DNA from: Chloroflexota bacterium | Lineage (GTDB): Bacteria; Chloroflexota; Anaerolineae; Anaerolineales; UBA11579 | Assembly (NCBI GenBank): GCA_016191875.1 | Contig: JACPVG010000036.1 | Span: forward strand, 299,252-363,251 | Reading direction: 5' to 3' | DNA: 64,000 bases | Part shown: one piece after another, positions 1 to 64,000 of the stretch | Numbering within the stretch: position 1 is the first letter of the stretch | Layout: the number at the start of each line of letters is the position of its first letter | Translations under genes and position numbers: made by a program | The notes under the pieces: generated by a model | The model's input: only the letters and a program-made list of their open reading frames with translations | Databases searched by the model: none | What the model was told of the DNA's origin: nothing

Positions 1-1080
1 TTCGAGTCCAGCGGCGACATCTACCTCTTCCTGCACCCCGGCCCGGAAGCGGTTCGGGAGCCCTGGCCGGCGGTGGTCGTCGGCAATGTGCCGCGCGGCG
101 AAGACGCCTTCGCCATGGATGTGGACGGTGACGGCGCGCTGGACATCGTCTCCTCGCACGAGGGTGACACCCTCGCCATCTATGTGCATTGGGGGCCGCG
201 CAACCCCGCCAACCTGCTCGACCCGGAGAAATGGAAGACCGAACTCCTGCCGGCCTCGCAGGGCGTCTCTTGGATGTTCGCCATCCCGATGGACGTGAAC
301 CAGGATGGCCGCATGGATATCGTGGCCGGGGCGAAGAGCGATTACATCCGGGTCACGCGCGGCGAGGTGGCCTGGTTCGAGGCTCCCCAGGAGAACCGGC
401 GCGACCTGAGCGCTTGGCGGCATCATGAGATCGACTACGCCGGCTGGGTGATGTCGCTGATCGAATACGATGTCAACGGCGACGGCCTGCCCGATTTGGT
501 GGTCACCGACCGCGACTCGGACGCCGAGCACCAGGGGCCGCGCTGGCTGGAGAACCCCGGCCGCGCCTGGCGGCGTGAATGGGTTTCGCACTTCTTCCGC
601 GACCTGGCGGGGACGTGGCCCAACTTCATGGACATCGGCGACCTGGACGGCGACGGCATTGAGGATTTCGTCATTCCTCTGCACCAGGAAGCAACGGTCC
701 TGTTCGTGCGCCGGTTGAACAAGGATGGAGCGTCGGAGGTGGAAACCTACCCGATCCAATGGGCCGGCACGGATGCAGAAATTCCCAAGGGTGTGGCTCT
801 CCACGACGTGGACCGCGACGGACAGATGGACATCATCCTGAGTTTCGCCCGCGCCGAAGATGGCTCGTCCGGCCTGGGCTGGCTTAGCCACTCAGGCAAC
901 CCCTACGAGCCGCTGTGGACCTGGCACGACATCGCCGGGCAGCAGGGCATAAAGTACGACTTCCCGCTGCTCTACGACGTGGACCAGGATGGCGACCTGG
1001 ACATCCTCATCACCGAAGAAGAAGGCGGCCTGGGCGTGGTGTGGTACGAGAATCCGCTCATCAACCCGCCCGCGCCGTGA
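1..1080 (+). CDS. FG-GAP/VCBS repeat protein, 5' end outside window
   Basis: The frame is open from base 1, so the ORF-track start at 73 is internal and the gene begins upstream. The visible 359 residues consist of repeated beta-propeller blades with Asp-rich calcium-binding loops such as DVDGDGALDI, DVNGDGLPDL, DLDGDGIEDF and DVDQDGDLDI, spaced roughly 60-70 residues apart. This is the FG-GAP/VCBS architecture of secreted or surface-exposed integrin-like propellers. A signal peptide cannot be assessed because the N-terminus is missing. The protein ends in a short Pro-rich tail and converges on the MBOAT gene. No catalytic domain is visible, so the ligand is unknown. The family call is secure; the biological role is not. 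Confidence 0.85.
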   Translation, partial: FESSGDIYLFLHPGPEAVREPWPAVVVGNVPRGEDAFAMDVDGDGALDIVSSHEGDTLAIYVHWGPRNPANLLDPEKWKTELLPASQGVSWMFAIPMDVNQDGRMDIVAGAKSDYIRVTRGEVAWFEAPQENRRDLSAWRHHEIDYAGWVMSLIEYDVNGDGLPDLVVTDRDSDAEHQGPRWLENPGRAWRREWVSHFFRDLAGTWPNFMDIGDLDGDGIEDFVIPLHQEATVLFVRRLNKDGASEVETYPIQWAGTDAEIPKGVALHDVDRDGQMDIILSFARAEDGSSGLGWLSHSGNPYEPLWTWHDIAGQQGIKYDFPLLYDVDQDGDLDILITEEEGGLGVVWYENPLINPPAP

Positions 1081-1203
1081 GAAATCGCGAGCCGAGGCTG
1101 GCACCGGCCGGCCGTCTGGGCGCCGTGGCTGGGGGCACTCCATGAAAGCGTATGCTGTCGCCTGAAGATCTTATGGGTTCCAGATGGCTGCCCATCAGGT
1201 CGT

Positions 1204-2589
1204 TCAAAATCCGGCGTAGATGAAATCTGCCCTGGCCAGGCCGCGCAGGGAAACGAACACCACCAGCGCCAGCCCGGCGGCGGCGAATGCACGCGCCCAC
1301 TTCGGCCAGAGCTGGAAGAACAATTCGCCGCGGCGCGTCTGGGCCGCATCCAGGGCCAGTGAAACCAGTGCTACCCCCCAGACCTGCGGGAGAGCCGCCC
1401 ACCAGCGTGACGGTTCCAGCAGCGCCAGCCAGTAGGCCAGGCTGGCCGAGATACCCACCTGAAATGGCACCCAGGCCAGGCTGACCAGCACAAAGACCGT
1501 GAGCGCGCCGAGCGTTTGCAGCCAGAGCGGTTTCTCTTGGGGAGGCCGCGCCCGGCCCCACAGGGCCGGAAGGCGTTCGGCGGCCTGGTACAGCCCGTGG
1601 AGGCCGCCCCACAACAACATCCGGGCCAGACCACCCTCTGCGCTGCCATGCCACAGGCCGCTGGCGAGCATGGTGACCAACGGCGGCACGGCGATGTGGA
1701 CCAACACTACAGACGAAGGCAGGCCTTTCGCCAGTGCCCGCCGCACCGGGAAGTAAACGTAATCTCGCAGCCAGTGGGAAAGCGAAATGTGCCAGCGGTT
1801 CCAGAACTCGGCGAAGTTGCGGGCGAAGAAGGGCTGCTCGAAGTTGCGGCTCAATTCGATGCCGAACAGCAGGCTGGCGGCGCGCATCAGGTCGGTGTAA
1901 CCGGCGAAGTCGTTGTAGAGCGCGAAAGCGTAGGCCACCAGCCAGGTTACCAGCCCGCTCTCGTGTGCCCAGAAGGCGTTATCCGGGATCATGGCGAACA
2001 GGCCGTCGGCCAGCACCGCCTTGCGCAGCAGCCCCAGCGCCGCCAGCCCGAACGCCTGCTGCACCTGCGCGGCCTGGGGCGGACCGGAAACGGCCAGGCG
2101 CGGCACGAAGAGCCGGGCGCGCTCCAACGGGCCCGAAAGGAATTTGGGGAAATAAGCCAGATACAGCAGGACATCCAGCGGGCTGGCCAGGGCGGGCATC
2201 TGGCCGCGGCGCACGTCCACCAGATAGGAAACCGCCTGCACGGAATAGAAGGAAAGTCCCAGCGGGGCCAGCAGGGCCAGCGTGGCCGGGTTGAGGCCGG
2301 TGAGAGCGGCCAGCGGCTCAAGGAAATATCCCTGAAGCTTGAAGGTCAACAGCAGGCCAAGGTTGAGCAGTGCGCCCAGCCACGGCCCCCAGACCGCTGG
2401 CCGGCGCCCCAGCGCCCAGGTGAGCAGGCCAACGCCCGTCAGCAGGAGGGCCGGGAACCAGCCCCAGGCCAGAGCAAATGCCAGCGAAAGGACGAGCAGC
2501 CAGGCGCGCCGCCATTTCGCTGGCAACGCCCAATAGATCAGCGCTCCGGTCAGGGTCAGGCCCCAAAACGCCCAGGAAAGGATGCTCAC
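1204..2589 (-). CDS. MBOAT family membrane-bound O-acyltransferase (AlgI/DltB-like)
   Basis: This 461-residue polytopic membrane protein has the MBOAT core: FPKFLSGPLERA, then NDFAGYTDLMRAASLLFGI, EFWNRWHISLSHWLRDYV and GLWHG, which carries the near-invariant active-site histidine. Members move acyl groups from a cytoplasmic donor through the membrane onto extracellular polysaccharide or teichoic-acid-like acceptors. The length matches AlgI/PatA/DltB-type enzymes. The start overlaps the stop of the upstream SGNH-like gene by 4 nt, so the two are translationally coupled. By analogy with AlgI plus AlgJ/X or PatA plus PatB, they probably form one surface-glycan O-acetylation unit. The acceptor glycan is not identifiable because no polysaccharide synthesis genes flank it here. 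Confidence 0.93.
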   Translation of the reverse strand: MSILSWAFWGLTLTGALIYWALPAKWRRAWLLVLSLAFALAWGWFPALLLTGVGLLTWALGRRPAVWGPWLGALLNLGLLLTFKLQGYFLEPLAALTGLNPATLALLAPLGLSFYSVQAVSYLVDVRRGQMPALASPLDVLLYLAYFPKFLSGPLERARLFVPRLAVSGPPQAAQVQQAFGLAALGLLRKAVLADGLFAMIPDNAFWAHESGLVTWLVAYAFALYNDFAGYTDLMRAASLLFGIELSRNFEQPFFARNFAEFWNRWHISLSHWLRDYVYFPVRRALAKGLPSSVVLVHIAVPPLVTMLASGLWHGSAEGGLARMLLWGGLHGLYQAAERLPALWGRARPPQEKPLWLQTLGALTVFVLVSLAWVPFQVGISASLAYWLALLEPSRWWAALPQVWGVALVSLALDAAQTRRGELFFQLWPKWARAFAAAGLALVVFVSLRGLARADFIYAGF

Positions 2590-3641
2590 GGCGCGCCTGG
2601 CAACTGTATCTTCAACCGCGCCGCCAGCCAGGCGCTGAACTGCTGCGCGCCGGCGCGGTTGAGGTGGTTGCGGTCGGCCCAGACGGCGGGCGGCAGATCA
2701 ACCTGGCCGAAGGACGGCACAAACAGAAATTCGTTGGCCGTGGAGAAATCTTCCAACGCCTGGATAAAGGCGGCATGGTCGGCCGCGCCGTTGCCCAGAT
2801 ACAACAGGAAGGATTCGTGGACGGGCATTTCCACCAGGACGAGACGCGTCCCGGAAGCCGCCGCAGCGCGCGCCAGGTCTTCCAGGCCGGCCCACTCCTC
2901 CGGCAGGATGCGGTAATCGCGCAGGCTTGCAACGATCTCGCGCTGGGTGAGTTCGGGTTCGCTAAGCGGCTGGGTGACGTCGATGCTCTGGCCGTCGATG
3001 GGTTCAAACCCATCATAGTCCTCCAGGGACGTCGGAGTGACCCACCATTCACCGAGCGGTTCGGCCCAGTAGGAGAAGGCCAGCAACTGCCCGTAGAAGC
3101 GCGAGCGGGCCAGCAGCCAGCCTTCGAGCGTGAACTGCCCACGGGCGTATTGCAGCCACGGCCTGGGGATGACCAATTGGCGCCACTGGGTCGCGCTGTC
3201 GATGGCGGCGAAGGCGCGCATTTCCACCCCATAGATGAGCAGGGTTGGCCGGTAACGTTGCAGCAAGGCGTGGGCCAGCGCTCCGGCTCCGGCGGCGCTC
3301 ATCCCATTGAGGCTGAAGTTGAAGCATTCCACGCCCAGCCTGTCTGCCAGTGGGTTGGGGTCCAGGCCCAGCAGAGGCATGGAACTGCCAAGAATGATGC
3401 AGTCGATGACGCCCTGTTCGGCGAGGCGGGCATCCAGGGCGGCCAGCTTCAGATCGAGTTGGCGCAGGGGAGTGCCAACTCCCGGTGCGGGCAGATGGGC
3501 GGCCAGCGGCGCGCGCACAAGCGCCTCGCCGGAGAGGCACACAACCGCCAGCGCCAGCAGGGTGCGGCGAATGGAGGAGGCGATATCTCTAAGGGTGACC
3601 GACGGCGAAGGTTTATCCATCAGCACAAAGCTCCGGGTCAT
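2586..3641 (-). CDS. SGNH-like membrane-anchored partner of the MBOAT transferase
   Basis: A 351-residue protein with one N-terminal hydrophobic segment (TLLALAVVCLSGEALV) and an SGNH-hydrolase-like fold. The nucleophile block is IILGSSMPLLGLDPN, a GxSN-like block appears as FNFSLNGMSAAGAG, and the C-terminal D-x-x-H pair is DRNHLNRAGAQQF. Such proteins work with MBOAT transporters to place or remove acyl groups on extracellular sugars. The 4-nt overlap with the MBOAT gene supports one operon. The annotated ATG at 3641 lies inside a TATAAT-like hexamer (complement of 3640-3645). If that hexamer is the promoter, the in-frame ATG at 3620 (MDKPSPSV) is the better start. The function is inferred from the fold and the neighbour. 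Confidence 0.8.
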   Translation of the reverse strand: MTRSFVLMDKPSPSVTLRDIASSIRRTLLALAVVCLSGEALVRAPLAAHLPAPGVGTPLRQLDLKLAALDARLAEQGVIDCIILGSSMPLLGLDPNPLADRLGVECFNFSLNGMSAAGAGALAHALLQRYRPTLLIYGVEMRAFAAIDSATQWRQLVIPRPWLQYARGQFTLEGWLLARSRFYGQLLAFSYWAEPLGEWWVTPTSLEDYDGFEPIDGQSIDVTQPLSEPELTQREIVASLRDYRILPEEWAGLEDLARAAAASGTRLVLVEMPVHESFLLYLGNGAADHAAFIQALEDFSTANEFLFVPSFGQVDLPPAVWADRNHLNRAGAQQFSAWLAARLKIQLPGAP

Positions 3642-3754
3642 TATATGCCCTTATCTTCTGAGATGTTGCTCACAGAGTATCGTTTCCAGCATTCGGCGTT
3701 CTTCCGGAATTGAACTGCAAAAAAGGAATAGCGGGTTCTAACAAACTCGAGACC

Positions 3755-3782
3755 TTGACAACCCTCAAACTTCTTGTACAAT
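3755..3782 (+). promoter_or_regulatory. sigma70-type promoter of the tetR-ABC operon
   Basis: A consensus TTGACA (3755-3760) is separated by 16 bp from TACAAT (3777-3782). It lies 35 bp before the TetR-family start codon, and the predicted transcription start falls inside the adjacent palindrome. Confidence 0.75.
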
Positions 3783-3785
3783 AAT

Positions 3786-3799
3786 AACGAACGTTCGTT
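3786..3799 (+). promoter_or_regulatory. candidate TetR operator, perfect 14-bp palindrome
   Basis: AACGAACGTTCGTT is identical to its reverse complement. It begins 4 bp after the -10 box, directly over the expected transcription start and 18 bp before the TetR-family gene. This is the classic position for an autorepression operator. Binding is inferred, not shown. Confidence 0.65.
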
Positions 3800-3817
3800 C
3801 ATTTCAAGGATACTGTG

Positions 3818-4432
3818 ATGACCGAAGAGATCCGGACCAAAGGCAAGCGCACACGTGAGGATATCCTCCAGGCGGCGTACGAGTTGTTCATCGCCAATGG
3901 TTACCACGGCACCTCCATGCGCCAGATCGCCGAGCGGGCTGGCATCGCCCTGGGCGGCATCTACAACCACTTCACCGGCAAGGAACAGATCTTCAAGGAA
4001 GTCATCATCCGCTTCCATCCGATCAAGGAACTGGTGCCGCTCATGGAGCAGGCCGAGGGCGAGACGGTAGCCGAATCGATGCGCGCCATCGCCCACATCA
4101 TCCAGGGCGAACTGAGCAAGCGGCGGGAATACCTGAACCTCCTGTTTGTGGAAATCGTGGAGTTCCAGGCCGCGCACCTGTCGGCCATCTTCAAGGAAGT
4201 GGTGCCGGTCGGGCTGCGCTTCGCCGAGGGGCTGTTCCGCCGGCGCGGCCAGTTGCGCGGCGGCAACGTGCCGCTGATGATGTTCGCCTTCCTTGTGCTG
4301 ATGTTCGGCTACTTCTTCGCCCAGAGTTTCGTCGAGGAACGCGTGCGCCTGCCGCTGCTGCGGCTGGACCTCGACCGCCTGGTGGATATCTACCTCTACG
4401 GCATCCTCGCCGATCGCCCGGAAAAGGGGTAA
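3818..4432 (+). CDS. TetR/AcrR family transcriptional regulator
   Basis: A 204-residue one-component repressor. The N-terminal helix-turn-helix reads TREDILQAAYELFIANGYHG followed by TSMRQIAERAGIALGGIYNHF, the signature DNA-binding domain of the TetR family. The remaining residues form the variable helical ligand-binding domain. Of the adjacent GTG (3815) and ATG (3818), I chose the ATG because AAGGA at 3806-3810 sits 7 nt before it. The gene is first in a five-gene operon with an ABC-2 exporter, and a perfect palindrome overlaps the promoter. The simplest reading is that it represses its own operon until the exported compound binds. The ligand is unknown. Confidence 0.92.
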   Translation: MTEEIRTKGKRTREDILQAAYELFIANGYHGTSMRQIAERAGIALGGIYNHFTGKEQIFKEVIIRFHPIKELVPLMEQAEGETVAESMRAIAHIIQGELSKRREYLNLLFVEIVEFQAAHLSAIFKEVVPVGLRFAEGLFRRRGQLRGGNVPLMMFAFLVLMFGYFFAQSFVEERVRLPLLRLDLDRLVDIYLYGILADRPEKG

Positions 4433-4437
4433 CGCCC

Positions 4438-5571
4438 ATGCGCAACACCCGCCTGCTTTCCATGATTCGCAAGGAATTCATCCAGATCCTGCGCGACCCG
4501 CGCACGCTGGCGCTGGTGCTGGTCATCCCGGTGGTGCAGTTGTTCCTGCTCGGCTACGCCGCCAACAACGACGTGCGCAACGTGCCGCTGGCGGTGTTCG
4601 ACCAGGACCGCAGCCCGGCGGCGCGTGAATTGCTGGACGCCTACCGGGCGGCGGACTACTTCATGCTGGCCTTCGACGTCTCCTCCGAGGAGGAATTGCG
4701 CCGCCTGATCGAGAACGGCCAGGCCGGGGTGGGGCTGATCATCCCGCCCGGCTACGGGGCGGCGATCGAGGGGACCGGCTCGGCGGACGTGATGTTCATC
4801 TTAGACGGCAGCGACCCGTCGGTGGCGGCCACCGGGCTTTCGGCCGCGCAGTTGATCGGCCAGGCGCATGGCGCCCGCATCCAGGCCGAACGCCTGGCGC
4901 GCATCGGCGTGACGGGCGCGGCTCAGCCGCCGCTGGAGGTGCACCTGACCGTCTGGTACAACCCCGACCTGGAAGACTCCTTCTTCATGATTCCGGGCAT
5001 CATTGGCATGATCCTTTATGCCATCACTTCGCTGCTCACCGCCAACGCCGTGGTGCGCGAACGCGAGCGCGGCACCATCGAGCAGTTGATCATTACACCC
5101 ATCCGGCCCTGGGAACTGGTGGTGGGCAAGATCGCGCCCTACACCATCCTGGCGCTGCTCAACACCATCGAAGTGCTCGCCATCGGTTCGCTCTGGTTCG
5201 GCGTGCCCATCCGGAGCAGCCTGCTGGTGATCCTGGGGTTGTCGGCGCTGTTCCTGCTCTCCAGCCTGGGGATCGGGTTGCTGGCCTCCACAGTGGCCAA
5301 TACCCAGCAGGAGGCCATGCTCACCGTCTGGCTGACGATGCTGCCGGCGTTGTTCCTCTCCGGTTTCTTCTTCCCCTTGCAGGCCATGCCCAAATTCCTG
5401 CAGGCGGTGAGTCTCATCTTTCCCCTGCGCTATTACCTTTCCATCATCCGCACCCTGCTGCTGAAGGGCACCAGCCCGGCGGCGCTGTGGCCGGACATCC
5501 TGGCGCTGGCGGTCTTCGGGGTCGTCCTGATGACCCTGGCCGCCCTGCGTTTCCGCAAACGATTGGACTGA
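4438..5571 (+). CDS. ABC-2 type transporter permease (YbhS/YbhR-like)
   Basis: A 377-residue ABC-2 permease. A first membrane helix (TLALVLVIPVVQLFLLGYA) is followed by a large extracytoplasmic domain (about residues 45-170). Then come the typical block YNPDLEDSFFMIPGIIGMIL, a charged cytoplasmic loop RERERGTIEQLIITPIRPWE and a cluster of four to five C-terminal helices. This is the YbhS/YhhJ drug- or macromolecule-efflux type that works with a HlyD adaptor and a double ATPase. It starts 5 bp after tetR. Only one permease gene is present although two ATPase genes follow, whereas ybhFSR-like systems usually have two permeases. It may act as a homodimer. Confidence 0.92.
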   Translation: MRNTRLLSMIRKEFIQILRDPRTLALVLVIPVVQLFLLGYAANNDVRNVPLAVFDQDRSPAARELLDAYRAADYFMLAFDVSSEEELRRLIENGQAGVGLIIPPGYGAAIEGTGSADVMFILDGSDPSVAATGLSAAQLIGQAHGARIQAERLARIGVTGAAQPPLEVHLTVWYNPDLEDSFFMIPGIIGMILYAITSLLTANAVVRERERGTIEQLIITPIRPWELVVGKIAPYTILALLNTIEVLAIGSLWFGVPIRSSLLVILGLSALFLLSSLGIGLLASTVANTQQEAMLTVWLTMLPALFLSGFFFPLQAMPKFLQAVSLIFPLRYYLSIIRTLLLKGTSPAALWPDILALAVFGVVLMTLAALRFRKRLD

Positions 5572-5589
5572 TCCTCTCTGGAGGCCGAC

Positions 5590-6855
5590 ATGCACGAACG
5601 ACTCGCACACATTCGACGTTTCGCCCCGCTGGTGGTCATCGGCGTTTTGCTGGTTGCGGCGGTGGTTTACCTGGTGAACCTGACCCGGCCGGGGGAGGCG
5701 GCCCTGGAAGCCTCCGGCACCATCGAGGCGGTCTCCGTGCGGCTGGCCGCCGAACTGGGCGGCAGGGTGCTGGAAGTGCTCGTCCGCGAGGGCGAAGCGG
5801 TGACGGCCGGGCAGGCGCTGGTGCGCCTGGACGACGCGTTGCTCCAGGCCCAGCGGCGGCAAGCGGCCGCGGCCCTGGCGCAGGCGCCCGCCGGGGTGAC
5901 CGCCGCCCAGCTGGAACTGGAAGCCGCCCAGCAGGCCCACGCTGCGCTGTTCGAAAACCTGGACCTGGCGCGCGCCCAGGCCGCCCAGGAGGCGGCGCGC
6001 GCCGCGACGGTGGTGCGCGACCTGGAACGCAATGTGGTCAACCTGGCCTCGCCCAGCAAGCAGACCGAGATCGACAAGGCACGCGCCAACGTGGTGCTGC
6101 TGGCCGACCGCCTGGACAAGGCCCGCGAAGCCTACGAGCCTTATGCCAACAAGCCCGAAGACAACCTGACGCGCGCCTCGCTCCAGCAGCAACTGGCCGC
6201 CGCCCAGCAGTCCTACGACGACGCCGTGCGGCTGCTCAACAACCTGGAAGGCACCACCAACCCGCTGGACCTGGGTGAAGCCGAGGCCGAATTGCTGGTG
6301 GCGCGCGAGCGGCTGGCGCAGGCCCAGCGCAACCTGGATGATCTGGCCGAAGGGCCCGACCCGGACGCGCTGGCCCTGGCCGAAACCCGGCTGGAGAACG
6401 CCCAGGCGCAATTGACCGCCGCCCAGGCGCGCGTGACCGCCGCCGAAGCCGCCCTGGCGGCGCTGGACCTGCAAATCGAGAAGATGACTGTGCGCGCCCC
6501 GCGCGACGGCATTGTGCTGTCCCGTTCCGTGGAACCCGGCGAGGTGGTCCTGCCCGGCGCGCCCTTAATCACCCTCGCCGACCTCTCCAGCCTGACCATC
6601 ACCGTCTTCCTGCCGGAAGACCTCTACGGGCGGGTGAGCCTGGGGGCGGAGGCCGGCGTGCGGGTCGATTCCTTCCCGGGCGAGGTCTTCAGCGGCGAAG
6701 TGGTGCGCATCGCCGACCAGGCCGAATTCACCCCGCGCAACGTGCAGACCGTCGAGGGGCGCAAGACGACCGTGTTCGCCATCGAACTGCGGGTGGACGA
6801 CCCGCAGGGCCGGCTCAAACCCGGCATGCCCGCCGACGTGGATTTCGAGGACTGA
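5590..6855 (+). CDS. HlyD/YbhG-like periplasmic adaptor of the efflux system
   Basis: A 421-residue membrane-fusion protein. It has one N-terminal anchor (FAPLVVIGVLLVAAVVYLV), a split biotinyl-lipoyl domain (GTIEAVSVRLAAELGGRVLE at the front, MTVRAPRDGIVLSRSVEPGE at the back), a long Ala/Gln-rich alpha-hairpin coiled coil between them (about residues 80-290) and a beta-barrel domain near the C-terminus. In Gram-negative efflux pumps such adaptors join the inner-membrane transporter to an outer channel. No TolC-like gene is present here. An SD-like GGAGG lies 6 nt before the ATG. The gene sits between the permease and the ATPases, so it belongs to the same export complex. Confidence 0.92.
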   Translation: MHERLAHIRRFAPLVVIGVLLVAAVVYLVNLTRPGEAALEASGTIEAVSVRLAAELGGRVLEVLVREGEAVTAGQALVRLDDALLQAQRRQAAAALAQAPAGVTAAQLELEAAQQAHAALFENLDLARAQAAQEAARAATVVRDLERNVVNLASPSKQTEIDKARANVVLLADRLDKAREAYEPYANKPEDNLTRASLQQQLAAAQQSYDDAVRLLNNLEGTTNPLDLGEAEAELLVARERLAQAQRNLDDLAEGPDPDALALAETRLENAQAQLTAAQARVTAAEAALAALDLQIEKMTVRAPRDGIVLSRSVEPGEVVLPGAPLITLADLSSLTITVFLPEDLYGRVSLGAEAGVRVDSFPGEVFSGEVVRIADQAEFTPRNVQTVEGRKTTVFAIELRVDDPQGRLKPGMPADVDFED

Positions 6856-6860
6856 ACCGC

Positions 6861-7808
6861 ATGGCTGAACCGCTCCTGCAGGCGCGCGGCATCACCAAAC
6901 GCTTCGGCGGCAAGGCCGCCGTGGACGGACTGGACCTGGCCCTGTTTCCGGGCGAGATCCTTGGGCTGGTGGGGCCGGACGGGGCCGGGAAGACCACCGC
7001 CATCCGCCTGCTGTGCGGCGCGTTGCGCCTGGACGAAGGCGAAGTGACCCTGATGGGGCTGGATCTGCGCCGCCAGGTGGACCGCGCCCGCGAGCACATC
7101 GGCTATCTTTCGCAGCGGTTTTCCTTCTACGAGGACCTGAGCGTGATGGAGAACCTGCGTTTCTTCGCCGAGATCCGCGGCCTGAGCGGGGTGGAATGGG
7201 GGCCGCGCGCCAATGAAATCCTGGCGTTCGTGGGCCTGGCGGAGTTCACCGAACGGCGCGCCGGCAAGCTCTCCGGCGGCATGCGCCAGAAGCTCGGCCT
7301 GGCCAGCGCGCTGGTGCACCGCCCCAAACTGCTGCTGCTGGACGAACCCACCGGCGGCGTGGACCCGGTGACGCGCCAGGACTTCTGGCAGTTGATCATC
7401 CGCATGGTGCGCCAGGAGGGCGTGGGCGTCATCATCAGCACGCCGTACATGGACGAGGCCACGCGCTGTTCGCGGGTGGCCCTGCTGCAAAACGGCCGGG
7501 CGGTGGCGGAAGATACGCCGGAGAACCTGCGCCGGCGCCTGGCCGGGCGCATCGTGGAAGTGCGCGGCGCGCCTCTGGCTGCCCTGCGCGCCGCCGCGGC
7601 CGGGCTGCCGGGCGTGGCCGATGTGCAGGCATTTGGCGATCGCCTGCACGTGCGGTTGGCCGCGGCTGAACCGGAGACGGCCATCGCTGCCCTGCGGGCC
7701 GTCCTGGCCGGTACGGATATCCGCCTGGACGATGCCCGCGCCATCGCGCCGCAATTGGAGGATGTGTTCATGGCCTACGCCGGGCGCGGAGAGATTCAAG
7801 ATGCCTGA
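6861..7808 (+). CDS. ABC transporter ATP-binding protein (first of two)
   Basis: A 315-residue ATPase with Walker A GPDGAGKTTAI, Q-loop SQRFSFYEDL, a canonical signature LSGGMRQKLGLA, and Walker B plus D-loop LLLLDEPTGGVDP. The C-terminal extension (about residues 220-315) resembles the regulatory domains of ABC-2 exporters. It starts 5 bp after the adaptor gene, and its stop overlaps the start of the second ATPase by 8 nt, so the two are translationally coupled. Together they correspond to the two halves of fused YbhF/RbbA-type ATPases. It powers export through the ABC-2 permease encoded upstream; the substrate is unknown. Confidence 0.94.
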   Translation: MAEPLLQARGITKRFGGKAAVDGLDLALFPGEILGLVGPDGAGKTTAIRLLCGALRLDEGEVTLMGLDLRRQVDRAREHIGYLSQRFSFYEDLSVMENLRFFAEIRGLSGVEWGPRANEILAFVGLAEFTERRAGKLSGGMRQKLGLASALVHRPKLLLLDEPTGGVDPVTRQDFWQLIIRMVRQEGVGVIISTPYMDEATRCSRVALLQNGRAVAEDTPENLRRRLAGRIVEVRGAPLAALRAAAAGLPGVADVQAFGDRLHVRLAAAEPETAIAALRAVLAGTDIRLDDARAIAPQLEDVFMAYAGRGEIQDA

Positions 7809-8706
7809 GCCGGTAATCGTAACGGAGGGTCTGACCAAACGCTTCGGCGATTTCACCGCCGTGGATGCGGTGACCTTCGCGGTGGAGGCGCGCGAGGTGG
7901 TGGGCTACCTGGGCCCCAACGGCTCCGGCAAGACCACCACCATCCGCATGCTGCTGGGCCTGCTGCGCAGCAGCGCCGGGCGCGCTGAGGTGCTGGGTTA
8001 CGACATTGACCGGGAAACCGAGGCCATCCGCCAGCGCGTGGGCTACATGTCCCAGAAGTTTGCCCTGTACGACGACCTGACCGTCTGGGAGAACCTGACC
8101 TTCTACGCCGGGGTCTATGGCGTGATGGAAACCGGCCACCTGACGGATACGCTGGCACGCGTCGGGATGGGCGATTTGCACAGGGAGCGAGTGGCCGACC
8201 TGCCGGTGGGCTGGCGGCAGCGGCTGGCGCTGGCGACGGCCATCGTCCACAACCCGCGCCTGCTGTTCCTGGATGAACCCACCAGCGGGGTGGACCCGTT
8301 GGCGCGGCGCGCTTTCTGGGACCTGATCTACGAATTGGTGGAAAGCGGCATCACGGCCTTTGTGACCACCCACTTCATGGACGAGGCCGAATACTGCCAG
8401 CGAGTGGGCATCATGCGCGCCGGACGGCTGCTGGCGATGGACGCGCCCTCGGCGCTGAAGCGCGAGGCGTTGCCCGGCCGGGCCTGGGACGTGCGCCCGG
8501 CCGACCTGCTGGCGGCGCTGGCCGCCCTGGAGGCTGCGCCGGGGGTGCAACGCGTCGGGCTGGCGGGCGACCACCTGCGGGTGATCGCCGCCGCGGATGT
8601 GGAAGGCGCGGCCCTGGCGAAAGCGGCGGGAGACGGACGCGCCGGGGTGGAAGTGACGCCGGCCGAGCCCAGCCTGGAGGACGTGTTCCTGGCGCTGGCG
8701 GGCTGA
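7801..8706 (+). CDS. ABC transporter ATP-binding protein (second of two)
   Basis: A 301-residue ATPase. The track ORF begins at 7621, but the domain begins MPEPVIVTEGLTKRFGDF at 7801. That ATG sits in ATGCCTGA and overlaps the preceding stop by 8 nt, so I use this start. Walker A is GPNGSGKTTTI and Walker B is LLFLDEPTSGVDP. The signature is degenerate, LPVGWRQRLAL instead of LSGGQ, as also known from the second half of YbhF-like double ATPases. It should pair with the canonical first ATPase to form a heterodimer with one consensus and one non-consensus site. It is the last gene of the efflux operon. Confidence 0.94.
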   Translation: MPEPVIVTEGLTKRFGDFTAVDAVTFAVEAREVVGYLGPNGSGKTTTIRMLLGLLRSSAGRAEVLGYDIDRETEAIRQRVGYMSQKFALYDDLTVWENLTFYAGVYGVMETGHLTDTLARVGMGDLHRERVADLPVGWRQRLALATAIVHNPRLLFLDEPTSGVDPLARRAFWDLIYELVESGITAFVTTHFMDEAEYCQRVGIMRAGRLLAMDAPSALKREALPGRAWDVRPADLLAALAALEAAPGVQRVGLAGDHLRVIAAADVEGAALAKAAGDGRAGVEVTPAEPSLEDVFLALAG

Positions 8707-8721
8707 ACCGGCAGAGTGCGA

Positions 8722-8727
8722 TACAAT
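8722..8727 (+). promoter_or_regulatory. -10 box 7 bp before a start codon
   Basis: TACAAT lies 7 bp upstream of the ATG at 8735. Transcription would start at or next to the start codon and give a leaderless mRNA. No clear -35 is seen. Confidence 0.45.
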
Positions 8728-8734
8728 TCGCGGC

Positions 8735-9433
8735 ATGAATTCCGCCCAATATTCTCCCCTTTCCGTCTTCCTGAGCATCGCCGGCTTGCTGGCGCTGGCC
8801 GCCTGCCAGAGCGCCCCGCCGGCCACGCCCACCCCGCCGCCCACGCCCGTCCCGGCGCCGACGGCCACCGCCTCCGAATTTCTGTACGCCGATGACTTCT
8901 CGGACCCGGAGAGCGGTTGGGACCGGGGGAGCTTCGCAGAAGGCACAACCGATTACGGTGAGGGCGTCTATCGCATCGATGTGACCGCCCCCAACCAACT
9001 GCTGTGGGCCACGGCCTACCGTCAATTTGGGGATCTGCGCATTGAGGTAACCGCACGGTTGGCGGAGGGCGGCGAGGACAACAGTTTTGGCATCATCTGC
9101 CGCCACGTTGATCCGGAGAATTTTTATGCCCTGGTGGTGAGCAGCGACGGCTACGCCGCTATCCGCAAGCGGGTGTTCGGCGGGGAACTGCTGGTGATTA
9201 CGGGGGAGGGGAAGTTCACGCCCGTGGAATTATGGCCGGGGGCCGGTGAGACGGTCAATCTGGCGGCCGAGTGTGTGGGCGACCGCCTGCGCCTTTTCGT
9301 GAACGGTGAACTGATTCTGGAGGCTCAGGATGGCGATCTGCGCAGCGGCGATATTGGCCTGATGGCGGGGACGTTCAGCGCGGAGAAGACCTCCGTTGAG
9401 TTCGACGATTTCCGGGCGCTGCCAGCGCCGTAA
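8735..9433 (+). CDS. lipoprotein with a concanavalin-like (DUF1080/LamG-type) domain
   Basis: A 232-residue secreted lipoprotein. The N-terminus has a signal sequence with lipobox LALAAC, followed by a Pro/Thr linker (residues about 28-45). The rest is a beta-sandwich of the DUF1080/laminin-G type: FYADDFSDPESGW-like start, SFGIICRHVDPENFYALVVS, FVNGELILEAQDGDLRSG and a closing VEFDDFRALP. Such domains often bind or process carbohydrate, but no catalytic residues can be assigned. It follows the efflux operon by 28 bp and has its own close -10 box, so it may be transcribed separately. The fold assignment is from pattern only. Confidence 0.78.
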   Translation: MNSAQYSPLSVFLSIAGLLALAACQSAPPATPTPPPTPVPAPTATASEFLYADDFSDPESGWDRGSFAEGTTDYGEGVYRIDVTAPNQLLWATAYRQFGDLRIEVTARLAEGGEDNSFGIICRHVDPENFYALVVSSDGYAAIRKRVFGGELLVITGEGKFTPVELWPGAGETVNLAAECVGDRLRLFVNGELILEAQDGDLRSGDIGLMAGTFSAEKTSVEFDDFRALPAP

Positions 9434-9458
9434 GGGCGGCGCCAGCGGGAATTACGCA

Positions 9459-9881
9459 TCATTCCCGAATGTTCGTCTGCGTGTCTTCGTTGTGACCGGT
9501 CGTGGCGTCGTCGCTGTCCAGTCCGCCGGTGCTTTCTTTGGTCTGCTTGTTGAGCGCCGCGCTGTCGATGACGAACATCAGCGGCAGCCCGGCCAGAGAG
9601 ATCAGGTCGCCGGAATACAGCACCGCCCGCCTGATCTTCTTGTTATTAAGGAAAGTCCCGCCGGTCGAATCTTTATCGACCAGAACGAACTGATTCTCTT
9701 CGGAATGGATCTCGGCGTGGAAGCGCGAGACGGCCGGGTCGTTGATGACCACATCGTTCTCCAGCAGGCGGCCCATGGTGGTCACCTGCTTGTGCAAAGG
9801 GATGATTTGCGCGTTAAGCAAAAGGTACGCGTTGGCTGAAGGTCTGGTCGTTTGATCCATCTTCCCACCTATCGAAGTCAC
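9459..9881 (-). CDS. FHA domain protein
   Basis: A 140-residue protein made almost entirely of one forkhead-associated domain, which binds phosphothreonine peptides. The signature residues are visible: MGRLLENDVVINDP (Gly-Arg and Asn), SRFHAEI (Ser and His), and DSTGGTFLNNKKI. There is no membrane segment. The track start is a GTG at 9881 that overlaps the NUDIX stop by 4 nt. An ATG at 9860 preceded by GGTGGG is an equally good alternative. It is the last gene of an operon with the aldolase and NUDIX genes. A Ser/Thr kinase gene lies at 41860, so the organism uses phospho-Thr signalling, but a direct link is only a guess. Confidence 0.9.
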   Translation of the reverse strand: MTSIGGKMDQTTRPSANAYLLLNAQIIPLHKQVTTMGRLLENDVVINDPAVSRFHAEIHSEENQFVLVDKDSTGGTFLNNKKIRRAVLYSGDLISLAGLPLMFVIDSAALNKQTKESTGGLDSDDATTGHNEDTQTNIRE

Positions 9882-10387
9882 GGGTTAGCGAATTCTATCA
9901 TCAATTTCTCGGTCTCATTATAGAAATAGCGGCCGAATATCGGCGGTTGGCCAGCCTGCCAGGCCAGGACGCGCGGCAGCAATTCGGGCAGGTCTTCCAC
10001 CAGGGGCAGGCTGGGAATCCGATCGAAGGCCACCCACTCCAGGCTGCCTTCATCGCCCGCTCGCGGCTCGCCCGGCGCGGCTGCGCCGGCAAAAACGAAC
10101 ATGCCGATGCCGGTGGGCTGGCGGGTGTCAATCATCACCACGGCCGCCAGGTGGGCCTCGGCCAGGTTCAGGCCGGTCTCCTCATGGAATTCGCGGCGGG
10201 CGGCGCTGAGCGGGTCTTCCCCGGCCTCGATGTGGCCGCCCACGCCGTTGTACAGGTTCGGCCACAGCCGTTTGGTCGGCGCGCCCTTCAACAGCAAGAC
10301 CGCCTCGGCGCGCGTGGCGAACACCAGGGCGCGCGGGATGATGCGGTAGCGGTCGGGGAAAGTTCCCTGGTCCTCGACCGGCATCAA
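9878..10387 (-). CDS. NUDIX hydrolase
   Basis: A 169-residue NUDIX enzyme. The box reads GHIEAGEDPLSAARREFHEETGLNLAEA, in three recognisable pieces: GHIEAGEDP, REFHEETGL, and the REx2EExGx pattern that binds the metal. These proteins hydrolyse nucleoside diphosphates linked to another group; the context suggests housecleaning or a nucleotide-sugar substrate, but specificity cannot be read. The start ATG overlaps the aldolase stop by 4 nt and the stop overlaps the FHA start, so all three genes are coupled. Confidence 0.92.
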   Translation of the reverse strand: MMPVEDQGTFPDRYRIIPRALVFATRAEAVLLLKGAPTKRLWPNLYNGVGGHIEAGEDPLSAARREFHEETGLNLAEAHLAAVVMIDTRQPTGIGMFVFAGAAAPGEPRAGDEGSLEWVAFDRIPSLPLVEDLPELLPRVLAWQAGQPPIFGRYFYNETEKLMIEFANP

Positions 10388-11811
10388 TCCGCCAGGTCGG
10401 AGGTGTCTTCGCCGGGGCCCACGCCGGCCGCCTTCAGGTAGCCGTTCAGGTCAGGGGCGATCTCGGCCGGGTGGACGTGCGCTTCGATGTGCTGGCGGGT
10501 GCCGGCGATGGCGAGTTTCTCGAACAGCATGGCGAATTGCTCATCCCAGGCGCGCGTGATGGCGTCCAGCTGCTCTGCGGGCAGGTCCCACTGGCGGGCC
10601 TTGAACGGGCCGATGGCGTACTTGCGGGTCTTGTAATAAAACTGCTCGGCGGTCTGGCCTTCTTTCTTTTCTTTGGCGTGATTGGCATCCAGGTACGCAT
10701 ACATTTCGTCGAGCAGCTCTTTGGGGGCCAGGTCGAAAAAGATGTTCTGGAAGTTGGTCGCCAGGTGCACTTCGCAGGCTTCGTATTCCACGAACTTGCC
10801 GAAGGCCTCCTGCGGCAGGGTGGAGGCGCCATGCTGCACCGCGCCGGCCATGCCGTATTCCATCCGGGCGATGCGGCTGAGCGCCAGCATGGTCTCGAAG
10901 TCCACGCTGACCTGGGCGATGGAACCGTCCGGCAGCACCGTGCCGCCGTGGGAAGTGCCGGTCTGGATGCTGATCTTGCTCAGGCCAGCTCTGCCGGGGG
11001 CGAGCTTCTCAAGTACGGCGTCAAAACCCTCCGTATAGGCGCGCAGTTCGGCCTCGTTGGAATTGTGGCCGCCCACCTCGCCGATCTCGCCGCCGATGGA
11101 GACGGTGACGCCCTGGGGTTCGAGGGCGCGGATGAAGGCGGTCATCTCGGCTGACAGGCGGCTGTTGAGTTCCTGCTGTTCCGGGATAGTGGGCTTTTCG
11201 ATCTCCACCAGGGTGGAGGTGTCCACGTCGATGTTATAGAACCCGGCGGCGACGGCCTCGGCGGTGAGGTCTTTGACCGCCTCGAGTTCGGCATCCGGGC
11301 CGGCTCTGTAGCGGCTGGCCGAGACCTGGAAATGGTCGCCCTGAATGAAGACCGGGCCGCGCCAGCCTGTGGCGATGGCGGCGGCCAGCACGCAGGCAGA
11401 ATACTCTGAGGGGCGTTGTTGCGTATAGCCAATTTCCGAGCGGGCGATCTCAAAGAGGAACGCTCCGGCCTCGATTTTGAGCGCGTTGCGGAAGATGGCC
11501 GCCGCGGCGTCAAAGGTGAGGATGCGCAGGTTCATGGCCGGGACCGTGAAGGCCGGCGGCACTTCGCCGCGGCCGCGCGCCATGTACAGGTCGTGGATGC
11601 TGGCGGGCAGGATGCCCAGCGCCTGCGCCGCGGAGCGGATGAGCCAGCGCGCCTGAGCGGCCTGTTTGCCGCTGCCCAGCGCCGCGGCGCGCGCCAGTTG
11701 CCGGATATCCGCGCGCAGGGCGGCTTCGTCCTGCACGTGAATGTGGTCATCGTGCAGGTGCAGGCTGTTGCCAACCAGAACGTTGAGTTCCTGGAATTCT
11801 TGTGGGTTCAT
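10384..11811 (-). CDS. class II (zinc-dependent) fructose-bisphosphate aldolase family protein
   Basis: A 475-residue class II aldolase. I trimmed the track ORF (start 11991) to the ATG at 11811 (MNPQEFQELN) because the extra 60 residues are low-complexity. Zinc and substrate motifs are GDHF, GGEIGEVGG, GTSHGG and QHGAST. The enzyme cleaves or forms ketose bisphosphates such as fructose-1,6-bisphosphate with dihydroxyacetone phosphate as one partner. It is longer than the usual 300-350 residues; the extra is an N-terminal helical segment of about 90 residues and a C-terminal extension. It is first in an operon with NUDIX and FHA genes. A tagatose-type specificity is possible. A TACAAT on the minus strand at 11864-11869 is a possible -10. 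Confidence 0.88.
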   Translation of the reverse strand: MNPQEFQELNVLVGNSLHLHDDHIHVQDEAALRADIRQLARAAALGSGKQAAQARWLIRSAAQALGILPASIHDLYMARGRGEVPPAFTVPAMNLRILTFDAAAAIFRNALKIEAGAFLFEIARSEIGYTQQRPSEYSACVLAAAIATGWRGPVFIQGDHFQVSASRYRAGPDAELEAVKDLTAEAVAAGFYNIDVDTSTLVEIEKPTIPEQQELNSRLSAEMTAFIRALEPQGVTVSIGGEIGEVGGHNSNEAELRAYTEGFDAVLEKLAPGRAGLSKISIQTGTSHGGTVLPDGSIAQVSVDFETMLALSRIARMEYGMAGAVQHGASTLPQEAFGKFVEYEACEVHLATNFQNIFFDLAPKELLDEMYAYLDANHAKEKKEGQTAEQFYYKTRKYAIGPFKARQWDLPAEQLDAITRAWDEQFAMLFEKLAIAGTRQHIEAHVHPAEIAPDLNGYLKAAGVGPGEDTSDLAD

Positions 11812-12061
11812 GACGTTCCTCGCTCGATTCGGGCCGCGGGACGGCTGCCCGGCTGTTTTCGCTATTGTACCAGCGCGGTACAGGCGGGCCGGAGGCGATC
11901 TGCGCGGCGCGGATGGTGGCGCCGACTGCGGCGGCAAGGGGACATCCGAACTGCAATTAAGAGGATGGTTGCCACTCGAAAACCGCAACACCCCGGTCTA
12001 TTCTGGGATTCCACCCGGTTTCGTCAGTCATCCAGGGAGGATGTCGCCAGGAGGTGGTTCA

Positions 12062-13573
12062 ATGAAAACTTTCTTCAGGCTTGTTGGGGTCGCTCTGGGG
12101 CTTGCCCTGATCGCATCCTGCCGCTCTGGTGCTCCGGCGGCTCCGACGGACATCCCGCCGTCAGCCACTAACGCTCCTGCCCCCACTCGCCCCCCGTCTT
12201 TCACGCCCACTTCTCCACCGCCGGCCGAGGCCGCCGACATCATTTTCTACAATGGCGTGATGATCACCCTCGAAACCGGCCAGAGAACTGCGCAGGCCAT
12301 CGCCATTCGCGGGGGATTGATCCAGGCTGTGGGAAGCGATGAGGAAGTGCTGGCGCTACAAGGACCAGACACCACGCTCATCAACCTGCAGGGCCGCACA
12401 ATGATGCCGGGCTTCATCGACGGCCACACGCACATCCTGGCATTCCCAGAACGCATGGGCAGGACGTTCGACCAGGCCCAGGAAACCGCGCTTCGCTATG
12501 GCTTCACCACGCTGAACGAGATGTGGGCCGACGAAACGTTCCTCGAAGAGCTGTTCCAGGCCGAGCAGGCGGGGACTCTGAGGTTGCGGGTGAACGTGTT
12601 TGCCAGCTACAACGACGGTATTCTTGACGGGAATCATCAGAAGGTCTTCCTGAAGGCCTGGTTTCCGGGGCATGATCCAATCCTCGACCCGACTGCGCGG
12701 GTGCGGATTCCCGGCATAAAAGTGTTCCTGGACGGGGACAACTTCACCCCAATTCGCGGGTGTTGGGCCCTCAGCGATCCCTTCCCGCCCGGGGCGCGCC
12801 CGACTTCGACTGGCCTGTGCGGGACATCCCGCGGAGACCTGTACTGGCAGCAGGATGAACTGAACCAGGTGGTGCTGGAGGCGCAGACGGCGGGGTTTCG
12901 GGTCGCCTTCCATGCCATGGGTGACCGGGCGATCGAGGTTGCCTTGAACAGCATCGAATTCGCCCTGAACGGCCGGCCGAATGACGAAGTGCGGCATCAG
13001 ATCGAACATGGCAGCATGATTCGCCCCGACTTGCTCCCGCGCTATGAGCAACTGAATGTCCCCGGCTCGGTGCGGGGCTATGGCGACTTCTGCAACCTCC
13101 AGGAAATGGCCCCGGTGTTCGGGCCGGAGCGCGTCAACTGGTACGCCAATCGCTATGCCCTGCCCGGCCTGAATATCCATGCCTACATCGAAACGGATTT
13201 CGGTTGGACGGCAGACCCTGACGACCGTTACGCGCAAAGAGGCCTCGACCCGATCATGCAGCTTTACGGCATCGCGACTCACAATTTCGAGGGGCCGGGA
13301 GGAACCGTTTGCGGGCCGGATCCCGTAGTGGCTGGTTTCGTCATCCCGATCGAACGCGCCTTGCAGATGTTGACCATCGACCCAGCCTATGCGGTCTCGA
13401 TGGAGGACTATCTCGGCACGCTTGCGCCAGGCAAGTATGCGGACCTGATCATCCTGTCGGCCAACCCGCTTGCGATCGAACCGACTTCGCTAAAACACCT
13501 GCAAGTCTGGATGACCATGGTGGGCGGACAGGTCGAGTACTGTGCGGCCGGCAAGGAGGCCTATTGCCCCTAG
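12062..13573 (+). CDS. amidohydrolase family lipoprotein (YtcJ-like)
   Basis: A 503-residue metal-dependent hydrolase of the YtcJ-like amidohydrolase group. I trimmed the ORF (track start 11741) to the ATG at 12062, which follows a strong AGGAGGTGG site and gives a proper lipoprotein signal peptide with lipobox LIASC and a Pro/Thr linker. Metal-ligand motifs are GFIDGHTH, FHAMGDRAIE and IEHGSM, and the closing beta-sandwich carries LGTLAPGKYADLIIL. The enzyme probably cleaves C-N bonds of small amides outside the cytoplasmic membrane; the substrate is unknown. The stop codon lies in a perfect 14-bp palindrome (13565-13578) that has no T-tract. Confidence 0.9.
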   Translation: MKTFFRLVGVALGLALIASCRSGAPAAPTDIPPSATNAPAPTRPPSFTPTSPPPAEAADIIFYNGVMITLETGQRTAQAIAIRGGLIQAVGSDEEVLALQGPDTTLINLQGRTMMPGFIDGHTHILAFPERMGRTFDQAQETALRYGFTTLNEMWADETFLEELFQAEQAGTLRLRVNVFASYNDGILDGNHQKVFLKAWFPGHDPILDPTARVRIPGIKVFLDGDNFTPIRGCWALSDPFPPGARPTSTGLCGTSRGDLYWQQDELNQVVLEAQTAGFRVAFHAMGDRAIEVALNSIEFALNGRPNDEVRHQIEHGSMIRPDLLPRYEQLNVPGSVRGYGDFCNLQEMAPVFGPERVNWYANRYALPGLNIHAYIETDFGWTADPDDRYAQRGLDPIMQLYGIATHNFEGPGGTVCGPDPVVAGFVIPIERALQMLTIDPAYAVSMEDYLGTLAPGKYADLIILSANPLAIEPTSLKHLQVWMTMVGGQVEYCAAGKEAYCP

Positions 13574-13602
13574 GGGCATGGCAAACTCGTCTAGACAATC
13601 AC

Positions 13603-13630
13603 TTGACAGAACGCGCCGCCTGAATAGAAT
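13603..13630 (+). promoter_or_regulatory. promoter of the pyr gene cluster
   Basis: TTGACA (13603-13608), a 16-bp spacer and TAGAAT (13625-13630) form a near-consensus sigma70 promoter about 100 bp upstream of pyrC. The resulting leader of about 75-90 nt contains the hairpin-U7 element. Confidence 0.72.
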
Positions 13631-13675
13631 CAACCCGATATGCGGCGAGGAAACCCCTTACTCTCCTTGAGAAGC

Positions 13676-13713
13676 AGCGCCCCGGAGCCACGGCTCCGCT
13701 GGGCGCTTTTTTT
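13676..13713 (+). terminator. hairpin plus U7 immediately before pyrC (attenuator candidate)
   Basis: The arms AGCGCCC-CGGAGC (13676-13688) and GCTCCG-ct-GGGCGCT (13693-13707) close a CACG loop with one 2-nt bulge and run into seven T's that end at base 13713. It has the form of an intrinsic terminator lying between the pyr promoter and pyrC. That position fits an attenuator. No PyrR-type binding loop or clear antiterminator was recognised. Confidence 0.7.
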
Positions 13714-13728
13714 ATGCCCGGAGGCCGG

Positions 13729-14793
13729 ATGCTGACCCGATTGCCGGGGTTGACCGACGTGCATGCGCACCTGCGCCAGCCGGGCGCGACCCACAAGGAA
13801 GATTGGGAAAGCGGCACGGCCGCGGCGCTGGCGGGCGGCTTCACGACCGTTTTGGCGATGCCCAACACACAACCGGCCATCGCCACCGGGGAGGCGCTGG
13901 AGGCGGCGCTGGACCTGGCGCATGGCAAGGCGCGCTGTGACTACGGCCAGTACCTGGGCGCCGGGCCGAACAACGCCGCCGAACTGGCCGGGCTGGCAGG
14001 CTGCGCCGCCGGACTGAAACTGTACCTGGACCAGACCTACGGCGACTTGAAATTAGACGACATGAGTCTGTGGATGCCGCACTTCGCCGCCTGGCCCAAG
14101 GACGCGCCCCTGGCCGCCCACGCCGAAGGCAAGACCCTGGCGGCTGCCCTCCTGATGGCCGCGCTGTTCGAGCGGCCGCTGCACCTGTGCCACGTCTCGC
14201 GCCGGGAGGAGATCCTGCTCATTCGCAAGGCCAAGGAGCGCGGCCTGCCGGTGACCTGTGAGGTCTGCCCGCACCATTTGTTCCTGACCGAAGATGACAT
14301 CCCGGCATTAGGCGCGGGGCGCAGCGAGGTGCGGCCGCGCCTGGCGAGGCGCGCCGACCGCGACGCCCTGTGGGCCAACCTGGACGTCATCGACTGCTTC
14401 GCCACCGACCATGCCCCGCACACCCTGCAAGAGAAAGATGGCGACAACCCGCCGCCCGGCTTCCCCGGCCTGGAGACCGCCCTGCCGCTGCTGCTCACAG
14501 CGGTGCACGAGGGCCGTTTGACGCCGGAGGACGTGGTCGCCCGCCTGCGCGACAACCCGCGGCGCATCTTCGGACTGCCGGAGCAGCCGGAAACGTTCGT
14601 CGAAGTGGACCTGGAGGAGGAATACGAAATCCGGGCGGCCGACATGCAGACGCGCTGCGGCTGGACGCCCTTCGAGGGCTGGCGCGCCCGCGGCCGGGTG
14701 CGGCGGGTGACCGTGCGCGGCGCGCTCGCCTACGAGGATGGCGAGGTGCTGGCCGCGCCGGGCAGCGGACGGGACGTGCGCGCAAAGGCATAA
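13729..14793 (+). CDS. pyrC: dihydroorotase
   Basis: A 354-residue dihydroorotase, which closes carbamoyl aspartate to dihydroorotate in UMP synthesis. The N-terminus is [15 protein letters not shown] with the HxH metal pair. [11 protein letters not shown] holds the candidate carboxylated lysine, CHVSRREE and CEVCPHHLF carry further ligands, and ATDHAPH is the catalytic Asp block. The length and motifs resemble the CAD-like dihydroorotase subgroup. An ATG at 13714 abuts the U-tract of the leader hairpin, leaving no room for ribosome binding; GGAGG at 13720-13724 precedes the ATG at 13729, so I prefer that start although the spacing is short. It is first in the pyr cluster and is likely controlled by the leader. 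Confidence 0.94.
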
Positions 14794-15127
14794 CCACAGA
14801 TGAATAGGAGATAGACCCGGAATTGCAGAATAATCACCAATTGCTCTGTTGCAAAGATGGACGCAATCTGTGATGTCATTCTGAGGGAGCGGTCAGCCTG
14901 TGATTGGCTTGGCAGCATCCTCATCCGCGACCGAAGAATCTCGCGAAAGGCGCCTGATTTGCGTCGATGTGTCGTCGGGTCAGAAGCGCTTTTGTCGAGA
15001 TTCCTCGGTCGGGTTTGCAGATTTACTCTTATCTGAGAAGATTGCCCTCCCTCGGAAGGACAAGATAGATTGGTGAGTATGTCTGCAACAGAGAAATAAC
15101 CAGTTACCATTTGCCAGGAGAGAAAGC
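14794..15127. repeat. intergenic region with degenerate dispersed repeat and heptamers
   Basis: This 334-bp gap between pyrC and pyrB has no gene. It holds TGTCATTCTGAGGGAGC (14874-14890) and an inverted pair GACCGAAGAATCTCG (14929-14943) and CGAGATTCCTCGGTC (14996-15010), identical in 14 of 15 positions after reversal. These look like a decayed copy of the 'TGTCATTCTGAG...GAAGAATCT' intergenic repeat that I know from many bacteria. Three heptamers ATAACCA-GTTACCA-TTTGCCA (15096-15116) end at the pyrB ribosome-binding site. No confident promoter was found. Confidence 0.6.
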
Positions 15128-16120
15128 ATGGAAACGAATGGAAAACCCGACCGCACGCCAAGCCCGCACCTGCCCTTCGGCGACCAACGCAGCGCGCCCT
15201 TCTACGGCAAAGACATCCTCTCGGTCAGGCAGTTCAGCCGTGAGGATCTAGCCTACATATTCGGTGTGGCGCACGAAATGCGCGAGATGGTAGCGCGGGT
15301 CGGCACCTTCGATCTGCTCAAAGGCAAGATCCTAGCCAACCTGTTCTACGAGCCGTCCACGCGCACCTCGTCGTCCTTCACCGCCGCCATGGAGCGGCTG
15401 GGCGGCAGCGTCATCCCCATTAATGAGGTTAAGTATTCCTCGGTGTCCAAGGGCGAATCGCTGCCGGATACGGTGCGCACGCTGGAATGCTACGCCGACG
15501 TTATCGTCCTGCGCCACCCCGAGGTGGGGGCGAGCGCCGAGGCCGCCAACTACGCCCGCAAGCCGATCATCAACGCCGGGGACGGCGTGGGCGAGCACCC
15601 GACCCAGGCCCTGCTCGACCTGTTCACCATCCTGGAGGAACTGGGCGAAGCCGACGGCCTGACGGTGACGATGCTGGGCGACCTGAAATACGGTCGTACC
15701 GTGCACTCGCTGGCGCGCCTGCTCTCGCTCTACGACGTGAAATTGAACTACGTCTCGCCGGAGATCCTGCGCATGCCGCCGGAGATCCTCGCCGAGGTGG
15801 GTGCGCAGGACATCCCGCAGACCGAAACCCGACGCCTGGAAGATGTGCTGGCCGCCACGGATGTGCTCTACGTGACGCGCGTGCAAAAGGAACGGTTCGA
15901 GGATCTGGCCGATTACGAAAAGGTGCGGGGGCTGTACGTCATCACGCCGGAGACGCTGGCGCAGGCCAAAGAGCGCATGATTCTGATGCACCCGCTGCCG
16001 CGCGTGGGCGAGATCAGCATGGAAGTGGACGACGACCCGCGGGCGGCCTACTTCCGCCAGATGGAATACGGCCTGTACATCCGCATGGCTCTGCTGGCAA
16101 TGGTGTTGGGGAAAGCCTAG
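15128..16120 (+). CDS. pyrB: aspartate carbamoyltransferase catalytic subunit
   Basis: A 330-residue carbamoyltransferase that joins carbamoyl phosphate and aspartate, the committed step of pyrimidine synthesis. The carbamoyl-phosphate site [11 protein letters not shown], the [10 protein letters not shown] block and the aspartate-site HPLPRVGEI are intact, and an N-terminal extension of about 25 residues precedes the domain. An SD (AGGAGAG) lies 6 nt before the ATG. No pyrI regulatory subunit gene follows; the stop codon shares one base with the GTG of the pyrF-pyrE fusion gene, so the two are coupled. The pyrC gene lies 334 bp upstream with a repeat remnant between them. Confidence 0.96.
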
Positions 16121-17523
16121 TGGCGACGTTCTTCGAGCGGCTGGAAGCGCGGGCGCGGGCGGCCGATTCGCTGTTGTGCGTGGGGCTGGACCCGCACCCG
16201 GATGACCTCCTGGAAGCGAGCGCCGAAGCGGCGCGGGATTTCTGCCTGGGCCTGATTCAAGCGACCCACCCCTTTGCGGCGGCCTTCAAACCCAACAGCG
16301 CCTTCTTCGAAGTCCACGGGGCGGCGGGCATGCAGGCGCTGGCCGACGTCATCGCCGCCGTGCCGGAGGGCATCCCGGTCATCCTGGATGCCAAGCGCGG
16401 CGACATCGGCTCCACCGCCGAAGCCTATGCGCGGGCGGCGTTCGAGGCGCTGGGCGCGGATGCCATCACGGTGAACCCGTACCTGGGCGGCGACGCGGTC
16501 GCGCCGTTCCTGGCCGACCCGGCCAGAAGCGCGTTCCTGCTGTGCCGCACGTCCAACCCCGGCGCGGCCGACGTGCAGGATCTGGATACGGGCGGCGTTC
16601 CCCTCTATATGGAGGTGGCCCGCCTCGCAGAAGGGTGGAATGCCTTTGGAAACGCCGGGCTGGTGGTCGGGGCGACCTACCCGGATGAACTGGCCGAACT
16701 GCGCCGCACCCTGCCGGAGATGTGGTTCCTCACGCCCGGGGTCGGCGCGCAGGGCGCCGACCTGGAGGCCGCGCTGCGCGCCGGCCTGCGCGCGGATGGG
16801 CTGGGATTGCTCGTGCCGGTCTCACGCGCCATCAGCCGCGCCGCCGACCCGGCCAAAACCGCGGATGACCTGCGCCGGGCGATGAACGCCGTGCGTGCCG
16901 AACCGCGCCTGATCCCGTCCGGCTTTACCCCGGCCCAGGCGCGCCTGGCCGACGACCTGCTGCGACTGGGCTGCGTGCAGTTCGGGGAGTTCACGCTCAA
17001 ATCCGGGCAGAAGTCGCCCATCTACCTCGACCTGCGGCGGCTGGCGGGCGACCCGGCCGCGCTGCGGCGCGCGGCGGCGGAATACGCCCGCCTGTTGCGC
17101 CCGCTGGCCTTCGACCGCATCGCCGGGCTGCCCTATGCCGCCCTGCCCATCGCCGCGGCCGTGTCTCTGCATGGGAATTGGCCGCTGGTTTACCCGCGCA
17201 AGGAGAACAAGGACTACGGCACGAGGTCGGCGGTGGAGGGACCGTACGAAGCGGGTGAGCGTGTGGTTGTGCTGGACGACCTGGTGACGACCGGTTTGAG
17301 CAAGTTCGAGGGCATCGAAAAACTGCGGGCCGCCGGTATGGACGTGGAGGACGTGGTGGTGCTGGTGGACCGCGGCAGCGGTGCGGGCGCGGCGCTGCGC
17401 GCACGCGGGTTGGTCCTGCACGCCGTGTTCACCCTGCCCGGCCTGCTGGCGCAGTGGCAGGCGCGCGGCGCGGTGACCGCCGAGCAGCGCGCCGTCGTCA
17501 TGGCGTTCCTCGAATCGGACTGA
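16120..17523 (+). CDS. pyrF-pyrE fusion: bifunctional OMP decarboxylase / orotate phosphoribosyltransferase (F-E order)
   Basis: A 467-residue fusion protein. The track ORF is too long; translation starts at the GTG at 16120, sharing one base with the pyrB stop. Residues 1 to about 265 form a type-2 OMP decarboxylase: LLCVGLDPHPDD, the catalytic block ILDAKRGDIGSTAEAYA, and the phosphate site LTPGVGAQG. Residues about 270-467 form orotate phosphoribosyltransferase: FGEFTLKSGQKSPIYLDLR and the PRPP loop VVLDDLVTTGLSK. The two domains catalyse the last two steps to UMP, and fusion may channel OMP. The order is the reverse of animal UMP synthase (E-F). It overlaps pyrD by one base. Confidence 0.94.
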   Translation: MATFFERLEARARAADSLLCVGLDPHPDDLLEASAEAARDFCLGLIQATHPFAAAFKPNSAFFEVHGAAGMQALADVIAAVPEGIPVILDAKRGDIGSTAEAYARAAFEALGADAITVNPYLGGDAVAPFLADPARSAFLLCRTSNPGAADVQDLDTGGVPLYMEVARLAEGWNAFGNAGLVVGATYPDELAELRRTLPEMWFLTPGVGAQGADLEAALRAGLRADGLGLLVPVSRAISRAADPAKTADDLRRAMNAVRAEPRLIPSGFTPAQARLADDLLRLGCVQFGEFTLKSGQKSPIYLDLRRLAGDPAALRRAAAEYARLLRPLAFDRIAGLPYAALPIAAAVSLHGNWPLVYPRKENKDYGTRSAVEGPYEAGERVVVLDDLVTTGLSKFEGIEKLRAAGMDVEDVVVLVDRGSGAGAALRARGLVLHAVFTLPGLLAQWQARGAVTAEQRAVVMAFLESD

Positions 17524-18515
17524 TGTACAGCATCCTGCGCCCCTGGTTGTTCCGGCTGGAGCCGGAGCGCGCCCACGCTCTCACCCTGCGGCTGATGCAG
17601 GTCGTGGGGGCGGCGCCGCCGCTGGCGGCCATCGTTCGGCGGCAGTACGCGATGGCTGCGCAGCCGGTGCAGGCGTTCGGGCTGGGCTTCGCCAACCCCA
17701 TCGGGCTGGCGGCGGGCTACGACAAGGACGGCCTGGCCTGGCGCGGGCTGGCGGCGCTGGGCTTCGGGCATATCGAGGTGGGCAGCGTCACCCTGCGGCC
17801 GCAGGCGGGCAACCCGCGCCCGCGCCTGTTTCGGTTGGAGGAAGACCGGGCGCTGATCAACCGCATGGGCTTTCCCAGCCGGGGGGCGGACTTCGTCGCC
17901 CGCCGCCTGGCCGGGCCACGCCCGCCGGGGTTGGTCCTGGGCGTCAACCTGGGGCTGAACAAGGACGCGCCGCTGGAACGCGCCGCCGAAGAGTACGCCG
18001 AATTGCAGCGCATCTTCGACCCGCTGGCCGATTACCTGGCGGTCAACGTCAGTTCGCCGAACACAGCCGGACTGCGGGCCTTGCAGGCGCAGGAACGGCT
18101 GGCCGGCCTGCTGGCGGCGTTGAAGGCGAACAAGCGCAAGCCGCTGCTGGTCAAGTTATCGCCTGACCTGGAGGAGCGCCAACTGGATGAGGCGCTGGAA
18201 GTCTTGCTGGATGGCGGGGCGGATGGCGTCATCGCCGTGAACACCACGCTGGCGCGGCCATCCCTGCGCTCGCGGCACGCGGGGGAAGCGGGCGGGTTGA
18301 GCGGCGCGCCGCTGGCGGCCATACGCGCCAGGGCACTGGAGCGTATGGCCGATAAGCTGGCTGGCCGTCTGCCGCTGGTGGCGGCGGGGGGAATCATGAC
18401 CGACGAAGATGCCCGTGCCTGCCTGGAGGCGGGCGCGGCGTTGGTGCAGGTGTATACGGGGATGGTCTATGGCGGGCCGGACTTCGTGCGGAGACTTATG
18501 GTATGGCAGGAATAA
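17523..18515 (+). CDS. pyrD: dihydroorotate dehydrogenase (quinone), class 2
   Basis: A 330-residue flavoenzyme that oxidises dihydroorotate to orotate and passes electrons to the quinone pool. The start is the ATG at 17523 inside TGATG, sharing one base with the upstream stop. FMN and substrate motifs include GLAAGYDKDG, INRMGFPSRG, GVNLGLNKD, and VNVSSPNTAGLR, where a serine serves as catalytic base as in class 2 enzymes. VNTTLAR and the C-terminal phosphate site QVYTGMVYGGP are also present. The N-terminal helices (about residues 1-40) are the membrane- and quinone-associating part typical of class 2. It is the last gene of the pyr cluster. Confidence 0.95.
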   Translation: MYSILRPWLFRLEPERAHALTLRLMQVVGAAPPLAAIVRRQYAMAAQPVQAFGLGFANPIGLAAGYDKDGLAWRGLAALGFGHIEVGSVTLRPQAGNPRPRLFRLEEDRALINRMGFPSRGADFVARRLAGPRPPGLVLGVNLGLNKDAPLERAAEEYAELQRIFDPLADYLAVNVSSPNTAGLRALQAQERLAGLLAALKANKRKPLLVKLSPDLEERQLDEALEVLLDGGADGVIAVNTTLARPSLRSRHAGEAGGLSGAPLAAIRARALERMADKLAGRLPLVAAGGIMTDEDARACLEAGAALVQVYTGMVYGGPDFVRRLMVWQE

Positions 18516-18938
18516 CCTTGAATAAACGAGAACCCCGCCCGCCTGTTACGCTCATAGAGGCTAAATAGTACCAATGTCCTATAAGTTCCTAAACGAAATG
18601 CAAGCGCCGATTGTGGGCAAAAGTACTATAATCGTCGGGACAACTGCATACGAAGTGTGTGGCCTTCCATCCGAATCGCACCGCCGGTATTATTGATTTT
18701 CTTCATTGCGGGCGAATTTGATTATCTGGAAATTGATTTCGCCTGGAAAGCGGATGGAAATGAAGCATTTCGTTGCACCGACTTTTTGGGGGCCAACGGG
18801 TTCGCCGCTCCTGACCCTGGCAGGCATAACGGGCGCCATGCCAGTGCGGGAGCGCTTTTACGTTGGATTGAGACAATTGCACCCGGTAAAACGGGGAGGA
18901 GATTGCGCGCCGTTCCAGAAGGCGGGCGCGTTCGAATA
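18516..18938. other. 423-bp upstream region of the giant surface protein
   Basis: A perfect TATAAT (18627-18632) is preceded by no convincing -35. If it is used, transcription starts near 18639 and leaves a leader of about 300 nt before the signal-peptide ATG at 18939. The same frame is open back to a GTG at 18657, but those 94 residues show no family resemblance. I recognise no riboswitch class here and see no SD close to 18939. Confidence 0.45.
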
Positions 18939-21900
18939 ATGAAAACCGGGAAATCGCGGCTCACATCGCAGCCGAAACTCAAAGGCCCGCACTGGCGGGT
19001 AATTGCGCGCATCGCCGTTTCGCTGGCTGTGCTGGGTTCGATACTGGCCGCGCCCTTCGGCGGGGTTACCCCCGCCCTGGCGGCGGCTTCGCTCACCATC
19101 TCGCCCATCACCTGGAACGTGGTCGGCCTGGACAGCAACAACGTCAACGTCGGCCCCGAAAACTTCCCCATCGGGGCGCGGGTGTGCAACACGGGCGACG
19201 CGGCCGCCACCAACCTGTCGGCGGACTTCGTCTGGGATTCGGCGAATACCTACATCAACCTGCGCACGGGCTCGCTGGACCCCATCACGCTCTCCAGCCT
19301 GGCGGCGGGCGATTGTTACGATTTCTACTTTGAGGTCACGGTCACGCGTAATGCGGCGGCCTACGACACCACCCGCGAATACCACATCACCGTGACCGCC
19401 GACGGCGGGCTTTCGGCTTCCACCCCCAGCGACCGTGAGCTTTACGTCGAATACCTGATTTCGCAGAGCCGCAACTCCGTGACGGACGTGCAGTTGGACG
19501 GCGTTTCGGTGAGCCCCGGCGGCACGATGACGCTGGTGGTCGGCCAGACCTATGACATCACCCTGGTGGGCAGCACGGCCACCAACGGCTACGAGCAGAT
19601 CGAGAGTTTCATCAATTTCCCCAACACCATCTTCCAGGTGCTGGCGGTGGATACCACATACACCGCCGAGACCTCCGGGACGATGGCGCCGCCTTACGAC
19701 ACGCTGTACGGCGACGCCTGCGTGTGGGTGAACGACTTCAACAGCCTCAACTACCGTTCGTGCGTATCCACCGGCAAGGCGGGCGGCGACATTACCGTGA
19801 CCTATACGGTGAAGATCATCGGCGGGGCGGGCAGTTCAAACGTGCTCAGCACGCTGATCTACGACTTTTCCGGCAGCAGTTATCACTACAACGCCGACTT
19901 CGCCACCAGCGGGCGCATCGCCAGCATTGTCAATGTGGACATCTCCAAGTCGTTCGCGCCCAAGAGCATCAACCCGGGCGATGACTCCACGCTCACTTTT
20001 ACGATTCCCAATCCGGGCTCGAACGCCATCAACGACCTGAATTTCGTTGACAACCTGCCGGCCGGGGTGGAGATCTCCGCCACCACCATCACCTACAGCG
20101 GGTGCGGCAGCCCGTCGCCGGCCTCGCTGACGGTGGGGGATACGTCGCTTTCGTTCACCAACATCGACATCGCCGGACTGGCGACCTGTACCATCAGCGT
20201 GACCGTCTCCTCGGTCACCGAAGGCATCCACACTAACACCAGCGACAACCTGTTCATTGACACCGAGGACACCGGCAATTTCGCCACCGACGTGCTCTCG
20301 GTGACCTCCAAGCCCGCGCCGCCTTCCTCCTGCGCCAGCCCGGTGACGCTGGCCACCTGGACGATGCCCACCACCGGCCAGGGCAGCGGCGGCCCGCCGC
20401 CGCCGTATACGACGATAGATGCCGACGTGTCAACGGCCACCGCCGCCAGTTCGGGCGGCACCTCGTCCATTGTGGCGGCCGGCACGGGCGGCACGACCAA
20501 CGCCTGGCAGATTCAGGGCGGCTGGAACGGTGTGACAAATCCCACCGGCAGCACCACGCCGTATTTCGAGTTCACGGTGGACTCGAGCAACTACGGCGGC
20601 ATCGCCATCACGTTTGCCTACGACCTGGAAGGCAACGGCGACTGGGGCAACGTGGGCGACAACCAGATCTACATCCACTCCCAGGCCGATTCAGGCTCGT
20701 TTGTCACGCTTTCTTCCACGCCGATTACCGCCACTAAAGGCTCGTGGCAGACGCTGGCCGGCTCCTATACGGCCGACTCCAGCGGCGCCAGTACCACCAC
20801 ATTCCGTATCAACGCCGAGGGCGCGCCCGCCAACAAACCCAACGCGCTGATGAAGCTGGATGACATTACCATCACCGGCTGCCCGCGCCCGGATGTACCG
20901 ACGCTGTCCAAGGCGTTCTCCACCGACCCGATCGTGGTGGGCGGCACCAGCACACTGACCTTCACGTTCGCCAACCCGAATTCCACTGCCCTGACCGGCG
21001 TGGGTTTCTCCGACACACTGCCCACCGGCCTGGAGATCGACGATCCGAATGGGCTGGTCACTTCCTGCTCGGTCGGCAGCTTCACCGGCCAGACGACCAC
21101 CGCGACACCCGGCTCATCCAGCATCACGGTCAGCGGCGGTACGCTTTCCGCCAATGCCGTCTGTACGATAGCCGTTGATATCCTGGGGACCGAAGCCGGG
21201 GTGTACACCAACACCAGCGATAGCATCACTTCTTCCGAGACTGGCCCCAACACGACCTCCACCGGCTATGGCACCGACACGCTGACCGTGCTCGACCCGC
21301 CGGAGATCTCCAAGGCCTTCGGCGAGAACTCGATTCTCACCAATGGCACGACCAGCCTGACCTTCTCGATTCATAACCCGAACATCGCCACCACCCTGAC
21401 CGGCGTGCAGTTCACCGACAATCTGCCGGCCGGGCTGGAGGTCGCCAACCCGAACGGCCTGACCGGCTCGTGCGGCGGCGGGACCATCACCGCCACAGCG
21501 ACCACCACGTCCATCAGCCTGTCCGGCGCCAGCCTGGCGGCCGGGGAGACCTGCACCTTCTCTGTGGATGTGACCGGCACGACGACGGGCGTGAAGGACA
21601 ACTCCGTTCAGGTCAGTTCCACCAACGGCGGCACCGGGAACACGGCCACTGCCAGCCTGCTGGTGAAGGACCCGACCGCCTCGCTGAGTTTCCTCAAGCA
21701 GGTCGGCCCGACGGCCACCGGCCCGTGGTCTTCGTTCCTGGCGGTTGCCGAGAACGATGACGTCTTCTATCGATTCGTTATTGAGAACACCGGCGATGTG
21801 GCCCTGACCTCGGTGGACATCGCCGAAGACGTTGCCATCGTGCCCGCCCTGGATGTGAGCACCTGCGCCTGGGAGGACGGCGACGGCAACCCCCTCACCC

Positions 21901-24900
21901 AGCCGTTCAACCTGCCGGTGGCCGACGCCGACGAAGGTCACATCGCAATCTGCGTTCTGGGCCCGGTCAGCGCCACGCTGGGCGAGCATGAGAACACCGC
22001 CACCGCCACAGGCACCTACAGCGGGAGCGACTACACGGATACCGATTCCGCCACCTATGCCACCACGGAATTGACGCTGGACAAGACCGCCGACCCGCTG
22101 GTGTTCAACGCCGCGGGCGAATTGATCACGTACACCTATGTGGTCACGAACACCGGCTACGCGCCGCTGGAAGGCCCGGTAACCGTGACCGACGATAAGA
22201 TCACGACGCCCAACGAGGTGGTCTGCGATGATGTTGCGGACGCCCTGGTGGGCGTGAACCCGGGCGACGGCGACAATTTCCTGGACCCGGGTGAGCATGT
22301 GACCTGCACGGCCACGTATGAGATCGTGGCGGGCGATGTGGCCGCCGGTTCGGTGACCAACACCGCTTCGGCTGAGGCGGATGGCGTGACCTCGAACAAC
22401 GACAGCGCTACCGTCAGCCTGCCCGCCACCGCGACCCCGACCGCGACCAATACCCCGACCGAGACGGCGACGCCGACGGCCACTGAGACGCCCACCGAGA
22501 CGCCGACCGCGACAGCCACCGACACGCCCACCGCGACGCCGACCGATACTCCGACGGATACGCCGACCGCGACCAGCACGCCGACCGATACCCCGACGGC
22601 GACGGCCACCGACACGCCGACATCCACGCCGACGGATACCCCGACCGCGACAGCCACCGACACGCCGACATCCACGCCGACGGATACGCCGACCGCGACC
22701 CCGACGGATACGCCGTCTCCGCTGCCCTCGCCCACCAACACCGCGACCGACACGCCGACCGCGACTGCGACGGACACTCCGACGGCGACGAACACTCCGA
22801 CGGATACGCCGACCGCGACGGCCACCGACACGCCAACATCTACACCGACGGACACGCCGACATCCACGCCGACCGACACGCCGACCTCGACTCCGACGGA
22901 CACCCCGACCGCGACTGCGACGGACACTCCGACCGCGACGGACACCCCGACCGCGACGAACACCGCGACGGACACGCCGACGGCCACCAACACCGCGACG
23001 GACACGCCGACGGCCACCAACACCGCGACGGACACCCCGACCGCGACGAACACCGCCACGGATACGCCGACGGCTACGAACACGGCCACGGATACGCCGA
23101 CTGCGACGCCGACCGACACGCCGACATCGACTCCGACCGATACCCCGACGTCGACTCCGACCGCGACTGCGACGGACACTCCGACCGCGACGCCGACGGA
23201 TACACCGACATCCACACCGACGGACACGCCGACATCCACACCGACGGATACGCCGACGGCGACTAACACCGCCACGGACACGCCGACTTCGACGGCCACC
23301 GACACGCCGACCTCGACTCCGACGGATACGCCGACGGCGACGAACACCGCGACGGATACCCCGACCGCGACGCCGACGGATACGCCGACTTCGACTCCGA
23401 CGGATACGCCGACGGCGACTAACACCGCCACGGACACGCCGACTGCAACGGCCACCGCCACGGACACGCCGACCGCGACGGCTACCGACACGCCGACTTC
23501 GACTCCGACGGATACCCCGACCGCGACGGCCACGGATACGCCGACTTCGACTCCGACCGCGACGAACACTGCGACGGATACACCGACGGCGACTAACACC
23601 GCCACGGACACGCCGACTGCAACGGCCACCGCCACGGACACGCCGACCGCGACGGCCACCGACACGCCAACCTCGACTCCGACGGATACGCCGACGGCGA
23701 CGAACACCGCGACGGATACCCCGACCGCGACGCCGACGGATACGCCGACGGCGACCAACACGGCCACCGACACTCCGACTGCGACGAGCACCGCGACGGA
23801 TACGCCGACTGCGACTCCGACGGATACACCGACGGCGACTAACACCGCCACGGATACGCCGACCGCGACTGCGACGGACACCCCGACCGCGACCAACACC
23901 GCGACGGATACACCGACCGCGACAGCCACCGACACGCCGACGGCGACGGCCACCGACACGCCGACCGCGACGAACACTGCAACGGATACACCGACTGCGA
24001 CGGCCACCAACACCGCCACGGACACGCCGACTGCGACGCCGACGGATACGCCGACCGCGACGAACACTGCAACGGATACACCGACTGCGACGGCCACCGC
24101 CACGGATACGGAGACGGCCACCGCGACAGCTACAGGCACCGCAACCGCGACGAACACCGCCACGGAAACGGCCACCGGAACGGCCACAGGTACGACCACC
24201 GCGACCGCAACAGCCACCGCGACGGTTGATCCGGGGGTCGCCAACATCGGCGGCACGGTCTGGCTGGACAGCGATGGCGACGGCGTTCAGGATCCGGGCG
24301 AAAACGGCATCCAGAACGTGACCATCGAATTGTGGACCGATCCGGATGGCGACGGCGACGTCACCCTGGACGGCGTCCTGGTGGGCACACTCACCACCGA
24401 CATCAACGGTGACTTCGACTTCACCGGCCTGCCGCCCGGCAACTACGTCGTGTTCGTCACCGATGACAACAATGAACTCGACGGCCTGGCCCTGACCACC
24501 GCCAACGAACCGCTCCAGGTGACCGTGGCGGGCGGCGAAGACTACAACGACGCCGACTTCGGCTACGAGGGCGGCCCGGTCAGCCTCAGCAAGCAACTGC
24601 TGGCGGTGGATGAACTGCCGAACACCACGCCCAACCGGGTGGCCATCGGCGAGATCATCGAATATCAGGTCGATATCGTCTTTGGGGCGGGCGCCTCGCA
24701 CGTGGACGCCAGCATCACCGACATCCTCGACCTGGGCCTGGCCTTCATGGACTGCGACCCGCTGGATATCAGCGCCGATGCCGGGCTGACCACCACGCTG
24801 CCGGGCGGTTTCGCCGACCTGTGCACGCCGGATGCGGTCACGCCCGCCAGCGGCAACCCGGCCATCCTGCCCTTCCCGACTGGAAGCGTAGTGGCCGAAG

Positions 24901-26123
24901 AACAGGGTCGCCAGATCGTCTGGGACCTGGGCGACGTGCAGAACACCGCCGGGGTGGACCAGACCCTCACCATCATCTATCGCGTCATCGTGCTGGACAT
25001 CCCGCAGAACTCGCGCGGCGACACGCTGAACAACGACGTCTTCTGGGGCGCGGGCATCCTGAACGACAGCGCCGCCCTGGTGACCATCGTCGAGCCGGAC
25101 CTGGATATCAACAAGACCGCCAGCCCGACGTCCGCCTCACCCGGCGACATCATCACCTTCACGCTGGATATCTTCCACACCCCGTCCAGCAACAGCGACG
25201 CCTTCGACGTCATCGTCCGGGACGCCGTGGAGCCGGAATTCACCTACGTGGCAGGCTCGCTGCGCTACGTGAGCGGCCAGGTACCCACGCTGCTGGACGA
25301 CAGCGGCGCGCCCAACCTGCGCATCGTCTGGGACACCTTCCTGGATAACGGCCAGCATGCCGTGGTGGCTTTCGACGTCACCCTCGGGGCCATCCCGCCC
25401 GGCGGCAGCGCCTCCAATACCGGCTTTGTGGAATGGTCGTCCTTCCCCGGCGACCGCACCACGCCGCAATCGCCCTACAACATCTTCTCCACCGAGCGTT
25501 GGTACGACCCGCCCGACCCGGTGGACATCTACGGCGGCATCTCGTCCACGTCCGTGGTGAACTTCGACCTCGAGGGCAGCGACTTCAGCCTGCCGGAGAC
25601 CGGCTTTGCCCCCGGCCAGCAGACGCCGCTGGAGCCGCTGGTTGAAGCCCCGTACTTCGATCTGGGCGATATCTGGCTGGAGATCCCGTCGCTCGGCGTG
25701 CAGATGCCTATCGTGGGCGTGCCGCTGGCTGAGACCGGCTGGGACGTGGCCTACCTGGGCGAGAACGCCGGTTACCTGGAAGGCACCGCCTTCCCGACCC
25801 TGCGCGGCAACACCGCCCTCACCGGCCACGTGTGGAACGCCAACGGCAACCCCGGCCCGTTCTACCTGCTCGACCAGTTATCCTACGGCGACCTGATCAT
25901 CATCCACGCCTACGGTCAGCAGTACGTGTACTCCCTGCGCAGCAACACGCAGGCGCTGCCGGGCGACCTGGGCGTGCTCGGTCACGAGGAACTGGATTGG
26001 GTGACCCTTATCACCTGCGAAGGCTACAACGAACGCCTGGGCGATTACCAATGGCGCACGGTGGTCAAAGCGGTGCTGGTGAGAATCGTCCCGGAAGGCG
26101 CCGACCCGGCCGCCCCGCAATAA
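18939..26123 (+). CDS. giant secreted DUF11 protein with LPETG motif and C-terminal sortase domain
   Basis: A 2394-residue exported protein. I start at 18939 ([10 protein letters not shown]) because it yields a clean signal peptide ending ALAA near residue 49; the track GTG at 18657 adds 94 unexplained residues. Order of parts: DUF11-type beta-sandwich repeats (starts near residues 333, 654, 788, 917, 1045), a Thr/Pro/Asp linker (about 1164-1763), an SdrD B-like domain with [19 protein letters not shown] (about 1771-1870), two more DUF11 domains, an LPETG motif (2218-2222) and a sortase domain (about 2240-2390). The sortase has His2297 (TGHVW), Cys2360 (LITCEGY) and Arg2373 (QWRTV). No C-terminal membrane anchor follows. 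Sortases cleave LPXTG signals and join the Thr to an amine. Here signal and enzyme share one chain, so processing in cis is possible. Confidence 0.85.
22428..24227 (+). repeat. 1.8-kb tandem repeat encoding a Thr/Pro/Asp linker
   Basis: About 600 codons are built from degenerate 12- and 24-bp units such as GACACGCCGACC and ACGGATACGCCGACCGCGAC, encoding T-D-T-P-T-A-T-x. The units vary mainly at third codon positions while Thr/Pro/Ala/Asp are kept. This forms a long extended, probably glycosylated spacer. The same stretch leaves the antisense frames open and produces the false minus-strand ORFs at 21114-24701 and 22157-24256. Such repeats recombine easily and are prone to assembly collapse. 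Confidence 0.9.
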
Positions 26124-26140
26124 CGAGAGACAACGAAAAG

Positions 26141-26173
26141 AAATCGCCGCAGGCAACTGCGGCGATTTTGATT
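26141..26173. terminator. bidirectional intrinsic terminator
   Basis: A perfect 12-bp stem, AAATCGCCGCAG (26141-26152) with loop GCAA and CTGCGGCGATTT (26157-26168), is followed by T-rich sequence on both strands. It separates the convergent sortase-fusion gene and dinB. Confidence 0.88.
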
Positions 26174-26179
26174 TCGGGT

Positions 26180-27358
26180 TTACCCCTGCCCCGGCTTGCG
26201 GCCGCGGGCGATGGCGTCATCGCCGAAGCGGGCGCGCAGTTCGCGCAACGCGGCCTCCAGGCGGGGATCGCGTTTTTCGATGGACTGGTCCCACAGGCTC
26301 AACTGGCGGCTGGGTGATTGCAGACGACTCATACCCACGCCCAGCAGCCGCACCGGCTTGCCGGGCCGCCAGTTCTTCTCGAATAGCGCCCGCGCTGTCT
26401 CGTAGATGCGGGCCGCATCGTCGGTGGGCGCGGCGAGGGTCGTCTGGCGCGTCAGAGTGGTGAAGTCCGGCCAGCGCAGTTTGATCTTGACGGTCGCGCC
26501 GCGCAGATTCTGGCTCTTCAGCATGCGCGCCACGCGCTCGCTCTGGCTCTTCAACTCGTCCAGCAGGCGCTGCCGGTCGCTGGCGTCGCGGCTGAAGGTG
26601 ATTTCCTGGCTGACCGACTTGGCCTCGCGGGCGGTCACCACCGGGCGGTCGTCTTCGCCGCGCGCCCGGCGCGCCAGGTCGCGGCCGTGCTGGCCGAAAT
26701 GGCGCCCCAGGTCTGCGGGCGGCCAGCGCACGAGTTCCCCGATGCGGCGGATGCCCAGTTCCGCCAGCCGGGCGGCGGTCTTGGGTCCCACGCCCCACAG
26801 CATTTCCACCGGCAATGGGGCCAGGAAGGCCGCCTCTTCGCCCGGCGGGACGAACTGGATGGCGTTGGGGTAGGTACCGGTCTGACGGGCGGCTTTGCCC
26901 ACGTCGGTGGCGATCTTGGCGACGAGTTTGTTGGCCGCCACGCCCAGTGAGCAGGGCAGGCCGGTTTCCCCCAGTACACGTTCCTGGATCACGCGGGCCA
27001 GCGCGCCGGCTTCTTCCGGCCGATCAGTGACATCCAGGAAGGCTTCGTCAATCGAAAGCTGTTCGACCAGCGGCGTGAACTGGCGCAGGATGGCCATAGC
27101 CTCCCTGCTTTTGGCGCTGTACCTGGAATGGCGGCCGGGCAGGATGCGCAGGCCGGGACACAACCGCAGGGCCTGGCCCATCGGCATGGCCGAGCGCACA
27201 CCGAAACGCCGGGCGGCGTAGGAACAGGAGGCCACCACGCCGCGTTCATCCGGTCGCCCGCCGACCGCAAAGGGCAGGCCGTGCAGGGTCGGGTCGTTGA
27301 GCTCTTCTACGGCGCAGAAGAAGGCGTCCAGGTCGAAGTGGAGGATTTTTCGGGGCAA
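26180..27358 (-). CDS. dinB: DNA polymerase IV (Y-family translesion polymerase)
   Basis: A 392-residue Y-family polymerase that copies past DNA lesions with low fidelity. The N-terminus ILHFDLDAFFCAVEE carries the first catalytic Asp and the steric-gate region, LSIDEAFLDVT carries the Asp-Glu pair, and GVAANKLVAKIAT is the helix-hairpin-associated palm motif. The little-finger domain spans about 245-350, and a C-terminal tail LSLWD-like segment may bind the sliding clamp. The start codon is TTG (27358); no better in-frame ATG lies upstream. It lies 40 bp downstream of the CoA-transferase gene on the same strand. No LexA box was identified. Confidence 0.95.
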   Translation of the reverse strand: MPRKILHFDLDAFFCAVEELNDPTLHGLPFAVGGRPDERGVVASCSYAARRFGVRSAMPMGQALRLCPGLRILPGRHSRYSAKSREAMAILRQFTPLVEQLSIDEAFLDVTDRPEEAGALARVIQERVLGETGLPCSLGVAANKLVAKIATDVGKAARQTGTYPNAIQFVPPGEEAAFLAPLPVEMLWGVGPKTAARLAELGIRRIGELVRWPPADLGRHFGQHGRDLARRARGEDDRPVVTAREAKSVSQEITFSRDASDRQRLLDELKSQSERVARMLKSQNLRGATVKIKLRWPDFTTLTRQTTLAAPTDDAARIYETARALFEKNWRPGKPVRLLGVGMSRLQSPSRQLSLWDQSIEKRDPRLEAALRELRARFGDDAIARGRKPGQG

Positions 27359-27398
27359 GGGAGCGGCAATCGGTCGGGGGTACTGGCGATCAGCCCGG

Positions 27399-28598
27399 TC
27401 AGACCAGGCCGTCCGCTTTCAGGGCCTGGATTTTTGACTCGTCGTAGCCGAGCATGTGCAAGATTTCCTCGTTGTGCTGGCCCAGCAGCGGCGGCGGCAG
27501 GCGCATCGCCAGCGGCGCGGTGAGGAAATTCATCGGCGAGGCGAGCTGCGGCACCTGCCCGCCGGCCGGGTGGTCCATGTAGTGCACGCGGCCGCGCGCC
27601 TGCACCTGCTCATGTTCGAACACCTCCCGGATGGTGTTGATGGGTGCGGCCGGGATCCCGGCGGCGTCGCAGACCGCCAGCCACTCGGCGGCCGGGCGCG
27701 CCGCAAATACCTCCGCCAGCAGCGGCACGATGACGTCACGGTTCTTCACCCGGGCAGCATTGGCGGCGAAGCGTTCATCTTCGGCCCATTGCGGTTTGCC
27801 CAGCGCTTTCACCAGTTTCGCCCACTGCCCGTCGTTGCCGGCCGCCACGGCGAAGTACTTGTCGCTGGCTTTGAACGACTGATACGGGACGATGTTGGGA
27901 TGGGCGTTGCCCAGGCGGCGCGGCTCCTGGCCGCTCACCAGGTAGTTGCTGGCGACGTAGGACAGCGTGGCGACCTGTGAGTCGAGCAGGGCCATGTCGA
28001 TATTCTGGCCCTGGCCGGTGCGCTGGCGGGCGAAGAGCGCCGCCAGGATGGCGTTGCAGGCCAAGATGCCGGTCATCAGGTCGGTGATGGCCACGCCCAC
28101 CCGATAGGGTTCGCCCTCCTCCGGGCCGGTGAGCGCCATCATGCCGCCCAGGGCCTGGGCGATGAAATCGTAGCCGGGCAGGTCGGCCAGCGGACCGGTC
28201 GTGCCATAGCCGGTGATGGTGCAGTAGATCAGCCCCGGCCGCAGTTCCTGGAGAGCGTCGTAGCCCAGCCCCAGGCGGGCCAGCGTGCCGGCCTTGAAGT
28301 TCTCCACCAGCACGTCGCCCCGGCGGATGAGGTCTTTGAGCGTCTCCAGCCCGGCGGGCGACTTGAGGTTGAGGGTGAGGCTGCGTTTGTTGCGGTTGGC
28401 GCTGAGGAAGTAGGCCGATTCGCCGGATTCAGTGAAGGGCGGGCCCCAGGCGCGGGTGTCATCGCCTTTGCCGGGGGCTTCGACTTTGATAACGTCTGCG
28501 CCCAGGTCGCCCAGCATCATGGTGCAGTACGGGCCGGCCAGCACACGGGTGAGGTCGATGACCTGGATTCCGGCAAGGAGCGCAGCGTCGTTTGGCAT
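27399..28598 (-). CDS. CaiB/BaiF (class III) CoA-transferase
   Basis: A 399-residue class III CoA-transferase. These enzymes move CoA between carboxylic acids through an aspartyl-CoA thioester in an interlocked dimer. Motifs seen are VIDLTRVLAGPYCTMMLGDL at the N-terminus, DVIKVEAPGKGDDTRAWGPP for CoA binding, GYGTTGPLADLPGYD, and VAITDLMTG with the expected catalytic Asp. The substrate cannot be read; formyl-, carnitine- or succinyl-type donors are all possible. It is upstream of dinB on the same strand, which gives no metabolic clue. A TAATAT on the minus strand at 28621-28626 may be its -10. Confidence 0.93.
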   Translation of the reverse strand: MPNDAALLAGIQVIDLTRVLAGPYCTMMLGDLGADVIKVEAPGKGDDTRAWGPPFTESGESAYFLSANRNKRSLTLNLKSPAGLETLKDLIRRGDVLVENFKAGTLARLGLGYDALQELRPGLIYCTITGYGTTGPLADLPGYDFIAQALGGMMALTGPEEGEPYRVGVAITDLMTGILACNAILAALFARQRTGQGQNIDMALLDSQVATLSYVASNYLVSGQEPRRLGNAHPNIVPYQSFKASDKYFAVAAGNDGQWAKLVKALGKPQWAEDERFAANAARVKNRDVIVPLLAEVFAARPAAEWLAVCDAAGIPAAPINTIREVFEHEQVQARGRVHYMDHPAGGQVPQLASPMNFLTAPLAMRLPPPLLGQHNEEILHMLGYDESKIQALKADGLV

Positions 28599-28812
28599 GA
28601 GAGTCTCCTGAATTCCTTCAATATTACCATTCGCCCGGCGCCCAAATCTGACCGCTTTGGTTGGTATCTTTGGGAGCCATTTTGTGTTAATATGACCATA
28701 GTACTAATTGTCTTACAACTGAGATCTCGAGGAGGTGCCGCGCCGCAGATCCATCGCAACCCCCGTTCTTCCCCTTTTCGCAACCACAAGGCAGATTATT
28801 GAGAGGAGAATT

Positions 28813-30153
28813 ATGGCTACCAAGATGATGGGCTACCTGCCCAATGACAAGCCCGCGTTGGGACAGATGATCCTGCTGGGTTTCCAGCATGTCCTGACCA
28901 TGTTCCCGGCCACCGTGTTCGTGGCCTACCTGACGGGCTTCCATTCCAGCACCGTGTTGTTCATGTCGGGCGTTTCGACCATCGTGGCCCTGCTGTTGTC
29001 CAAGTGGCGCATCGGGAAGTTCATCCCGCTTTGGTACGGTTCGTCCTTCTCCTACATCGCCGCCTATCTGGCGATCACCCAGGCCACACCCGGCACGCCG
29101 GCTTCGGATGAGCTGTTGGGCACGGTGCAGGTCGGCATCCTGGCGACCGGTTTGTTCAACATCCTCATCGGGTTTATCATCCGCCAGGCGGGCAAGGCCG
29201 CGCTGGATAAGGTGCTGCCGCCTGTGGTGACCGGTTCGGTCGCGGCTGTCATCGGTTTCGGCCTGGGCTTTGCCGCGCTCGGTATGGCCAGCGCCAACTG
29301 GGGCATCTCGATTCTCACCCTGGTCGTGACCATCCTGTTCTCGGTCTACCTGCAGAACCGGGGCTTCCTGGGCATGTTGCCTGTGCTGCTGGGCGGCGTG
29401 GTGGGCTACATCGTGGCCGCGGCGACCGGCCTGGTGGACCTGGGCGCCATCGGCGGCGCGGACCTGTTCGTGGTCCCGCACTTCACCTTCCCGAACTTCG
29501 GCAGCGCCATGACCGCCACGGCTGTGTTCAGCATCGCCGTGATGGCGCTGGCGACCATCCCGGAATCGACCGCCCACCTGTACCAGATCAGCCTGTACGT
29601 GGACCGGCTGGCTGAAGACATGGGCCGCGAGAAGTACGAACTCGACCAGTACATCGGCTTCAACCTGATCCTGGACGGCATCGATGACTTCCTCAAGGGC
29701 CTGTTCGGTTCGACGGCCGGCACCAACTACGGCGAGAACAACTCGCTGATGGCCATCACCCGCAACTACTCCGGCCCGGCGCTCATCGCCGCCGGCGTGA
29801 TCTCGGCCCTGCTGGGCTTCAGCGGTACGCTGGCGGCTGTCGTCAGCTCGATGCCAATCGCGGTATCCGGCGGTCTGGCGATCTACCTGTTCGGCGTCAT
29901 CGGCATGCAGGGCATTGCTCTGATGATCGAGAACAAGGTAAACATGTTCGACCCGCGCCAGCTGGCTGTCGGCGCAGTCATCCTCGTGGTCGGCATCGGC
30001 GGCAACATCGGCTACCCGGGCGGCTTCCTGCCCATCCCGATTCTGCAGGGCATCTTCCCGAGCGGCCTGCCGGCGATTGCCACCGGCGCGGTACTGGGCA
30101 TTCTGCTGAACGCCATCTTCCTGGTGTTCCCCCCGTCCAAACCTGAGAAATAA
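28813..30153 (+). CDS. uracil/xanthine permease family (NCS2) transporter
   Basis: A 446-residue polytopic NCS2 transporter that takes up a nucleobase, most likely uracil, with protons. I start at the ATG at 28813, which follows GAGAGGAGA at ideal spacing; the track start at 28735 is upstream of this site. Family features are LLGFQHVLTMFPATVFVA in helix 1, GMASANWGI, the conserved IATIPESTAHLYQIS-type segment (seen as LATIPESTAHL) whose Glu contacts the base, and SSMPIAVSGGLAIYLFGVI near the end. About 12-14 hydrophobic helices are present. It is not adjacent to the pyr cluster. A terminator lies 17 bp after the stop. Confidence 0.92.
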   Translation: MATKMMGYLPNDKPALGQMILLGFQHVLTMFPATVFVAYLTGFHSSTVLFMSGVSTIVALLLSKWRIGKFIPLWYGSSFSYIAAYLAITQATPGTPASDELLGTVQVGILATGLFNILIGFIIRQAGKAALDKVLPPVVTGSVAAVIGFGLGFAALGMASANWGISILTLVVTILFSVYLQNRGFLGMLPVLLGGVVGYIVAAATGLVDLGAIGGADLFVVPHFTFPNFGSAMTATAVFSIAVMALATIPESTAHLYQISLYVDRLAEDMGREKYELDQYIGFNLILDGIDDFLKGLFGSTAGTNYGENNSLMAITRNYSGPALIAAGVISALLGFSGTLAAVVSSMPIAVSGGLAIYLFGVIGMQGIALMIENKVNMFDPRQLAVGAVILVVGIGGNIGYPGGFLPIPILQGIFPSGLPAIATGAVLGILLNAIFLVFPPSKPEK

Positions 30154-30170
30154 ACGTAACAGGGTTCAAG

Positions 30171-30206
30171 AAAAGCAGGAGTCATGTGACTCCTGCTTTT
30201 TGTTTT
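30171..30206. terminator. intrinsic terminator between convergent genes
   Basis: AAAAGCAGGAGTCA (30171-30184) and TGACTCCTGCTTTT (30187-30200) form a perfect 14-bp inverted repeat with a 2-nt centre, followed by TGTTTT on the plus strand. It can serve both the permease gene and the minus-strand SDR gene. Confidence 0.9.
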
Positions 30207-30225
30207 CCCGGCTGGTCTGGCAAGG

Positions 30226-31071
30226 TTATCCGTACAGCCGGGCGGCTGCTTGAGCGAAGGTCGCAGGCGGGCGACCGAGGATGGCGGCCAGCACAGCCGG
30301 GCTGCCGCGCAGGCCGTGCCGGTCGTAGTGGCGGAACATGGCGAGCAGGCTCGCGCGGGCGTATTCCGGCAGGCCGGGGTTGCGGGCGGCCCATGTTTTG
30401 GGCGGTAGCTGCCGGGCGGCGATGGGCCTGCCCAGAGCGGCTGAAAGCGCGGCGGCGATGTCGTGCTGGTTGAGGGCTTGCGGCCCGGCCAGTTCGTAGA
30501 TGCCATCGGTATACGCCCCGGATGCAAGGATTTCAGCGGCCGCGGCGGCTACGTCGGCCAGGTCCACCAGACTGTGGCGAGTTTCCAGGTTGTAGGGGAC
30601 TTCCATAAACCCGGCCGCGGCGATGGCTTCAACCTGACTGAGCGTATTCTGCATATAGGCGCACGGCTGGAGGATGGCAAACGGCAGGCTGGATTCGAAG
30701 ACGAGCGCCTCGACCCGCAGTTTGCTCCAATGGTGCGGCATGGCCTCCAGTTGCGGATGCAGGACGGAGTGATAGACGAATTTCTGTACTCCGGCGGCCT
30801 GAGCGGCCCGGATGACCGCCCGCCCAATACTTTCCTCGGCGGGGTGCATGTTGGGGCAGATCAGATAGAGCTGGTTGCAGCCCGCGCACGCGCGCGCCAG
30901 GTTGCCGGGATTCATCAGGTCGCCGGTGACGGTTTCGACGGCGCCGGCCGCATGGGCTGAGGCGGCCTGCTCTGCGGAGCGCACGAAGGCGCGGGCCGGT
31001 AGGCCGCGACCGGCCAGGGCGGCGAGCAGCGCCCGGCCGGTCTTGCCGCCCGCGCCGGTCACCAGAATCAC
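30226..31071 (-). CDS. NmrA-like NAD(P)-binding atypical SDR protein
   Basis: A 281-residue Rossmann-fold protein of the atypical SDR/NmrA group. The dinucleotide motif is ILVTGAGGKTGRAL at the extreme N-terminus, followed by the Arg-containing FVRSAEQA. The catalytic Tyr-Lys pair of classical SDRs is not in place, as expected for this group. VYHSVLHPQLEA and the YELAGPQALNQHDIAAAL block match the NmrA/quinone-oxidoreductase-2-like family. It is a sensor or reductase of NADP(H) with unknown substrate. It overlaps the DUF2877 gene by 4 nt and is the last gene of the operon starting at 35359. Confidence 0.88.
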   Translation of the reverse strand: MILVTGAGGKTGRALLAALAGRGLPARAFVRSAEQAASAHAAGAVETVTGDLMNPGNLARACAGCNQLYLICPNMHPAEESIGRAVIRAAQAAGVQKFVYHSVLHPQLEAMPHHWSKLRVEALVFESSLPFAILQPCAYMQNTLSQVEAIAAAGFMEVPYNLETRHSLVDLADVAAAAAEILASGAYTDGIYELAGPQALNQHDIAAALSAALGRPIAARQLPPKTWAARNPGLPEYARASLLAMFRHYDRHGLRGSPAVLAAILGRPPATFAQAAARLYG

Positions 31072-31919
31072 GCCGCCTCCAGGCCGAACACGAACCCGGC
31101 CAGCGCGTCCGCCCCGGACGTGTGGCCGGTGGGCAGTATGGCCTCTGCGGCCGCCAGCAAGCCGGGTTGATCGCCATCCGCCAGCGCCTTCAGGAAACGG
31201 TGCCAGGGCTCGCCCGCTTCGCCGCGCGCTGCGCTGCGCAGCCAGACCCGCGAAAGCGCGCCGGTGAGCGGCGCGGCGGCATCCGCCAGGGGCTGGCAGG
31301 CCGCGGCTGCGGCGGCGGGGTTGTGCGCCCAGAAGGCGTGCATGAAACCCAGCAGGAAGTCATCCCCGGCCGGGGTCAGGCCTGGTCCAAGCCCGGCCAG
31401 CGCGCGGGCGGCATCGGCGCGTTTCCCCGGATGGGCGAGGTCTTCCATGCCCCGGCGGGCGCGGGCGGCCAGAGACGCCGCCAATTGCGGGTCGGCCCGA
31501 TGGAGCAGGGCAGCCAGGCTGTCGGATGGGGCTTCGGCGCGCAGCAGTTCCAGCAATACTGTGCGGGCAGCTGCCTTCCCGGCCGCGGCGGAGACAAGGC
31601 GGGCGGCGGCTGCCTCCCAGGCCGGGCGCGGAGACCAGAGCCGCGCGGCCTGCCAGTTCACTTGCAGTGTTCCGGCAACCAGCGGCCCGGAAGCGCGGCT
31701 CACCGGCGAACCGGACTGGATGTGACGGGTGAAGTCCACTTCCTCGACCACCAGGCTGAAGGGGCCATTGCCCAACGGCTCCGCGACCAGCGAGAGGAGC
31801 CGGTCATGGGAATCGAGTAGATTGCAGGCGCGGGTGAACACGTGCAGAACCCGGGCCTCGCCTGAAGATTCCAGCCAGGCGCGGGCAGCGGGGGCGAGCG
31901 AAACAGCCTTGAGAATCAC
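31068..31919 (-). CDS. DUF2877 (AllH-like) family protein
   Basis: A 283-residue protein of the DUF2877 family, which includes AllH, linked to oxamate carbamoyltransferase in allantoin use. The diagnostic motif is GLGPGLTPAGDDFLLGF. The rest is a mixed alpha/beta protein without membrane segments. No allantoin or carbamoyltransferase genes lie nearby, so the AllH role cannot simply be transferred. The stop overlaps the SDR start by 4 nt, and the start lies 24 bp after the NACHT-HEAT gene. The family call rests on that one strong motif. Confidence 0.8.
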   Translation of the reverse strand: MILKAVSLAPAARAWLESSGEARVLHVFTRACNLLDSHDRLLSLVAEPLGNGPFSLVVEEVDFTRHIQSGSPVSRASGPLVAGTLQVNWQAARLWSPRPAWEAAAARLVSAAAGKAAARTVLLELLRAEAPSDSLAALLHRADPQLAASLAARARRGMEDLAHPGKRADAARALAGLGPGLTPAGDDFLLGFMHAFWAHNPAAAAAACQPLADAAAPLTGALSRVWLRSAARGEAGEPWHRFLKALADGDQPGLLAAAEAILPTGHTSGADALAGFVFGLEAA

Positions 31920-31943
31920 GTGGGATGAAGTGAGTTCGTTCTT

Positions 31944-34655
31944 TTACACGCCCAGTTGTTCCGGGCTGGGGAGGTCCACGCCGGCCGCGCCCACCTGCCA
32001 GAGCGTCCAGAAAGCGGATTCGCGCATCTCGCCTTCCGGCCCGTAGAGAATGCCATAGAGGTCGCGCAGCAGATTGCGGGCCGCGCTGGGGCGCTGGCGC
32101 AGGAGGTCCATGGCTGCAAGGCGCTGTTCTTCGCTGCCCTGGCGCAGCGCCAGGCCGGCAGTCTCCCAGGCGGTCTTTTCGGTCACGCCCATGCCCTGGT
32201 CGCTGGCGAACTTGATCAGCCAGCCGGTTTCGTGCAGGGGCGGCTGCGGGCGGGGCACGCGCAGGCTGAACTGGCCGATGGCCTCCAGCCCCTGCTGGGC
32301 GGCGTTGCGTACCACCCACTGGCTGTCTTCCACCTGGATGGTCTCCAGCAACTCCCGGGCCCAGGCCTGACTGCGCAGCCGCGCCAGGCCGAAGACCACG
32401 GCGCGGCGTACGGCCAGGTCGTCCACCGTGGCGCCGTCTTTGAGCACCGCGAAGCCTTCGTCGGGGTCGTTCGCCAGGGCCTCGGCCGCGGATTTGCGCA
32501 GGGTCTCATCGCCCTGCAACAGGGCGGAGGTCACCGCCTCCAGGGATGGGTTGTCTCCGATGGCGACCAGCGCCAGAGCGGCCGCCCGGCTGACCTGCGG
32601 CGAGGGGTCGTACAGCAACTGCGCCAGTTCCGGGACGGCCTTGGCGCTGCGGCTCAGACCGCAGCCCAGGATGCCCAGGAAACGCACCGAGATCGAGTTG
32701 GCGGAAAGCATTTGCCGGAAGAGCGCCCCGATGCTCTTTTCGCCGGAATAGGCCAAGGCGGTGGAAAGGCGCAACCGGAGGCCGATGGAGAGGTCTTCGC
32801 GCTGGAGCAGCCCGGCCAGGGCGCGCAGCAGGTTGGCGCGCCAGGCGGCCGTCCCGGCGTGGCGTGGCCAGCGGGCGGCGATGAGCGTGCGTCGCATCAG
32901 GGGGTCTTCGTCATCCAGCATGGCGTTCATCAGCGCGCCCACGTCGCCAGCCGCGGCGACAAATTCCAGCGCCAGGCTGCGCCCGGTCCAGGGCGGCTGG
33001 GGAAGCAGCGGGGCCGCGCCCCCCCGGCTGGCCAGGCCGCGCCCGGCCAGGTATCCGGCCACCACGGGATGGCTGAAGGATATCCTGGAGCCCGGGCGGT
33101 ATGCCAGAATCATGCTTTTTACCAATTCGGGCAGCATGCGGCGCACGCTCCGCCCGGAGACGTCGTCGGCCTTGCGGCCTTTGCCGCGCCGGGCTTTTTC
33201 CGGCCGGGTGTCTTCCGCCAGGGCGTCCAGATCGGCGCCCAGGAACGGGTCGACCTTGAAGGCGGCCGCGCCGGTGGTTTCGGCTACAGCACTGCCTTCC
33301 TTGATCTCTTCGATTTCGTCTTCAAAGGATGAGGTTTCCAGCAGGGCATCCAGCTCATCGGCGAACTCGGCCAGGCCCTCGATCTCGGCCGGGGCTTCGG
33401 CCGGCAGGTCGGATGGAGCGGTAGGATCCTCGAAGGAGGAGACAAACCGGCCGGCGGCGTTGCGGGCGATGTTCGGGTTGAGCGTAAGGGTCATCTGGGC
33501 GGCCAGTTGTTCCATGGCGGGGCGGGCGTTGTGGATACCGGCGGTCATGCGCCGGACGTAGGCATCCAGGGCGTCGGCCAGACGCGGCCCGCGCGTGTCG
33601 CCGGCGTAGGTTGCCCAGGCTTTGAGCGTAAGCGCCAGCGGCGAGGCCAGGTCGTCGCTGTCCAGCAGCCAGCCGTTCAACACCATCGGTTCCGGCAGGG
33701 GCGGCAGGGCGGCCGCCCAGGGCTCGTTGAGGACGTGTTCCTGCCAGAGCGCCGCCCAGCGCTCCAGGAACCTGGCCGCCAGTTCGCGGTCCCAGGCGGC
33801 CATGGCTACCGGGTGCAGGCCGAGCGGTTCCATGGCGCTGATGTCTTCCGGGGCGGCGGCGGCCACCAGCCGAACGCCGGGGTAGCGGGTTTTCACGTCC
33901 GCCAGGAATTCGATCAGCCCGGAATGGCCGGTGGGCGGCAGTTCGTCAAGCCCATCCACGATCAAAAGGGCCAGGCCGCCGGAGAAGACCGCTTCGAGGA
34001 ACTGCGGCAGCTGGGCCTCCACCAGGGTGCTGACCTTCTCAGCCAGGGCGTTGTAGAACACATCCAGCGGCTTGTCGTGGTCTTTGGGCGGCAGCACCAA
34101 CTCGGCGGCGTGCACGTAGACCGGCACGCGGGCGGCGAGTTCTTCCCCCAGTTCGGGGTCGCGGCGGGCGGTTCGCAGCGCCAGGCGCGAGAGCGCCACG
34201 GTCTTGCCGCTGCCTGCCCGGCCGACCAGCAACAGGTCGCCGCCGCCGCTGAGGGCCTCGGCCAGGCTCATCTTGGCGGCGCCATACACGGCGCCCACTT
34301 CCGGCCAATCGGGCAGGTAGGGCAGGGTCAGGGCGACGATATCCTCAATGGGTATCTCGCCTTCCGGCACCACCGGCGCGGGTGGTGCCAGCAGCGCCGC
34401 TGGCAGGCTGAGTTCATCTAGGGAGAACAGGGGCGCGGCCAGGTGGTTGGCCTGCATGAATTTCAAAACGTCCTGACGGTAGCGGGTTTCGATGCTGGTG
34501 GAAAGCCCGGCTTTGACCGTTTCGACCTGTTCACCGAGGGCCTGGCGCGTCTGGCGCAGAATCGGGCGCACCTGCTGGAAGAATAGCATCAGCAACATGC
34601 CGGCGGCAAACCCCACCCAGAATGAAATCGGGTCGATGGGCAGGTCGAAGTTCAT
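31944..34655 (-). CDS. membrane-anchored NACHT-like NTPase with HEAT repeats
   Basis: A 903-residue protein. Residues about 11-30 form one N-terminal membrane helix (FWVGFAAGMLLMLFFQQV), followed by a short coiled stretch. A STAND/NACHT-like P-loop domain has Walker A LVGRAGSGKT (143-152) and a Walker B with the NACHT-type extra acidic residues, LLIVDGLDELP (230-240). The middle holds an acidic linker (about 420-470), and the C-terminal third is made of HEAT-like helical repeats, e.g. SPQVSRAAALALVAIGD. Such NTPases act as signal-dependent switches; in bacteria several function in defence or stress sensing. It starts 4 nt inside the zinc-ribbon gene, so the two are coupled. The ligand and output are unknown; no effector enzyme domain is fused. 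Confidence 0.82.
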   Translation of the reverse strand: MNFDLPIDPISFWVGFAAGMLLMLFFQQVRPILRQTRQALGEQVETVKAGLSTSIETRYRQDVLKFMQANHLAAPLFSLDELSLPAALLAPPAPVVPEGEIPIEDIVALTLPYLPDWPEVGAVYGAAKMSLAEALSGGGDLLLVGRAGSGKTVALSRLALRTARRDPELGEELAARVPVYVHAAELVLPPKDHDKPLDVFYNALAEKVSTLVEAQLPQFLEAVFSGGLALLIVDGLDELPPTGHSGLIEFLADVKTRYPGVRLVAAAAPEDISAMEPLGLHPVAMAAWDRELAARFLERWAALWQEHVLNEPWAAALPPLPEPMVLNGWLLDSDDLASPLALTLKAWATYAGDTRGPRLADALDAYVRRMTAGIHNARPAMEQLAAQMTLTLNPNIARNAAGRFVSSFEDPTAPSDLPAEAPAEIEGLAEFADELDALLETSSFEDEIEEIKEGSAVAETTGAAAFKVDPFLGADLDALAEDTRPEKARRGKGRKADDVSGRSVRRMLPELVKSMILAYRPGSRISFSHPVVAGYLAGRGLASRGGAAPLLPQPPWTGRSLALEFVAAAGDVGALMNAMLDDEDPLMRRTLIAARWPRHAGTAAWRANLLRALAGLLQREDLSIGLRLRLSTALAYSGEKSIGALFRQMLSANSISVRFLGILGCGLSRSAKAVPELAQLLYDPSPQVSRAAALALVAIGDNPSLEAVTSALLQGDETLRKSAAEALANDPDEGFAVLKDGATVDDLAVRRAVVFGLARLRSQAWARELLETIQVEDSQWVVRNAAQQGLEAIGQFSLRVPRPQPPLHETGWLIKFASDQGMGVTEKTAWETAGLALRQGSEEQRLAAMDLLRQRPSAARNLLRDLYGILYGPEGEMRESAFWTLWQVGAAGVDLPSPEQLGV

Positions 34656-35359
34656 GGCCGGGCGCTCACCAGGATGCGGCCGCAGTCATCGCAGCGCGCC
34701 AGTTGGCTGGGGGTGCGGGCGGCCTGGGCCACTGCGGCGGTGAGGGTGGCCCCGCAGGCCGGGCATTCCGGGCCATCCACGGTCGCCACGGCCAGGCCGG
34801 CACGCGTGCCGCGCAGCTCCTTGTAGAGTTCGAGCACTTTGGCGTCGATATCCGCCAGGACGCGCTCGCGTTCACCCTCCAGTTCGGCCATCCGGGCCAA
34901 GAGAGACTTCTGTTCAGCGGCCAGGTCGTCGTTCTGCCGGAGAGACTGGCCGCGGGTGCTCTCAGCATGGGTCTGGGCGGCCTGCAAGGCCGCCTCGGTC
35001 TCTTCAAAGACCAGCATGGCCTGGAGCTGGCGTTCTTCGAGGGTGTTCAGGTGGCGCTGGAGGGCCGCGGCTTCCTGCTGGAGGTCCTCAAGTTCTTTGG
35101 GGTTCGTGACCCCGCCGCCATAGAGAGCCTTCTGGTTGCTGCCGACCTTCTCCTGCTGGGCCTGCACGTCCTCTTCGGCGCTGCGCAGGGCGGTGTGGGC
35201 TTCGTGGTGGGTGGCTCTGGCGGCTTCCAACTGGCTTTCGGCCCGGGCCAGCGTTTCATCGTGGTTCAGGGCGATCTCGATCTCATCCAGGCGGGCGCGG
35301 GCCTGGTCGAGGGCGCTATCGACCTGCTGCAGTTGATACAACTGCTGGGGCTGGCTCAT
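34652..35359 (-). CDS. coiled-coil protein with C-terminal C4 zinc ribbon (DUF164/CT398-like)
   Basis: A 235-residue protein made of a long antiparallel coiled coil (about residues 5-180, rich in Glu, Gln, Ala and Leu) and a C-terminal zinc ribbon with CPACG and CDDCG pairs. This matches the C4-type zinc-ribbon family (DUF164, CT398/HP0958-like), proposed to act as a nucleic-acid or protein-binding chaperone. It overlaps the NACHT-HEAT gene by 4 nt and is first in the operon. A TATAAT 6 bp upstream of its ATG suggests a leaderless transcript. The homologues' roles vary, so no specific function is claimed. Confidence 0.88.
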   Translation of the reverse strand: MSQPQQLYQLQQVDSALDQARARLDEIEIALNHDETLARAESQLEAARATHHEAHTALRSAEEDVQAQQEKVGSNQKALYGGGVTNPKELEDLQQEAAALQRHLNTLEERQLQAMLVFEETEAALQAAQTHAESTRGQSLRQNDDLAAEQKSLLARMAELEGERERVLADIDAKVLELYKELRGTRAGLAVATVDGPECPACGATLTAAVAQAARTPSQLARCDDCGRILVSARP

Positions 35360-35365
35360 AGGTTG

Positions 35366-35371
35366 ATTATA
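35366..35371 (-). promoter_or_regulatory. -10 box 6 bp before the zinc-ribbon gene
   Basis: TATAAT on the minus strand lies 6 bp from the ATG at 35359, which implies a leaderless transcript for the zinc-ribbon/NACHT operon. No consensus -35 was seen. Confidence 0.5.
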
Positions 35372-35488
35372 GGGCGGGAAGGGACATCTGGCAAGTTTTC
35401 GGCTTCATTGGCGGCCGGAGAATGCCGCCTGTATCAGAACCGGGCCGACCGCGTTTCACCACCCGCCTGCTCAGTGCGCCGGCCTGCC

Positions 35489-37741
35489 CTAAAACAACGC
35501 CAGCTGGGTTGCCTCTTCGGCGAGCGGGTCGAGGTCGAGCATGCCGGCCAGGGCAGCGCGGGTGAGGTTTTGGGTTTGGCCCAGGCGGCGTACCAGCCGG
35601 AAGGTGAGAAAGCGCCAGCCGTCCGTTTCGATCTGCTGGCGCAGGCGCGGGTCGCGCCCCAGTTTGTGGAGCAGCAAGCGCGCCCGGCCGCCGGGGTGCA
35701 CCAGGAAGCGCTTATCGGCCGCCGGTGGATTGCCGGCGAGTTCGCCCAGCAGGGCGGAGGCGTTGACCCGGAAGTGCCAGTCTTCCGGCGGCTGATCGTC
35801 CCGCCAGCGCACGGCCTGTTCGCTCTCTTCGGTCTGGTAGCCGAGCGACTGTCCCAACTGCACCAGCAGGCTGCGTAGCTCGTCAAGGTCGGCGCGTCGG
35901 GTTTTGGGGGCGTCGGCGCCGCGCAGCGAAAAGCGCCCGTTGGCATCCGGCTCGGCGTAGGAATCCAGCAGGGCGCGCAGGCTATCGGCCGGGGGCGTAT
36001 CTATGCCGGGGAACGCTGCGCACAGGGCGGCGTCTATGGTCTCGAGGGTCTGGCCGGGCTGGTCGAGCAGGTATTGCACGAGGCTTTTCTCCAGGCGGTC
36101 GGCCAGCGGCGCGGCGGCTTCGCCCGGTTCACGCGGCCACCACTGCCCGGCTTCCAGCGAATTCTCTTTGCCTTCAAAGCGCAGGAAGCCGTGCTGGAAG
36201 GTGAGGCCGAATTCCAGCGTCGAGCGGGTCTCGTTGTACAGGTCGGCGGCGTCCATGGCGGCCAGCAGGAGGGTGCGGTTGCGCGCCAGGGACTGGACGG
36301 CGGCGGCCTGCAGGTGCAGGTAGTGGCCCGGCTGGCCGCGCTGACGCAGCGTTTCGAGCGCGGCGGCGCGCACAATGCGCGGGTTCTCGCCGGGAGTCTG
36401 AGTGGGGTCACGGGCCGGGCCGCGCCGCCAGAGGTACTGGCTCTGGCCGCTGGCGGGGCGCAGGGCGTAGCCCTGCAGGCTGAAACCGGCCAGCTCGGCG
36501 GCCAGGAGCGCCGCCAGGTCGAAACCCTGCTCGCTCTCGGTCACCAGGCCGAAAAACGGCGCGCCCTCCGGCAGATTGGCGGCCAGGTGGGTAAGCGCAT
36601 CGGCCAGGGCAGTGGTGTGCCAGGCCCAGTCGTAGCGCCGGCGGCGCAGCACGGCGGCAAAGGCTCCCAGAGCGGTGCGGCCCCATAGCCAGCCGGACCA
36701 CAGGGCGGAAAGGGTCCAGAACGCCTGGTTGGGGCGCGGCAGGGCGCTCACCACCGCTTCCAGCGGCACCCGGCCGAGGTCAGCGGCCAGGTCGCGCAGG
36801 GGACCCTCGTAGAGGCAGATGCCGCCGGTCTCGGGCGGCGGCTCCGGCCAGATGCTGAGCGGAACGGGCGCCGCGCCGCTGCCCCAGAGCGGGATGGCTT
36901 CCTCCAGCGCCAGCCACAGATTGTGTTCGCGGAAGCGCGGCGCGACGCTGAGCTGTTTGGGGCGGCTGCGGCCGCCCACCGGCCAGAGGGCGCTGGCCCG
37001 GTCGCAGGCCGCCAGGAGCAGCGCGGCCAGGTTGCGGCGCGCCTCCGCCTGGAGCGGCAGGCTGGCGAGCTTGTTGATGAGCGTGAAGAGGGCGTAGACG
37101 GCGCGCGGGATGTAGGCGTCCAGGGCTTCCTCGGCGTGGGGGCGGTTCTCATCCCCGGCCGGGGCGACTCGCTCCAGGGCGCGGGCGCGGTGCGGCCCGG
37201 CCACGGCAAAGCGGGCGGCGCGCTGAATGTCGTCCGGCGTGGCCGGGTATTCGCCAGCCCGGCCGCAGTGGGGGCAGCGGTAAATGCGCGCCGCCGGGGC
37301 TTTGGCATCCTTCTCCCAGACGAAAGCGCGGGCTTCGATCTCGCGGCCGCATTCGTCGCAGGCGGTGAGGTAGAGGGCGCGCAGATGCGGCTCAATGCGT
37401 TCCTGCTCTTCGCCGGCGCGCTTAGCGGCGGCCAGTTCGGCCAGGGCGGCCTTCAGGTTTTCCGGACTGGGCGGCGCGGCCGCCATTTCGATGAGGAAGC
37501 GGGCGATGGGGTTGTTGGCGGCCACCAGGATGCGGTATCCGGCGCGGGCGGCTTCAACGGCCAGCTGCGGCGATGCCCCGAAAGGGTCGATCACCCAGCC
37601 CCCGGGCGGCAGGGTCTCCTTGAGCCAGGCGGCGGCCGCGCCTTCAGGCAGGCGCGGCAGGTAGCGCGCCAGGGGCGGCAGGTGGACGGGAGCGCGCCCC
37701 GGCCGGAAAGGAAGGGGGGTAGTTTGGCGGGTGGCGGTCAC
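35489..37741 (-). CDS. degenerate Zn-ribbon DNA-methylase-like protein
   Basis: A 750-residue protein resembling the large adenine-specific DNA methylases with an inserted zinc ribbon (DUF1156-like). The N-terminus has VIDPFGASPQLAVEAARAG (about 50-68), where active enzymes show a DPFxGSG-type SAM loop. A four-Cys ribbon follows (C128/C131, C156/C159). At 331-354 VSALPRPNQAFWTLSALW aligns in style with the catalytic [D/N]PPY region, but the DPPY residues read ALPR. The C-terminal 250 residues are helical with winged-helix-like segments. The SAM loop is altered and the catalytic motif is missing, so it is probably not an active methylase. The start is GTG at 37741. It lies 129 bp before the zinc-ribbon gene. 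Confidence 0.6.
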   Translation of the reverse strand: MTATRQTTPLPFRPGRAPVHLPPLARYLPRLPEGAAAAWLKETLPPGGWVIDPFGASPQLAVEAARAGYRILVAANNPIARFLIEMAAAPPSPENLKAALAELAAAKRAGEEQERIEPHLRALYLTACDECGREIEARAFVWEKDAKAPAARIYRCPHCGRAGEYPATPDDIQRAARFAVAGPHRARALERVAPAGDENRPHAEEALDAYIPRAVYALFTLINKLASLPLQAEARRNLAALLLAACDRASALWPVGGRSRPKQLSVAPRFREHNLWLALEEAIPLWGSGAAPVPLSIWPEPPPETGGICLYEGPLRDLAADLGRVPLEAVVSALPRPNQAFWTLSALWSGWLWGRTALGAFAAVLRRRRYDWAWHTTALADALTHLAANLPEGAPFFGLVTESEQGFDLAALLAAELAGFSLQGYALRPASGQSQYLWRRGPARDPTQTPGENPRIVRAAALETLRQRGQPGHYLHLQAAAVQSLARNRTLLLAAMDAADLYNETRSTLEFGLTFQHGFLRFEGKENSLEAGQWWPREPGEAAAPLADRLEKSLVQYLLDQPGQTLETIDAALCAAFPGIDTPPADSLRALLDSYAEPDANGRFSLRGADAPKTRRADLDELRSLLVQLGQSLGYQTEESEQAVRWRDDQPPEDWHFRVNASALLGELAGNPPAADKRFLVHPGGRARLLLHKLGRDPRLRQQIETDGWRFLTFRLVRRLGQTQNLTRAALAGMLDLDPLAEEATQLALF

Positions 37742-37749
37742 CTGCCATT

Positions 37750-37757
37750 AGTATAAT
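37750..37757. promoter_or_regulatory. back-to-back -10 boxes of two divergent genes
   Basis: The stretch AGTATAAT contains TATAAT on the plus strand (37752-37757, towards 37845) and TATACT on the minus strand (37750-37755), 8 bp from the GTG at 37741. The two promoters would overlap and compete. The -35 regions are not evident. Confidence 0.4.
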
Positions 37758-37844
37758 GGAAAGGTCAGGGCGTGGCCGAACAGCAGGCAGCCCCTATTGA
37801 CCACAGATGGACGCGGATAGAATCCGATACGGCTGAATACACCC

Positions 37845-39188
37845 TTGTTCCCCGAATCACGTTCGATAGCAAAACTTGCGCTGCTTCTGGTGCTTCCGGC
37901 CGCCTTCCTGGCGGCCTGCGCCGCCGCGCCCACCCGCCCGGCGGCCACCGCTTCCGCGCCCGCCGGCCTGGCGGCGAGCCAGACCATAACCCCGCCGGCA
38001 ACCGAAACGGCCACCCCTCGCCCGCCGGCGCCCAGCCGCACGCCCACCCAGACACCCAGTCCGACCGCCACCTTCCCCGTTGCGCAGGCCTGCCTGCCGC
38101 TGGCAGCGGTCGAGCCGCTGGCGCAAACCGACTTCAGTGAACTGCCAACGTTGATCCAGAGTTTTCTCAATAGCGGCGGTGGTCTGGATGCCCTGGAGCG
38201 CAGCCTGACGGCCATCTATGCCGCCAACCCACCGCGCCCGGTGGCCCAGGCCGACCTGAACGGCGACGGCGTGGCCGAGACGGTGGTCTCCGTCGTGGAC
38301 GCGCAGGTCTTTGCCGATCCCAAGCCGGGCGCGTTGCTGCTCTATAACTGTGAAGCCGGGGCCTATCGGCTGGTACAAATGGAATTCCCGGCGGCCGGGT
38401 TCGGCGCGCCGCGTATCGTCCATATCCAGGACATCAACGCCGACGGGTTGAACGAACTCATCGTCTCCAGCGCGACGTGCGGGGCGAGCGCCTGTTTCGA
38501 GGATGCCCGCATCCTCGGTTGGGATGGCGTGCAGTACCGCAACCTGCTGGAGGGCTCGACCGCCGAACTGCCTTTCCCGGATCTGCAGATCACCGATTTC
38601 GACCGGGATGGGGTGTTCGATCTGGAAGCAGCCAGCAATGGGATCGGTTCGGTGGGGGCCGGGCCGCAACGGCCGATCATCCGGCATTACGCCTTCGACC
38701 CGACTGTGGGCAAATGGCTGTTGAACTTCGAGACGCTGGGGGCCAGCACCTTCCGGGTGCATGTGCTGCACGACGCCGAGGCCGCGCTGCACGCCGGTGA
38801 CACGGCTGTGGCGGCCGTGCTGTACCAGGAAGTCATCGTGGATGACGGCTTGGCGGACTGGATCGACCCGGGCCGCGAACGGCCAGTGCTGGCGGCCTAC
38901 GCGGGCTACAAACTGGTGGTCATCGCTGCGCTGAATGGCGATGTGGATGCCGCCGCGGCCGCCCTGAAGACCCTCACGGCCGCCCACCCCACCAACACCG
39001 GCGGCCATCCCTACGTGGAGATGGCGACGGCCTTTGTGCAGGGTTTCCTGGCCGGGGATGTGGCGGATGGCTGTTTGGCGGCCCAGACCTACGCCGCAAC
39101 GCACGTGGAGCAGATCCTGCTGCCGCTCGGCCCGATGGTGTACGGCTACACCAACCCTGAGATCTCGCTGCTGGACGTATGCCCGTAG
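37845..39188 (+). CDS. lipoprotein with FG-GAP-like segment
   Basis: A 447-residue secreted lipoprotein. The signal peptide ends at lipobox FLAAC and is followed by a Pro/Thr linker of about 55 residues (TPTQTPSPTATFP). The body contains Asp-rich FG-GAP-like loops, DLNGDGVAETV, DINADGLNELI and DFDRDGVFDLE (about residues 140-270), resembling a VCBS-type propeller. A helical C-terminal half follows, with an Ala-rich region that looks TPR-like. The start is a TTG (37845); the frame has a TAG at 37818, and no ATG is available. It probably acts on the cell surface, perhaps binding calcium and a ligand. No enzyme motif is visible. Confidence 0.8.
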   Translation: MFPESRSIAKLALLLVLPAAFLAACAAAPTRPAATASAPAGLAASQTITPPATETATPRPPAPSRTPTQTPSPTATFPVAQACLPLAAVEPLAQTDFSELPTLIQSFLNSGGGLDALERSLTAIYAANPPRPVAQADLNGDGVAETVVSVVDAQVFADPKPGALLLYNCEAGAYRLVQMEFPAAGFGAPRIVHIQDINADGLNELIVSSATCGASACFEDARILGWDGVQYRNLLEGSTAELPFPDLQITDFDRDGVFDLEAASNGIGSVGAGPQRPIIRHYAFDPTVGKWLLNFETLGASTFRVHVLHDAEAALHAGDTAVAAVLYQEVIVDDGLADWIDPGRERPVLAAYAGYKLVVIAALNGDVDAAAAALKTLTAAHPTNTGGHPYVEMATAFVQGFLAGDVADGCLAAQTYAATHVEQILLPLGPMVYGYTNPEISLLDVCP

Positions 39189-39194
39189 GGGCGG

Positions 39195-39638
39195 CTAGTG
39201 GTTTTCAAGCGTTTCGGCGTCCGCCAGATCCTGCGTCCGGCCGGTTGCGCGTTTGTTTCTGATCAGGTTGTCGATGTCGATGAAATTGACCTGAACGTCT
39301 TCGATTTCAATCCGAACTCTCGATTCGAAGCAGTCTGCAAAGCCAATGCCCGGCAATGTGGTCAGGATGTCGATTCGATTGGGGGGATAGCCCAGTTGAA
39401 TGATGGTATCTGGCTGTGAAAAATCGTCGGCGGTTAGATTTAGCCCACCGAAACCGAAGGCGGCCAACGCCTTCACCATCTTTCCGGCGTTCTGAGGAGT
39501 ATTCTCGATCCAAACATCCAGGTCCTTGGTATAGCGGGGATGGCCATGAGCCGCGACAGCATAGCCTCCCACAACCAGGTACTTCACGTCATTTTCGTTT
39601 AGTGATTGTAAGAACTCTTTGAAGTCCTGGTTGAACAT
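39195..39638 (-). CDS. nucleotidyltransferase of the AbiEii/MNT-like family
   Basis: A 147-residue minimal nucleotidyltransferase. The core motif is YLVVGGYAVAAHGHPRYTKD followed by LDVWI, i.e. the GG(x9-13)DxD pattern of the pol-beta fold, with a third acidic block later (NFIDIDN). The family includes AbiEii-type toxins and MNT-type antitoxins that modify tRNA 3' ends or partner proteins. The ATG is preceded by GGAG and overlaps the small upstream gene by 50 nt, so the two are tightly linked. Whether this pair is a toxin-antitoxin system or a housekeeping module is not established. Confidence 0.88.
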   Translation of the reverse strand: MFNQDFKEFLQSLNENDVKYLVVGGYAVAAHGHPRYTKDLDVWIENTPQNAGKMVKALAAFGFGGLNLTADDFSQPDTIIQLGYPPNRIDILTTLPGIGFADCFESRVRIEIEDVQVNFIDIDNLIRNKRATGRTQDLADAETLENH

Positions 39639-39789
39639 CGTTTCTCCAACGATGATATTCCTGCCTGATTTCCTCCAGAGCGGTCAGGCGTTCTTGATAT
39701 GGGCGGCTACGCCAATAGGGTACGTCTGAGCGTGATTCGGTTAGTCTGACTTTCGTTACCACCGGGGCGATGTTTCTCTGCCACTTCAT
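39589..39789 (-). CDS. small basic partner of the nucleotidyltransferase
   Basis: A 66-residue protein rich in Arg and Trp (SDVPYWRSRPYQERLTALEE). I recognise this 'YWxSRPxxERLxALExIRxEYH' pattern as a small family regularly encoded just upstream of AbiEii-like nucleotidyltransferases. Its function is unknown to me. The frame runs 50 nt into the next gene, whose own SD and start lie inside it. A TATAAT on the minus strand at 39799-39804 sits 9 bp from the ATG. High positive charge suggests RNA or DNA contact. The gene is credible because of the recurring pairing, not because of its length. Confidence 0.75.
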   Translation of the reverse strand: MKWQRNIAPVVTKVRLTESRSDVPYWRSRPYQERLTALEEIRQEYHRWRNDVQPGLQRVLTITKRK

Positions 39790-39798
39790 GATTGACCC

Positions 39799-39804
39799 AT
39801 TATA
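39799..39804 (-). promoter_or_regulatory. -10 box 9 bp before the two-gene nucleotidyltransferase module
   Basis: TATAAT on the minus strand, 9 bp from the ATG of the 66-residue protein, would give a leader of only a few nucleotides. Confidence 0.45.
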
Positions 39805-39828
39805 ACTTCTTGCGCGAGGAATTGCGCT

Positions 39829-40749
39829 TCACTTCACTTTGCCCGTCACGAAGTGCCGCTGAATCTCGTGAGCGTAGTCCACGCCCAGCCAGGCGGCGCT
39901 GTCGCGTGCCCACTCGCTCAGTTTGGTCTCCCCGGCGGGCGGCGAGCCGGTTTCCAGCAGGCCCCCCAGCAGTCCGCCCACCTCTTCGCGCGTCAGCACC
40001 CTGTCGCCCACCAGCGCGCCGGCCAGGCGCGAGGCGGCATAGGCCAGCATGGGCGGGGCGTGGAAGACCAGGGCGCGGCTGCCGACCGTCCGTTTGAGCA
40101 TGTTCACCAGGTCGGTGAAGGCAAAGGTCTCCGGGCCGATGGCATCTACCGCGTAGGAGTCGCTCCGGCCGACGCCCTCGGCGGCCAGAGCGGCCAGGTC
40201 GTCCACGTAGATGGGCTGGAGTTTGTAGCGGCCATCGCCAGGGATGGCAAAGAGCGGGAAGTGGCGCAAGAACCAGGCGATGTTGTTGATGAGCACATCC
40301 TCGCGGCCGAAAATGACCGTCGGGCGCAGGATGGTGTAGGACAAACCGCTGGCCTGGATATCCTGCTCCAACCGGCCCTTTCCGGCGTAGTAGGGCAGCG
40401 GGGAGGCCGGGTCCGGGTTGGCGATGCTGGTGTGTACGATGCGCCCGACGCCCGCCTGCCGGGCGGCGGCCAGCAGTGTGCGCGTGTTCGCCACCGCCTT
40501 TTCGTAGGTCATCCCGCCGTGCGGGTAGCGCACCCAATAGGTGTTGACCAGCACATCTGCGCCGCGCAGGTTGTTGGCGAGTTCGTCCGGGCGGCTGAAG
40601 TCCAGCGGGAAGGCCGGGACGCGGCCTTCGAATGGGTCGGGGCGGTCAGGATGGCCGGTGAGGGTAAGCAGGCTGTGGCCCGCGTCCAGCAGGCGGCGGG
40701 CGATGTACTTGCCGCTGTAACTGTATGCGCCGGTGACGGCGATTCTCAT
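39829..40749 (-). CDS. NAD(P)-binding epimerase-like atypical SDR protein
   Basis: A 306-residue Rossmann protein. The N-terminus reads MRIAVTGAYSYSGKYIARRL (Gly-rich dinucleotide loop), followed by LTGHPDRPDPFEG. The middle has IVHTSIANPDPAS and LPYYAGKGRLEQ, where YxxxK-like residues are partly kept. This resembles the NDUFA9/complex-I-subunit-like atypical SDR group. The substrate is unknown. It overlaps the downstream-strand partner gene (membrane protein) by 4 nt and is the last gene of the GbsR-controlled operon, so it is likely expressed together with the regulator. Confidence 0.87.
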   Translation of the reverse strand: MRIAVTGAYSYSGKYIARRLLDAGHSLLTLTGHPDRPDPFEGRVPAFPLDFSRPDELANNLRGADVLVNTYWVRYPHGGMTYEKAVANTRTLLAAARQAGVGRIVHTSIANPDPASPLPYYAGKGRLEQDIQASGLSYTILRPTVIFGREDVLINNIAWFLRHFPLFAIPGDGRYKLQPIYVDDLAALAAEGVGRSDSYAVDAIGPETFAFTDLVNMLKRTVGSRALVFHAPPMLAYAASRLAGALVGDRVLTREEVGGLLGGLLETGSPPAGETKLSEWARDSAAWLGVDYAHEIQRHFVTGKVK

Positions 40750-41180
40750 AGCAGCATTCCTCGGATGGAAAGTTGGACGAACAGCAGCATCAGGGCGGCC
40801 TGGGCAAGCGCGGCGCCGGCGAACCAGGCCAGCCCGCGCGGGACTGGCAGGCCGGCCTCACGGCTGGAGAGGAAAGCCGCGCCTAACAGGCTGAGGCAGG
40901 CGGGCAGCACGAACGGGCCGAGCGTGAACGCGCCGAGGATGGAGAAGGCCAGCAGCATGCCGGCCGCGGCCCAGCGGGCGGCATGCCAGGCGGGCGCTCG
41001 CAGCCACAGGGGGGCCGTGCCCAGAACCCCCAGCAGGGCGATCTGAATCAGGTACAGGCCGGGGAAGGGGAACATCGCTCCCTGCAAGCCGGCGACGCTG
41101 GCGAATAGGATGGCGACCAGCATACAGACCACCAGCCCGATCAGCGCGAGGATCGATTCGATAGAGCGGCGCATGGTCAT
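40746..41180 (-). CDS. small four-helix membrane protein
   Basis: A 144-residue hydrophobic protein with four predicted helices (e.g. LALIGLVVCMLVAILFASVA and AAAGMLLAFSILGAFTLGPF). I trimmed the track ORF (start 41432) to the ATG at 41180, which overlaps the regulator stop as ATGA. I do not recognise the family. It lies between a GbsR/MarR-type regulator and an SDR protein in a three-gene operon. The order suggests a small regulated membrane-stress unit, but no function can be assigned from sequence. Confidence 0.7.
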   Translation of the reverse strand: MTMRRSIESILALIGLVVCMLVAILFASVAGLQGAMFPFPGLYLIQIALLGVLGTAPLWLRAPAWHAARWAAAGMLLAFSILGAFTLGPFVLPACLSLLGAAFLSSREAGLPVPRGLAWFAGAALAQAALMLLFVQLSIRGMLL

Positions 41181-41701
41181 TCCTTTCCGGCGCGCTCGAC
41201 CAGGCGGCTGAGAGCCCTCAGCGAGACGAGGCTTTCCAGTTTGAGCAGAGCCTGCACCAGGCCGTCGAGCGCGCTGAAGAAAGACTGCATGGCGGCCATG
41301 CGCTGGCGGGCGAATTCCGCTTCGTCGCCCCTTACATTTTCCAATAGCGCCAGGCTTTCGCCCACGCTGGCAAGCGCCCGGTCGAACTCGGACTGCTGGC
41401 GTTCCTGCAGGATGCCGCGCACGATTCTCCAAAAGTCAGTCTCGGCAATGTAGTAATCGCGGCGCTGGCCGACCTCGATATGGCGATGCACCATGCCCAG
41501 CCGTTCCAGTTGGCGCACGTTGGCGCTGACCGCGCCCTTCGTCACGCCGGCCTGTTGTACGAGCTCATCCAGCGATAGCGGAGTTGGGGAAAGGTAGATG
41601 GCGCCGTAGATGGCACCCATGGCTTTGGGGAAGCCCCAGAAGTGGCTGATGCGGCTCATCCCCTGGATGAAGTGGGCGCGGGTTTGCTCAAGTGGGTTCA
41701 T
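41177..41701 (-). CDS. GbsR/MarR family transcriptional regulator
   Basis: A 174-residue winged-helix repressor of the GbsR type. Residues about 15-90 contain GFPKAMGAIYGAIYLSP and LDELVQQAGVTKGAVSANVRQLERLG, the recognition-helix region typical of GbsR/OpcR proteins. The C-terminal half is a long dimerisation coil. In other bacteria GbsR proteins respond to choline or other osmolyte signals. A promoter with a perfect 8+8 palindrome lies just upstream, so the protein probably represses its own three-gene operon. The ligand is not known. Confidence 0.9.
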   Translation of the reverse strand: MNPLEQTRAHFIQGMSRISHFWGFPKAMGAIYGAIYLSPTPLSLDELVQQAGVTKGAVSANVRQLERLGMVHRHIEVGQRRDYYIAETDFWRIVRGILQERQQSEFDRALASVGESLALLENVRGDEAEFARQRMAAMQSFFSALDGLVQALLKLESLVSLRALSRLVERAGKE

Positions 41702-41718
41702 CAGATCTTTGTTTAGAA

Positions 41719-41738
41719 TGTTTAGTTATTACTAAACA
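41719..41738 (-). promoter_or_regulatory. candidate GbsR-type operator
   Basis: TGTTTAGT-tatt-ACTAAACA is a perfect 8+8 bp palindrome located just downstream of the -10 box and over the expected transcription start of the regulator operon. A further GTTTAG half-site lies at 41711-41716. Confidence 0.72.
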
Positions 41739-41739
41739 A

Positions 41740-41768
41740 AATATAACAAAAATAGCCGACTCTGTCAA
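41740..41768 (-). promoter_or_regulatory. promoter of the GbsR-like operon
   Basis: On the minus strand TTGACA (41763-41768) is followed after exactly 17 bp by TATATT (41740-41745), a near-consensus sigma70 promoter about 39 bp before the ATG at 41701. Confidence 0.8.
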
Positions 41769-41794
41769 GTTGCGGGGCCGGCGCGGTCTGCTGC

Positions 41795-41823
41795 TTGCAA
41801 TTGGCCGAACGCGGCTGTATAGT
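41795..41823 (+). promoter_or_regulatory. promoter of the Ser/Thr kinase gene
   Basis: TTGCAA (41795-41800), a 17-bp spacer and TATAGT (41818-41823) precede the kinase ATG by 36 bp. The promoter is back-to-back with the GbsR-operon promoter. Confidence 0.55.
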
Positions 41824-41859
41824 GAGTGATAGAATCTACGCACTGAGGACGTTTGGCCT

Positions 41860-44085
41860 ATGGCGACGGAGAAGAAGATGCAGGAACTCATCGGAAAGAC
41901 CCTGGGTGGTTATCAGATCGTGGAACAGATCGGCAAGGGCGGGATGGCCTCGATATTCCGCGCCTTTCAACCTTCGCTGGAACGCGAAGTGGCGATCAAG
42001 GTCATGCAGCCCTACTTCGTCGAGCAGGACGAATCGTTCCAGACCCGCTTCCGGCGTGAGGCCAAAGCCATCGCCAAACTGCGCCACCCCAATATTCTGG
42101 TCGTCATCGATTTCGGTGAGGAACAGGATTATCACTATATCGTCATGGAATACGTGCCGGCCGGCACCCTGAAAGACCACATGGCGGAAGGCGCGATCAA
42201 CCTGCGCGAAGTCAACACGCTGGTGGGGCAGATCGCCAGCGCGCTGGACTACGCCCATGGTGAAGGCGTGGTGCACCGCGATATCAAACCCAGCAATATC
42301 CTCATGCCCAAGAAAGACTGGGCGCTGCTGACCGATTTTGGCCTGGCGCGCATGGTGGGCGGCAGCATGCTCACCCAGAGCGGCATGACCGTGGGCACCC
42401 CGGCGTATATGTCCCCGGAGCAGGGCGGCGGTGAGCAGGTCGACCAGCGCACCGATATCTACGCTCTGGGTGTGATCCTGTATGAGATGGTGGTCGGCGA
42501 GGTGCCCTACACCGCCGAGACGCCCATGGCCGTAGTGGTCAAGCACATCGTCGACCCGCTGCCGATGCCGCGTGCCAAGAAACCGGACCTGCCCGAAGAG
42601 GTGCAGCGCGTCATCCTCAAGGCGCTGGCGAAGAACCCGAACGACCGTTACCAGCGGGCCGGCGAGATGGCCGAGGCGCTGGCTACGGCGGTGAGCGCCC
42701 ACGGCGATTGGTCTTCGGCTGACCACCCGACGGTGAAGACGCCGCCCCCGCCCACGCCGGCTGCCACGGGCGTGATGCCGCGCGAGGCAGCCATGGCCGC
42801 CGTATTGGGCGGGACGCCACCCGCTGAAACCGCCGCGGCCGTCACTGCGCCTTCGCCCGCCGCGCCAAAAAAGCGCGGCCGCGCCGGCCTGTGGGCGCTG
42901 GGCGGGGTTGCGGTGCTGGCGCTGCTGGTCGTTGCCGCGCTGGGGGGCCGCGCCCTGCTGCGCGGCCTGCGCCGCGGCCCGGCGACCGAAGCCACCCTTA
43001 CTCCTGCCGCTCTCGGCCAATCCACTATTTCAACCCCCGGCAGCCAGCCTTCGGGCGGTCAGCCGCCCCAGCAGTTCGGCGGGCTGCTGCTGCCGCCGCC
43101 GCCGGAACTGACGAATCACGCCGACCCGATGGCCACCGGCCGGGAACTGCTGGCGGCCGGCGATGTGGAAGGCGCCGCGGCGGCGTTCTACCAGGCCATG
43201 CTGGCTGTGCCCGCCACCTACGTGCAGGTGCGGGAACTGGCGAATGAATATTCCAACACCGGCGACCCGGCCACGGCCGCCCGCCTGATGGAAGTGGCTC
43301 TCGTGACGCAGTCGCGCCCCAACCTGGAAGACACGGAGTATCTGGGCCATTACTACGGCGATTCCGAGCAATACCAGCGGGCGTATGAAGTGTTCCTCTT
43401 CCTGGTCGAAGTCCGCCCGAACGACACCTGGTTGTTCTACAGCCTGATTGATGACGCCGAATACTCCGGGCGGCTGGATGACGCCCTCGCGGCGCTGGAG
43501 GGTTTGCGGGCGCGCTTCCCCAACAACGCCAATTTCCCGTTCGCCATGGGGATGATTCAATCCCGGCAGGGCAGGCTGGAGGAGGCCGTAGGGCTGCTGC
43601 AGGAGGCCACGCAGTTGGACCCGGGCCAGTGGGATGCCTTCGTCGAGCTTGCCTATCCCCTGTATCAGCTGGGGCGCTACGACGAGGTCGAGGCTGCCCT
43701 CAACTACGTGGCCGGGCAGGCTCCCGATGACGGCGGAGTGCAGGACTGGATTGCGTGGGAGTTCCTCGATTATGACATGTACGACCAGGCCATCCGGCTC
43801 TTTGAGCGGGCGCTCGAACTGGCTCCCAACTATCCGTGGTCGCCCATCGGTCTGGCGGAAGCGCTGGTGGAATCCGGCCAACATCTGGATGAAGTTCCGG
43901 ACCTGTATAACCGGGCCCACCGGCTGGGAATGGAGCAGCAGGACCCGTATGTATCGCTTTCGGCAGGCTGGGGGTTCTACAACCTCGGCAACTGCGACCG
44001 GGCGATTGAGATCTGGAACGATATCCTATCCTATCAGCCAGACTTCCAGGAGGCCCTCGACGCGCTGAACGACTGCGCGCCGTAG
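41860..44085 (+). CDS. membrane Ser/Thr protein kinase with C-terminal TPR domain
   Basis: A 741-residue Hanks-type kinase. The kinase domain (about 18-280) has a glycine loop IGKGGMASIFRAF, Lys47 in VAIKVM, HRDIKPSN with catalytic Asp141, DFG at 159-161 and GTPAYMSPEQ. A Pro-rich juxtamembrane stretch leads to one membrane helix (about 343-363, LWALGGVAVLALLVVAALGG). The C-terminal 300 residues, outside the membrane, consist of TPR-like repeats (RLEEAVGLLQEATQLDPGQW and others) that could sense protein ligands. The layout is that of a receptor kinase. An FHA protein gene at 9459 could read such phosphorylation. It has its own promoter and a downstream terminator. Confidence 0.94.
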   Translation: MATEKKMQELIGKTLGGYQIVEQIGKGGMASIFRAFQPSLEREVAIKVMQPYFVEQDESFQTRFRREAKAIAKLRHPNILVVIDFGEEQDYHYIVMEYVPAGTLKDHMAEGAINLREVNTLVGQIASALDYAHGEGVVHRDIKPSNILMPKKDWALLTDFGLARMVGGSMLTQSGMTVGTPAYMSPEQGGGEQVDQRTDIYALGVILYEMVVGEVPYTAETPMAVVVKHIVDPLPMPRAKKPDLPEEVQRVILKALAKNPNDRYQRAGEMAEALATAVSAHGDWSSADHPTVKTPPPPTPAATGVMPREAAMAAVLGGTPPAETAAAVTAPSPAAPKKRGRAGLWALGGVAVLALLVVAALGGRALLRGLRRGPATEATLTPAALGQSTISTPGSQPSGGQPPQQFGGLLLPPPPELTNHADPMATGRELLAAGDVEGAAAAFYQAMLAVPATYVQVRELANEYSNTGDPATAARLMEVALVTQSRPNLEDTEYLGHYYGDSEQYQRAYEVFLFLVEVRPNDTWLFYSLIDDAEYSGRLDDALAALEGLRARFPNNANFPFAMGMIQSRQGRLEEAVGLLQEATQLDPGQWDAFVELAYPLYQLGRYDEVEAALNYVAGQAPDDGGVQDWIAWEFLDYDMYDQAIRLFERALELAPNYPWSPIGLAEALVESGQHLDEVPDLYNRAHRLGMEQQDPYVSLSAGWGFYNLGNCDRAIEIWNDILSYQPDFQEALDALNDCAP

Positions 44086-44101
44086 GCGCAGCGGAAAACG
44101 C

Positions 44102-44141
44102 AACGGCCCGGTAGAGCGCAACCGCTCCTCCGGGCCGTTTT
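44102..44141 (+). terminator. intrinsic terminator after the kinase gene
   Basis: AACGGCCCGG (44102-44111) pairs with CCGGGCCGTT (44130-44139), with an inner GAGCG/CGCTC pair, and ends in TTTT (44138-44141). Confidence 0.82.
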
Positions 44142-44163
44142 CATCCAGGATATAGGGATGATG

Positions 44164-44204
44164 GAAAAGAGCCGGGCGATATCCCCCGCCTATCGACCGG
44201 CTCT
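44164..44204 (-). terminator. terminator of the minus-strand peptidase operon
   Basis: AGAGCCGG (44168-44175) pairs with CCGGCTCT (44197-44204), with an inner CGATA/TATCG pair. Read on the minus strand the stem is followed by TTTTCC. It lies 127 bp after the stop of the M1 peptidase gene. Confidence 0.6.
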
Positions 44205-44330
44205 CAGGGGTGCCCCGCCGCATTAATTGTACAAAAATTACTGAATTAGGCAATTAGGCAGATGTCTAAGTGGGCGGAGCGGGGAGGCTCCACTGAAAAG
44301 CACGCATCGCCTGATCCCTTTTCGGTTGCT

Positions 44331-45851
44331 TCACTCCTCAAGCCAGTGCTGGAAGAAGTTGTCCAGACTGCGGCCGGAGGTTTCCTCCATCACGGCGATG
44401 AAATCGGCGTCGCTGGCCGTGCCGCCGCCGAAGCGTTCCAGGTAAAGGCGCAGGCCGTCGAAGAAGGCCGTGTCGCCCACCTCCTGGCGCAGGGCGTGGA
44501 GCAGGGCCGCGCCCTTGACGTAGCTCTCATAGCCGAACAGATTGGCCGGGCTGAGGTCGTTGAGCGGTTCGTAGCCGCTGCTGATCTTGAAGGTCTGCAC
44601 CAGCAGGTCCATCTCTGAGTCGAAGGTCTGCGGGTCGTCGCGGTAGCCCCACATATACTCAAAGTAGGTCGCGAAGCCTTCGTTGCGCCACATCTGACCC
44701 CACGAATCCAGGCTGACCCAGTTACCGAACCACATGTGCGCCAGTTCGTGCACCAGCACCGCTTCGTCGATCATGAAGGTGGACAGCGTGACCAGCGTCT
44801 GCGTTTCCAGGGTCACGCCGCCGCTCTCCACGGTGACATAGCCATAGGCCTCGAAGGGGTATGGCCCGACCATGTCTTCCAGCCACGAAATGGCGTCGGC
44901 GGTGCGCTCCAGTTCCTCAACCAGCAGCGACTCGGAGCCCGGGGTGGCATATGACCGGAGCGTGACGCCATTGACGACCTCGTTCTGCACTTCGACGTAA
45001 TCGCCGACCGACACGGTCGCCAGGTAGGTCGCCATCGGGTAGGCATGTTCCCACACCCAGGTGGTGGCGTCGTCCTCGGTGATCTCGTCCTGCAGCAGGC
45101 CGTTAGCGGTCGCCATAAGACCGGCGGGGGTGGTGATCTCAAAACGGAACAGGGCTTTGTCGCGCGGGTGGTCGTTGCTGGGGAACCAGTAGCGCGAGCC
45201 GTCCGGCTCGGAGAGAGCGTACAGGTTCTCGTCGCTCGGGAAGAACAGGCCGAGCGATTCTTCGAAGGGCACAAAACGGGACTGGACCTGCTTCGTCTGC
45301 CCCGAGTAGGTCACGCGCACTTCAAACGCCTCGCCGGATGCCAGGGGCGTATCCAGGCCGATGACCATTTTGCCGGCCGTGCGATAGTATTCGGCTTCCT
45401 CGCCATTTACCTGCAGGCTCTGGAGTGCAAAGCCGATGAAATCGAGGGCGAATTCGTCTATCGTCTCGGTCGCGCGCGCCTCAATCGTCACGGTGCCGCA
45501 CACCCAGCGCGGCCGGGCGGGGTCGAGGCGCAGGGCCAGAGTGTAGCGCTGCACGTCGTAGCCCAGGTTGCCCAGTTCCGCGGCGTAGGGGTCGCCGATG
45601 CTGGCGTGGGGCGGGTTGACCGGACGGGTCTCCTGCTCGGTGAGTGGGGATTCAGGGAGCGGGCACAGCGGCGAGCCGGATGACGATGGCGGAGGCGTCT
45701 CGGGCGCAGGGCTGGGCCGGCCCGGCGAAGTCGAAGAGGCTGCCGGCGTGGCTTCCTCTTCGGCCAGCGGCTGTATGACGGTCTGGCACGCCAGGCTGGC
45801 GAGCAGCAGGGCGGCCAGGATGATGGGCAAGGCGCGTTGTGGTTGGGTCAT
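44331..45851 (-). CDS. M1 family metallopeptidase, lipoprotein
   Basis: A 506-residue secreted aminopeptidase-like protein. The signal peptide ends in lipobox LASLAC and a Ser/Pro linker follows to about residue 65. The M1 zinc site is complete: VLVHELAHMWFGNW (HExxH) followed 18 residues later by the Glu in NEGFATYFEY. The exopeptidase motif GAMEN is not present as such; the corresponding region reads ESGGVTLETQT, so substrate handling may differ from classical aminopeptidases. The C-terminal helical domain is short. It follows the iPGM-like gene by 17 bp in one operon, probably digesting peptides outside the membrane. Confidence 0.92.
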   Translation of the reverse strand: MTQPQRALPIILAALLLASLACQTVIQPLAEEEATPAASSTSPGRPSPAPETPPPSSSGSPLCPLPESPLTEQETRPVNPPHASIGDPYAAELGNLGYDVQRYTLALRLDPARPRWVCGTVTIEARATETIDEFALDFIGFALQSLQVNGEEAEYYRTAGKMVIGLDTPLASGEAFEVRVTYSGQTKQVQSRFVPFEESLGLFFPSDENLYALSEPDGSRYWFPSNDHPRDKALFRFEITTPAGLMATANGLLQDEITEDDATTWVWEHAYPMATYLATVSVGDYVEVQNEVVNGVTLRSYATPGSESLLVEELERTADAISWLEDMVGPYPFEAYGYVTVESGGVTLETQTLVTLSTFMIDEAVLVHELAHMWFGNWVSLDSWGQMWRNEGFATYFEYMWGYRDDPQTFDSEMDLLVQTFKISSGYEPLNDLSPANLFGYESYVKGAALLHALRQEVGDTAFFDGLRLYLERFGGGTASDADFIAVMEETSGRSLDNFFQHWLEE

Positions 45852-45868
45852 GGGTCAAGCCTTGGAGG

Positions 45869-46789
45869 TCAATCGTAGAATCCCAGGATGGCCGGAGCCA
45901 CATCGGTCAGAGCGTGCAGGTTGGCGCAGAAACGCGCCCGCAGTTCCGCGGCGCCGATGACCAGGCCCGGCACGGGGTTGGCGGTGTGGCGGCGGGTGGT
46001 CATGTCTTCCAGGTTGCCGTGGTCGGAGGTAAGCAGGATGAGACCGGCGTCGTCATCCCAGGCATCCAGCAGGCCGCCCAGCACGGCATCGAACGATTCC
46101 ATCAGTTCGACCGCCTGGGCCTTGTCCTGGCGATGGCCGGCGTAGTCGCTGAACCAGTATTCAAAGAAGGCGAAATCGTAGGAGGCCGCCAGGGCCGCCA
46201 GTTTGCGCCCGGCCGCCTGGCCGTCTATCACGGGCAGGTCGGGCGGGCCGATGAACCGCCGCCAGCCTTCGCCGGTGAAATCGGCGGTGAGCGCCGCGCC
46301 GCTGGCGAGGTCGGCGCTGGTCTTGAGCGCCAGCCCGGCCTCGGTGACGGCCAGCGGGATGGCGGAGTACAGCCGCTTGCCGCTCTGGATGCCGTCGAAG
46401 TAGCCCTGGGGGTAGGCGTTGAGCAGGGCGGCGGTATAGCCGCGCTGCCTGAGCGTGGAAAATAGCGTGCCTTTGCGAATCTCGCCGGCCACCGCCGGGT
46501 TGGGCTTGGGGCCATAGTGCTCGCCCACGGCCTGGGGGATGTTGCGGCCGGTGAGCAGGGCGGCCTGGCCGGTGGCCGATTGCGGCAGCCCGCCTACGCC
46601 CAAATTGGGATCCAGGGCCAGCAGGCTGGCGCGCTCGGTCTCCAGCGGGGCCACGCCCGCAGCCAGTTGGCTGCCGTCCAGCAGGGCTTGCAGGTTGGGC
46701 GTACGGGCCTGGATGAGCGGGTTGGTCTCCGGGTCGTTCGGGCCCAGGCCGACGCCATCCATGAACAGGAACAGGAATTTGATCGCCAA
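45869..46789 (-). CDS. iPGM/alkaline-phosphatase-superfamily metalloenzyme
   Basis: A 306-residue member of the alkaline phosphatase superfamily, closest in style to cofactor-independent phosphoglycerate mutase-like metalloenzymes. Metal-site features are FLFMDGVGLGPND near the N-terminus, the nucleophile region LPQSATGQAALLTGRN (Ser/Thr), and LLTSDHGNLEDMTTRRHTANPV with the Asp-His-Gly and final His ligands. It lacks the large inserted domain of true iPGM (about 510 residues), so it is more likely a phosphatase or phosphotransferase of unknown substrate. The start is TTG (46789). The M1 peptidase gene follows 17 bp later. Confidence 0.85.
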   Translation of the reverse strand: MAIKFLFLFMDGVGLGPNDPETNPLIQARTPNLQALLDGSQLAAGVAPLETERASLLALDPNLGVGGLPQSATGQAALLTGRNIPQAVGEHYGPKPNPAVAGEIRKGTLFSTLRQRGYTAALLNAYPQGYFDGIQSGKRLYSAIPLAVTEAGLALKTSADLASGAALTADFTGEGWRRFIGPPDLPVIDGQAAGRKLAALAASYDFAFFEYWFSDYAGHRQDKAQAVELMESFDAVLGGLLDAWDDDAGLILLTSDHGNLEDMTTRRHTANPVPGLVIGAAELRARFCANLHALTDVAPAILGFYD

Positions 46790-46862
46790 GGGGTCTCCGC
46801 GGGCGATTGTACCCTAAAGGCATCGGCGTGCCGGGTGCCGGAGTGCTGAGGTGGTGAAGGGG

Positions 46863-48011
46863 TCAGCCCGCCTCGGCGAAGCGGCGGGCGCTTTCGATGC
46901 GCTGGTTGAGCGGCGGGTGGTTGTAGAACAGCCACACCACCCAGGCTTCCGGGTCCACATCGGCCAGGTTCTGGTTGGCGAGGCGGGTGAAAGCGTTGGC
47001 GAACGCGGCGGCTTTGCCGGTGGCCTGCAGGGCGTAGCGGTCAGCCAGACGCTCGCGCCAGCGCGAAAAACCGTTCTCCAACGGCATGGTGAGCAGGCCG
47101 TAGCCGCCCAGCACCAGCGCCAGCAGCGGCAGGGCGGCCGGGTCGGCGATGCTCTCGAAACCGAAGGCGGCTGCGCCCCAACGCATCGCCAGCGAGGCCA
47201 GGTACAGCCCGACCAGCGTGGAGACTGTGCCGAAGGCGATGAACAGCGGGATATCGCGGTTGACGTGGTGGCCGAGTTCGTGCGCCAGCACGGTCTCGAT
47301 CTCATCGGGCGTGAATTTGTCGATGAGCGTGTCTCCCAGGATGATACGCCGCGTGTTGCCGATGCCGGTGAGGGCGGCGTTGGCGGACTTGGTGCGGCGC
47401 GACATGTCGAACTTGTAGACGCCCTTGACCCGGGTGTGGGCGCGCTCGGCCAGGCGAATCAGGCGTTCGGCCAGATCGCGGTGCTGTTCATCCAGCGGCA
47501 CGAACTTGTTAAAGATCGGCATGATGAGCACCGGCGCCAGGTTGGAAAGCAGCACACTGAACACCAGCATGAAGCCCGCCGCCCACAGCCACCACATGTC
47601 CGGGTAAGACCTCAGGAACAGGTAAATGAATTCCAACACCAGCAGGCCGATGGGCAGACCTACGGCCAGGCCTTTGACGCGGTCGAGCAGCCAGTCCTTG
47701 AGGGATTGGGTGGAGAGTTCATAGCGGTGCGGCAGGACGAAGCCAGAGTAATAACTGAGCGGGGTGGTGAGTAGCGAATCGACCCCGCCGTAGACCACGG
47801 CGAAGGCCGCGACCAGCAGCCAGGGGCTGGCGGTGAAGCCGGTCAGCCAGCCTTTGAGCGCCAGCGCCCAGCCGAAGCCCAGCCAGGCGGCGGCGTACAG
47901 CCCCTCCCACAGGACGTTGACCAGCCACAGGCGGCGTTTGATGCGGTTGTATTCTTTGGCTTTGGTCTGGCGTTCGGGGTCGAGGGCGACGGGGGTGTTG
48001 GAGTCGGTCAT
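46863..48011 (-). CDS. M48 family (Ste24-like) membrane metallopeptidase
   Basis: A 382-residue membrane zinc protease. It has about four to five hydrophobic segments (LLVAAFAVVYGGVDSLL, GLAVGLPIGLLVLEFIYLFL and others). The zinc site VLAHELGHHVNRD is a clear HExxH, followed by a Glu-containing helix (ANAFTRLANQNLAD region) and the ASRR-like SARRFAE tail. The length and order resemble eukaryotic CAAX protease 1/Ste24 rather than short HtpX. Bacterial members clear damaged membrane proteins. A TATAAT 6 bp from the ATG suggests a leaderless transcript that begins just after the hairpin ending the redox operon. Confidence 0.92.
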   Translation of the reverse strand: MTDSNTPVALDPERQTKAKEYNRIKRRLWLVNVLWEGLYAAAWLGFGWALALKGWLTGFTASPWLLVAAFAVVYGGVDSLLTTPLSYYSGFVLPHRYELSTQSLKDWLLDRVKGLAVGLPIGLLVLEFIYLFLRSYPDMWWLWAAGFMLVFSVLLSNLAPVLIMPIFNKFVPLDEQHRDLAERLIRLAERAHTRVKGVYKFDMSRRTKSANAALTGIGNTRRIILGDTLIDKFTPDEIETVLAHELGHHVNRDIPLFIAFGTVSTLVGLYLASLAMRWGAAAFGFESIADPAALPLLALVLGGYGLLTMPLENGFSRWRERLADRYALQATGKAAAFANAFTRLANQNLADVDPEAWVVWLFYNHPPLNQRIESARRFAEAG

Positions 48012-48017
48012 GCGGCC

Positions 48018-48023
48018 ATTATA
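48018..48023 (-). promoter_or_regulatory. -10 box 6 bp before the M48 peptidase gene
   Basis: TATAAT on the minus strand, 6 bp from the ATG at 48011, implies a leaderless mRNA. It lies directly after the GC-rich hairpin that follows the upstream operon. Confidence 0.5.
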
Positions 48024-48037
48024 GCGCGGAGGATTGG

Positions 48038-48071
48038 GCGCGGGCGGGTTGGAATCCCAACCCGCCCGCGC
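48038..48071 (-). terminator. strong GC hairpin after the selenoprotein gene
   Basis: GCGCGGGCGGGTTGG (48038-48052) and its exact reverse complement (48057-48071) close a 4-nt loop: 15 perfect pairs. There is no T-tract on the minus strand, so it may block exonucleases or act as an unusual terminator rather than a classical one. Confidence 0.55.
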
Positions 48072-48081
48072 GAACCATTTC

Positions 48082-48549
48082 TTACGGCACCCAGTCGGAG
48101 AGCACGCGGATGTCGATCTCCGGGTTGGCCGGGTCGTTGGTTTTCAACAGAACCCGGAACTCATGAAATCCGTCCATGCCTTCGTGCATCATGAACTCGG
48201 TGGAGGTGATAAAGGTGCTTTCGCCGGGCTGGAGGACCATCGAACCGATGGTCAGTGAAGGCGGTCAACAGCCCTCCAGAACTTCCACATACGGCTGCTC
48301 CTTGAAGCGCAGCGTGCCGTCTCCGGTGTTGGTCACCACCACCTGGAAGGTCAGTTGGGTGTTGAATTTCACCGTCCCGAAGTCAAACACCTGGCGGTTG
48401 ACCGAGATGGCCGGCGTGCCGCCGCCCGTACCCTGCCCGCTCAGGCCGATGTAGAAGGCCACTGCCAGCAGCACTGCGCCGCCGATCAGCGCCCAGTGAA
48501 TCGGCGTGAGTTTCGTACGTTTGCGTGACCGGGTTTTGTGTTGTCCCAT
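48082..48549 (-). CDS. DUF1573-like membrane-anchored selenoprotein candidate (in-frame UGA)
   Basis: The ORF track ends this gene at the TGA at 48265-48267 after 94 residues. The same frame continues for 60 sense codons to a TAA at 48082-48084, giving 155 residues with residue 95 encoded by UGA. The region across the UGA is coherent: VEVLEGC-U-PPSLTIGS, then VLQPGEST and STEFMMHEGMDGFHEFRV, LLKTNDPANPE, the beta-sandwich pattern of DUF1573-like proteins. I expect homologues to have Cys at residue 95, giving a Cys-Cys pair. A SECIS-like hairpin follows. One N-terminal helix (LIGGAVLLAVAFYIGL) anchors the domain outside the membrane. It is last in a five-gene copper/heme/iron-sulfur operon, so a redox role at Cys-Sec is likely. 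Decoding requires selABCD elsewhere in the genome. Confidence 0.78.
48235..48253 (-). promoter_or_regulatory. bacterial SECIS-like hairpin after the in-frame UGA
   Basis: On the mRNA strand the UGA (48265-48267) is followed by 11 nt and then GACCATC-GGTTC-GATGGTC: a perfect 7-bp stem with a 5-nt loop that starts GG. The loop begins 18 nt after the UGA. This fits published bacterial SECIS rules: short apical loop, G in the first two loop positions, and 16-37 nt from the UGA. Confidence 0.72.
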
Positions 48550-48564
48550 TGTCCAATCTCCTTT

Positions 48565-49536
48565 CTATGGATAGTCCATCTGCAAGGTGTACAGGTATGC
48601 CACCACGTGCCAGAGCTGCTCATCGGTGTAGATCGCGCCCCACATCGGCATGCCGGTACCCATGCCGCCGCGTAGCAGCTTGCCCTGCAGCAGGGCGGGG
48701 CTGGCCCCCAGCAGGATGGCCGGGTCCTGCCAATCCGGTGGCGATTGCATCAGCATGTCGGGCGCGCCCGCCAACCCCTGCATGGCGGCTTGTCCGGCAG
48801 AGGCCAGGTCATCAGCGTACAGGCCGTCGCCAGCGCCCTGCGGGCCGTGGCAGGCGGCGCAGTCCTGCCGGAAGATGGTCTCGCCCTCGGCCAGAGCGGC
48901 CGGGCTGGTCTGGCGCGCCCACAGGGCCGCCACCAGGTCCCAGCGCTGCGCGTCGGTGAGGTTCTCCAGGCCGGGTTGATTCCCCAGGCTGCTCCACAAC
49001 TGGGCCGGGGATGCGGCTGCGTACTGGTCGAACGAGAACTCAAGCGCCACAACCGGCGCCGCCAGGGCGTTGGGGCGCTCAGCTGGCGTAGTCTCTGCCG
49101 GATGGGGGGCATCGATGTCAATGCCCAGTTGGGCGTAGAGCGGCGGCGTGGGCGCGCCTGCTTGCACGTCGCTGCCGCGCACTTCGATGACGCCGCGCAT
49201 GCGCCAGTGATTCAGCCCGCACCAGACCGTGCAGTAGTAGGTGTATATGCCGGGCTGGTCGAAGGTCAGGGTGACTTCGGTTACTTTGCCCGGTTCGACC
49301 AGCACGGCCTCGAAATCCGTCCGGCCGACGCCGAAACCGTGCAGCACGTCGTCGGAGGTCAGGCGCACGGTGAGCGGCTGGCCGGCCTCGGCGCGTAGAA
49401 CGTCTGGCGCCCAACCGCCTTGCTCGGCCAGCCGGGCGTGCAGGAGGGGCGGGCGCTGCCGGGCGGCCAGCGGGAAGCCGACGGCGGCCGCGGCCAGCCC
49501 CAGCACCAGCAGCCGGGCGAGCGTTTCGGCTCTCAT
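48565..49536 (-). CDS. periplasmic CuA cupredoxin fused to cytochrome c
   Basis: A 323-residue exported protein. The track ORF is too long; the ATG at 49536 overlaps the polyferredoxin stop by 4 nt. An N-terminal hydrophobic segment is followed by a cupredoxin domain with a full CuA set: His66 (VLHGFGV), then YYCTVWCGLNHWRM with Cys102, Cys106, His110 and Met113. The C-terminal domain has one heme site CAACH (226-230) and a later Met-rich segment (MGTGMPMWG) for the axial ligand. The pattern is that of cytochrome c oxidase subunit II of the caa3 type, but the two-helix membrane hairpin is absent. It probably carries electrons between periplasmic partners; no oxidase subunit I lies in the window. 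Confidence 0.9.
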   Translation of the reverse strand: MRAETLARLLVLGLAAAAVGFPLAARQRPPLLHARLAEQGGWAPDVLRAEAGQPLTVRLTSDDVLHGFGVGRTDFEAVLVEPGKVTEVTLTFDQPGIYTYYCTVWCGLNHWRMRGVIEVRGSDVQAGAPTPPLYAQLGIDIDAPHPAETTPAERPNALAAPVVALEFSFDQYAAASPAQLWSSLGNQPGLENLTDAQRWDLVAALWARQTSPAALAEGETIFRQDCAACHGPQGAGDGLYADDLASAGQAAMQGLAGAPDMLMQSPPDWQDPAILLGASPALLQGKLLRGGMGTGMPMWGAIYTDEQLWHVVAYLYTLQMDYP

Positions 49537-50882
49537 AGCAGCAATCCCATCATCGCCAGGGTAAGACCGAAGGCGTAGCCGGTTACCGGCAGCGCATGGA
49601 ACCCGCCCTGGGCCGCCGCCCGGCGGGCGACGCGCGCCGCCCAGAACGCGCCCACCACCAGCGCGCCGATTTGCAGCGGCAGCCCCCAGCTGGTGAGGAG
49701 CGGCTGCCAGGCCAGACCCGCCGCGCCGAACAGGTCCCAGCCCCAGCCGAGTGGGTCGGAGAACACGTTGAGGACGTAGACGGCGTTGGCGAACACGAAC
49801 GACAGGCTGAAGGCGGCCCAGAACATCAGGCCGAGCGGGACCAGGGCGGAGGCCGCCAGGGCGAAGTCGCTGCGCCGGGCGGTGCGGCGACGCGGCGCAG
49901 CGAAGACCTGCCCGAGACGCACCGCCAGCCAGAACAGGCCCGGCAACAGGCCGAAGCAGATGAACAGGAAAGCGGCCGCGTAGGCCAGCCAGGCCGGGCT
50001 GCCCACCGCCAGGGCGGCGGCCTTCAGGCCGCCCCACGGGCCTAGCAGGATGGCGGCATAAGCCAGGGCCGCGCCCAGCATCAGGAAGGCCTTGAAGGCT
50101 TCGTCCAGGCGGGCGGCCGGCTTTTCCAGGTCGCCGCCAAAGGGCCGCAGGTTGAGGGCGATGTTGTCTTTGGGGCAGGCGCGCAGGCATTCCAGGCACA
50201 GGCCGCAGGTGGAATTGCGCGCCAGCCCGGCCGGGAAGACGCCCCACGGGCAGCCGTAGCCGCTCTCCGAGCCGTTGTAGCAGGCTTTGCTGGCGCAGGC
50301 GGCGCACACGGCGGTATCCGCCACGCGCAGTTCCAGCGGGGCGGCCTGAGCGTACAGGCCGATGAAGCCGCCCACCGGGCAGACGGCGCGGCAGAAGGCG
50401 CGCCGTTCATAGACCGCGCTCAACCCAATGGCGGCCGCGAGCATGCCCGCCAGCGCCAGGGCGGTGACGCGCGGGTTGGTGAGGATGACGGCCGAGAACA
50501 GCGCCATGAGCGTGAAGACGCCGTTCTGCAGCCAGATGTTGCGCAGGGCTTTGGGCAGCCGCCGGTTGAGGCCGCGCGGCGGCCGGCCGGAGGGGCCGAG
50601 CAGGGCGCCGCGCTGGAGCCAATCGCCCGCCAGCGGGATGGGGCAGACCGCGCACCAGCCGCGCCCGGCCAGCGGCACGGCCGCCAGGATGAGCAGCGCC
50701 CACCAGAGAATCCACACGGCGATGATGCCGAAATTGCGGCTGCCGACCGGGGTGCCCAGCAGCCCGGAGACGATGACAAAGAGGAACCCGGCCAGCAGCA
50801 GCGCGGCGGCAATGAACTGCGGCCAGCGGCTTTTCAGGGCGGCTTTGAGCCAGGGACTGCGGGTGAGCGCCAGGCGCTTCAT
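49533..50882 (-). CDS. NapH/CcoG-like membrane polyferredoxin
   Basis: A 449-residue membrane protein; I start at the ATG at 50882, which overlaps the cupredoxin stop by 4 nt. The N-terminal half has four helices with CxxxCP motifs facing the cytoplasm, WCAVCPIPLAGDW and FCRAVCPVGGF, as in the NapH/NosR/RdxA group. A bacterial-ferredoxin-like region then shows VCAACASKACYNG and STCGLCLECLRACPKDN, sites for two [4Fe-4S] clusters. The C-terminal third adds about five more helices. Such proteins move electrons across the membrane from quinol or ferredoxin. Here the likely partners are the copper and heme proteins of the same operon. Confidence 0.9.
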   Translation of the reverse strand: MKRLALTRSPWLKAALKSRWPQFIAAALLLAGFLFVIVSGLLGTPVGSRNFGIIAVWILWWALLILAAVPLAGRGWCAVCPIPLAGDWLQRGALLGPSGRPPRGLNRRLPKALRNIWLQNGVFTLMALFSAVILTNPRVTALALAGMLAAAIGLSAVYERRAFCRAVCPVGGFIGLYAQAAPLELRVADTAVCAACASKACYNGSESGYGCPWGVFPAGLARNSTCGLCLECLRACPKDNIALNLRPFGGDLEKPAARLDEAFKAFLMLGAALAYAAILLGPWGGLKAAALAVGSPAWLAYAAAFLFICFGLLPGLFWLAVRLGQVFAAPRRRTARRSDFALAASALVPLGLMFWAAFSLSFVFANAVYVLNVFSDPLGWGWDLFGAAGLAWQPLLTSWGLPLQIGALVVGAFWAARVARRAAAQGGFHALPVTGYAFGLTLAMMGLLL

Positions 50883-51334
50883 TCCGCCGCCTTCCGGAGC
50901 GTGAGCGGGGCGGCCAGCACGGCCAGCCCCGCCAGGGCCGCGGCGCGGGCCAGCGTCCAGTTCGGGCCGACCACCAGCCGCCCGAGCATGAAGGGGTGCA
51001 AGGTCCCGCAGGTGACGCTGCAACGCAGGCGGAACACGCCCGCCCGGCTGGCGATGAAGGTGAGCGCCGCCGGTTGGCCCGGCTGGGCCTCGGCCGAAAC
51101 GTCGTAGCCGTCCACGTACAGGCCGTGGGTAACGTCCGTGCTGTGCAGTTCGATGGTGATGGTGTCGCCGGGGTTGGCGCGCAGGCTGGCGGGCGTGAAA
51201 GCGTATTGCCCGGCCCCCACCCGGAAGAAGCGTTCCAGCGGCGCGGCCGCGGCCGGAGCGGGAATCAAAATGACCGCCAGCGCCACACTTGCCAGCGCCA
51301 GGGTCATCCAGAGGTCTTTCCTTCTGAGATTCAT
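50879..51334 (-). CDS. small exported cupredoxin with CuA-type motif
   Basis: A 151-residue protein with a signal peptide (ending about APAAAA), one cupredoxin domain and a C-terminal membrane helix (about 128-145). His70 (VTHGLYV) and RCSVTCGTLHPFM, with Cys105, Cys109, His113 and Met116, match the CuA pattern C-x3-C-x3-H-x2-M. It therefore carries the same binuclear copper motif as the cytochrome fusion two genes downstream, without the heme. It starts 20 bp after the PCYCGC gene and overlaps the polyferredoxin gene by 4 nt. It may deliver copper or pass electrons; both are possible. Confidence 0.87.
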   Translation of the reverse strand: MNLRRKDLWMTLALASVALAVILIPAPAAAAPLERFFRVGAGQYAFTPASLRANPGDTITIELHSTDVTHGLYVDGYDVSAEAQPGQPAALTFIASRAGVFRLRCSVTCGTLHPFMLGRLVVGPNWTLARAAALAGLAVLAAPLTLRKAAE

Positions 51335-51354
51335 CGTTCAATGCCCGGCCGGGG

Positions 51355-51819
51355 TTATGGCAGGTTGGATGGCCCATAGCGGCCGTAGGTCTGGTCGATG
51401 AAGGCCTGCATGTCCGGCACGTCTTCGCCGTCGCGCATCATGCGCATCACGTCCTGGGTGATATCCACGCAGATCTGGCAGCCAAGGGCATGGCCGTCGA
51501 AGACCAGGTTGCCGGCTGCGTCCGCTCCGGAGACGTAGCAGGCGTAGTTGGACGTATGGCCGATGCTGCCGCAGCCGCAGTAGCAGGGAAACTGCTGCAT
51601 GAGGTCCGGGTTGGCGGCGGCGAAGCGGTAGGCGTCGCTCACGCGCGTCGGGGCGTCCTGCACGGCCTGGGGCAGATGTTCCATGCCCAGCAGCTCCAGG
51701 TCTGCGGCGCCGGAGGAACAGGCGGGCAGGCCGGAGATGAGCAGCAGGGCCAGGATGGAGAACAGGGCAAAGCGGCGGTGGCGTGTGGGCATGTTACGTC
51801 TCGAGGGCGTGAGAGTCAT
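51355..51819 (-). CDS. PCYCGC-motif lipoprotein
   Basis: A 154-residue lipoprotein (lipobox SGLPAC) with the family motif FPCYCGCGSIGHTSNYACY and a later CQICVD pair, followed by TQDVMRMMRDGEDVPDMQ. The PCYCGC family has no established function. The many Cys residues suggest metal or thiol chemistry outside the membrane. Two starts are possible: ATG at 51819, five bases after a TATAAT (leaderless), or ATG at 51792, which leaves a short leader but also lacks an SD. The gene leads the five-gene redox operon. Confidence 0.85.
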   Translation of the reverse strand: MTLTPSRRNMPTRHRRFALFSILALLLISGLPACSSGAADLELLGMEHLPQAVQDAPTRVSDAYRFAAANPDLMQQFPCYCGCGSIGHTSNYACYVSGADAAGNLVFDGHALGCQICVDITQDVMRMMRDGEDVPDMQAFIDQTYGRYGPSNLP

Positions 51820-51824
51820 GCCCG

Positions 51825-51830
51825 ATTATA
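51825..51830 (-). promoter_or_regulatory. -10 box of the redox operon
   Basis: TATAAT on the minus strand lies 5 bp from the ATG at 51819 and 32 bp from the alternative ATG at 51792. The -35 region is weak. Confidence 0.5.
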
Positions 51831-51918
51831 GGGTTGCAGGGTGCGGGGATGTAGGGACAAATGCCCCGTTCTTGGCGGGAATTTTTACCCGAAAGGTCTG
51901 AATTTTATCCAGCCGCGC

Positions 51919-52626
51919 TCATGCCCCCAACTTGCGCAGCAGGAACTCCTGAAGGAACAGCGGCGGGTTGCGCAGGTCGAAGGGGGTGAGGCGGCCCAAC
52001 GCGGCCATCTGGTGAATGGCCGGGCGCGCCTGGTGCGGCGTGTCGATGGCTTCGGCCAGTTCATCGGCCAGGCGGCCGCTGCCGCGCAGCAGCACCACCT
52101 CGCGCCCCTGACGCACGTTCTCCAGCACCTCTTTTTCCGCGCCGCTGCCGCCGTTGGCCAGCACGCCCAGCGAGCGCTGCCCGGCCGAAAGGAACTCCGC
52201 CAGGGCGAACAACGGCCGGCGCTCCTCGCCGAACGCCTGCCCTTCCACCTGCACGATGTGGGTGTGGTGGCCGCCGAAGGGGTAGGCGTGCTCGTCGTGC
52301 TCGCCCGGCAGGCTGGTCACGCCCGCCGGGGCCACGCCCACGTAGGGGCCGGGGAAGCCCAGCCCGGCCAGGGCGGCGTTGAGCATACCCATGATGCCCG
52401 AATCGGTGCCGCCGTCGATGACGGCCGCGCCGGTCCGCAGCATGGCAGGGGCCAGACCCTCGTGGATGTGGCGCTCCAGACGCGCCCGGTCGTCCGGGGC
52501 CAGCTTGGCCGCCCCGCCCATCACCACCACCAGCGGGCGCTGCGGGCGCAGGCCCAGGCGGGCGGCGATCTCCGCGCCCGGCGTGGTTTTGGCGACCAGC
52601 ACGGCGGTTGCATTATCCGTTTTCAT
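51919..52626 (-). CDS. SLOG-family protein of the LSDAT (TRPM-like) type
   Basis: A 235-residue Rossmann-like protein of the SLOG superfamily, in the prokaryotic LSDAT group related to the N-terminal domain of TRPM channels. Motifs include LVVVMGGAAKL, AAVIDGGTDSGIMGMLN, YVGVAPAGVTSLPG, a conserved acidic-aromatic block HHTHIVQVEG, and VLANGGSGAEKEVLENVRQG. SLOG proteins are thought to bind nucleotide-derived ligands, and several sit in bacterial signalling or conflict systems. It overlaps the upstream membrane-protein gene by 14 nt, so the two are translated together. The ligand is unknown. Confidence 0.82.
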   Translation of the reverse strand: MKTDNATAVLVAKTTPGAEIAARLGLRPQRPLVVVMGGAAKLAPDDRARLERHIHEGLAPAMLRTGAAVIDGGTDSGIMGMLNAALAGLGFPGPYVGVAPAGVTSLPGEHDEHAYPFGGHHTHIVQVEGQAFGEERRPLFALAEFLSAGQRSLGVLANGGSGAEKEVLENVRQGREVVLLRGSGRLADELAEAIDTPHQARPAIHQMAALGRLTPFDLRNPPLFLQEFLLRKLGA

Positions 52627-53449
52627 CGGTTTTCATTTGGGGCGGTTTCAGGCTTCCCAGGACGTTAACGAGCCGCGGCCGGAATGCGTTATACAGGTGC
52701 AGGACGCGCCAGAAGGCCAGCGCGGCCATGCCGTGCGCCAGCACGGCGAACAGGGGCGGCTGCTCCAGCGTGTAGTAGATCCAGGTCAGGCGCGTCGTGC
52801 CCCACAGTTCCAGGTAGTAGCCCAGCGCCGAACCGGCCGCGAAGTTGAGGAAGGCGGCGCGCGCATCGGTGGGGGTGAGGATGAGGAAGGCGCACAGGCC
52901 CAGCGCCGCCAGCGTGAGCGAACGGCCGAAGGTTGGGGCGACGAAAACAAGCATGAGGGCGTAGAAGGCGGGCAGGGCCAGCCAGTACAGCCTGGCGAAG
53001 GCCTGCTCCGGGATGCGCCGCGCCAGCAGACGCAGGAAGCGCACCATGCGGTCAATGCTCAGGCTGGCGATGGGCCAGGCGGGGATGATCCACAGCGGCG
53101 GGCGCTCGGCGGTGTAGTAATGCCACAGGTTGGTTTGCGTGCCCCACGATTCGATCACCAGCCCGCCCGCCAGCCCGATGACGATGATGGGCAGGTCGGC
53201 TTTCAGGTCGGCCCCGGCCATGATCATCAGCGACATGAACAGGAAGATGTTGATGAGCAGCCAATCCACCTGCCGCCAGAGGGGCACGGCGGGGTTGAAC
53301 AGGTCGAAGTATTCCTCGGCCAGCGGCCACCAGACGTACAGGATGAGCAGGATGAGCAGGGCAAAGCCGCTCATCAGGGCATAGGAGGCGCGCGTCCAGC
53401 GCAGGGCGGAACGCAGTTCGTGGAAGAGCGCAACGCGTGTTTCGGTCAT
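52613..53449 (-). CDS. polytopic membrane protein with internal duplication, partner of SLOG protein
   Basis: A 278-residue membrane protein with about eight hydrophobic helices. The two halves share a motif: ESWGTQTNLWHYYTAERPPL near residue 115 and ELWGTTRLTWIYYTLEQPPL near residue 220, i.e. E-x-WGT-x4-W-x-YYT-x-E-x-PPL, each followed by a helix. The charged and aromatic residues in the repeat may form a binding site. I do not recognise the family by name. It overlaps the SLOG gene by 14 nt. A TGTAAT on the minus strand lies 7 bp from the ATG. A membrane protein paired with a LSDAT protein recalls TRPM architecture, but that is only an analogy. Confidence 0.7.
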   Translation of the reverse strand: MTETRVALFHELRSALRWTRASYALMSGFALLILLILYVWWPLAEEYFDLFNPAVPLWRQVDWLLINIFLFMSLMIMAGADLKADLPIIVIGLAGGLVIESWGTQTNLWHYYTAERPPLWIIPAWPIASLSIDRMVRFLRLLARRIPEQAFARLYWLALPAFYALMLVFVAPTFGRSLTLAALGLCAFLILTPTDARAAFLNFAAGSALGYYLELWGTTRLTWIYYTLEQPPLFAVLAHGMAALAFWRVLHLYNAFRPRLVNVLGSLKPPQMKTDENG

Positions 53450-53498
53450 CGGGGAGATTACACCACAGATTCACAAGAGGTCAGCCAGGCGCGGAGGC

Positions 53499-53504
53499 TA
53501 TAAT
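53499..53504 (+). promoter_or_regulatory. -10 box before the cupin gene
   Basis: A perfect TATAAT lies 31 bp upstream of the ATG at 53536. No good -35 is placed at 17 bp. Confidence 0.45.
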
Positions 53505-53535
53505 ACGGCGAAAATCAAGTCAGGAGGAGCGTCTG

Positions 53536-54093
53536 ATGGCAAAGACTGGCGATGTGCTTGAGAATCCCGGGGCGGGCGAACGCATCGTGTTCCGTGTGGC
53601 TGCGGCGGAAACCGGCGGGGCCTACACCCAGTTCGACCAATACCTTCTAAAGCCCAGGGCGGGCTACTCGCCCACCCACATCCACCTGCGCACCGACGAG
53701 CGCTTCGAGGTCATCTCCGGCACGGCGGCCTATACGCTGGGCGGCCTGCATCGCACCGCCGGGCCGGGCGAGGTCGTAGAGGTGCCGCGCGGCACGCTGC
53801 ACCGCAACCCATGGAACCGCGCCGGCGGCGAACTGCACCTGCTGCGCACCGTGACGCCGCCCTCCGGGGCCGAGTTGTTCTACGAGACGTTCTACGGGCT
53901 GGCGGGCGACGGCAAAGACCTGGACTTCTGGCAGGCGGCGCTCACCAGCCATTACATCCACAGCGAGACCTATTTCTTCCCGCCCAACGTGCCCATTCCG
54001 ATTCAGCGGGCGGCCCTGCCGCTGGTGGCCTGGCTGGCCCGGCTGAAGGGCTACCGGCCCTATTACCCCAAATACACGCAGGGCGAACTGTGA
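53536..54093 (+). CDS. cupin domain protein
   Basis: A 185-residue cupin. I start at the ATG at 53536, which follows AGGAGGAG; the track ORF is longer. Motif 1 appears as HIHLRTDERFEVISG and motif 2 as PGEVVEVPRGTLHRNPWN, giving the three His and one Glu that hold a metal. The C-terminal 70 residues are helical with a hydrophobic stretch (LPLVAWLARLKGYRPYYP). Function may be enzymatic or sensory. Its stop overlaps the next gene's GTG by 4 nt, so it is translated with the DyP-companion and DyP peroxidase genes. Confidence 0.87.
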   Translation: MAKTGDVLENPGAGERIVFRVAAAETGGAYTQFDQYLLKPRAGYSPTHIHLRTDERFEVISGTAAYTLGGLHRTAGPGEVVEVPRGTLHRNPWNRAGGELHLLRTVTPPSGAELFYETFYGLAGDGKDLDFWQAALTSHYIHSETYFFPPNVPIPIQRAALPLVAWLARLKGYRPYYPKYTQGEL

Positions 54094-55232
54094 CCGGAAG
54101 CGACCTGACCGCCCTCCTGGAGGTCAAGCCGGGGCAGGCGGGCTCGCTGCGAGACCTGCTCCTTTCTATCGGCGCGGATGTGAACGGCAACCCGGCGCTG
54201 CGGTTCGGCGAGATGCCGGGAGTACACTTTGCGCGCTTTACGCTACTGGAGGACGGCCGCCGCCTGTTGATGAACGCCGTCCACGATGGCAGCCTGGAGC
54301 AGCACCTGGACGAACTGGCGCGCCACGGCCCCGGCCTGGGTTCAATTCTCGGCCACTGCGCGGATTTCCCCGGTATAGATGCGCCGGGCGCGTTCAGGGA
54401 CTGGGTTGCGGCGCACCGGGTGACGGGTGGGGCGTTCTTCCGGGCGCACGCGTGCAGCGTGGCCGGGGTACGGCGCTGCCTGGCGCTGCGCGACCGCATC
54501 GACGGACTGCTCTCCCTGCCGGAGGTCGAAGCCTTCCTGGCATCTCTCAGCCGCCTGCCCTCGCCGCCCCGCAAACCGCCGCCCGGCCGCCTGGCCAGGC
54601 TGGGTTCTTCCGCGCTGGGGGCAATCGCCGACCTGCTGCTTGGCGCACTGCGCCTGCCGCAGTTGCCCTTTGCCGGCCGTACCTCGACTCGACTGGGACA
54701 GGAACCTGCCCTGACCGTGCACACGCCCTGCTGGCTGACTGAGCGCGAACACATCGTCCAGAACGAGATGACCATCATGCTTCCCACACATCCCGGCCTG
54801 CGCGGCTACCTGCGCGCCATCCTGGGCGCGGCCGGCCGTTCGCTCAAGGAACCGCCGCCGGACGGCACCCTGGCGGGAGTGTCCACCGTGCACTTTGGCC
54901 GCTGGATGATGATCGATGGCGGCCGAAGCCTGTTGTTCGTGAGCAATTACGACGGCGCCTGGGAATCCTACATCGGCGAGGTGGCCTCGGAACGGGTTGG
55001 CAAGGGCCTGGACCTGATCTGGGGCTGCTGCCGGGGTTACCCGGCAGCCGGGGCGGGCGATATCCAGGCTTTCAAGCAGGTCATCATCGACCACCAGGCG
55101 CGGGCCGAGGTGTTCTACAGCGCCTACCCGGACCGATCGGCAAAGAACATCCTGGCCGCCATCCGTAGCGCCGAAACGCTGGAAGCCCTGCTGGAAGACG
55201 AGCGTGTCGCCGGTTTCCTGCGCGAACTGTGA
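54090..55232 (+). CDS. duplicated ferredoxin-like-fold protein linked to DyP peroxidase
   Basis: A 380-residue protein. The start is GTG at 54090 in GTGA, overlapping the cupin stop. It contains two similar domains: FARFTLLEDGRRLLMNAVHD with DGSLEQHLDEL (about residues 45-75), and FGRWMMIDGGRSLLFVSNYD with DGAWESYIGEV (about 265-300). The pattern 'HFxRW...DGxxLLF.SNYDGSWExYL' is known from proteins encoded near DyP-type peroxidases and resembles half of the DyP alpha/beta barrel. No heme ligand can be assigned. It may form a complex with or deliver substrate to the peroxidase encoded 9 bp downstream. Function is inferred from context. Confidence 0.78.
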   Translation: MTGSDLTALLEVKPGQAGSLRDLLLSIGADVNGNPALRFGEMPGVHFARFTLLEDGRRLLMNAVHDGSLEQHLDELARHGPGLGSILGHCADFPGIDAPGAFRDWVAAHRVTGGAFFRAHACSVAGVRRCLALRDRIDGLLSLPEVEAFLASLSRLPSPPRKPPPGRLARLGSSALGAIADLLLGALRLPQLPFAGRTSTRLGQEPALTVHTPCWLTEREHIVQNEMTIMLPTHPGLRGYLRAILGAAGRSLKEPPPDGTLAGVSTVHFGRWMMIDGGRSLLFVSNYDGAWESYIGEVASERVGKGLDLIWGCCRGYPAAGAGDIQAFKQVIIDHQARAEVFYSAYPDRSAKNILAAIRSAETLEALLEDERVAGFLREL

Positions 55233-55241
55233 CGGAGTGCC

Positions 55242-56603
55242 ATGACAGCCAAAGTCGAAATCGACGACATCCAGGCCATCGTGCTGACCGGCTATGCCCA
55301 CCTCAACGAAGCCGTCTACATCTTCCTGCACGTGCGGGACGGCGGGCGGGCGCGCGCGTGGCTGGGCAGTATCCTGCCGGAGGTTTCCAGTGCGGCCGCC
55401 TGGCCGCTTGGCGCGGATGGTCGGCCGATCAAGCCCTCCACGCGCATCAACATCGCCTTCACCCACGCCGGCCTGCACGCCATGGGCTTGAGCCAGCCGA
55501 TGCTGGCATCCTTCCCGGCCGAGTTCCGCGAGGGGATGGCCGAGCCGGTGCGCGCCCGCCTGCTGGGCGACGTGGGCGCCAGCGCGCCCGAATCCTGGGA
55601 ACTCGGCGGGCCGCGCACCGAACCGGTGCACATCCTGGTGATGCTGTTCGCCGCCACGCCGCAACTGGTGGAGGACCTCAAAGTCCGCTACCTGGCGCAG
55701 ATGCACGAGATGGATTGCGTGCGCATCATCTGCGAGCAAGCCGCGGCGCGCCTGGCCGGGATGCGCGAACACTTCGGCTACCGGGACGGCATCTCCCAGC
55801 CGGGGCTGGAAGGCACCACACTCCCCAGGCCGGGCCAGGAGATGGTCAGGCCCGGTGAATTCGTGCTTGGCTATCAGAACGAGTATGACCTGCTGACCCC
55901 CATGCCAGAGCCGCGCGCCCTCGGCCAGAACGGCACGTATCTGGTCTACCGCAAGTTGGAACAGGATGTGGCCGCCTTCAACCGGTTTCTGGATGAGCAG
56001 TCCGGCGCGAACCCGGAGGTGCGCGAACGGCTGGCGGCTAAACTGTTGGGCCGCTGGCCGAGCGGCGCACCGCTGGCGCTGGCCCCGGAAAAGGACGACC
56101 CGGCCCTGGCGGCCGATGACCGGCGCAACAACGACTTTCACTACGCCGCCGATGACCCCTACGGCTATCGCACGCCATTGGGCGCGCACATCCGGCGCTC
56201 CAACCCGCGTGATGGATTGGAAAAGAATCCCCGCCTCTCGGCGATCACCAGCCGCCGCCACCGCATCATCCGGCGCGGCCGGCCCTACGGCCCGCCCTAC
56301 AGCCCCGAGACCGCGGCTGCGCGGCGCGGGTTGCTGTTTGTGGCCATCAATACCGACATCCGCCGCCAGTTCGAATTCGTCCAGCAGGTGTGGCTCAACG
56401 ACCCGAAGTTCGCCGGGCTGCATACCGATAAAGACCCGTTCGCGACCAACCACGATGGCGACAACACGCTTACCATCCAGCGCCACCCGGTGCGCAAAGT
56501 GGTGCGGGACCTGCCGCGTTTCGTCACCGTGCGGGCGGGGGGCTACTTCTTCGTGCCGGGAATGCGGGCGCTGGAATGGATCGTCTCCGGCCCGCATGGG
56601 TAG
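55242..56603 (+). CDS. DyP-type heme peroxidase
   Basis: A 453-residue dye-decolourising peroxidase family protein. The signature GxxDG appears in HFGYRDGISQPGLEG, whose Asp is the distal acid. The C-terminal region TIQRHPVRKVVRDLPRFVTV and GGYFFVPGMRALEWI matches the family end. No Tat or Sec signal is seen at the N-terminus (MTAKVEIDDIQAIVLTGYAH), so it is probably cytoplasmic. These enzymes oxidise bulky compounds with hydrogen peroxide. The gene follows its companion by 9 bp. Its last 80 bp overlap the convergent Moco oxidoreductase gene. Confidence 0.93.
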   Translation: MTAKVEIDDIQAIVLTGYAHLNEAVYIFLHVRDGGRARAWLGSILPEVSSAAAWPLGADGRPIKPSTRINIAFTHAGLHAMGLSQPMLASFPAEFREGMAEPVRARLLGDVGASAPESWELGGPRTEPVHILVMLFAATPQLVEDLKVRYLAQMHEMDCVRIICEQAAARLAGMREHFGYRDGISQPGLEGTTLPRPGQEMVRPGEFVLGYQNEYDLLTPMPEPRALGQNGTYLVYRKLEQDVAAFNRFLDEQSGANPEVRERLAAKLLGRWPSGAPLALAPEKDDPALAADDRRNNDFHYAADDPYGYRTPLGAHIRRSNPRDGLEKNPRLSAITSRRHRIIRRGRPYGPPYSPETAAARRGLLFVAINTDIRRQFEFVQQVWLNDPKFAGLHTDKDPFATNHDGDNTLTIQRHPVRKVVRDLPRFVTVRAGGYFFVPGMRALEWIVSGPHG

Positions 56604-57633
56604 CCGAAACGGCCTGGCCCGCCAACGCCTCGATCTCTTCCAGCCACTTGACCCAGAACCAACCGCGCCGCGATGGCACGACCGCTCGAAGGGGAAAGCC
56701 GTGTCGATGGGACAGCGGCTCGCCGCCTACATGCACCGCCAGCAGCACATCGGCAGCCTCGACCATTGTAAGCGTCTGCGTATAGCCACCGGCTGCGTGG
56801 AAGCGCACGGCGAAGGCATCCGAAGCCAGGCCTGCCAGGGCGAGCACATCCGCCAGGGGAATCCCGCCCCAACGCTGCACAGAATACCAGCCCACCGTGC
56901 AATCCAGCGCAGCGATGCGCGAACTATGCGGCAGAGCGAGGATGGCGGCGTAATCCAGCGTCTGTGCGGCGCTGACCGCGCCGGTCACTCGCAGGCGCCA
57001 GGCGTCAGCGTCCTGGGGCGCGGCGCGGAAACCGGCGTTGGTGGTCTCGGGAAAGTCGTTGCCGGTCAGGAAACCATTCAGCCGCGAGCCGCTGGGGGCG
57101 CGGGTAACACCCTCGGCGAGGCGGGACTCGGCCAGCCATTCGGCAACCTGCCAGCCCGCCAGACCCGCCGCCGTCACCCCGGCGGTCTGGAGGAACTTGC
57201 GGCGCGAGAGCGTGTCCTGCCAGTGCGGGCCGGGGCGGCGGGTGAGCACGTGGAAGAGGAATAGCGGCAGCAGGGAAACTGCCAGCACCCAGTGCCATGA
57301 GATGAGCGTATCCTGCCACCACAGCGTGAGCGTCTGCGCGCCCAGGCGCCAGGTCCACAGCAGAGCGAGCATGATGGCGGCCAGAAGCGCGGTTGCCAGC
57401 AGCAGGGAAGCCAGCGGCACAAGGCCGCGCCGGAAATTCGGGCACAGGCCGCGCCGCAGTGAGCGCGCCGCGATGGCCGCCTTCCAGGGCAGGAGGGCGA
57501 GTATGGCCCAGGCCGCGATGCGGTGCAGTTCGTAGACCCAGCCGTCCAGCGTCCAGACGATGCCGTAGAGGCCGCTGAAGAGCGCGGCCAGGAACAGATA
57601 GAACAGCGCGCTGTTGACGAAACGCAGAGTCAT
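56524..57633 (-). CDS. cytochrome b561-like membrane domain fused to sulfite-oxidase-type Moco domain
   Basis: A 369-residue protein; I start at the ATG at 57633 because the earlier part of the track ORF is a shadow of the acyl-CoA dehydrogenase. Residues 1-132 hold four helices with His37, His114 and His128 as possible heme ligands. SRRKFLQTAGVTAAGLAG (143-160) is a twin-arginine motif plus hydrophobic stretch located inside the chain. The C-terminal domain has the sulfite-oxidase/YedY-type Moco fold with Cys245 in LDCTVGWYS as Mo ligand and RHGFPLRAVVPSRRGWFWVKW. The last 27 residues are low-complexity and lie over the DyP gene. It is likely an extracytoplasmic reductase fed by quinol through the heme domain. 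Substrate unknown. Confidence 0.85.
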   Translation of the reverse strand: MTLRFVNSALFYLFLAALFSGLYGIVWTLDGWVYELHRIAAWAILALLPWKAAIAARSLRRGLCPNFRRGLVPLASLLLATALLAAIMLALLWTWRLGAQTLTLWWQDTLISWHWVLAVSLLPLFLFHVLTRRPGPHWQDTLSRRKFLQTAGVTAAGLAGWQVAEWLAESRLAEGVTRAPSGSRLNGFLTGNDFPETTNAGFRAAPQDADAWRLRVTGAVSAAQTLDYAAILALPHSSRIAALDCTVGWYSVQRWGGIPLADVLALAGLASDAFAVRFHAAGGYTQTLTMVEAADVLLAVHVGGEPLSHRHGFPLRAVVPSRRGWFWVKWLEEIEALAGQAVSATHAGRRRSIPAPAFPARRSSPPPAR

Positions 57634-57703
57634 CTGGTTGTGTTGCAATGGAACCGCGATGGGAGCAGGGGGATTGTACCCCGCCTGCAACGGTAGGCGC
57701 GCC

Positions 57704-57731
57704 AAACAAAAAACCGCCCGGTGCGGGCGGC
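57704..57731 (-). terminator. intrinsic terminator of the acyl-CoA dehydrogenase gene
   Basis: CCGCCCG (57714-57720), loop GTG and CGGGCGG (57724-57730); on the minus strand the stem is followed by TTTTTTGTTT. It lies 21 bp after the acyl-CoA dehydrogenase stop. Confidence 0.82.
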
Positions 57732-57751
57732 TACTCAATTCGGTGGAGAGT

Positions 57752-58930
57752 TTACCGCAACCCTGTCTCCATGCGGGCGATGACCATGCGCTGGATCTCG
57801 CTCGTGCCTTCGTAGATCTCGGTGATCTTGGCATCGCGGAAGTAGCGTTCGACCGGCAGTTCCTTACTGTAGCCCATGCCGCCGTGAATCTGCACCGCGT
57901 GGTGGGCCACGAACATGGCCGTCTCGGAGGCGAAGAGTTTCGCCATGCTGGCCTCAAGCGTGTAACGCTCGCCGCTGTCTTTGGCGCGCATCTTGGCCAG
58001 AGCGGCGTTGTGAATCAACGCCCGCGCTGCTTCGATGCGGGTCTTCATGTCGGCGATCTTGAAGGCTGTGCCCTGAAACTGACCGATGGGCTGGCCGAAG
58101 GCTTCGCGCTCGCGCACGTAGCCCACGCTGGCCGCGTAGGCGGCTTCGGCGATGCCGAGCGCCTGTGAGGCGATGCCGATGCGCCCGGCGTCCAGCACGG
58201 TCATGGCGATCTTGAAGCCCTCGCCTTCCTTCCCCAGCAGGGCGGAGGCAGGCACGCGGCAGTCCTCGAAGACCAGTTCGCTGGTGGCCGAGGCGCGGAT
58301 GCCCAGCTTGGGTTCTTTTTTGCCGCGAATCAGCCCCGGGGTGTCGCCGTCGATGAGGAAGGCGCTGATGCCGTTGTGGCCGCGTTCAGCGTCGGTCATC
58401 GTGAACACCAGAATGTAATCGGCCACCGGCCCGCTGGTCACCCACGACTTGCGGCCGTTGATGACATAGCCGTCGCCGTTCTTGACGGCCCGGCTCTTCA
58501 TCGTCCCGGCGTCCGAGCCGGACATCGGTTCGGTGAGCGAGTAGGCGCCGATCTTCTCGCCGCGCGCCACCCCGCCCACGTATTTGTGTTTCTGCTCTTC
58601 CGTGCCGAACTTGAGGATGCCATGACAGAACAGAGAGTTGTTGACCGACATGATGGTGCCGTGCGAGGCGTCGGCCTTGCAGATCTCTTCGAGGGCGAGG
58701 ACGTAAGCAAGGGTATCCATGCCCGCGCCGCCGTACTCTTCCGGCACCTCGATACCCATGAAGCCCATCTGGCCCATCTTCTTGATGGTTTGCATGGGGA
58801 ATTCGCCGCTCTCGTCGAACTCGGCGGCGATTGGAGCGATCTCGTTCTGGGCGAAGTCACGCGCCGCCCCCTGAATCATCAGGTGTTCTTCGGTCAGGAA
58901 GGTGTAGTTTTGGGTGTCTTTGGTCACCAT
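57752..58930 (-). CDS. acyl-CoA dehydrogenase
   Basis: A 392-residue flavoenzyme that introduces a trans double bond into acyl-CoA. Signature elements: YSLTEPMSGSDAGTM (FAD and substrate), YVINGRKSWVTSG, the helix VHAHHAVQ-like block seen as VAHHAVQIHGGMGYSKE, and YEGTSEIQRMVIAR containing the catalytic Glu position of short/medium-chain enzymes. Length and spacing match the bcd/acd group; chain-length specificity cannot be read. No Etf or enoyl-CoA hydratase gene is adjacent. TATAAT on the minus strand at 58964-58969 lies 33 bp from the ATG and is a probable -10. Confidence 0.95.
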   Translation of the reverse strand: MVTKDTQNYTFLTEEHLMIQGAARDFAQNEIAPIAAEFDESGEFPMQTIKKMGQMGFMGIEVPEEYGGAGMDTLAYVLALEEICKADASHGTIMSVNNSLFCHGILKFGTEEQKHKYVGGVARGEKIGAYSLTEPMSGSDAGTMKSRAVKNGDGYVINGRKSWVTSGPVADYILVFTMTDAERGHNGISAFLIDGDTPGLIRGKKEPKLGIRASATSELVFEDCRVPASALLGKEGEGFKIAMTVLDAGRIGIASQALGIAEAAYAASVGYVREREAFGQPIGQFQGTAFKIADMKTRIEAARALIHNAALAKMRAKDSGERYTLEASMAKLFASETAMFVAHHAVQIHGGMGYSKELPVERYFRDAKITEIYEGTSEIQRMVIARMETGLR

Positions 58931-58963
58931 GCCGGGTTGGCCTCCGGGGTGCGGGATGGGGCG

Positions 58964-58969
58964 ATTATA
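58964..58969 (-). promoter_or_regulatory. -10 box of the acyl-CoA dehydrogenase gene
   Basis: TATAAT on the minus strand, 33 bp before the ATG at 58930; the -35 is weak. The remaining part of the 143-bp gap to 59074 shows nothing notable. Confidence 0.5.
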
Positions 58970-59073
58970 GCATGGCGAAAAAGGGCCAACGAGTCGCCGA
59001 GGGATGCGTCAATGAGGAAAGTCAAAGACCCGTGCAACTCGCGATTCGTAAAGGTGTATTCCGTTTCTTCGCC

Positions 59074-60906
59074 CTAAGGAAATTGCGGGAACACAGCCTT
59101 CATGCCCTCCAGCAGTTCCGGAGAAGGGGCCAGCAGCCAGAGCACGTCGCGCTCGGTCTGGTAGATGCAGGTGAACTGATCGAGAGCCAGCCAGCACTCG
59201 CCGTTGCCGGGGCCGTCGAAGGCGGCGTTGGCGTAGCGCCCGGCCAGCGAGGCGCGCAGCGAGTTCCAGAACTCGTCCTGGTCGGCGGGTGTATCCCAGG
59301 TCCAGTGCACGGTCATGGCGGTCTGGTTCAGGGCGGCGTTGTGGTAGACCTGGTAGGAGTCCCCGCCCCATCCGGCGGCGGCGATGAAGGCTTCGGTGTC
59401 GTCGCGCTGCGCGGCGGGCGCCAGCGGGTAACTCAGCAGCAGGGCGGTTTCCCACTCGCCCAACGTGTCGCGCTCTACCAGCGCCCAGTCCGAGCCAAGC
59501 AGGGCTTCCAGGGCCGGGTCGCTCACCGTCTGGCCGCCTTCGGCGCGCAGATACTTCTCCGGGTGCATGATCTGCTCGGTGGTGGCGGGCAGGCGTTCGC
59601 GCCAGGCGCGGTTCACCAGCTCCCAGCCGCCCTCGCGGTACAGGCTGTCGATGAAATAGGCCCCGAAGTAATAGGGGAACGCCCCGTGGATGGTGAAATA
59701 AGGCGGGACGGGGTCGTCGCTCTGGAACAGGTCGGTAGGGCGCGAGCGCCCGGCCCATGAGAAGGTCAGATTGCCGCCGTAGGCCAGGTACCAGAGTTCT
59801 TCGACGTAGGTGGCGTCGCCTTCCACCAGAGCGCGGATGGCCATACAGTGCTGCTGCGGGCGCAGGCACTCCGGGTAGACGCCCAGGCTGGTGAGGTCGT
59901 AATGCATGTCGGCCAGGGCGTGGGCGTACTCGTGCGAGTAGATGTACTGCTCGATGCCGCCCAATGACGTGCCGATGACATGCACCTTGTTGTTCTCTGG
60001 GAAGTAGAAACCGCCGATGCCGTCCACGGCGCCGTTCAGGCTGGCGGTCACCAGGTCGTAGCCCGGGTCGATGAAGCCTAGCGCCGACAGGACGATGCGG
60101 TCCTTCTCCAACCGGGCGATGGCAGCGTCGTCGATGAACAGATCGGTCACCAGCAGGCGCAGTTTGAGCAGCGGCATGAGTTCATTCTCCACCCCCTCGC
60201 GGATGTCCAGGCCGCGAATCTGCGACACCTGCTGCTGGATGACGGCGATCTGGGTTTGCACGGCGGGCAGCAGCGGCAGGGGCGCGCCGGTCACCGTCCA
60301 GGTGGGCGTGAAGTCCGGGGCGGTGGTGCGGGTGGGCGCGGGGGTGGGGCTGAGGGTTGGCGTCCAGGTAGGCGGCAGGCCGGTGGCGGCCAGGCCGGAA
60401 ACGGGCGTCTGGGGCAGGGGGATACGCGTGGGCACCGGCCGGGCGGGCGGCGCGCTCCACAGCCAGTAGGCGGCAAGACCGATCAGGATGACCGCCAGCA
60501 GCAGGCCGCCGCCGATGAAATAGGGCAGCAACGCAGTGAATGCGCCGGTCCGGGATCCGGCCGGGTGGGGTGTTTCCTGCTCATCTTCCACCAGCGGGTC
60601 AGGCGCTTCAGGCTGAGGCGGCAGTTCCGGCGCAGGCTTGAGCCATTCCGGCCTTTCGGGCGGCTGTTCCAGCCTTTCCAACTGCCGCCGGGCGCGTTCG
60701 AATCCGGGGTTGATCGCCAGCGCTTTCTTGAAGGCGAAGACCTTCTTCTCGGGTTCTTCGAGCGCCATGCCCAGCATCGTCCAGGCTTCTTCACAGCCGG
60801 GTTCGTGGTGCACGGCTTCGGCCAGCACGGCCGGCGCCTGGGCGCGTTCCCCGGCTTTCAGGTGGGCGGCGGCCCTGCGCAGCAGGTCGGCGGTACGGAT
60901 TTCCAT
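59074..60906 (-). CDS. membrane-anchored TPR protein with extracellular HExxH domain
   Basis: A 610-residue protein. Residues 1-80 form TPR-like helices in the cytoplasm (RRAAAHLKAGERAQAPAVLA, FAFKKALAINPGFERARRQL). A charged linker leads to one membrane helix (about 127-150), then a Pro/Thr linker (155-205) and a large outer domain. That domain has SHEYAHALADMH with HExxH at 325-329 and a candidate third ligand Glu362 in ALVEGDATYVEEL, the gluzincin pattern. I know no named family for the combination. It is probably a cell-surface metallopeptidase, or a pseudo-enzyme with a metal site. A TATAAT at 60930-60935 and GAGGAG precede the start. Confidence 0.75.
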   Translation of the reverse strand: MEIRTADLLRRAAAHLKAGERAQAPAVLAEAVHHEPGCEEAWTMLGMALEEPEKKVFAFKKALAINPGFERARRQLERLEQPPERPEWLKPAPELPPQPEAPDPLVEDEQETPHPAGSRTGAFTALLPYFIGGGLLLAVILIGLAAYWLWSAPPARPVPTRIPLPQTPVSGLAATGLPPTWTPTLSPTPAPTRTTAPDFTPTWTVTGAPLPLLPAVQTQIAVIQQQVSQIRGLDIREGVENELMPLLKLRLLVTDLFIDDAAIARLEKDRIVLSALGFIDPGYDLVTASLNGAVDGIGGFYFPENNKVHVIGTSLGGIEQYIYSHEYAHALADMHYDLTSLGVYPECLRPQQHCMAIRALVEGDATYVEELWYLAYGGNLTFSWAGRSRPTDLFQSDDPVPPYFTIHGAFPYYFGAYFIDSLYREGGWELVNRAWRERLPATTEQIMHPEKYLRAEGGQTVSDPALEALLGSDWALVERDTLGEWETALLLSYPLAPAAQRDDTEAFIAAAGWGGDSYQVYHNAALNQTAMTVHWTWDTPADQDEFWNSLRASLAGRYANAAFDGPGNGECWLALDQFTCIYQTERDVLWLLAPSPELLEGMKAVFPQFP

Positions 60907-60929
60907 GCGGGTGCAGACTCCTCAACGCG

Positions 60930-60935
60930 ATTATA
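60930..60935 (-). promoter_or_regulatory. -10 box of the TPR/HExxH gene
   Basis: TATAAT on the minus strand, 23 bp before the ATG at 60906, with an SD-like GAGGAG between. Confidence 0.5.
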
Positions 60936-61009
60936 CAGGAGAAGAGTTCTCATCTACACCCATCAGCCCACAGGACGAAAAGGCCATGCCGCCGGGCGGG
61001 GCGAGGCGT

Positions 61010-61015
61010 TATACT
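61010..61015 (+). promoter_or_regulatory. -10 box of the 215-residue membrane protein gene
   Basis: TATACT lies 23 bp before the ATG at 61039. The promoter is divergent from that of the TPR/HExxH gene. Confidence 0.4.
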
Positions 61016-61038
61016 GGCAGGGAGTTGGGAGCATCGGG

Positions 61039-61686
61039 ATGGCAGAGACGAATTTTCACTACGACGAAGGAGAGGGCCAGACCCTGACCGTTGCCTGGCA
61101 GGGTTTCTGGCAGGACATCCAGGTGAGGCTGGGGGAGACCGTGCTGGGGAAGGTCTACGGAATCGAGGAACTATTGCGCGGCGTGGAGTTCAACGCGCCA
61201 GACGGCGGCAGGGTGCGCGTCAGGTTTGCCGCCAGCGGCGAGGGTATCGGCCTGCAGGCCTGGCGGGATGGCGTCCGCCTCGTGCACACCCACCAAGCGG
61301 CGCTGCGCGCCGTCCGTCCGGCGGTGTGGGCATTGTACTTCGTGGCGGCCCAGTACATCTTCCTGGGGACGATCAGCCTGATCGTAACGTTCGCCCCTGG
61401 CCTGGTGTTCGGGACCCCCAACAGCTGGCTGCTGTTCCTGGCGATGGGCCTGGTCTATCTTGGACTGGCGGCCGGCCTTCAGCGCGGGTCGAAGGCGGCC
61501 CTGTACGCGGCCCTGGGGCTGTATTTGCTTGAAACCGTTGTGAGCGTTGGCCTGGGCCTGGCCTTGGGCACACCGCCCACAGCCGTCTCGATCGTCGGGC
61601 GGGCCGTCGTCATCCTGCTCCTGGCGTCGGCCATGACGCCGCTGGGGATTTTGGGGAGCGACAACCGGGGCGCAGATTCACCCTGA
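61039..61686 (+). CDS. membrane protein of unknown function
   Basis: A 215-residue protein; I start at the ATG at 61039, since the longer track ORF is a shadow of the minus-strand gene. Residues 1-90 are a soluble beta-rich domain (TLTVAWQGFWQDIQVRLGET, VRVRFAASGEGIGLQAW). Residues about 93-205 form four helices (ALYFVAAQYIFLGTISLIVT, LLFLAMGLVYLGLAAGL, ALYAALGLYLLETVVSVGLG, VVILLLASAMTPLGIL). I do not recognise the family. It lies 33 bp upstream of gatC, which has its own -10 box, so common function is doubtful. Confidence 0.7.
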   Translation: MAETNFHYDEGEGQTLTVAWQGFWQDIQVRLGETVLGKVYGIEELLRGVEFNAPDGGRVRVRFAASGEGIGLQAWRDGVRLVHTHQAALRAVRPAVWALYFVAAQYIFLGTISLIVTFAPGLVFGTPNSWLLFLAMGLVYLGLAAGLQRGSKAALYAALGLYLLETVVSVGLGLALGTPPTAVSIVGRAVVILLLASAMTPLGILGSDNRGADSP

Positions 61687-61706
61687 CCTGGCAGGACGGA
61701 AGTTGA

Positions 61707-61712
61707 TAGAAT
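61707..61712 (+). promoter_or_regulatory. -10 box 7 bp before gatC
   Basis: TAGAAT ends 7 bp before the ATG at 61720, with a CTGACC 18 bp upstream of it as possible -35. The transcript would be leaderless. Confidence 0.5.
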
Positions 61713-61719
61713 AGGGGGC

Positions 61720-62040
61720 ATGCCTGACGACAAGATCACTCCTGAACTTTTCGAACATCTGGTGGAACTGGCGGCGCTGGAACTCGGCCCCGAGGAGGGT
61801 GAGTACATCCGCGCGCAGTTGAACAACCAGTTGAAGGCCATCGAAGAACTGGTGCGGATTCCCCTGGACGAAAGCACGCCGCCCGCGGCGCATGGTGTGG
61901 CCTACACCGCCGCCACCAGCGCGCCGCCCCGCCCGGACGTACACAATCCCTTCCCGAATCCGGAGGCCATCCTGAAGGGAGCGCCCAAAACTGAAGACGG
62001 CCATTTTGTTGTGCCAGATATTCTGTATGAGGACCTCTAA
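61720..62040 (+). CDS. gatC: Asp-tRNA(Asn)/Glu-tRNA(Gln) amidotransferase subunit C
   Basis: A 106-residue GatC, the small subunit that wraps around GatA and stabilises the GatCAB amidotransferase. It carries the family N-terminus ITPELFEHLVELAALEL, the coupled LNNQLKAIEELVRI helix and the C-terminal VPDILYEDL. Length matches the family. gatA starts 70 bp downstream; gatB is not in the window. The complex makes Gln-tRNA(Gln) or Asn-tRNA(Asn) from misacylated precursors. A -10 box lies 7 bp before its start codon. Confidence 0.94.
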   Translation: MPDDKITPELFEHLVELAALELGPEEGEYIRAQLNNQLKAIEELVRIPLDESTPPAAHGVAYTAATSAPPRPDVHNPFPNPEAILKGAPKTEDGHFVVPDILYEDL

Positions 62041-62063
62041 CCAGAATCCGATACGCGCCACTG

Positions 62064-62084
62064 ATTACCAGTTACCAATTACCA
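62064..62084 (+). repeat. three tandem heptamers before gatA
   Basis: ATTACCA-GTTACCA-ATTACCA (62064-62084) lies in the 70-bp gap between gatC and gatA. A similar set of heptamers precedes pyrB at 15096-15116. Confidence 0.75.
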
Positions 62085-62110
62085 ATCACGCCTTTATCCC
62101 CGGAGCCTGC

Positions 62111-63700
62111 ATGACCGAACTCTGTGACCTTTCCGCCGCCGAACTCGCGTCGCGTATTCGCAAGGGCGAGGCCAGCGCCGTCGAAGCCCTGGACTCCGCC
62201 CTGGCGCGTGTCGAGGCTGTGGACGGCCGCCCCGGGTCGCTGGATCCCGGCGCCCTGACCGCCGAAGACGAAGCCAAGGTCCATGCTTTCATCACCCTCA
62301 CCGCCGAGCGCGCCCGCGCCCAGGCCGAGGCGGTGGACAGGAAACTGGCGCAGGGTGAGATCCCTGGCCCGCTGGCCGGCGTCCCGTTCACCGTCAAGGA
62401 TATCTTCGTGGTCGAAGGTACGCCCAGCACGGCCGGCTCGCGCATGCTGGCGAATTTTGTCGCGCCCTACACCGCCACGCCCGTCGCCCGCATGGAAGCC
62501 GCCGGGGCGGTCATGCTCGGCAAGGTCAACCTGGACGAATTCACCTACGGCTCATCCAATGAATCGTCGGCCTTCCAGCCGCACCCGCGCAACCCGTGGG
62601 ACCCCGCGCGCGTGGTCGGCGGTTCGTCCGGCGGCAGCGCCGCCGCCGTGGCCGCCGGGGAAGGCGCGCTCTCGCTCGGCACCGACACCGCCGGTTCCAT
62701 CCGCCAGCCGGCCGCCTTCTGCGGCGTGGTCGGTGTCAAGCCCACCTATGGGCGCGTCTCGCGCTACGGCCTCATTGCTTTCGGTTCTTCGCTCGATTGC
62801 CCGGGGCCGGTGGCGCGGGATGTGACCGATGCCGCGCGGATGCTCAACGCCATCGCCGGGCCGGACGCGCGCGACGCCACCGCCGCCGCCGTGCCGGTGC
62901 CCGACTACACCGCCGGCATCGAGGACGGCGTCAAAGGAATGCGCATCGGCCTTTCGCCGGACTTCTTCAAGATCACGTATTACGACCACGACAGCGGCGA
63001 GATGGAAGAGCGCCCGCTGCCGGATGAGATCCTCGCCGCCGTGATGGCGGCTGCCGATAAACTCTCGGACGCCGGGGCGCACATCGTCGAGAACGTGCCA
63101 ATGCCGCACACCCGCTACGGCATCCCGGCCTATTTCGTCATTTCGCGCGTCGAGGCTGCCAGCAATCTGCACCGCTTCGACGGCGTGAAGTATGGCCACC
63201 GCACCGCCGAAAAGGTGGGCGACCTGCGCAGTATGTATCGCAAGACGCGCGGCGAGGCCTTCGGCTCGCAGCCCAAACTGCGCATACTGATGGGTATGTA
63301 CGTCAGCGCGGCGCAATACAGCGAGCAGTACTACCAGCGGGCGCTCAAGGTGCGCTCGCTGATCCGCGGCGACTTTGATGCGGCGTTTGACACCGAGGGC
63401 GCGCGCAAACTCGACGCCCTGCTTACGCCCACCACGCCCAGCACCGCCTTCCCGATTGGCGACGTGTACGGCGACTCGGTGCTGATGCAGTACGCCGACC
63501 AGCTCACCGTCACCGCTGACCATGCCGGCATCCCCGGCCTGAGCATTCCCGGCGGGCTGGATGCCGGCGGCCTGCCCATCGGCATCCAGTTGCTCGGCCC
63601 GGACTTCTCCGAGGCCAGCCTGTTCCGCATCGCCCGCACGTATGAGAAAGAAACCGAGACCGCGGCCTGGCGCGCCCAGAGGCCACGGGCGTTGACGTAG
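62111..63700 (+). CDS. gatA: Asp-tRNA(Asn)/Glu-tRNA(Gln) amidotransferase subunit A
   Basis: A 529-residue amidase-signature enzyme that releases ammonia from glutamine for the GatCAB transamidation. I use the ATG at 62111 (MTELCDLSAAELAS), since the longer track ORF reads through the heptamer repeat. The Ser-cisSer-Lys triad is visible: Lys in GVPFTVKDIFV, and the two serines in VGGSSGGSAAAVA and GTDTAGSIRQPAAF. The block GVVGVKPTYGRVSRYG is a strong GatA marker. It is slightly longer than usual (about 480-490) because of an N-terminal insert near residues 45-60. It functions with gatC upstream. Confidence 0.95.
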   Translation: MTELCDLSAAELASRIRKGEASAVEALDSALARVEAVDGRPGSLDPGALTAEDEAKVHAFITLTAERARAQAEAVDRKLAQGEIPGPLAGVPFTVKDIFVVEGTPSTAGSRMLANFVAPYTATPVARMEAAGAVMLGKVNLDEFTYGSSNESSAFQPHPRNPWDPARVVGGSSGGSAAAVAAGEGALSLGTDTAGSIRQPAAFCGVVGVKPTYGRVSRYGLIAFGSSLDCPGPVARDVTDAARMLNAIAGPDARDATAAAVPVPDYTAGIEDGVKGMRIGLSPDFFKITYYDHDSGEMEERPLPDEILAAVMAAADKLSDAGAHIVENVPMPHTRYGIPAYFVISRVEAASNLHRFDGVKYGHRTAEKVGDLRSMYRKTRGEAFGSQPKLRILMGMYVSAAQYSEQYYQRALKVRSLIRGDFDAAFDTEGARKLDALLTPTTPSTAFPIGDVYGDSVLMQYADQLTVTADHAGIPGLSIPGGLDAGGLPIGIQLLGPDFSEASLFRIARTYEKETETAAWRAQRPRALT

Positions 63701-64000
63701 CTGACCGTTGACTGGTTGACGACACACCCACACCCCCCTGTCCACAAGGTGTCCGCGCTGCGTCCGCGGGGTGTCTTCGGGTGTCCACGGGCGGAGTCGG
63801 GTGTCTTCTTGTCCGCGGGTGTGGGCTGGCGCGGGCGGGTGAGGAAAATGGTGCAAAACCCCCCACCCCCCTCTGAGAAAGTGCACCAAAAGCGGCAAAA
63901 GGTGCACCATTTTGGTAGATTCGATGCGTCGTTTTGTAGGTTTGCTGCGTCATTTTATGGCCCGATGCATCGTTTTGTGCGCGGGAGAAGCCAAAGGCGG
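63701..64000. repeat. repeat-rich tail after gatA
   Basis: No complete gene is seen in these 300 bp. The first half is rich in GTGTCC/GTCCGCGGGTGT-type short repeats. The second half has two GTGCACCA units and three imperfect 15-mers, GATGCGTCGTTTTGT (63923), GCTGCGTCATTTTAT (63944) and GATGCATCGTTTTGT (63964), spaced 20-21 bp. It is cut by the window end. Confidence 0.65.
63848..64000 (+). CDS. possible partial ORF running off the window
   Basis: A frame begins at ATG 63848, preceded by GAGGA, and stays open for 51 codons to the window end (MVQNPPPPSEKVHQKRQK and so on). It covers the 20-21 bp repeat units, reading FGRFDASF, RFAASFYG and MHRFVRG. The product is very basic and matches no family I know. 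A second frame is open as well, so coding is doubtful. Confidence 0.2.
   Translation, partial: MVQNPPPPSEKVHQKRQKVHHFGRFDASFCRFAASFYGPMHRFVRGRSQRR

Follow-up and report, generated by a model that had tools for sequence, protein, structure and literature searches.

We describe a predicted selenoprotein gene on the minus strand of the window, that is, the whole stretch of 64,000 nucleotides that was analysed, and propose a role in copper handling for its product, hereafter referred to as the GCUPP protein. An in-frame UGA at codon 95 of this gene almost certainly specifies selenocysteine (Sec), which would be inserted by SelB and Sec-tRNA-Sec, positioned by a hairpin located 3' of the UGA. The product is predicted to be a secreted, membrane-anchored protein with an Ig/ASH-like, DUF1573-related beta-sandwich, in which a single soft-ligand site is probably built from the adjacent residues Cys94 and Sec95 together with Met121, Met125 and His129, all three of them invariant. 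As its most likely function we propose that of an extracytoplasmic Cu(I) carrier or thiol/selenol reductant, which would load or repair the CuA-like centres of the cupredoxin-cytochrome proteins encoded in its operon. With the copper role read broadly, we place the probability of this full account at roughly 0.6.

The gene starts with an ATG at position 48549, which is served by a good ribosome-binding site (AAAGGAG) and lies 15 nt beyond the stop codon of the upstream gene (Table 1). When TGA is read as Sec, the frame forms a single ORF with the UGA as its sole interruption, in the context ...YVEVLEGC-U-PPSLTIGSMVLQPGES... of the window protein translation. A preliminary description of this DNA had given the correct coordinates for the gene, leaving its strand (minus) unstated; the TGA that it had noted directly after a Cys, with 60 sense codons followed by TAA, was reproduced here (codon 95, LEGC-U-PPSL). 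The gene figures as a 94-aa ORF in the stop-to-stop ORF list of the window, and standard gene callers would truncate the protein at residue 94.

Table 1 Position of the GCUPP selenoprotein gene, its signals and the genes of its operon in the window
Feature	Position	Strand	Details
GCUPP selenoprotein gene	48082..48549	minus	155 aa, Sec = residue 95
TAA stop of the GCUPP selenoprotein gene	48082-48084	minus	
Second conserved motif MHEGMDGFH, residues 121-129	48163..48189	minus	alignment A1 and column counts
SECIS-like hairpin GACCATC-GGTTC-GATGGTC	48235..48253	minus	7 bp, loop GGTTC
In-frame UGA, codon 95	48265..48267	minus	directly 3' of the invariant Cys94 codon
Shine-Dalgarno-like AAAGGAG	48558..48564	minus	8 nt upstream of ATG; read from sequence
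CuA/COX2-like cupredoxin fused to cytochrome c	48565..49536	minus	Pfam COX2 28.8 bits, Cytochrom_C 50.6 bits
Membrane 4Fe-4S polyferredoxin	49533..50882	minus	Pfam Fer4_5 28.9 bits
COX2/cupredoxin-domain protein	50879..51334	minus	Pfam COX2 33.6 bits
PCYCGC (PF13798) protein, Cys form	51355..51819	minus	Pfam 92.6 bits

The window protein used as a single query gave no match against genome contigs, and an alignment of 11 family rows served as the query for a profile search of genome contigs. A search of plasmid proteins returned no match. The 92 members first extracted, together with loci from a search of the phylum and from a named genome collection, amounted to 156 distinct relatives, nearly all of which were from Chloroflexota; the named loci were mostly from Anaerolineae MAGs. 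Codon 95 was UGA in 142 of these relatives and Cys in 14, with no other residue at this position, and a quick tree of the 156 members indicated at least seven changes of state between UGA and Cys. Clear relatives were present in 69 of 396 sampled genomes of the class, nearly all of these genes containing exactly one in-frame TGA, and the first set was drawn from them. In this set the codon was UGA in 84 members and TGC or TGT in eight, always within the motif GC[U/C]P. The same gene, with 74% identity and the same UGA, was present in the genome of a congener.

Three copies from MAGs titled Actinomycetes or Acidimicrobiia (L219, L221 and L228) were of the UGA form and had the hairpin; these reflect either horizontal transfer or misbinned contigs. 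In genome G236, which consists of a single contig (C1), a near-identical second gene copy (L052) was located within 9 kb of the contig end and is broken by a shift of frame 3' of the UGA; its neighbourhood resembles that of the copy at 9.7 kb, and it may be an assembly duplication at the contig ends.

Bacterial SECIS elements place their loop approximately 16-37 nt past the UGA and have a G within the first two loop bases. The window hairpin agrees with this rule, its stem starting 11 nt and its GGTTC loop 18 nt past the UGA, and the perfect 7-bp stem reported in the preliminary description was confirmed. The local RNA fold, at -16.4 kcal/mol, was more stable than those of dinucleotide-shuffled sequences (z = -2.24). 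Single-sequence hairpin energies compared with synonymous recodings were moderately low (mean z -1.5), and the case for the hairpin therefore rests on conservation and covariation. All six core pairs were found in 80 of the 84 UGA members of the first set and five of six in the other four, with loops such as GGTTC, GGTCA(G), AGTTC and similar, against one to three of six pairs in the eight Cys members. In a second set, at least five of six pairs were retained in 99/99 UGA copies, while 7/9 Cys copies fell below that. Among 41 diverse sequences, both partners had changed in four of the stem pairs, and covariation scored 0.447, compared with a mean of 0.249 for shuffled sequences, none of 500 shuffles reaching 0.447; when the partner strand was shifted by 1-3 columns the score was at most 0.291. 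Because the stem is coding, residues 100 and 105 are coupled, occurring in Sec forms as the pairs V/T (47), T/V (23), I/I (5) and A/A (2); this pattern was absent from the Cys forms.

Two loci from MAGs titled Thermoflexus sp. and Anaerolinea sp. (L233 and L236) have a Cys codon, yet their stem remains pairable at 6/6 positions, and a third locus with a Cys codon (L223) has a decaying SECIS stem with 4/6 pairs. In all three, Cys appears to have replaced Sec recently, leaving the hairpin as a fossil, the direction of change being deduced from the sequences.

The source genome encodes tRNA-Sec (72.8 bits), SelB (315 bits) and SelA (529 bits), machinery whose presence the preliminary description had proposed as a check. 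In the window, an Rfam scan found no known RNAs and ARAGORN found no tRNA. Full-length SelB was found in 51 of the 63 Sec-form genomes, and tRNA-Sec scored over cut-off in 11 of the remaining 12; in the highly fragmented genome G151 neither SelB nor tRNA-Sec was found over cut-off, a gap possibly caused by fragmentation. One of the five Cys-only genomes, G349, had no match over cut-offs to SelB or tRNA-Sec. SelB was over cut-off in 314 of the 396 genomes of the class (79%), among which the Sec trait is common, and its presence in Sec-form genomes therefore supports Sec insertion but does not discriminate. Taken with the UGA/Cys column and the conserved hairpin, this machinery backs the earlier suggestion of a probable selenoprotein, and the support for Sec at residue 95 is the maximum that sequence alone allows. 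The three outcomes that the preliminary description had named as refuting its suggestion (missing Sec machinery, no UGA/Cys column, a misread TGA) were each contradicted by the data.

The protein has an N-terminal membrane anchor helix (residues 17-37) followed by an Ig/ASH-like beta-sandwich domain, modelled by AlphaFold2 with a pLDDT of 90.9. The window protein matched the Pfam HYDIN/VesB Ig model at 33.3 bits, above its cut-off, and the best matches among solved structures were OCRL1, HYDIN, VesC/VesB and P. gingivalis 2qsv. The match to these HYDIN/VesB/ASH Ig-like domains (PF22544) is at the level of the fold. Residues G58, N74, G76, G93, C94, U/C95, P96, G109, M121, M125 and H129 were invariant in the 79-member alignment A1, Cys forms included, while H122 was present in 79/90 members. 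Strands 87-92 and 99-101 flank the GCUPP loop, and strands 111-116 and 127-137 the MHxGM loop; in an up-and-down sandwich this strand order would bring both loops to one end. We propose M121, M125 and H129, with C94 and U95, as putative metal ligands. Two loci (L095 and L100, genomes G103 and G038) encode the GCUPP domain as a fusion with a region that is Met-rich, weakly PepSY-like and contains MMGG repeats, a protein type encoded as a separate neighbour near other members (L114 and L115).

The preliminary description had stated that DUF1573 was not among the listed selenoprotein families. This was wrong: OS_HP2 has been listed since 2008, with pfam07610 and the motif UxC (PMC2398784), and the inventories of 2022 and 2026 equate it with DUF1573 and give its motif as UGC (PMC9312934, PMC13188914). 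The GCUPP protein resembles OS_HP2 in being secreted, in having a related Ig-like domain of the DUF1573 type and in carrying Sec in the loop of DUF1573's CGC motif. At family level, PF07610 matched 77/79 members and NF041425 (OS_HP2) 68/79 members at E values up to 0.01, the best E value for the latter being 6.7e-12. The window protein itself scored below threshold with both models, reaching 20.7 bits with PF07610 (gathering threshold 26.1) and 18.9 bits with NF041425 (curated cut-off 100), and no OS_HP2 member over cut-off was found in 301 Chloroflexota genomes. The motifs also differ: OS_HP2 has U-G-C, whereas the GCUPP family has GC-U-P[P/S] with Sec after a conserved Cys, and all UGA members have GC-U-P. 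When the Sec column was compared with Cys-Gly-Cys relatives only, in a register ambiguous by one or two residues, Sec fell on the Gly of the CGC motif (ungapped) or in an insertion (hhalign), neither of which is the first Cys. The M-x3-M-x3-H set formed by M121, M125 and H129 is an additional difference from OS_HP2, and is invariant in the GCUPP family.

In the 2026 inventory, proteins that differ in Sec position or motif count as separate subfamilies (PMC13188914). No GC-U-P entry or DUF1573 'CU' entry was found in its table, and no model naming the GCUPP family was found in Pfam or NCBIfam. The family thus survives as a selenoprotein (sub)family unnamed in the inventories and family libraries consulted, because the window protein is below threshold for both PF07610 and OS_HP2 and its motif is different. 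From the earlier designation as a new, DUF1573-like selenoprotein we therefore retain the novelty, at the level of a (sub)family with its own motif, while the match to DUF1573 is sub-threshold. A distant relative (L161/L246, contig C277 of genome G432) with an in-frame TGA in SC-U-PQ and lacking the MHxGMxGxH motif is possibly a member of another Sec-containing DUF1573-like subfamily.

The GCUPP gene is the last of five genes of the same orientation whose ends overlap or almost meet, in the order (5' to 3') PCYCGC, COX2/cupredoxin, 4Fe-4S polyferredoxin, COX2-cupredoxin/cytochrome c fusion and selenoprotein, the fusion gene being directly upstream of the latter. The polyferredoxin, which by eye we take to be NapH-like, is encoded by a gene that overlaps its neighbours by ATGA. 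Genes for PCYCGC, the polyferredoxin and the cupredoxin-cytochrome are recurrent neighbours of the family, and at other loci so are genes whose products group with an HMA-domain protein and a copper-ATPase-like protein. PCYCGC and the family occurred together in 57 of the 396 genomes, 69 of which had the family and 90 PCYCGC (Fisher p = 2.6e-33, with related genomes counted as independent), and a PCYCGC gene was found at most 6 kb from 56 of 91 family genes.

The PCYCGC copy in the window is of the Cys form (HALGCQICVDIT). At four other loci (L082, L072, L068 and L053), the PCYCGC gene beside the family member has an in-frame TGA within HAFG/HALG-U-xICVDIT, and these loci appear to encode two adjacent selenoproteins. 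The motif HAFG-U-xICVDIT fits the UxxC of OS_HP4/CYCXC, a known selenoprotein assigned to PF13798 (PMC13188914). OS_HP4 is, like the GCUPP protein, secreted, has Sec in part of its members and shares the operon in many genomes, but it is unrelated to the GCUPP protein in sequence and Sec motif and is its neighbour.

The assignment to copper is based on the type of ligands and the gene neighbourhood, from which the GCUPP protein probably binds copper. Because a putative soft-ligand site made of Cys, Sec, two Met and one His is encoded in an operon of CuA-type proteins, a Cu(I) carrier or reductant for those centres is our leading proposal. The suggestion in the preliminary description that the Cys-Sec pair would bind metals or thiols well is plausible and gains context from this operon. 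PCuAC (DUF461) and Sco are copper chaperones of CuA sites; they are small, extracytoplasmic, anchored proteins with Met/His or Cys/His ligands and are encoded beside CuA-type proteins. The GCUPP protein is likewise small, anchored and encoded beside CuA-type genes. It differs in having no Pfam match to either, in using Cys-Sec and in its fold, which matches ASH/PapD-like domains and not cupredoxin-like or thioredoxin-like ones. We put forward only tentatively the more specific proposal that an unlisted family widespread in Anaerolineae handles copper for CuA-type centres by means of Cys-Sec and Met/His ligands.

The vicinal Cys-Sec and Cys-Cys pairs would also suit a thiol-redox protein rather than a metal carrier, passing through a Cys94-Sec95 selenenylsulfide cycle in a Sco-like or DsbC-like role, with disulfides in the cupredoxin or cytochrome partners of the operon as substrates. 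Redox enzymes make up the majority of selenoproteins whose function is known (PMC13188914), and genes for a TlpA-like thioredoxin and a DsbD-like protein are recurrent in the vicinity of a few members. We nevertheless consider this function less likely, as the invariant Met121, Met125 and His129 suit the binding of a soft metal better than a redox relay, and the protein has neither a thioredoxin fold nor a CxxC/UxxC motif. A Sec-containing soft-ligand site could, in addition, serve in the detoxification or sensing of other soft metals (mercury, silver, arsenic), and the listed Cys-Sec (CU) selenoproteins SaoL and HgcA are linked to mercury (PMC13188914). However, no mer or ars genes were recognised among the recurrent neighbours inspected, a group made up of cupredoxins, COX2-like domains and HMA-domain proteins, making such a role improbable.

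The remaining alternatives to Sec insertion and a copper role concern the UGA itself. UGA is a standard stop elsewhere in the source genome, and the codon could be a real stop that yields a 94-aa product, with the downstream frame as a relic. Comparison of the window gene with that of its congener past the UGA, however, gave a dN of ~0.09 and a dS of ~0.69, with similar values upstream of the UGA; the resulting dN/dS of ~0.1 agrees with other gene pairs, and the sequence past the UGA is under purifying selection. This selection, the Cys that 14 relatives encode in place of the UGA and the covarying, UGA-specific hairpin refute a true stop in the main, and leave it very little probability. Least probable of all, and without a supporting point that we could find, is a genome-wide reassignment of UGA (e.g. 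to Trp or Gly) or a sequencing error: TGA terminates 22 UGA-containing family members and five of the seven neighbouring minus-strand genes checked and is therefore not reassigned, Cys is the sole substitute in relatives, and the recurrence of the UGA in independent genomes, 142 relatives in number, disposes of the earlier doubt that resequencing might give TGC or TGT, so that both versions are refuted.

With these results, a selenoprotein (sub)family of wide distribution is added for a class of bacteria in which SelB occurs commonly, in 79% of the genomes sampled. The family is a clean example of a SECIS hairpin in a coding region forcing paired amino-acid changes (V100/T105 to T100/V105), and it points to a directly testable link between selenium and the maturation of copper enzymes. 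If the proposed function is correct, the GCUPP protein would be a selenium-dependent copper-site assembly protein, sometimes accompanied in its operon by a second selenoprotein, PCYCGC/OS_HP4.

Follow-up and report, generated by a model that had tools for sequence, protein, structure and literature searches.

A TRPM-type SLOG gene overlaps the gene of a duplicated eight-helix membrane protein in one genus of uncultured Chloroflexota

Within a 64,000-nucleotide stretch of a Chloroflexota genome (hereafter the window), a gene for a TRPM-type SLOG protein shares overlapping frames with a gene for an eight-helix membrane protein. The pairing is real but local: it belongs to one genus of uncultured Chloroflexota and is documented there alone. 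Probably it represents a local sensor-membrane pairing built on an old, non-channel membrane protein. Both genes lie on the minus strand, with the membrane gene first (52613-53449, 278 aa; the 'EWGT' protein) and the SLOG gene second (51919-52626, 235 aa, LSDAT_prok/TRPM-type). The SLOG frame begins 14 nt inside the membrane gene, and the open reading frames give this overlap (52613-52626, minus strand) exactly as a preliminary description of the locus had claimed; translational coupling at this point is likely. The same pair with overlapping frames is present in each of the three species sequenced from the genus, the sister overlaps being 4 nt (G001) and 14 nt (G002). Within the genus, dN/dS is about 0.2-0.34 for SLOG and about 0.2-0.25 for the membrane gene; values of about 0.2-0.35 for both genes indicate purifying selection on the pair.

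Assignment of the SLOG protein to the TRPM-type (LSDAT) family is firm at the level of sequence. It scores 146.4 bits against PF18171 (LSDAT_prok; curated cut-off 25.4, E 8e-43), which bears out the identity first given to it, and it is also matched by the eukaryotic TRPM SLOG model (LSDAT_euk, E 1.7e-9) and by the TRPM2 chanzyme in PDB (E 1e-7). The motif alignment shows that the protein retains GGA, DGGTDSG, HTH, FGEE, NGG and GSGRLAD; the motifs conserved at class level (GGA, DGGT, H-x-H, NGG and GSGR-x-AD) are all present in it and in both sister proteins. An AF2 model built on an alignment of three sequences only reaches pLDDT 53, a quality too low for comparing ligand sites. SLOG domains sense or process ADP-ribose derivatives, and SLATT proteins are predicted nucleotide-responsive pores (PMC9503650, PMC7159879). 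We infer that the window SLOG is a cytosolic TRPM-type nucleotide-binding protein whose ligand would be of the ADP-ribose/cADPR kind.

The membrane protein consists of two related four-helix units. Its AF2 model (mean pLDDT 90.2, from a 71-sequence alignment) contains eight long membrane helices, four per half, in agreement with the number proposed earlier. The motif E-x-WGT-x4-W-x-YYT-x-E-x-PPL is matched exactly by both halves, at residues 100-119 (ESWGTQTNLWHYYTAERPPL; 53093-53152, minus strand) and 214-233 (ELWGTTRLTWIYYTLEQPPL; 52751-52810, minus strand). Profile-profile comparison of one half with the other (hhalign) gave E ~5e-10 over 61 columns, a duplication signal beyond chance. The preliminary description had spoken of two symmetric sites; the motif does occur twice, but the halves are similar rather than equivalent, half 1 continuing as IIPAWPIASLSIDR and half 2 as AVLAHGMAAVAFWR. 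Invariant positions in the 71-row alignment include E100, W102-T104, W109, Y111-T113 and P117-P118, all in the first motif, and the columns of the second motif are conserved.

Charge distribution over the 71 sequences bears on the topology. The N-terminal, TM2-3, TM4-5, TM6-7 and C-terminal segments carry a mean of ~11.8 K+R and 5.0 D+E, versus 3.9 K+R and 7.0 D+E in loops TM1-2, TM3-4, TM5-6 and TM7-8. The positive-inside rule predicts that the two motif loops (TM3-TM4 in half 1 and TM7-TM8 in half 2) lie outside, away from the cytosolic SLOG, which could hence affect them only indirectly. The membrane protein has no Pfam match at E up to 1, no match in NCBIfam, no PDB sequence match and no Foldseek match in PDB or BFVD at E up to 0.001. 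A channel or transporter family was sought for it in the same resources, and nothing was found in Pfam, NCBIfam, PDB sequences or the Foldseek searches of PDB and BFVD.

More distant comparisons suggest a kinship for the family. Divergent homologues in three genomes (L232:1069-1929, L233:961-1851 and L234:1036-1944) have their halves in swapped order: the first half best matches the second half of the window protein, and vice versa. This apparent circular permutation fits a protein made of two pseudo-equivalent units that can be joined in either order. One of these homologues matches DUF817 (PF05675) at 3e-4 (21.0 bits, under the curated cut-off of 25.9); the window protein itself has no PF05675 match, and the best value among 71 relatives is 0.019. 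A plasmid search with a divergent homologue as query found nothing real. Alignment of the DUF817 and family profiles falls in motif register (E 0.015 over 121 columns), and genuine DUF817 members, taken from plasmid records, repeat E-x2-[GKAS]-T-...-W-x-Y-P in both halves. A DUF817 fragment served solely as the query that fetched these members and carries no weight as evidence. The profile of the repeat unit aligns in motif register with both DUF817 (E 0.0065) and the carotenoid hydratase CruF (E 0.0034), where reversed sequences gave 0.07-0.64 and an unrelated membrane family gave 0.25. A comparison of the repeat unit with the DUF817 unit (E 6e-4) was set aside since the units had been cut out by motif.

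DUF817/YoaT proteins resemble the window protein in being polytopic membrane proteins with two copies of E-x2-[GKAS]-T-...-W-x-Y after a membrane helix. They differ in how the motif continues, YT-x-E-x-PPL in the window protein and YP in DUF817, and the window protein lacks the YP-x-Q signature. In CruF/Caroten_synth (PF04240), the stretch E-x2-GT-x-TG...Y-x-YT...IP-x2-W aligns with the repeat unit, but the CruF motif has an extra FG insert, and neither the window protein nor its relatives match PF04240 beyond the weak profile match. The DUF817 and CruF profile matches, short and below family cut-offs, are suggestive and not proof; the membrane family is probably a distant relative of DUF817/YoaT and perhaps of CruF. 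Bacillus subtilis and Acinetobacter both have DUF817/YoaT. To our knowledge, DUF817 has no known function, and we know of neither DUF817/YoaT nor CruF as a channel. No PF04240 (CruF) or PF18916 (Lycopene_cyc) gene was found in the window's genome, so any substrate would have to be something other than a carotenoid from that pathway. Membership of the lycopene cyclase family (PF18916) was also considered for the membrane protein and rejected: there was no match and no PLEE-type motif, and the repeat-unit comparison was no better than the nulls. At two of the divergent loci (L232 and L233) the homologue lies tail to tail with a gene for a geranylgeranyl-reductase-like flavoprotein, a faint hint toward isoprenoids.

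The membrane gene is far more widespread than the pair. A scan of 84,980 genomes yielded 80 loci, 71 of them flanked on each side by 1 kb or more. In class Anaerolineae the family is mostly single copy per genome and patchily distributed; one contig is labelled Gracilibacteria (L079), which probably reflects its naming or binning. SLOG lies beside the membrane gene at only two of the 80 scanned loci, both in this genus, and was absent at ~78 others (BLAST, and the SLOG profile at E up to 0.01). In two genomes (G028 and G135) both genes are present on separate contigs. The pair recurs in the three species of the genus and not at the other loci. A known enzyme family together with a SLOG missing elsewhere had been named as what would speak against the initial idea; SLOG is indeed missing elsewhere, but the membrane family has no proven function. 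Outside the window's taxonomic family, the membrane gene often lies upstream of a TetR/PadR regulator and a MacB/FtsX-ABC-HlyD exporter set. This downstream set (TetR/PadR, MacB-FtsX, ABC ATPase, HlyD) is the commonest, at 45 of 77 loci, with gaps mostly of tens to hundreds of nt. We considered the set as a conserved operon partner that might explain the membrane protein and rejected it: its presence is not functional proof, the gaps are large, and within the window's taxonomic family the neighbours differ from it.

Around the window pair the neighbourhood is metabolic. Downstream of SLOG (48565-51819, minus strand) are genes for a PCYCGC lipoprotein, a COX2-like cupredoxin, a Fer4_5 membrane protein and a COX2-cytochrome c protein, a run suggestive of an extracytoplasmic redox or copper cluster; in one sister species (G002) the genes downstream of SLOG are different. 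Divergent from the pair (53437-56603, plus strand) are genes for a cupin protein, a 380-400 aa protein without Pfam match and a DyP-type peroxidase.

SLOG relatives in the class often adjoin membrane protein genes. At L158 (2875-6735, G159:C26) a SLOG gene and an 8xMP octameric membrane protein gene overlap by 8 nt and are followed by HAD-like and TIR-regulator genes. An LSDAT_prok SLOG gene adjoins a DUF4231/SLATT_1 gene at L166, and LSDAT SLOG, DUF4231 and SLATT_1 are fused in a single protein at L161 (2800-4680, G251:C150). At L170 (531-7104, G056:C585; Anaerolineales), SLOG overlaps a SLATT/DUF4231 gene by 4 nt and is followed by patatin and two TIR-like genes, the TIR assignment having been made by eye from the sequence; we regard this cluster as a candidate nucleotide-signalling conflict system. 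In two genomes SLOG genes adjoin TIR-EAD8-CHAT proteins, at L167 (2905-7381) and L168 (5869-9674); on the other side of the L167 SLOG is an unnamed 209-aa protein. These SLOG-SLATT and SLOG-8xMP pairs resemble the window pair in that a TRPM-type SLOG gene directly adjoins a membrane protein gene. They differ in the partner, which there is a small SLATT/8xMP protein, near TIR genes in L158 and L170, and here an eight-helix non-SLATT protein in metabolic surroundings. The window membrane protein has no Pfam SLATT or 8xMP match, whereas the partners in L158, L166, L170 and L161 do match. In the tree, the window SLOG and its two sister genes form a separate well-supported clade, and no close relative links them to any of the SLATT/8xMP/TIR systems.

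Our favoured reading, which we hold tentatively, is that an outward-facing lipid/isoprenoid-handling membrane protein has acquired, in one genus, a co-translated SLOG sensor that tunes it, and that the two do not form a channel of the TRPM kind. Given the predicted topology, each four-helix unit would end in an outward-facing E-x2-GT-x4-W-x-Y pocket. To judge by the relatives and the residues, this pocket of an acid plus aromatics would most likely bind or chemically handle a membrane isoprenoid or other lipid. In the one genus SLOG became a downstream partner, with observed overlap and selection and presumed coupling, and nucleotide-bound SLOG would most likely tune the membrane protein from inside. 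This explanation is weakened because in most species the membrane protein does its work with no SLOG; the idea of a sensor-membrane pairing is strengthened because SLOG relatives pair with SLATT and 8xMP proteins. Nearly as likely as tuning from inside is plain bystander co-expression: SLOG would have come to lie behind the membrane gene in an ancestor of these species, and the two proteins would be co-expressed only and work separately. Such an origin fits the missing SLOG at ~78 other loci, the separate contigs in G028 and G135 and the picture across the wider taxonomic order, where the commonest downstream neighbours of the membrane gene are TetR/PadR regulators and MacB-type ABC exporters rather than nucleotide genes. 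It accounts less well for an overlap kept in three species despite about 30% divergence of their SLOGs and differing downstream genes, or for the frequent coupling of class SLOG relatives to membrane partners.

A bolder variant, which we think unlikely, is that SLOG swapped its customary small SLATT-like effector for an unrelated eight-helix lipid/isoprenoid protein; the product would be a membrane enzyme or lipid device under nucleotide control, of an undescribed kind, with a duplicated, circularly permutable fold without solved relative. Somewhat less probable still is a conflict module, in which SLOG would read TIR-made ADP-ribose signals and turn the membrane protein into an effector that damages membranes, a scheme already put forward for SLOG-SLATT pairs. 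Relatives do lie in clusters of the TIR-SLOG-SLATT-patatin and TIR-SLOG-8xMP types, SLATT has been predicted to form a pore that responds to nucleotides (PMC7159879, PMC9503650), and each of the three genomes of the genus has 3-10 TIR matches elsewhere. However, the annotated neighbours of the pair include no TIR or other conflict gene, PADLOC gave no defence match for either the SLOG or the membrane gene, and the membrane protein, unlike an effector, belongs to a conserved, mostly single-copy family that occurs without SLOG. A TIR-domain frame in the window's own genome (G000:C35:206150-207475) has an internal TAG stop, and a similar frame in G001 has TAA. Very improbable, finally, is the nucleotide-gated channel or transporter, a bacterial TRPM analogue, that had been suggested at the outset. 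Parts of that suggestion stand: the SLOG is homologous by sequence to the TRPM2 SLOG (MHR1/2) domain (1e-7), the pair is real and under selection in three species, and the partner is indeed duplicated and polytopic. A channel-like partner is not supported. No ion-channel or transporter match emerged in Pfam, NCBIfam, PDB sequences or PDB folds, the conserved motifs are predicted to face outward, nearly all relatives do without SLOG, and the membrane relatives are DUF817/CruF-like. TRPM2 differs from the window pair, which lacks both the six-helix Ion_trans channel and NUDT9-H and is made of separate polypeptides.

If the two proteins do work together, the TRPM-type SLOG would be a portable nucleotide sensor for very different membrane proteins, and the pair would offer a bacterial system for finding the SLOG ligand. 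Whether or not they do, the membrane family adds a duplicated fold, well modelled though unsolved, that connects DUF817/YoaT with a motif also seen in a carotenoid hydratase, and this connection may provide a testable functional hint for DUF817/YoaT, a widespread orphan family.
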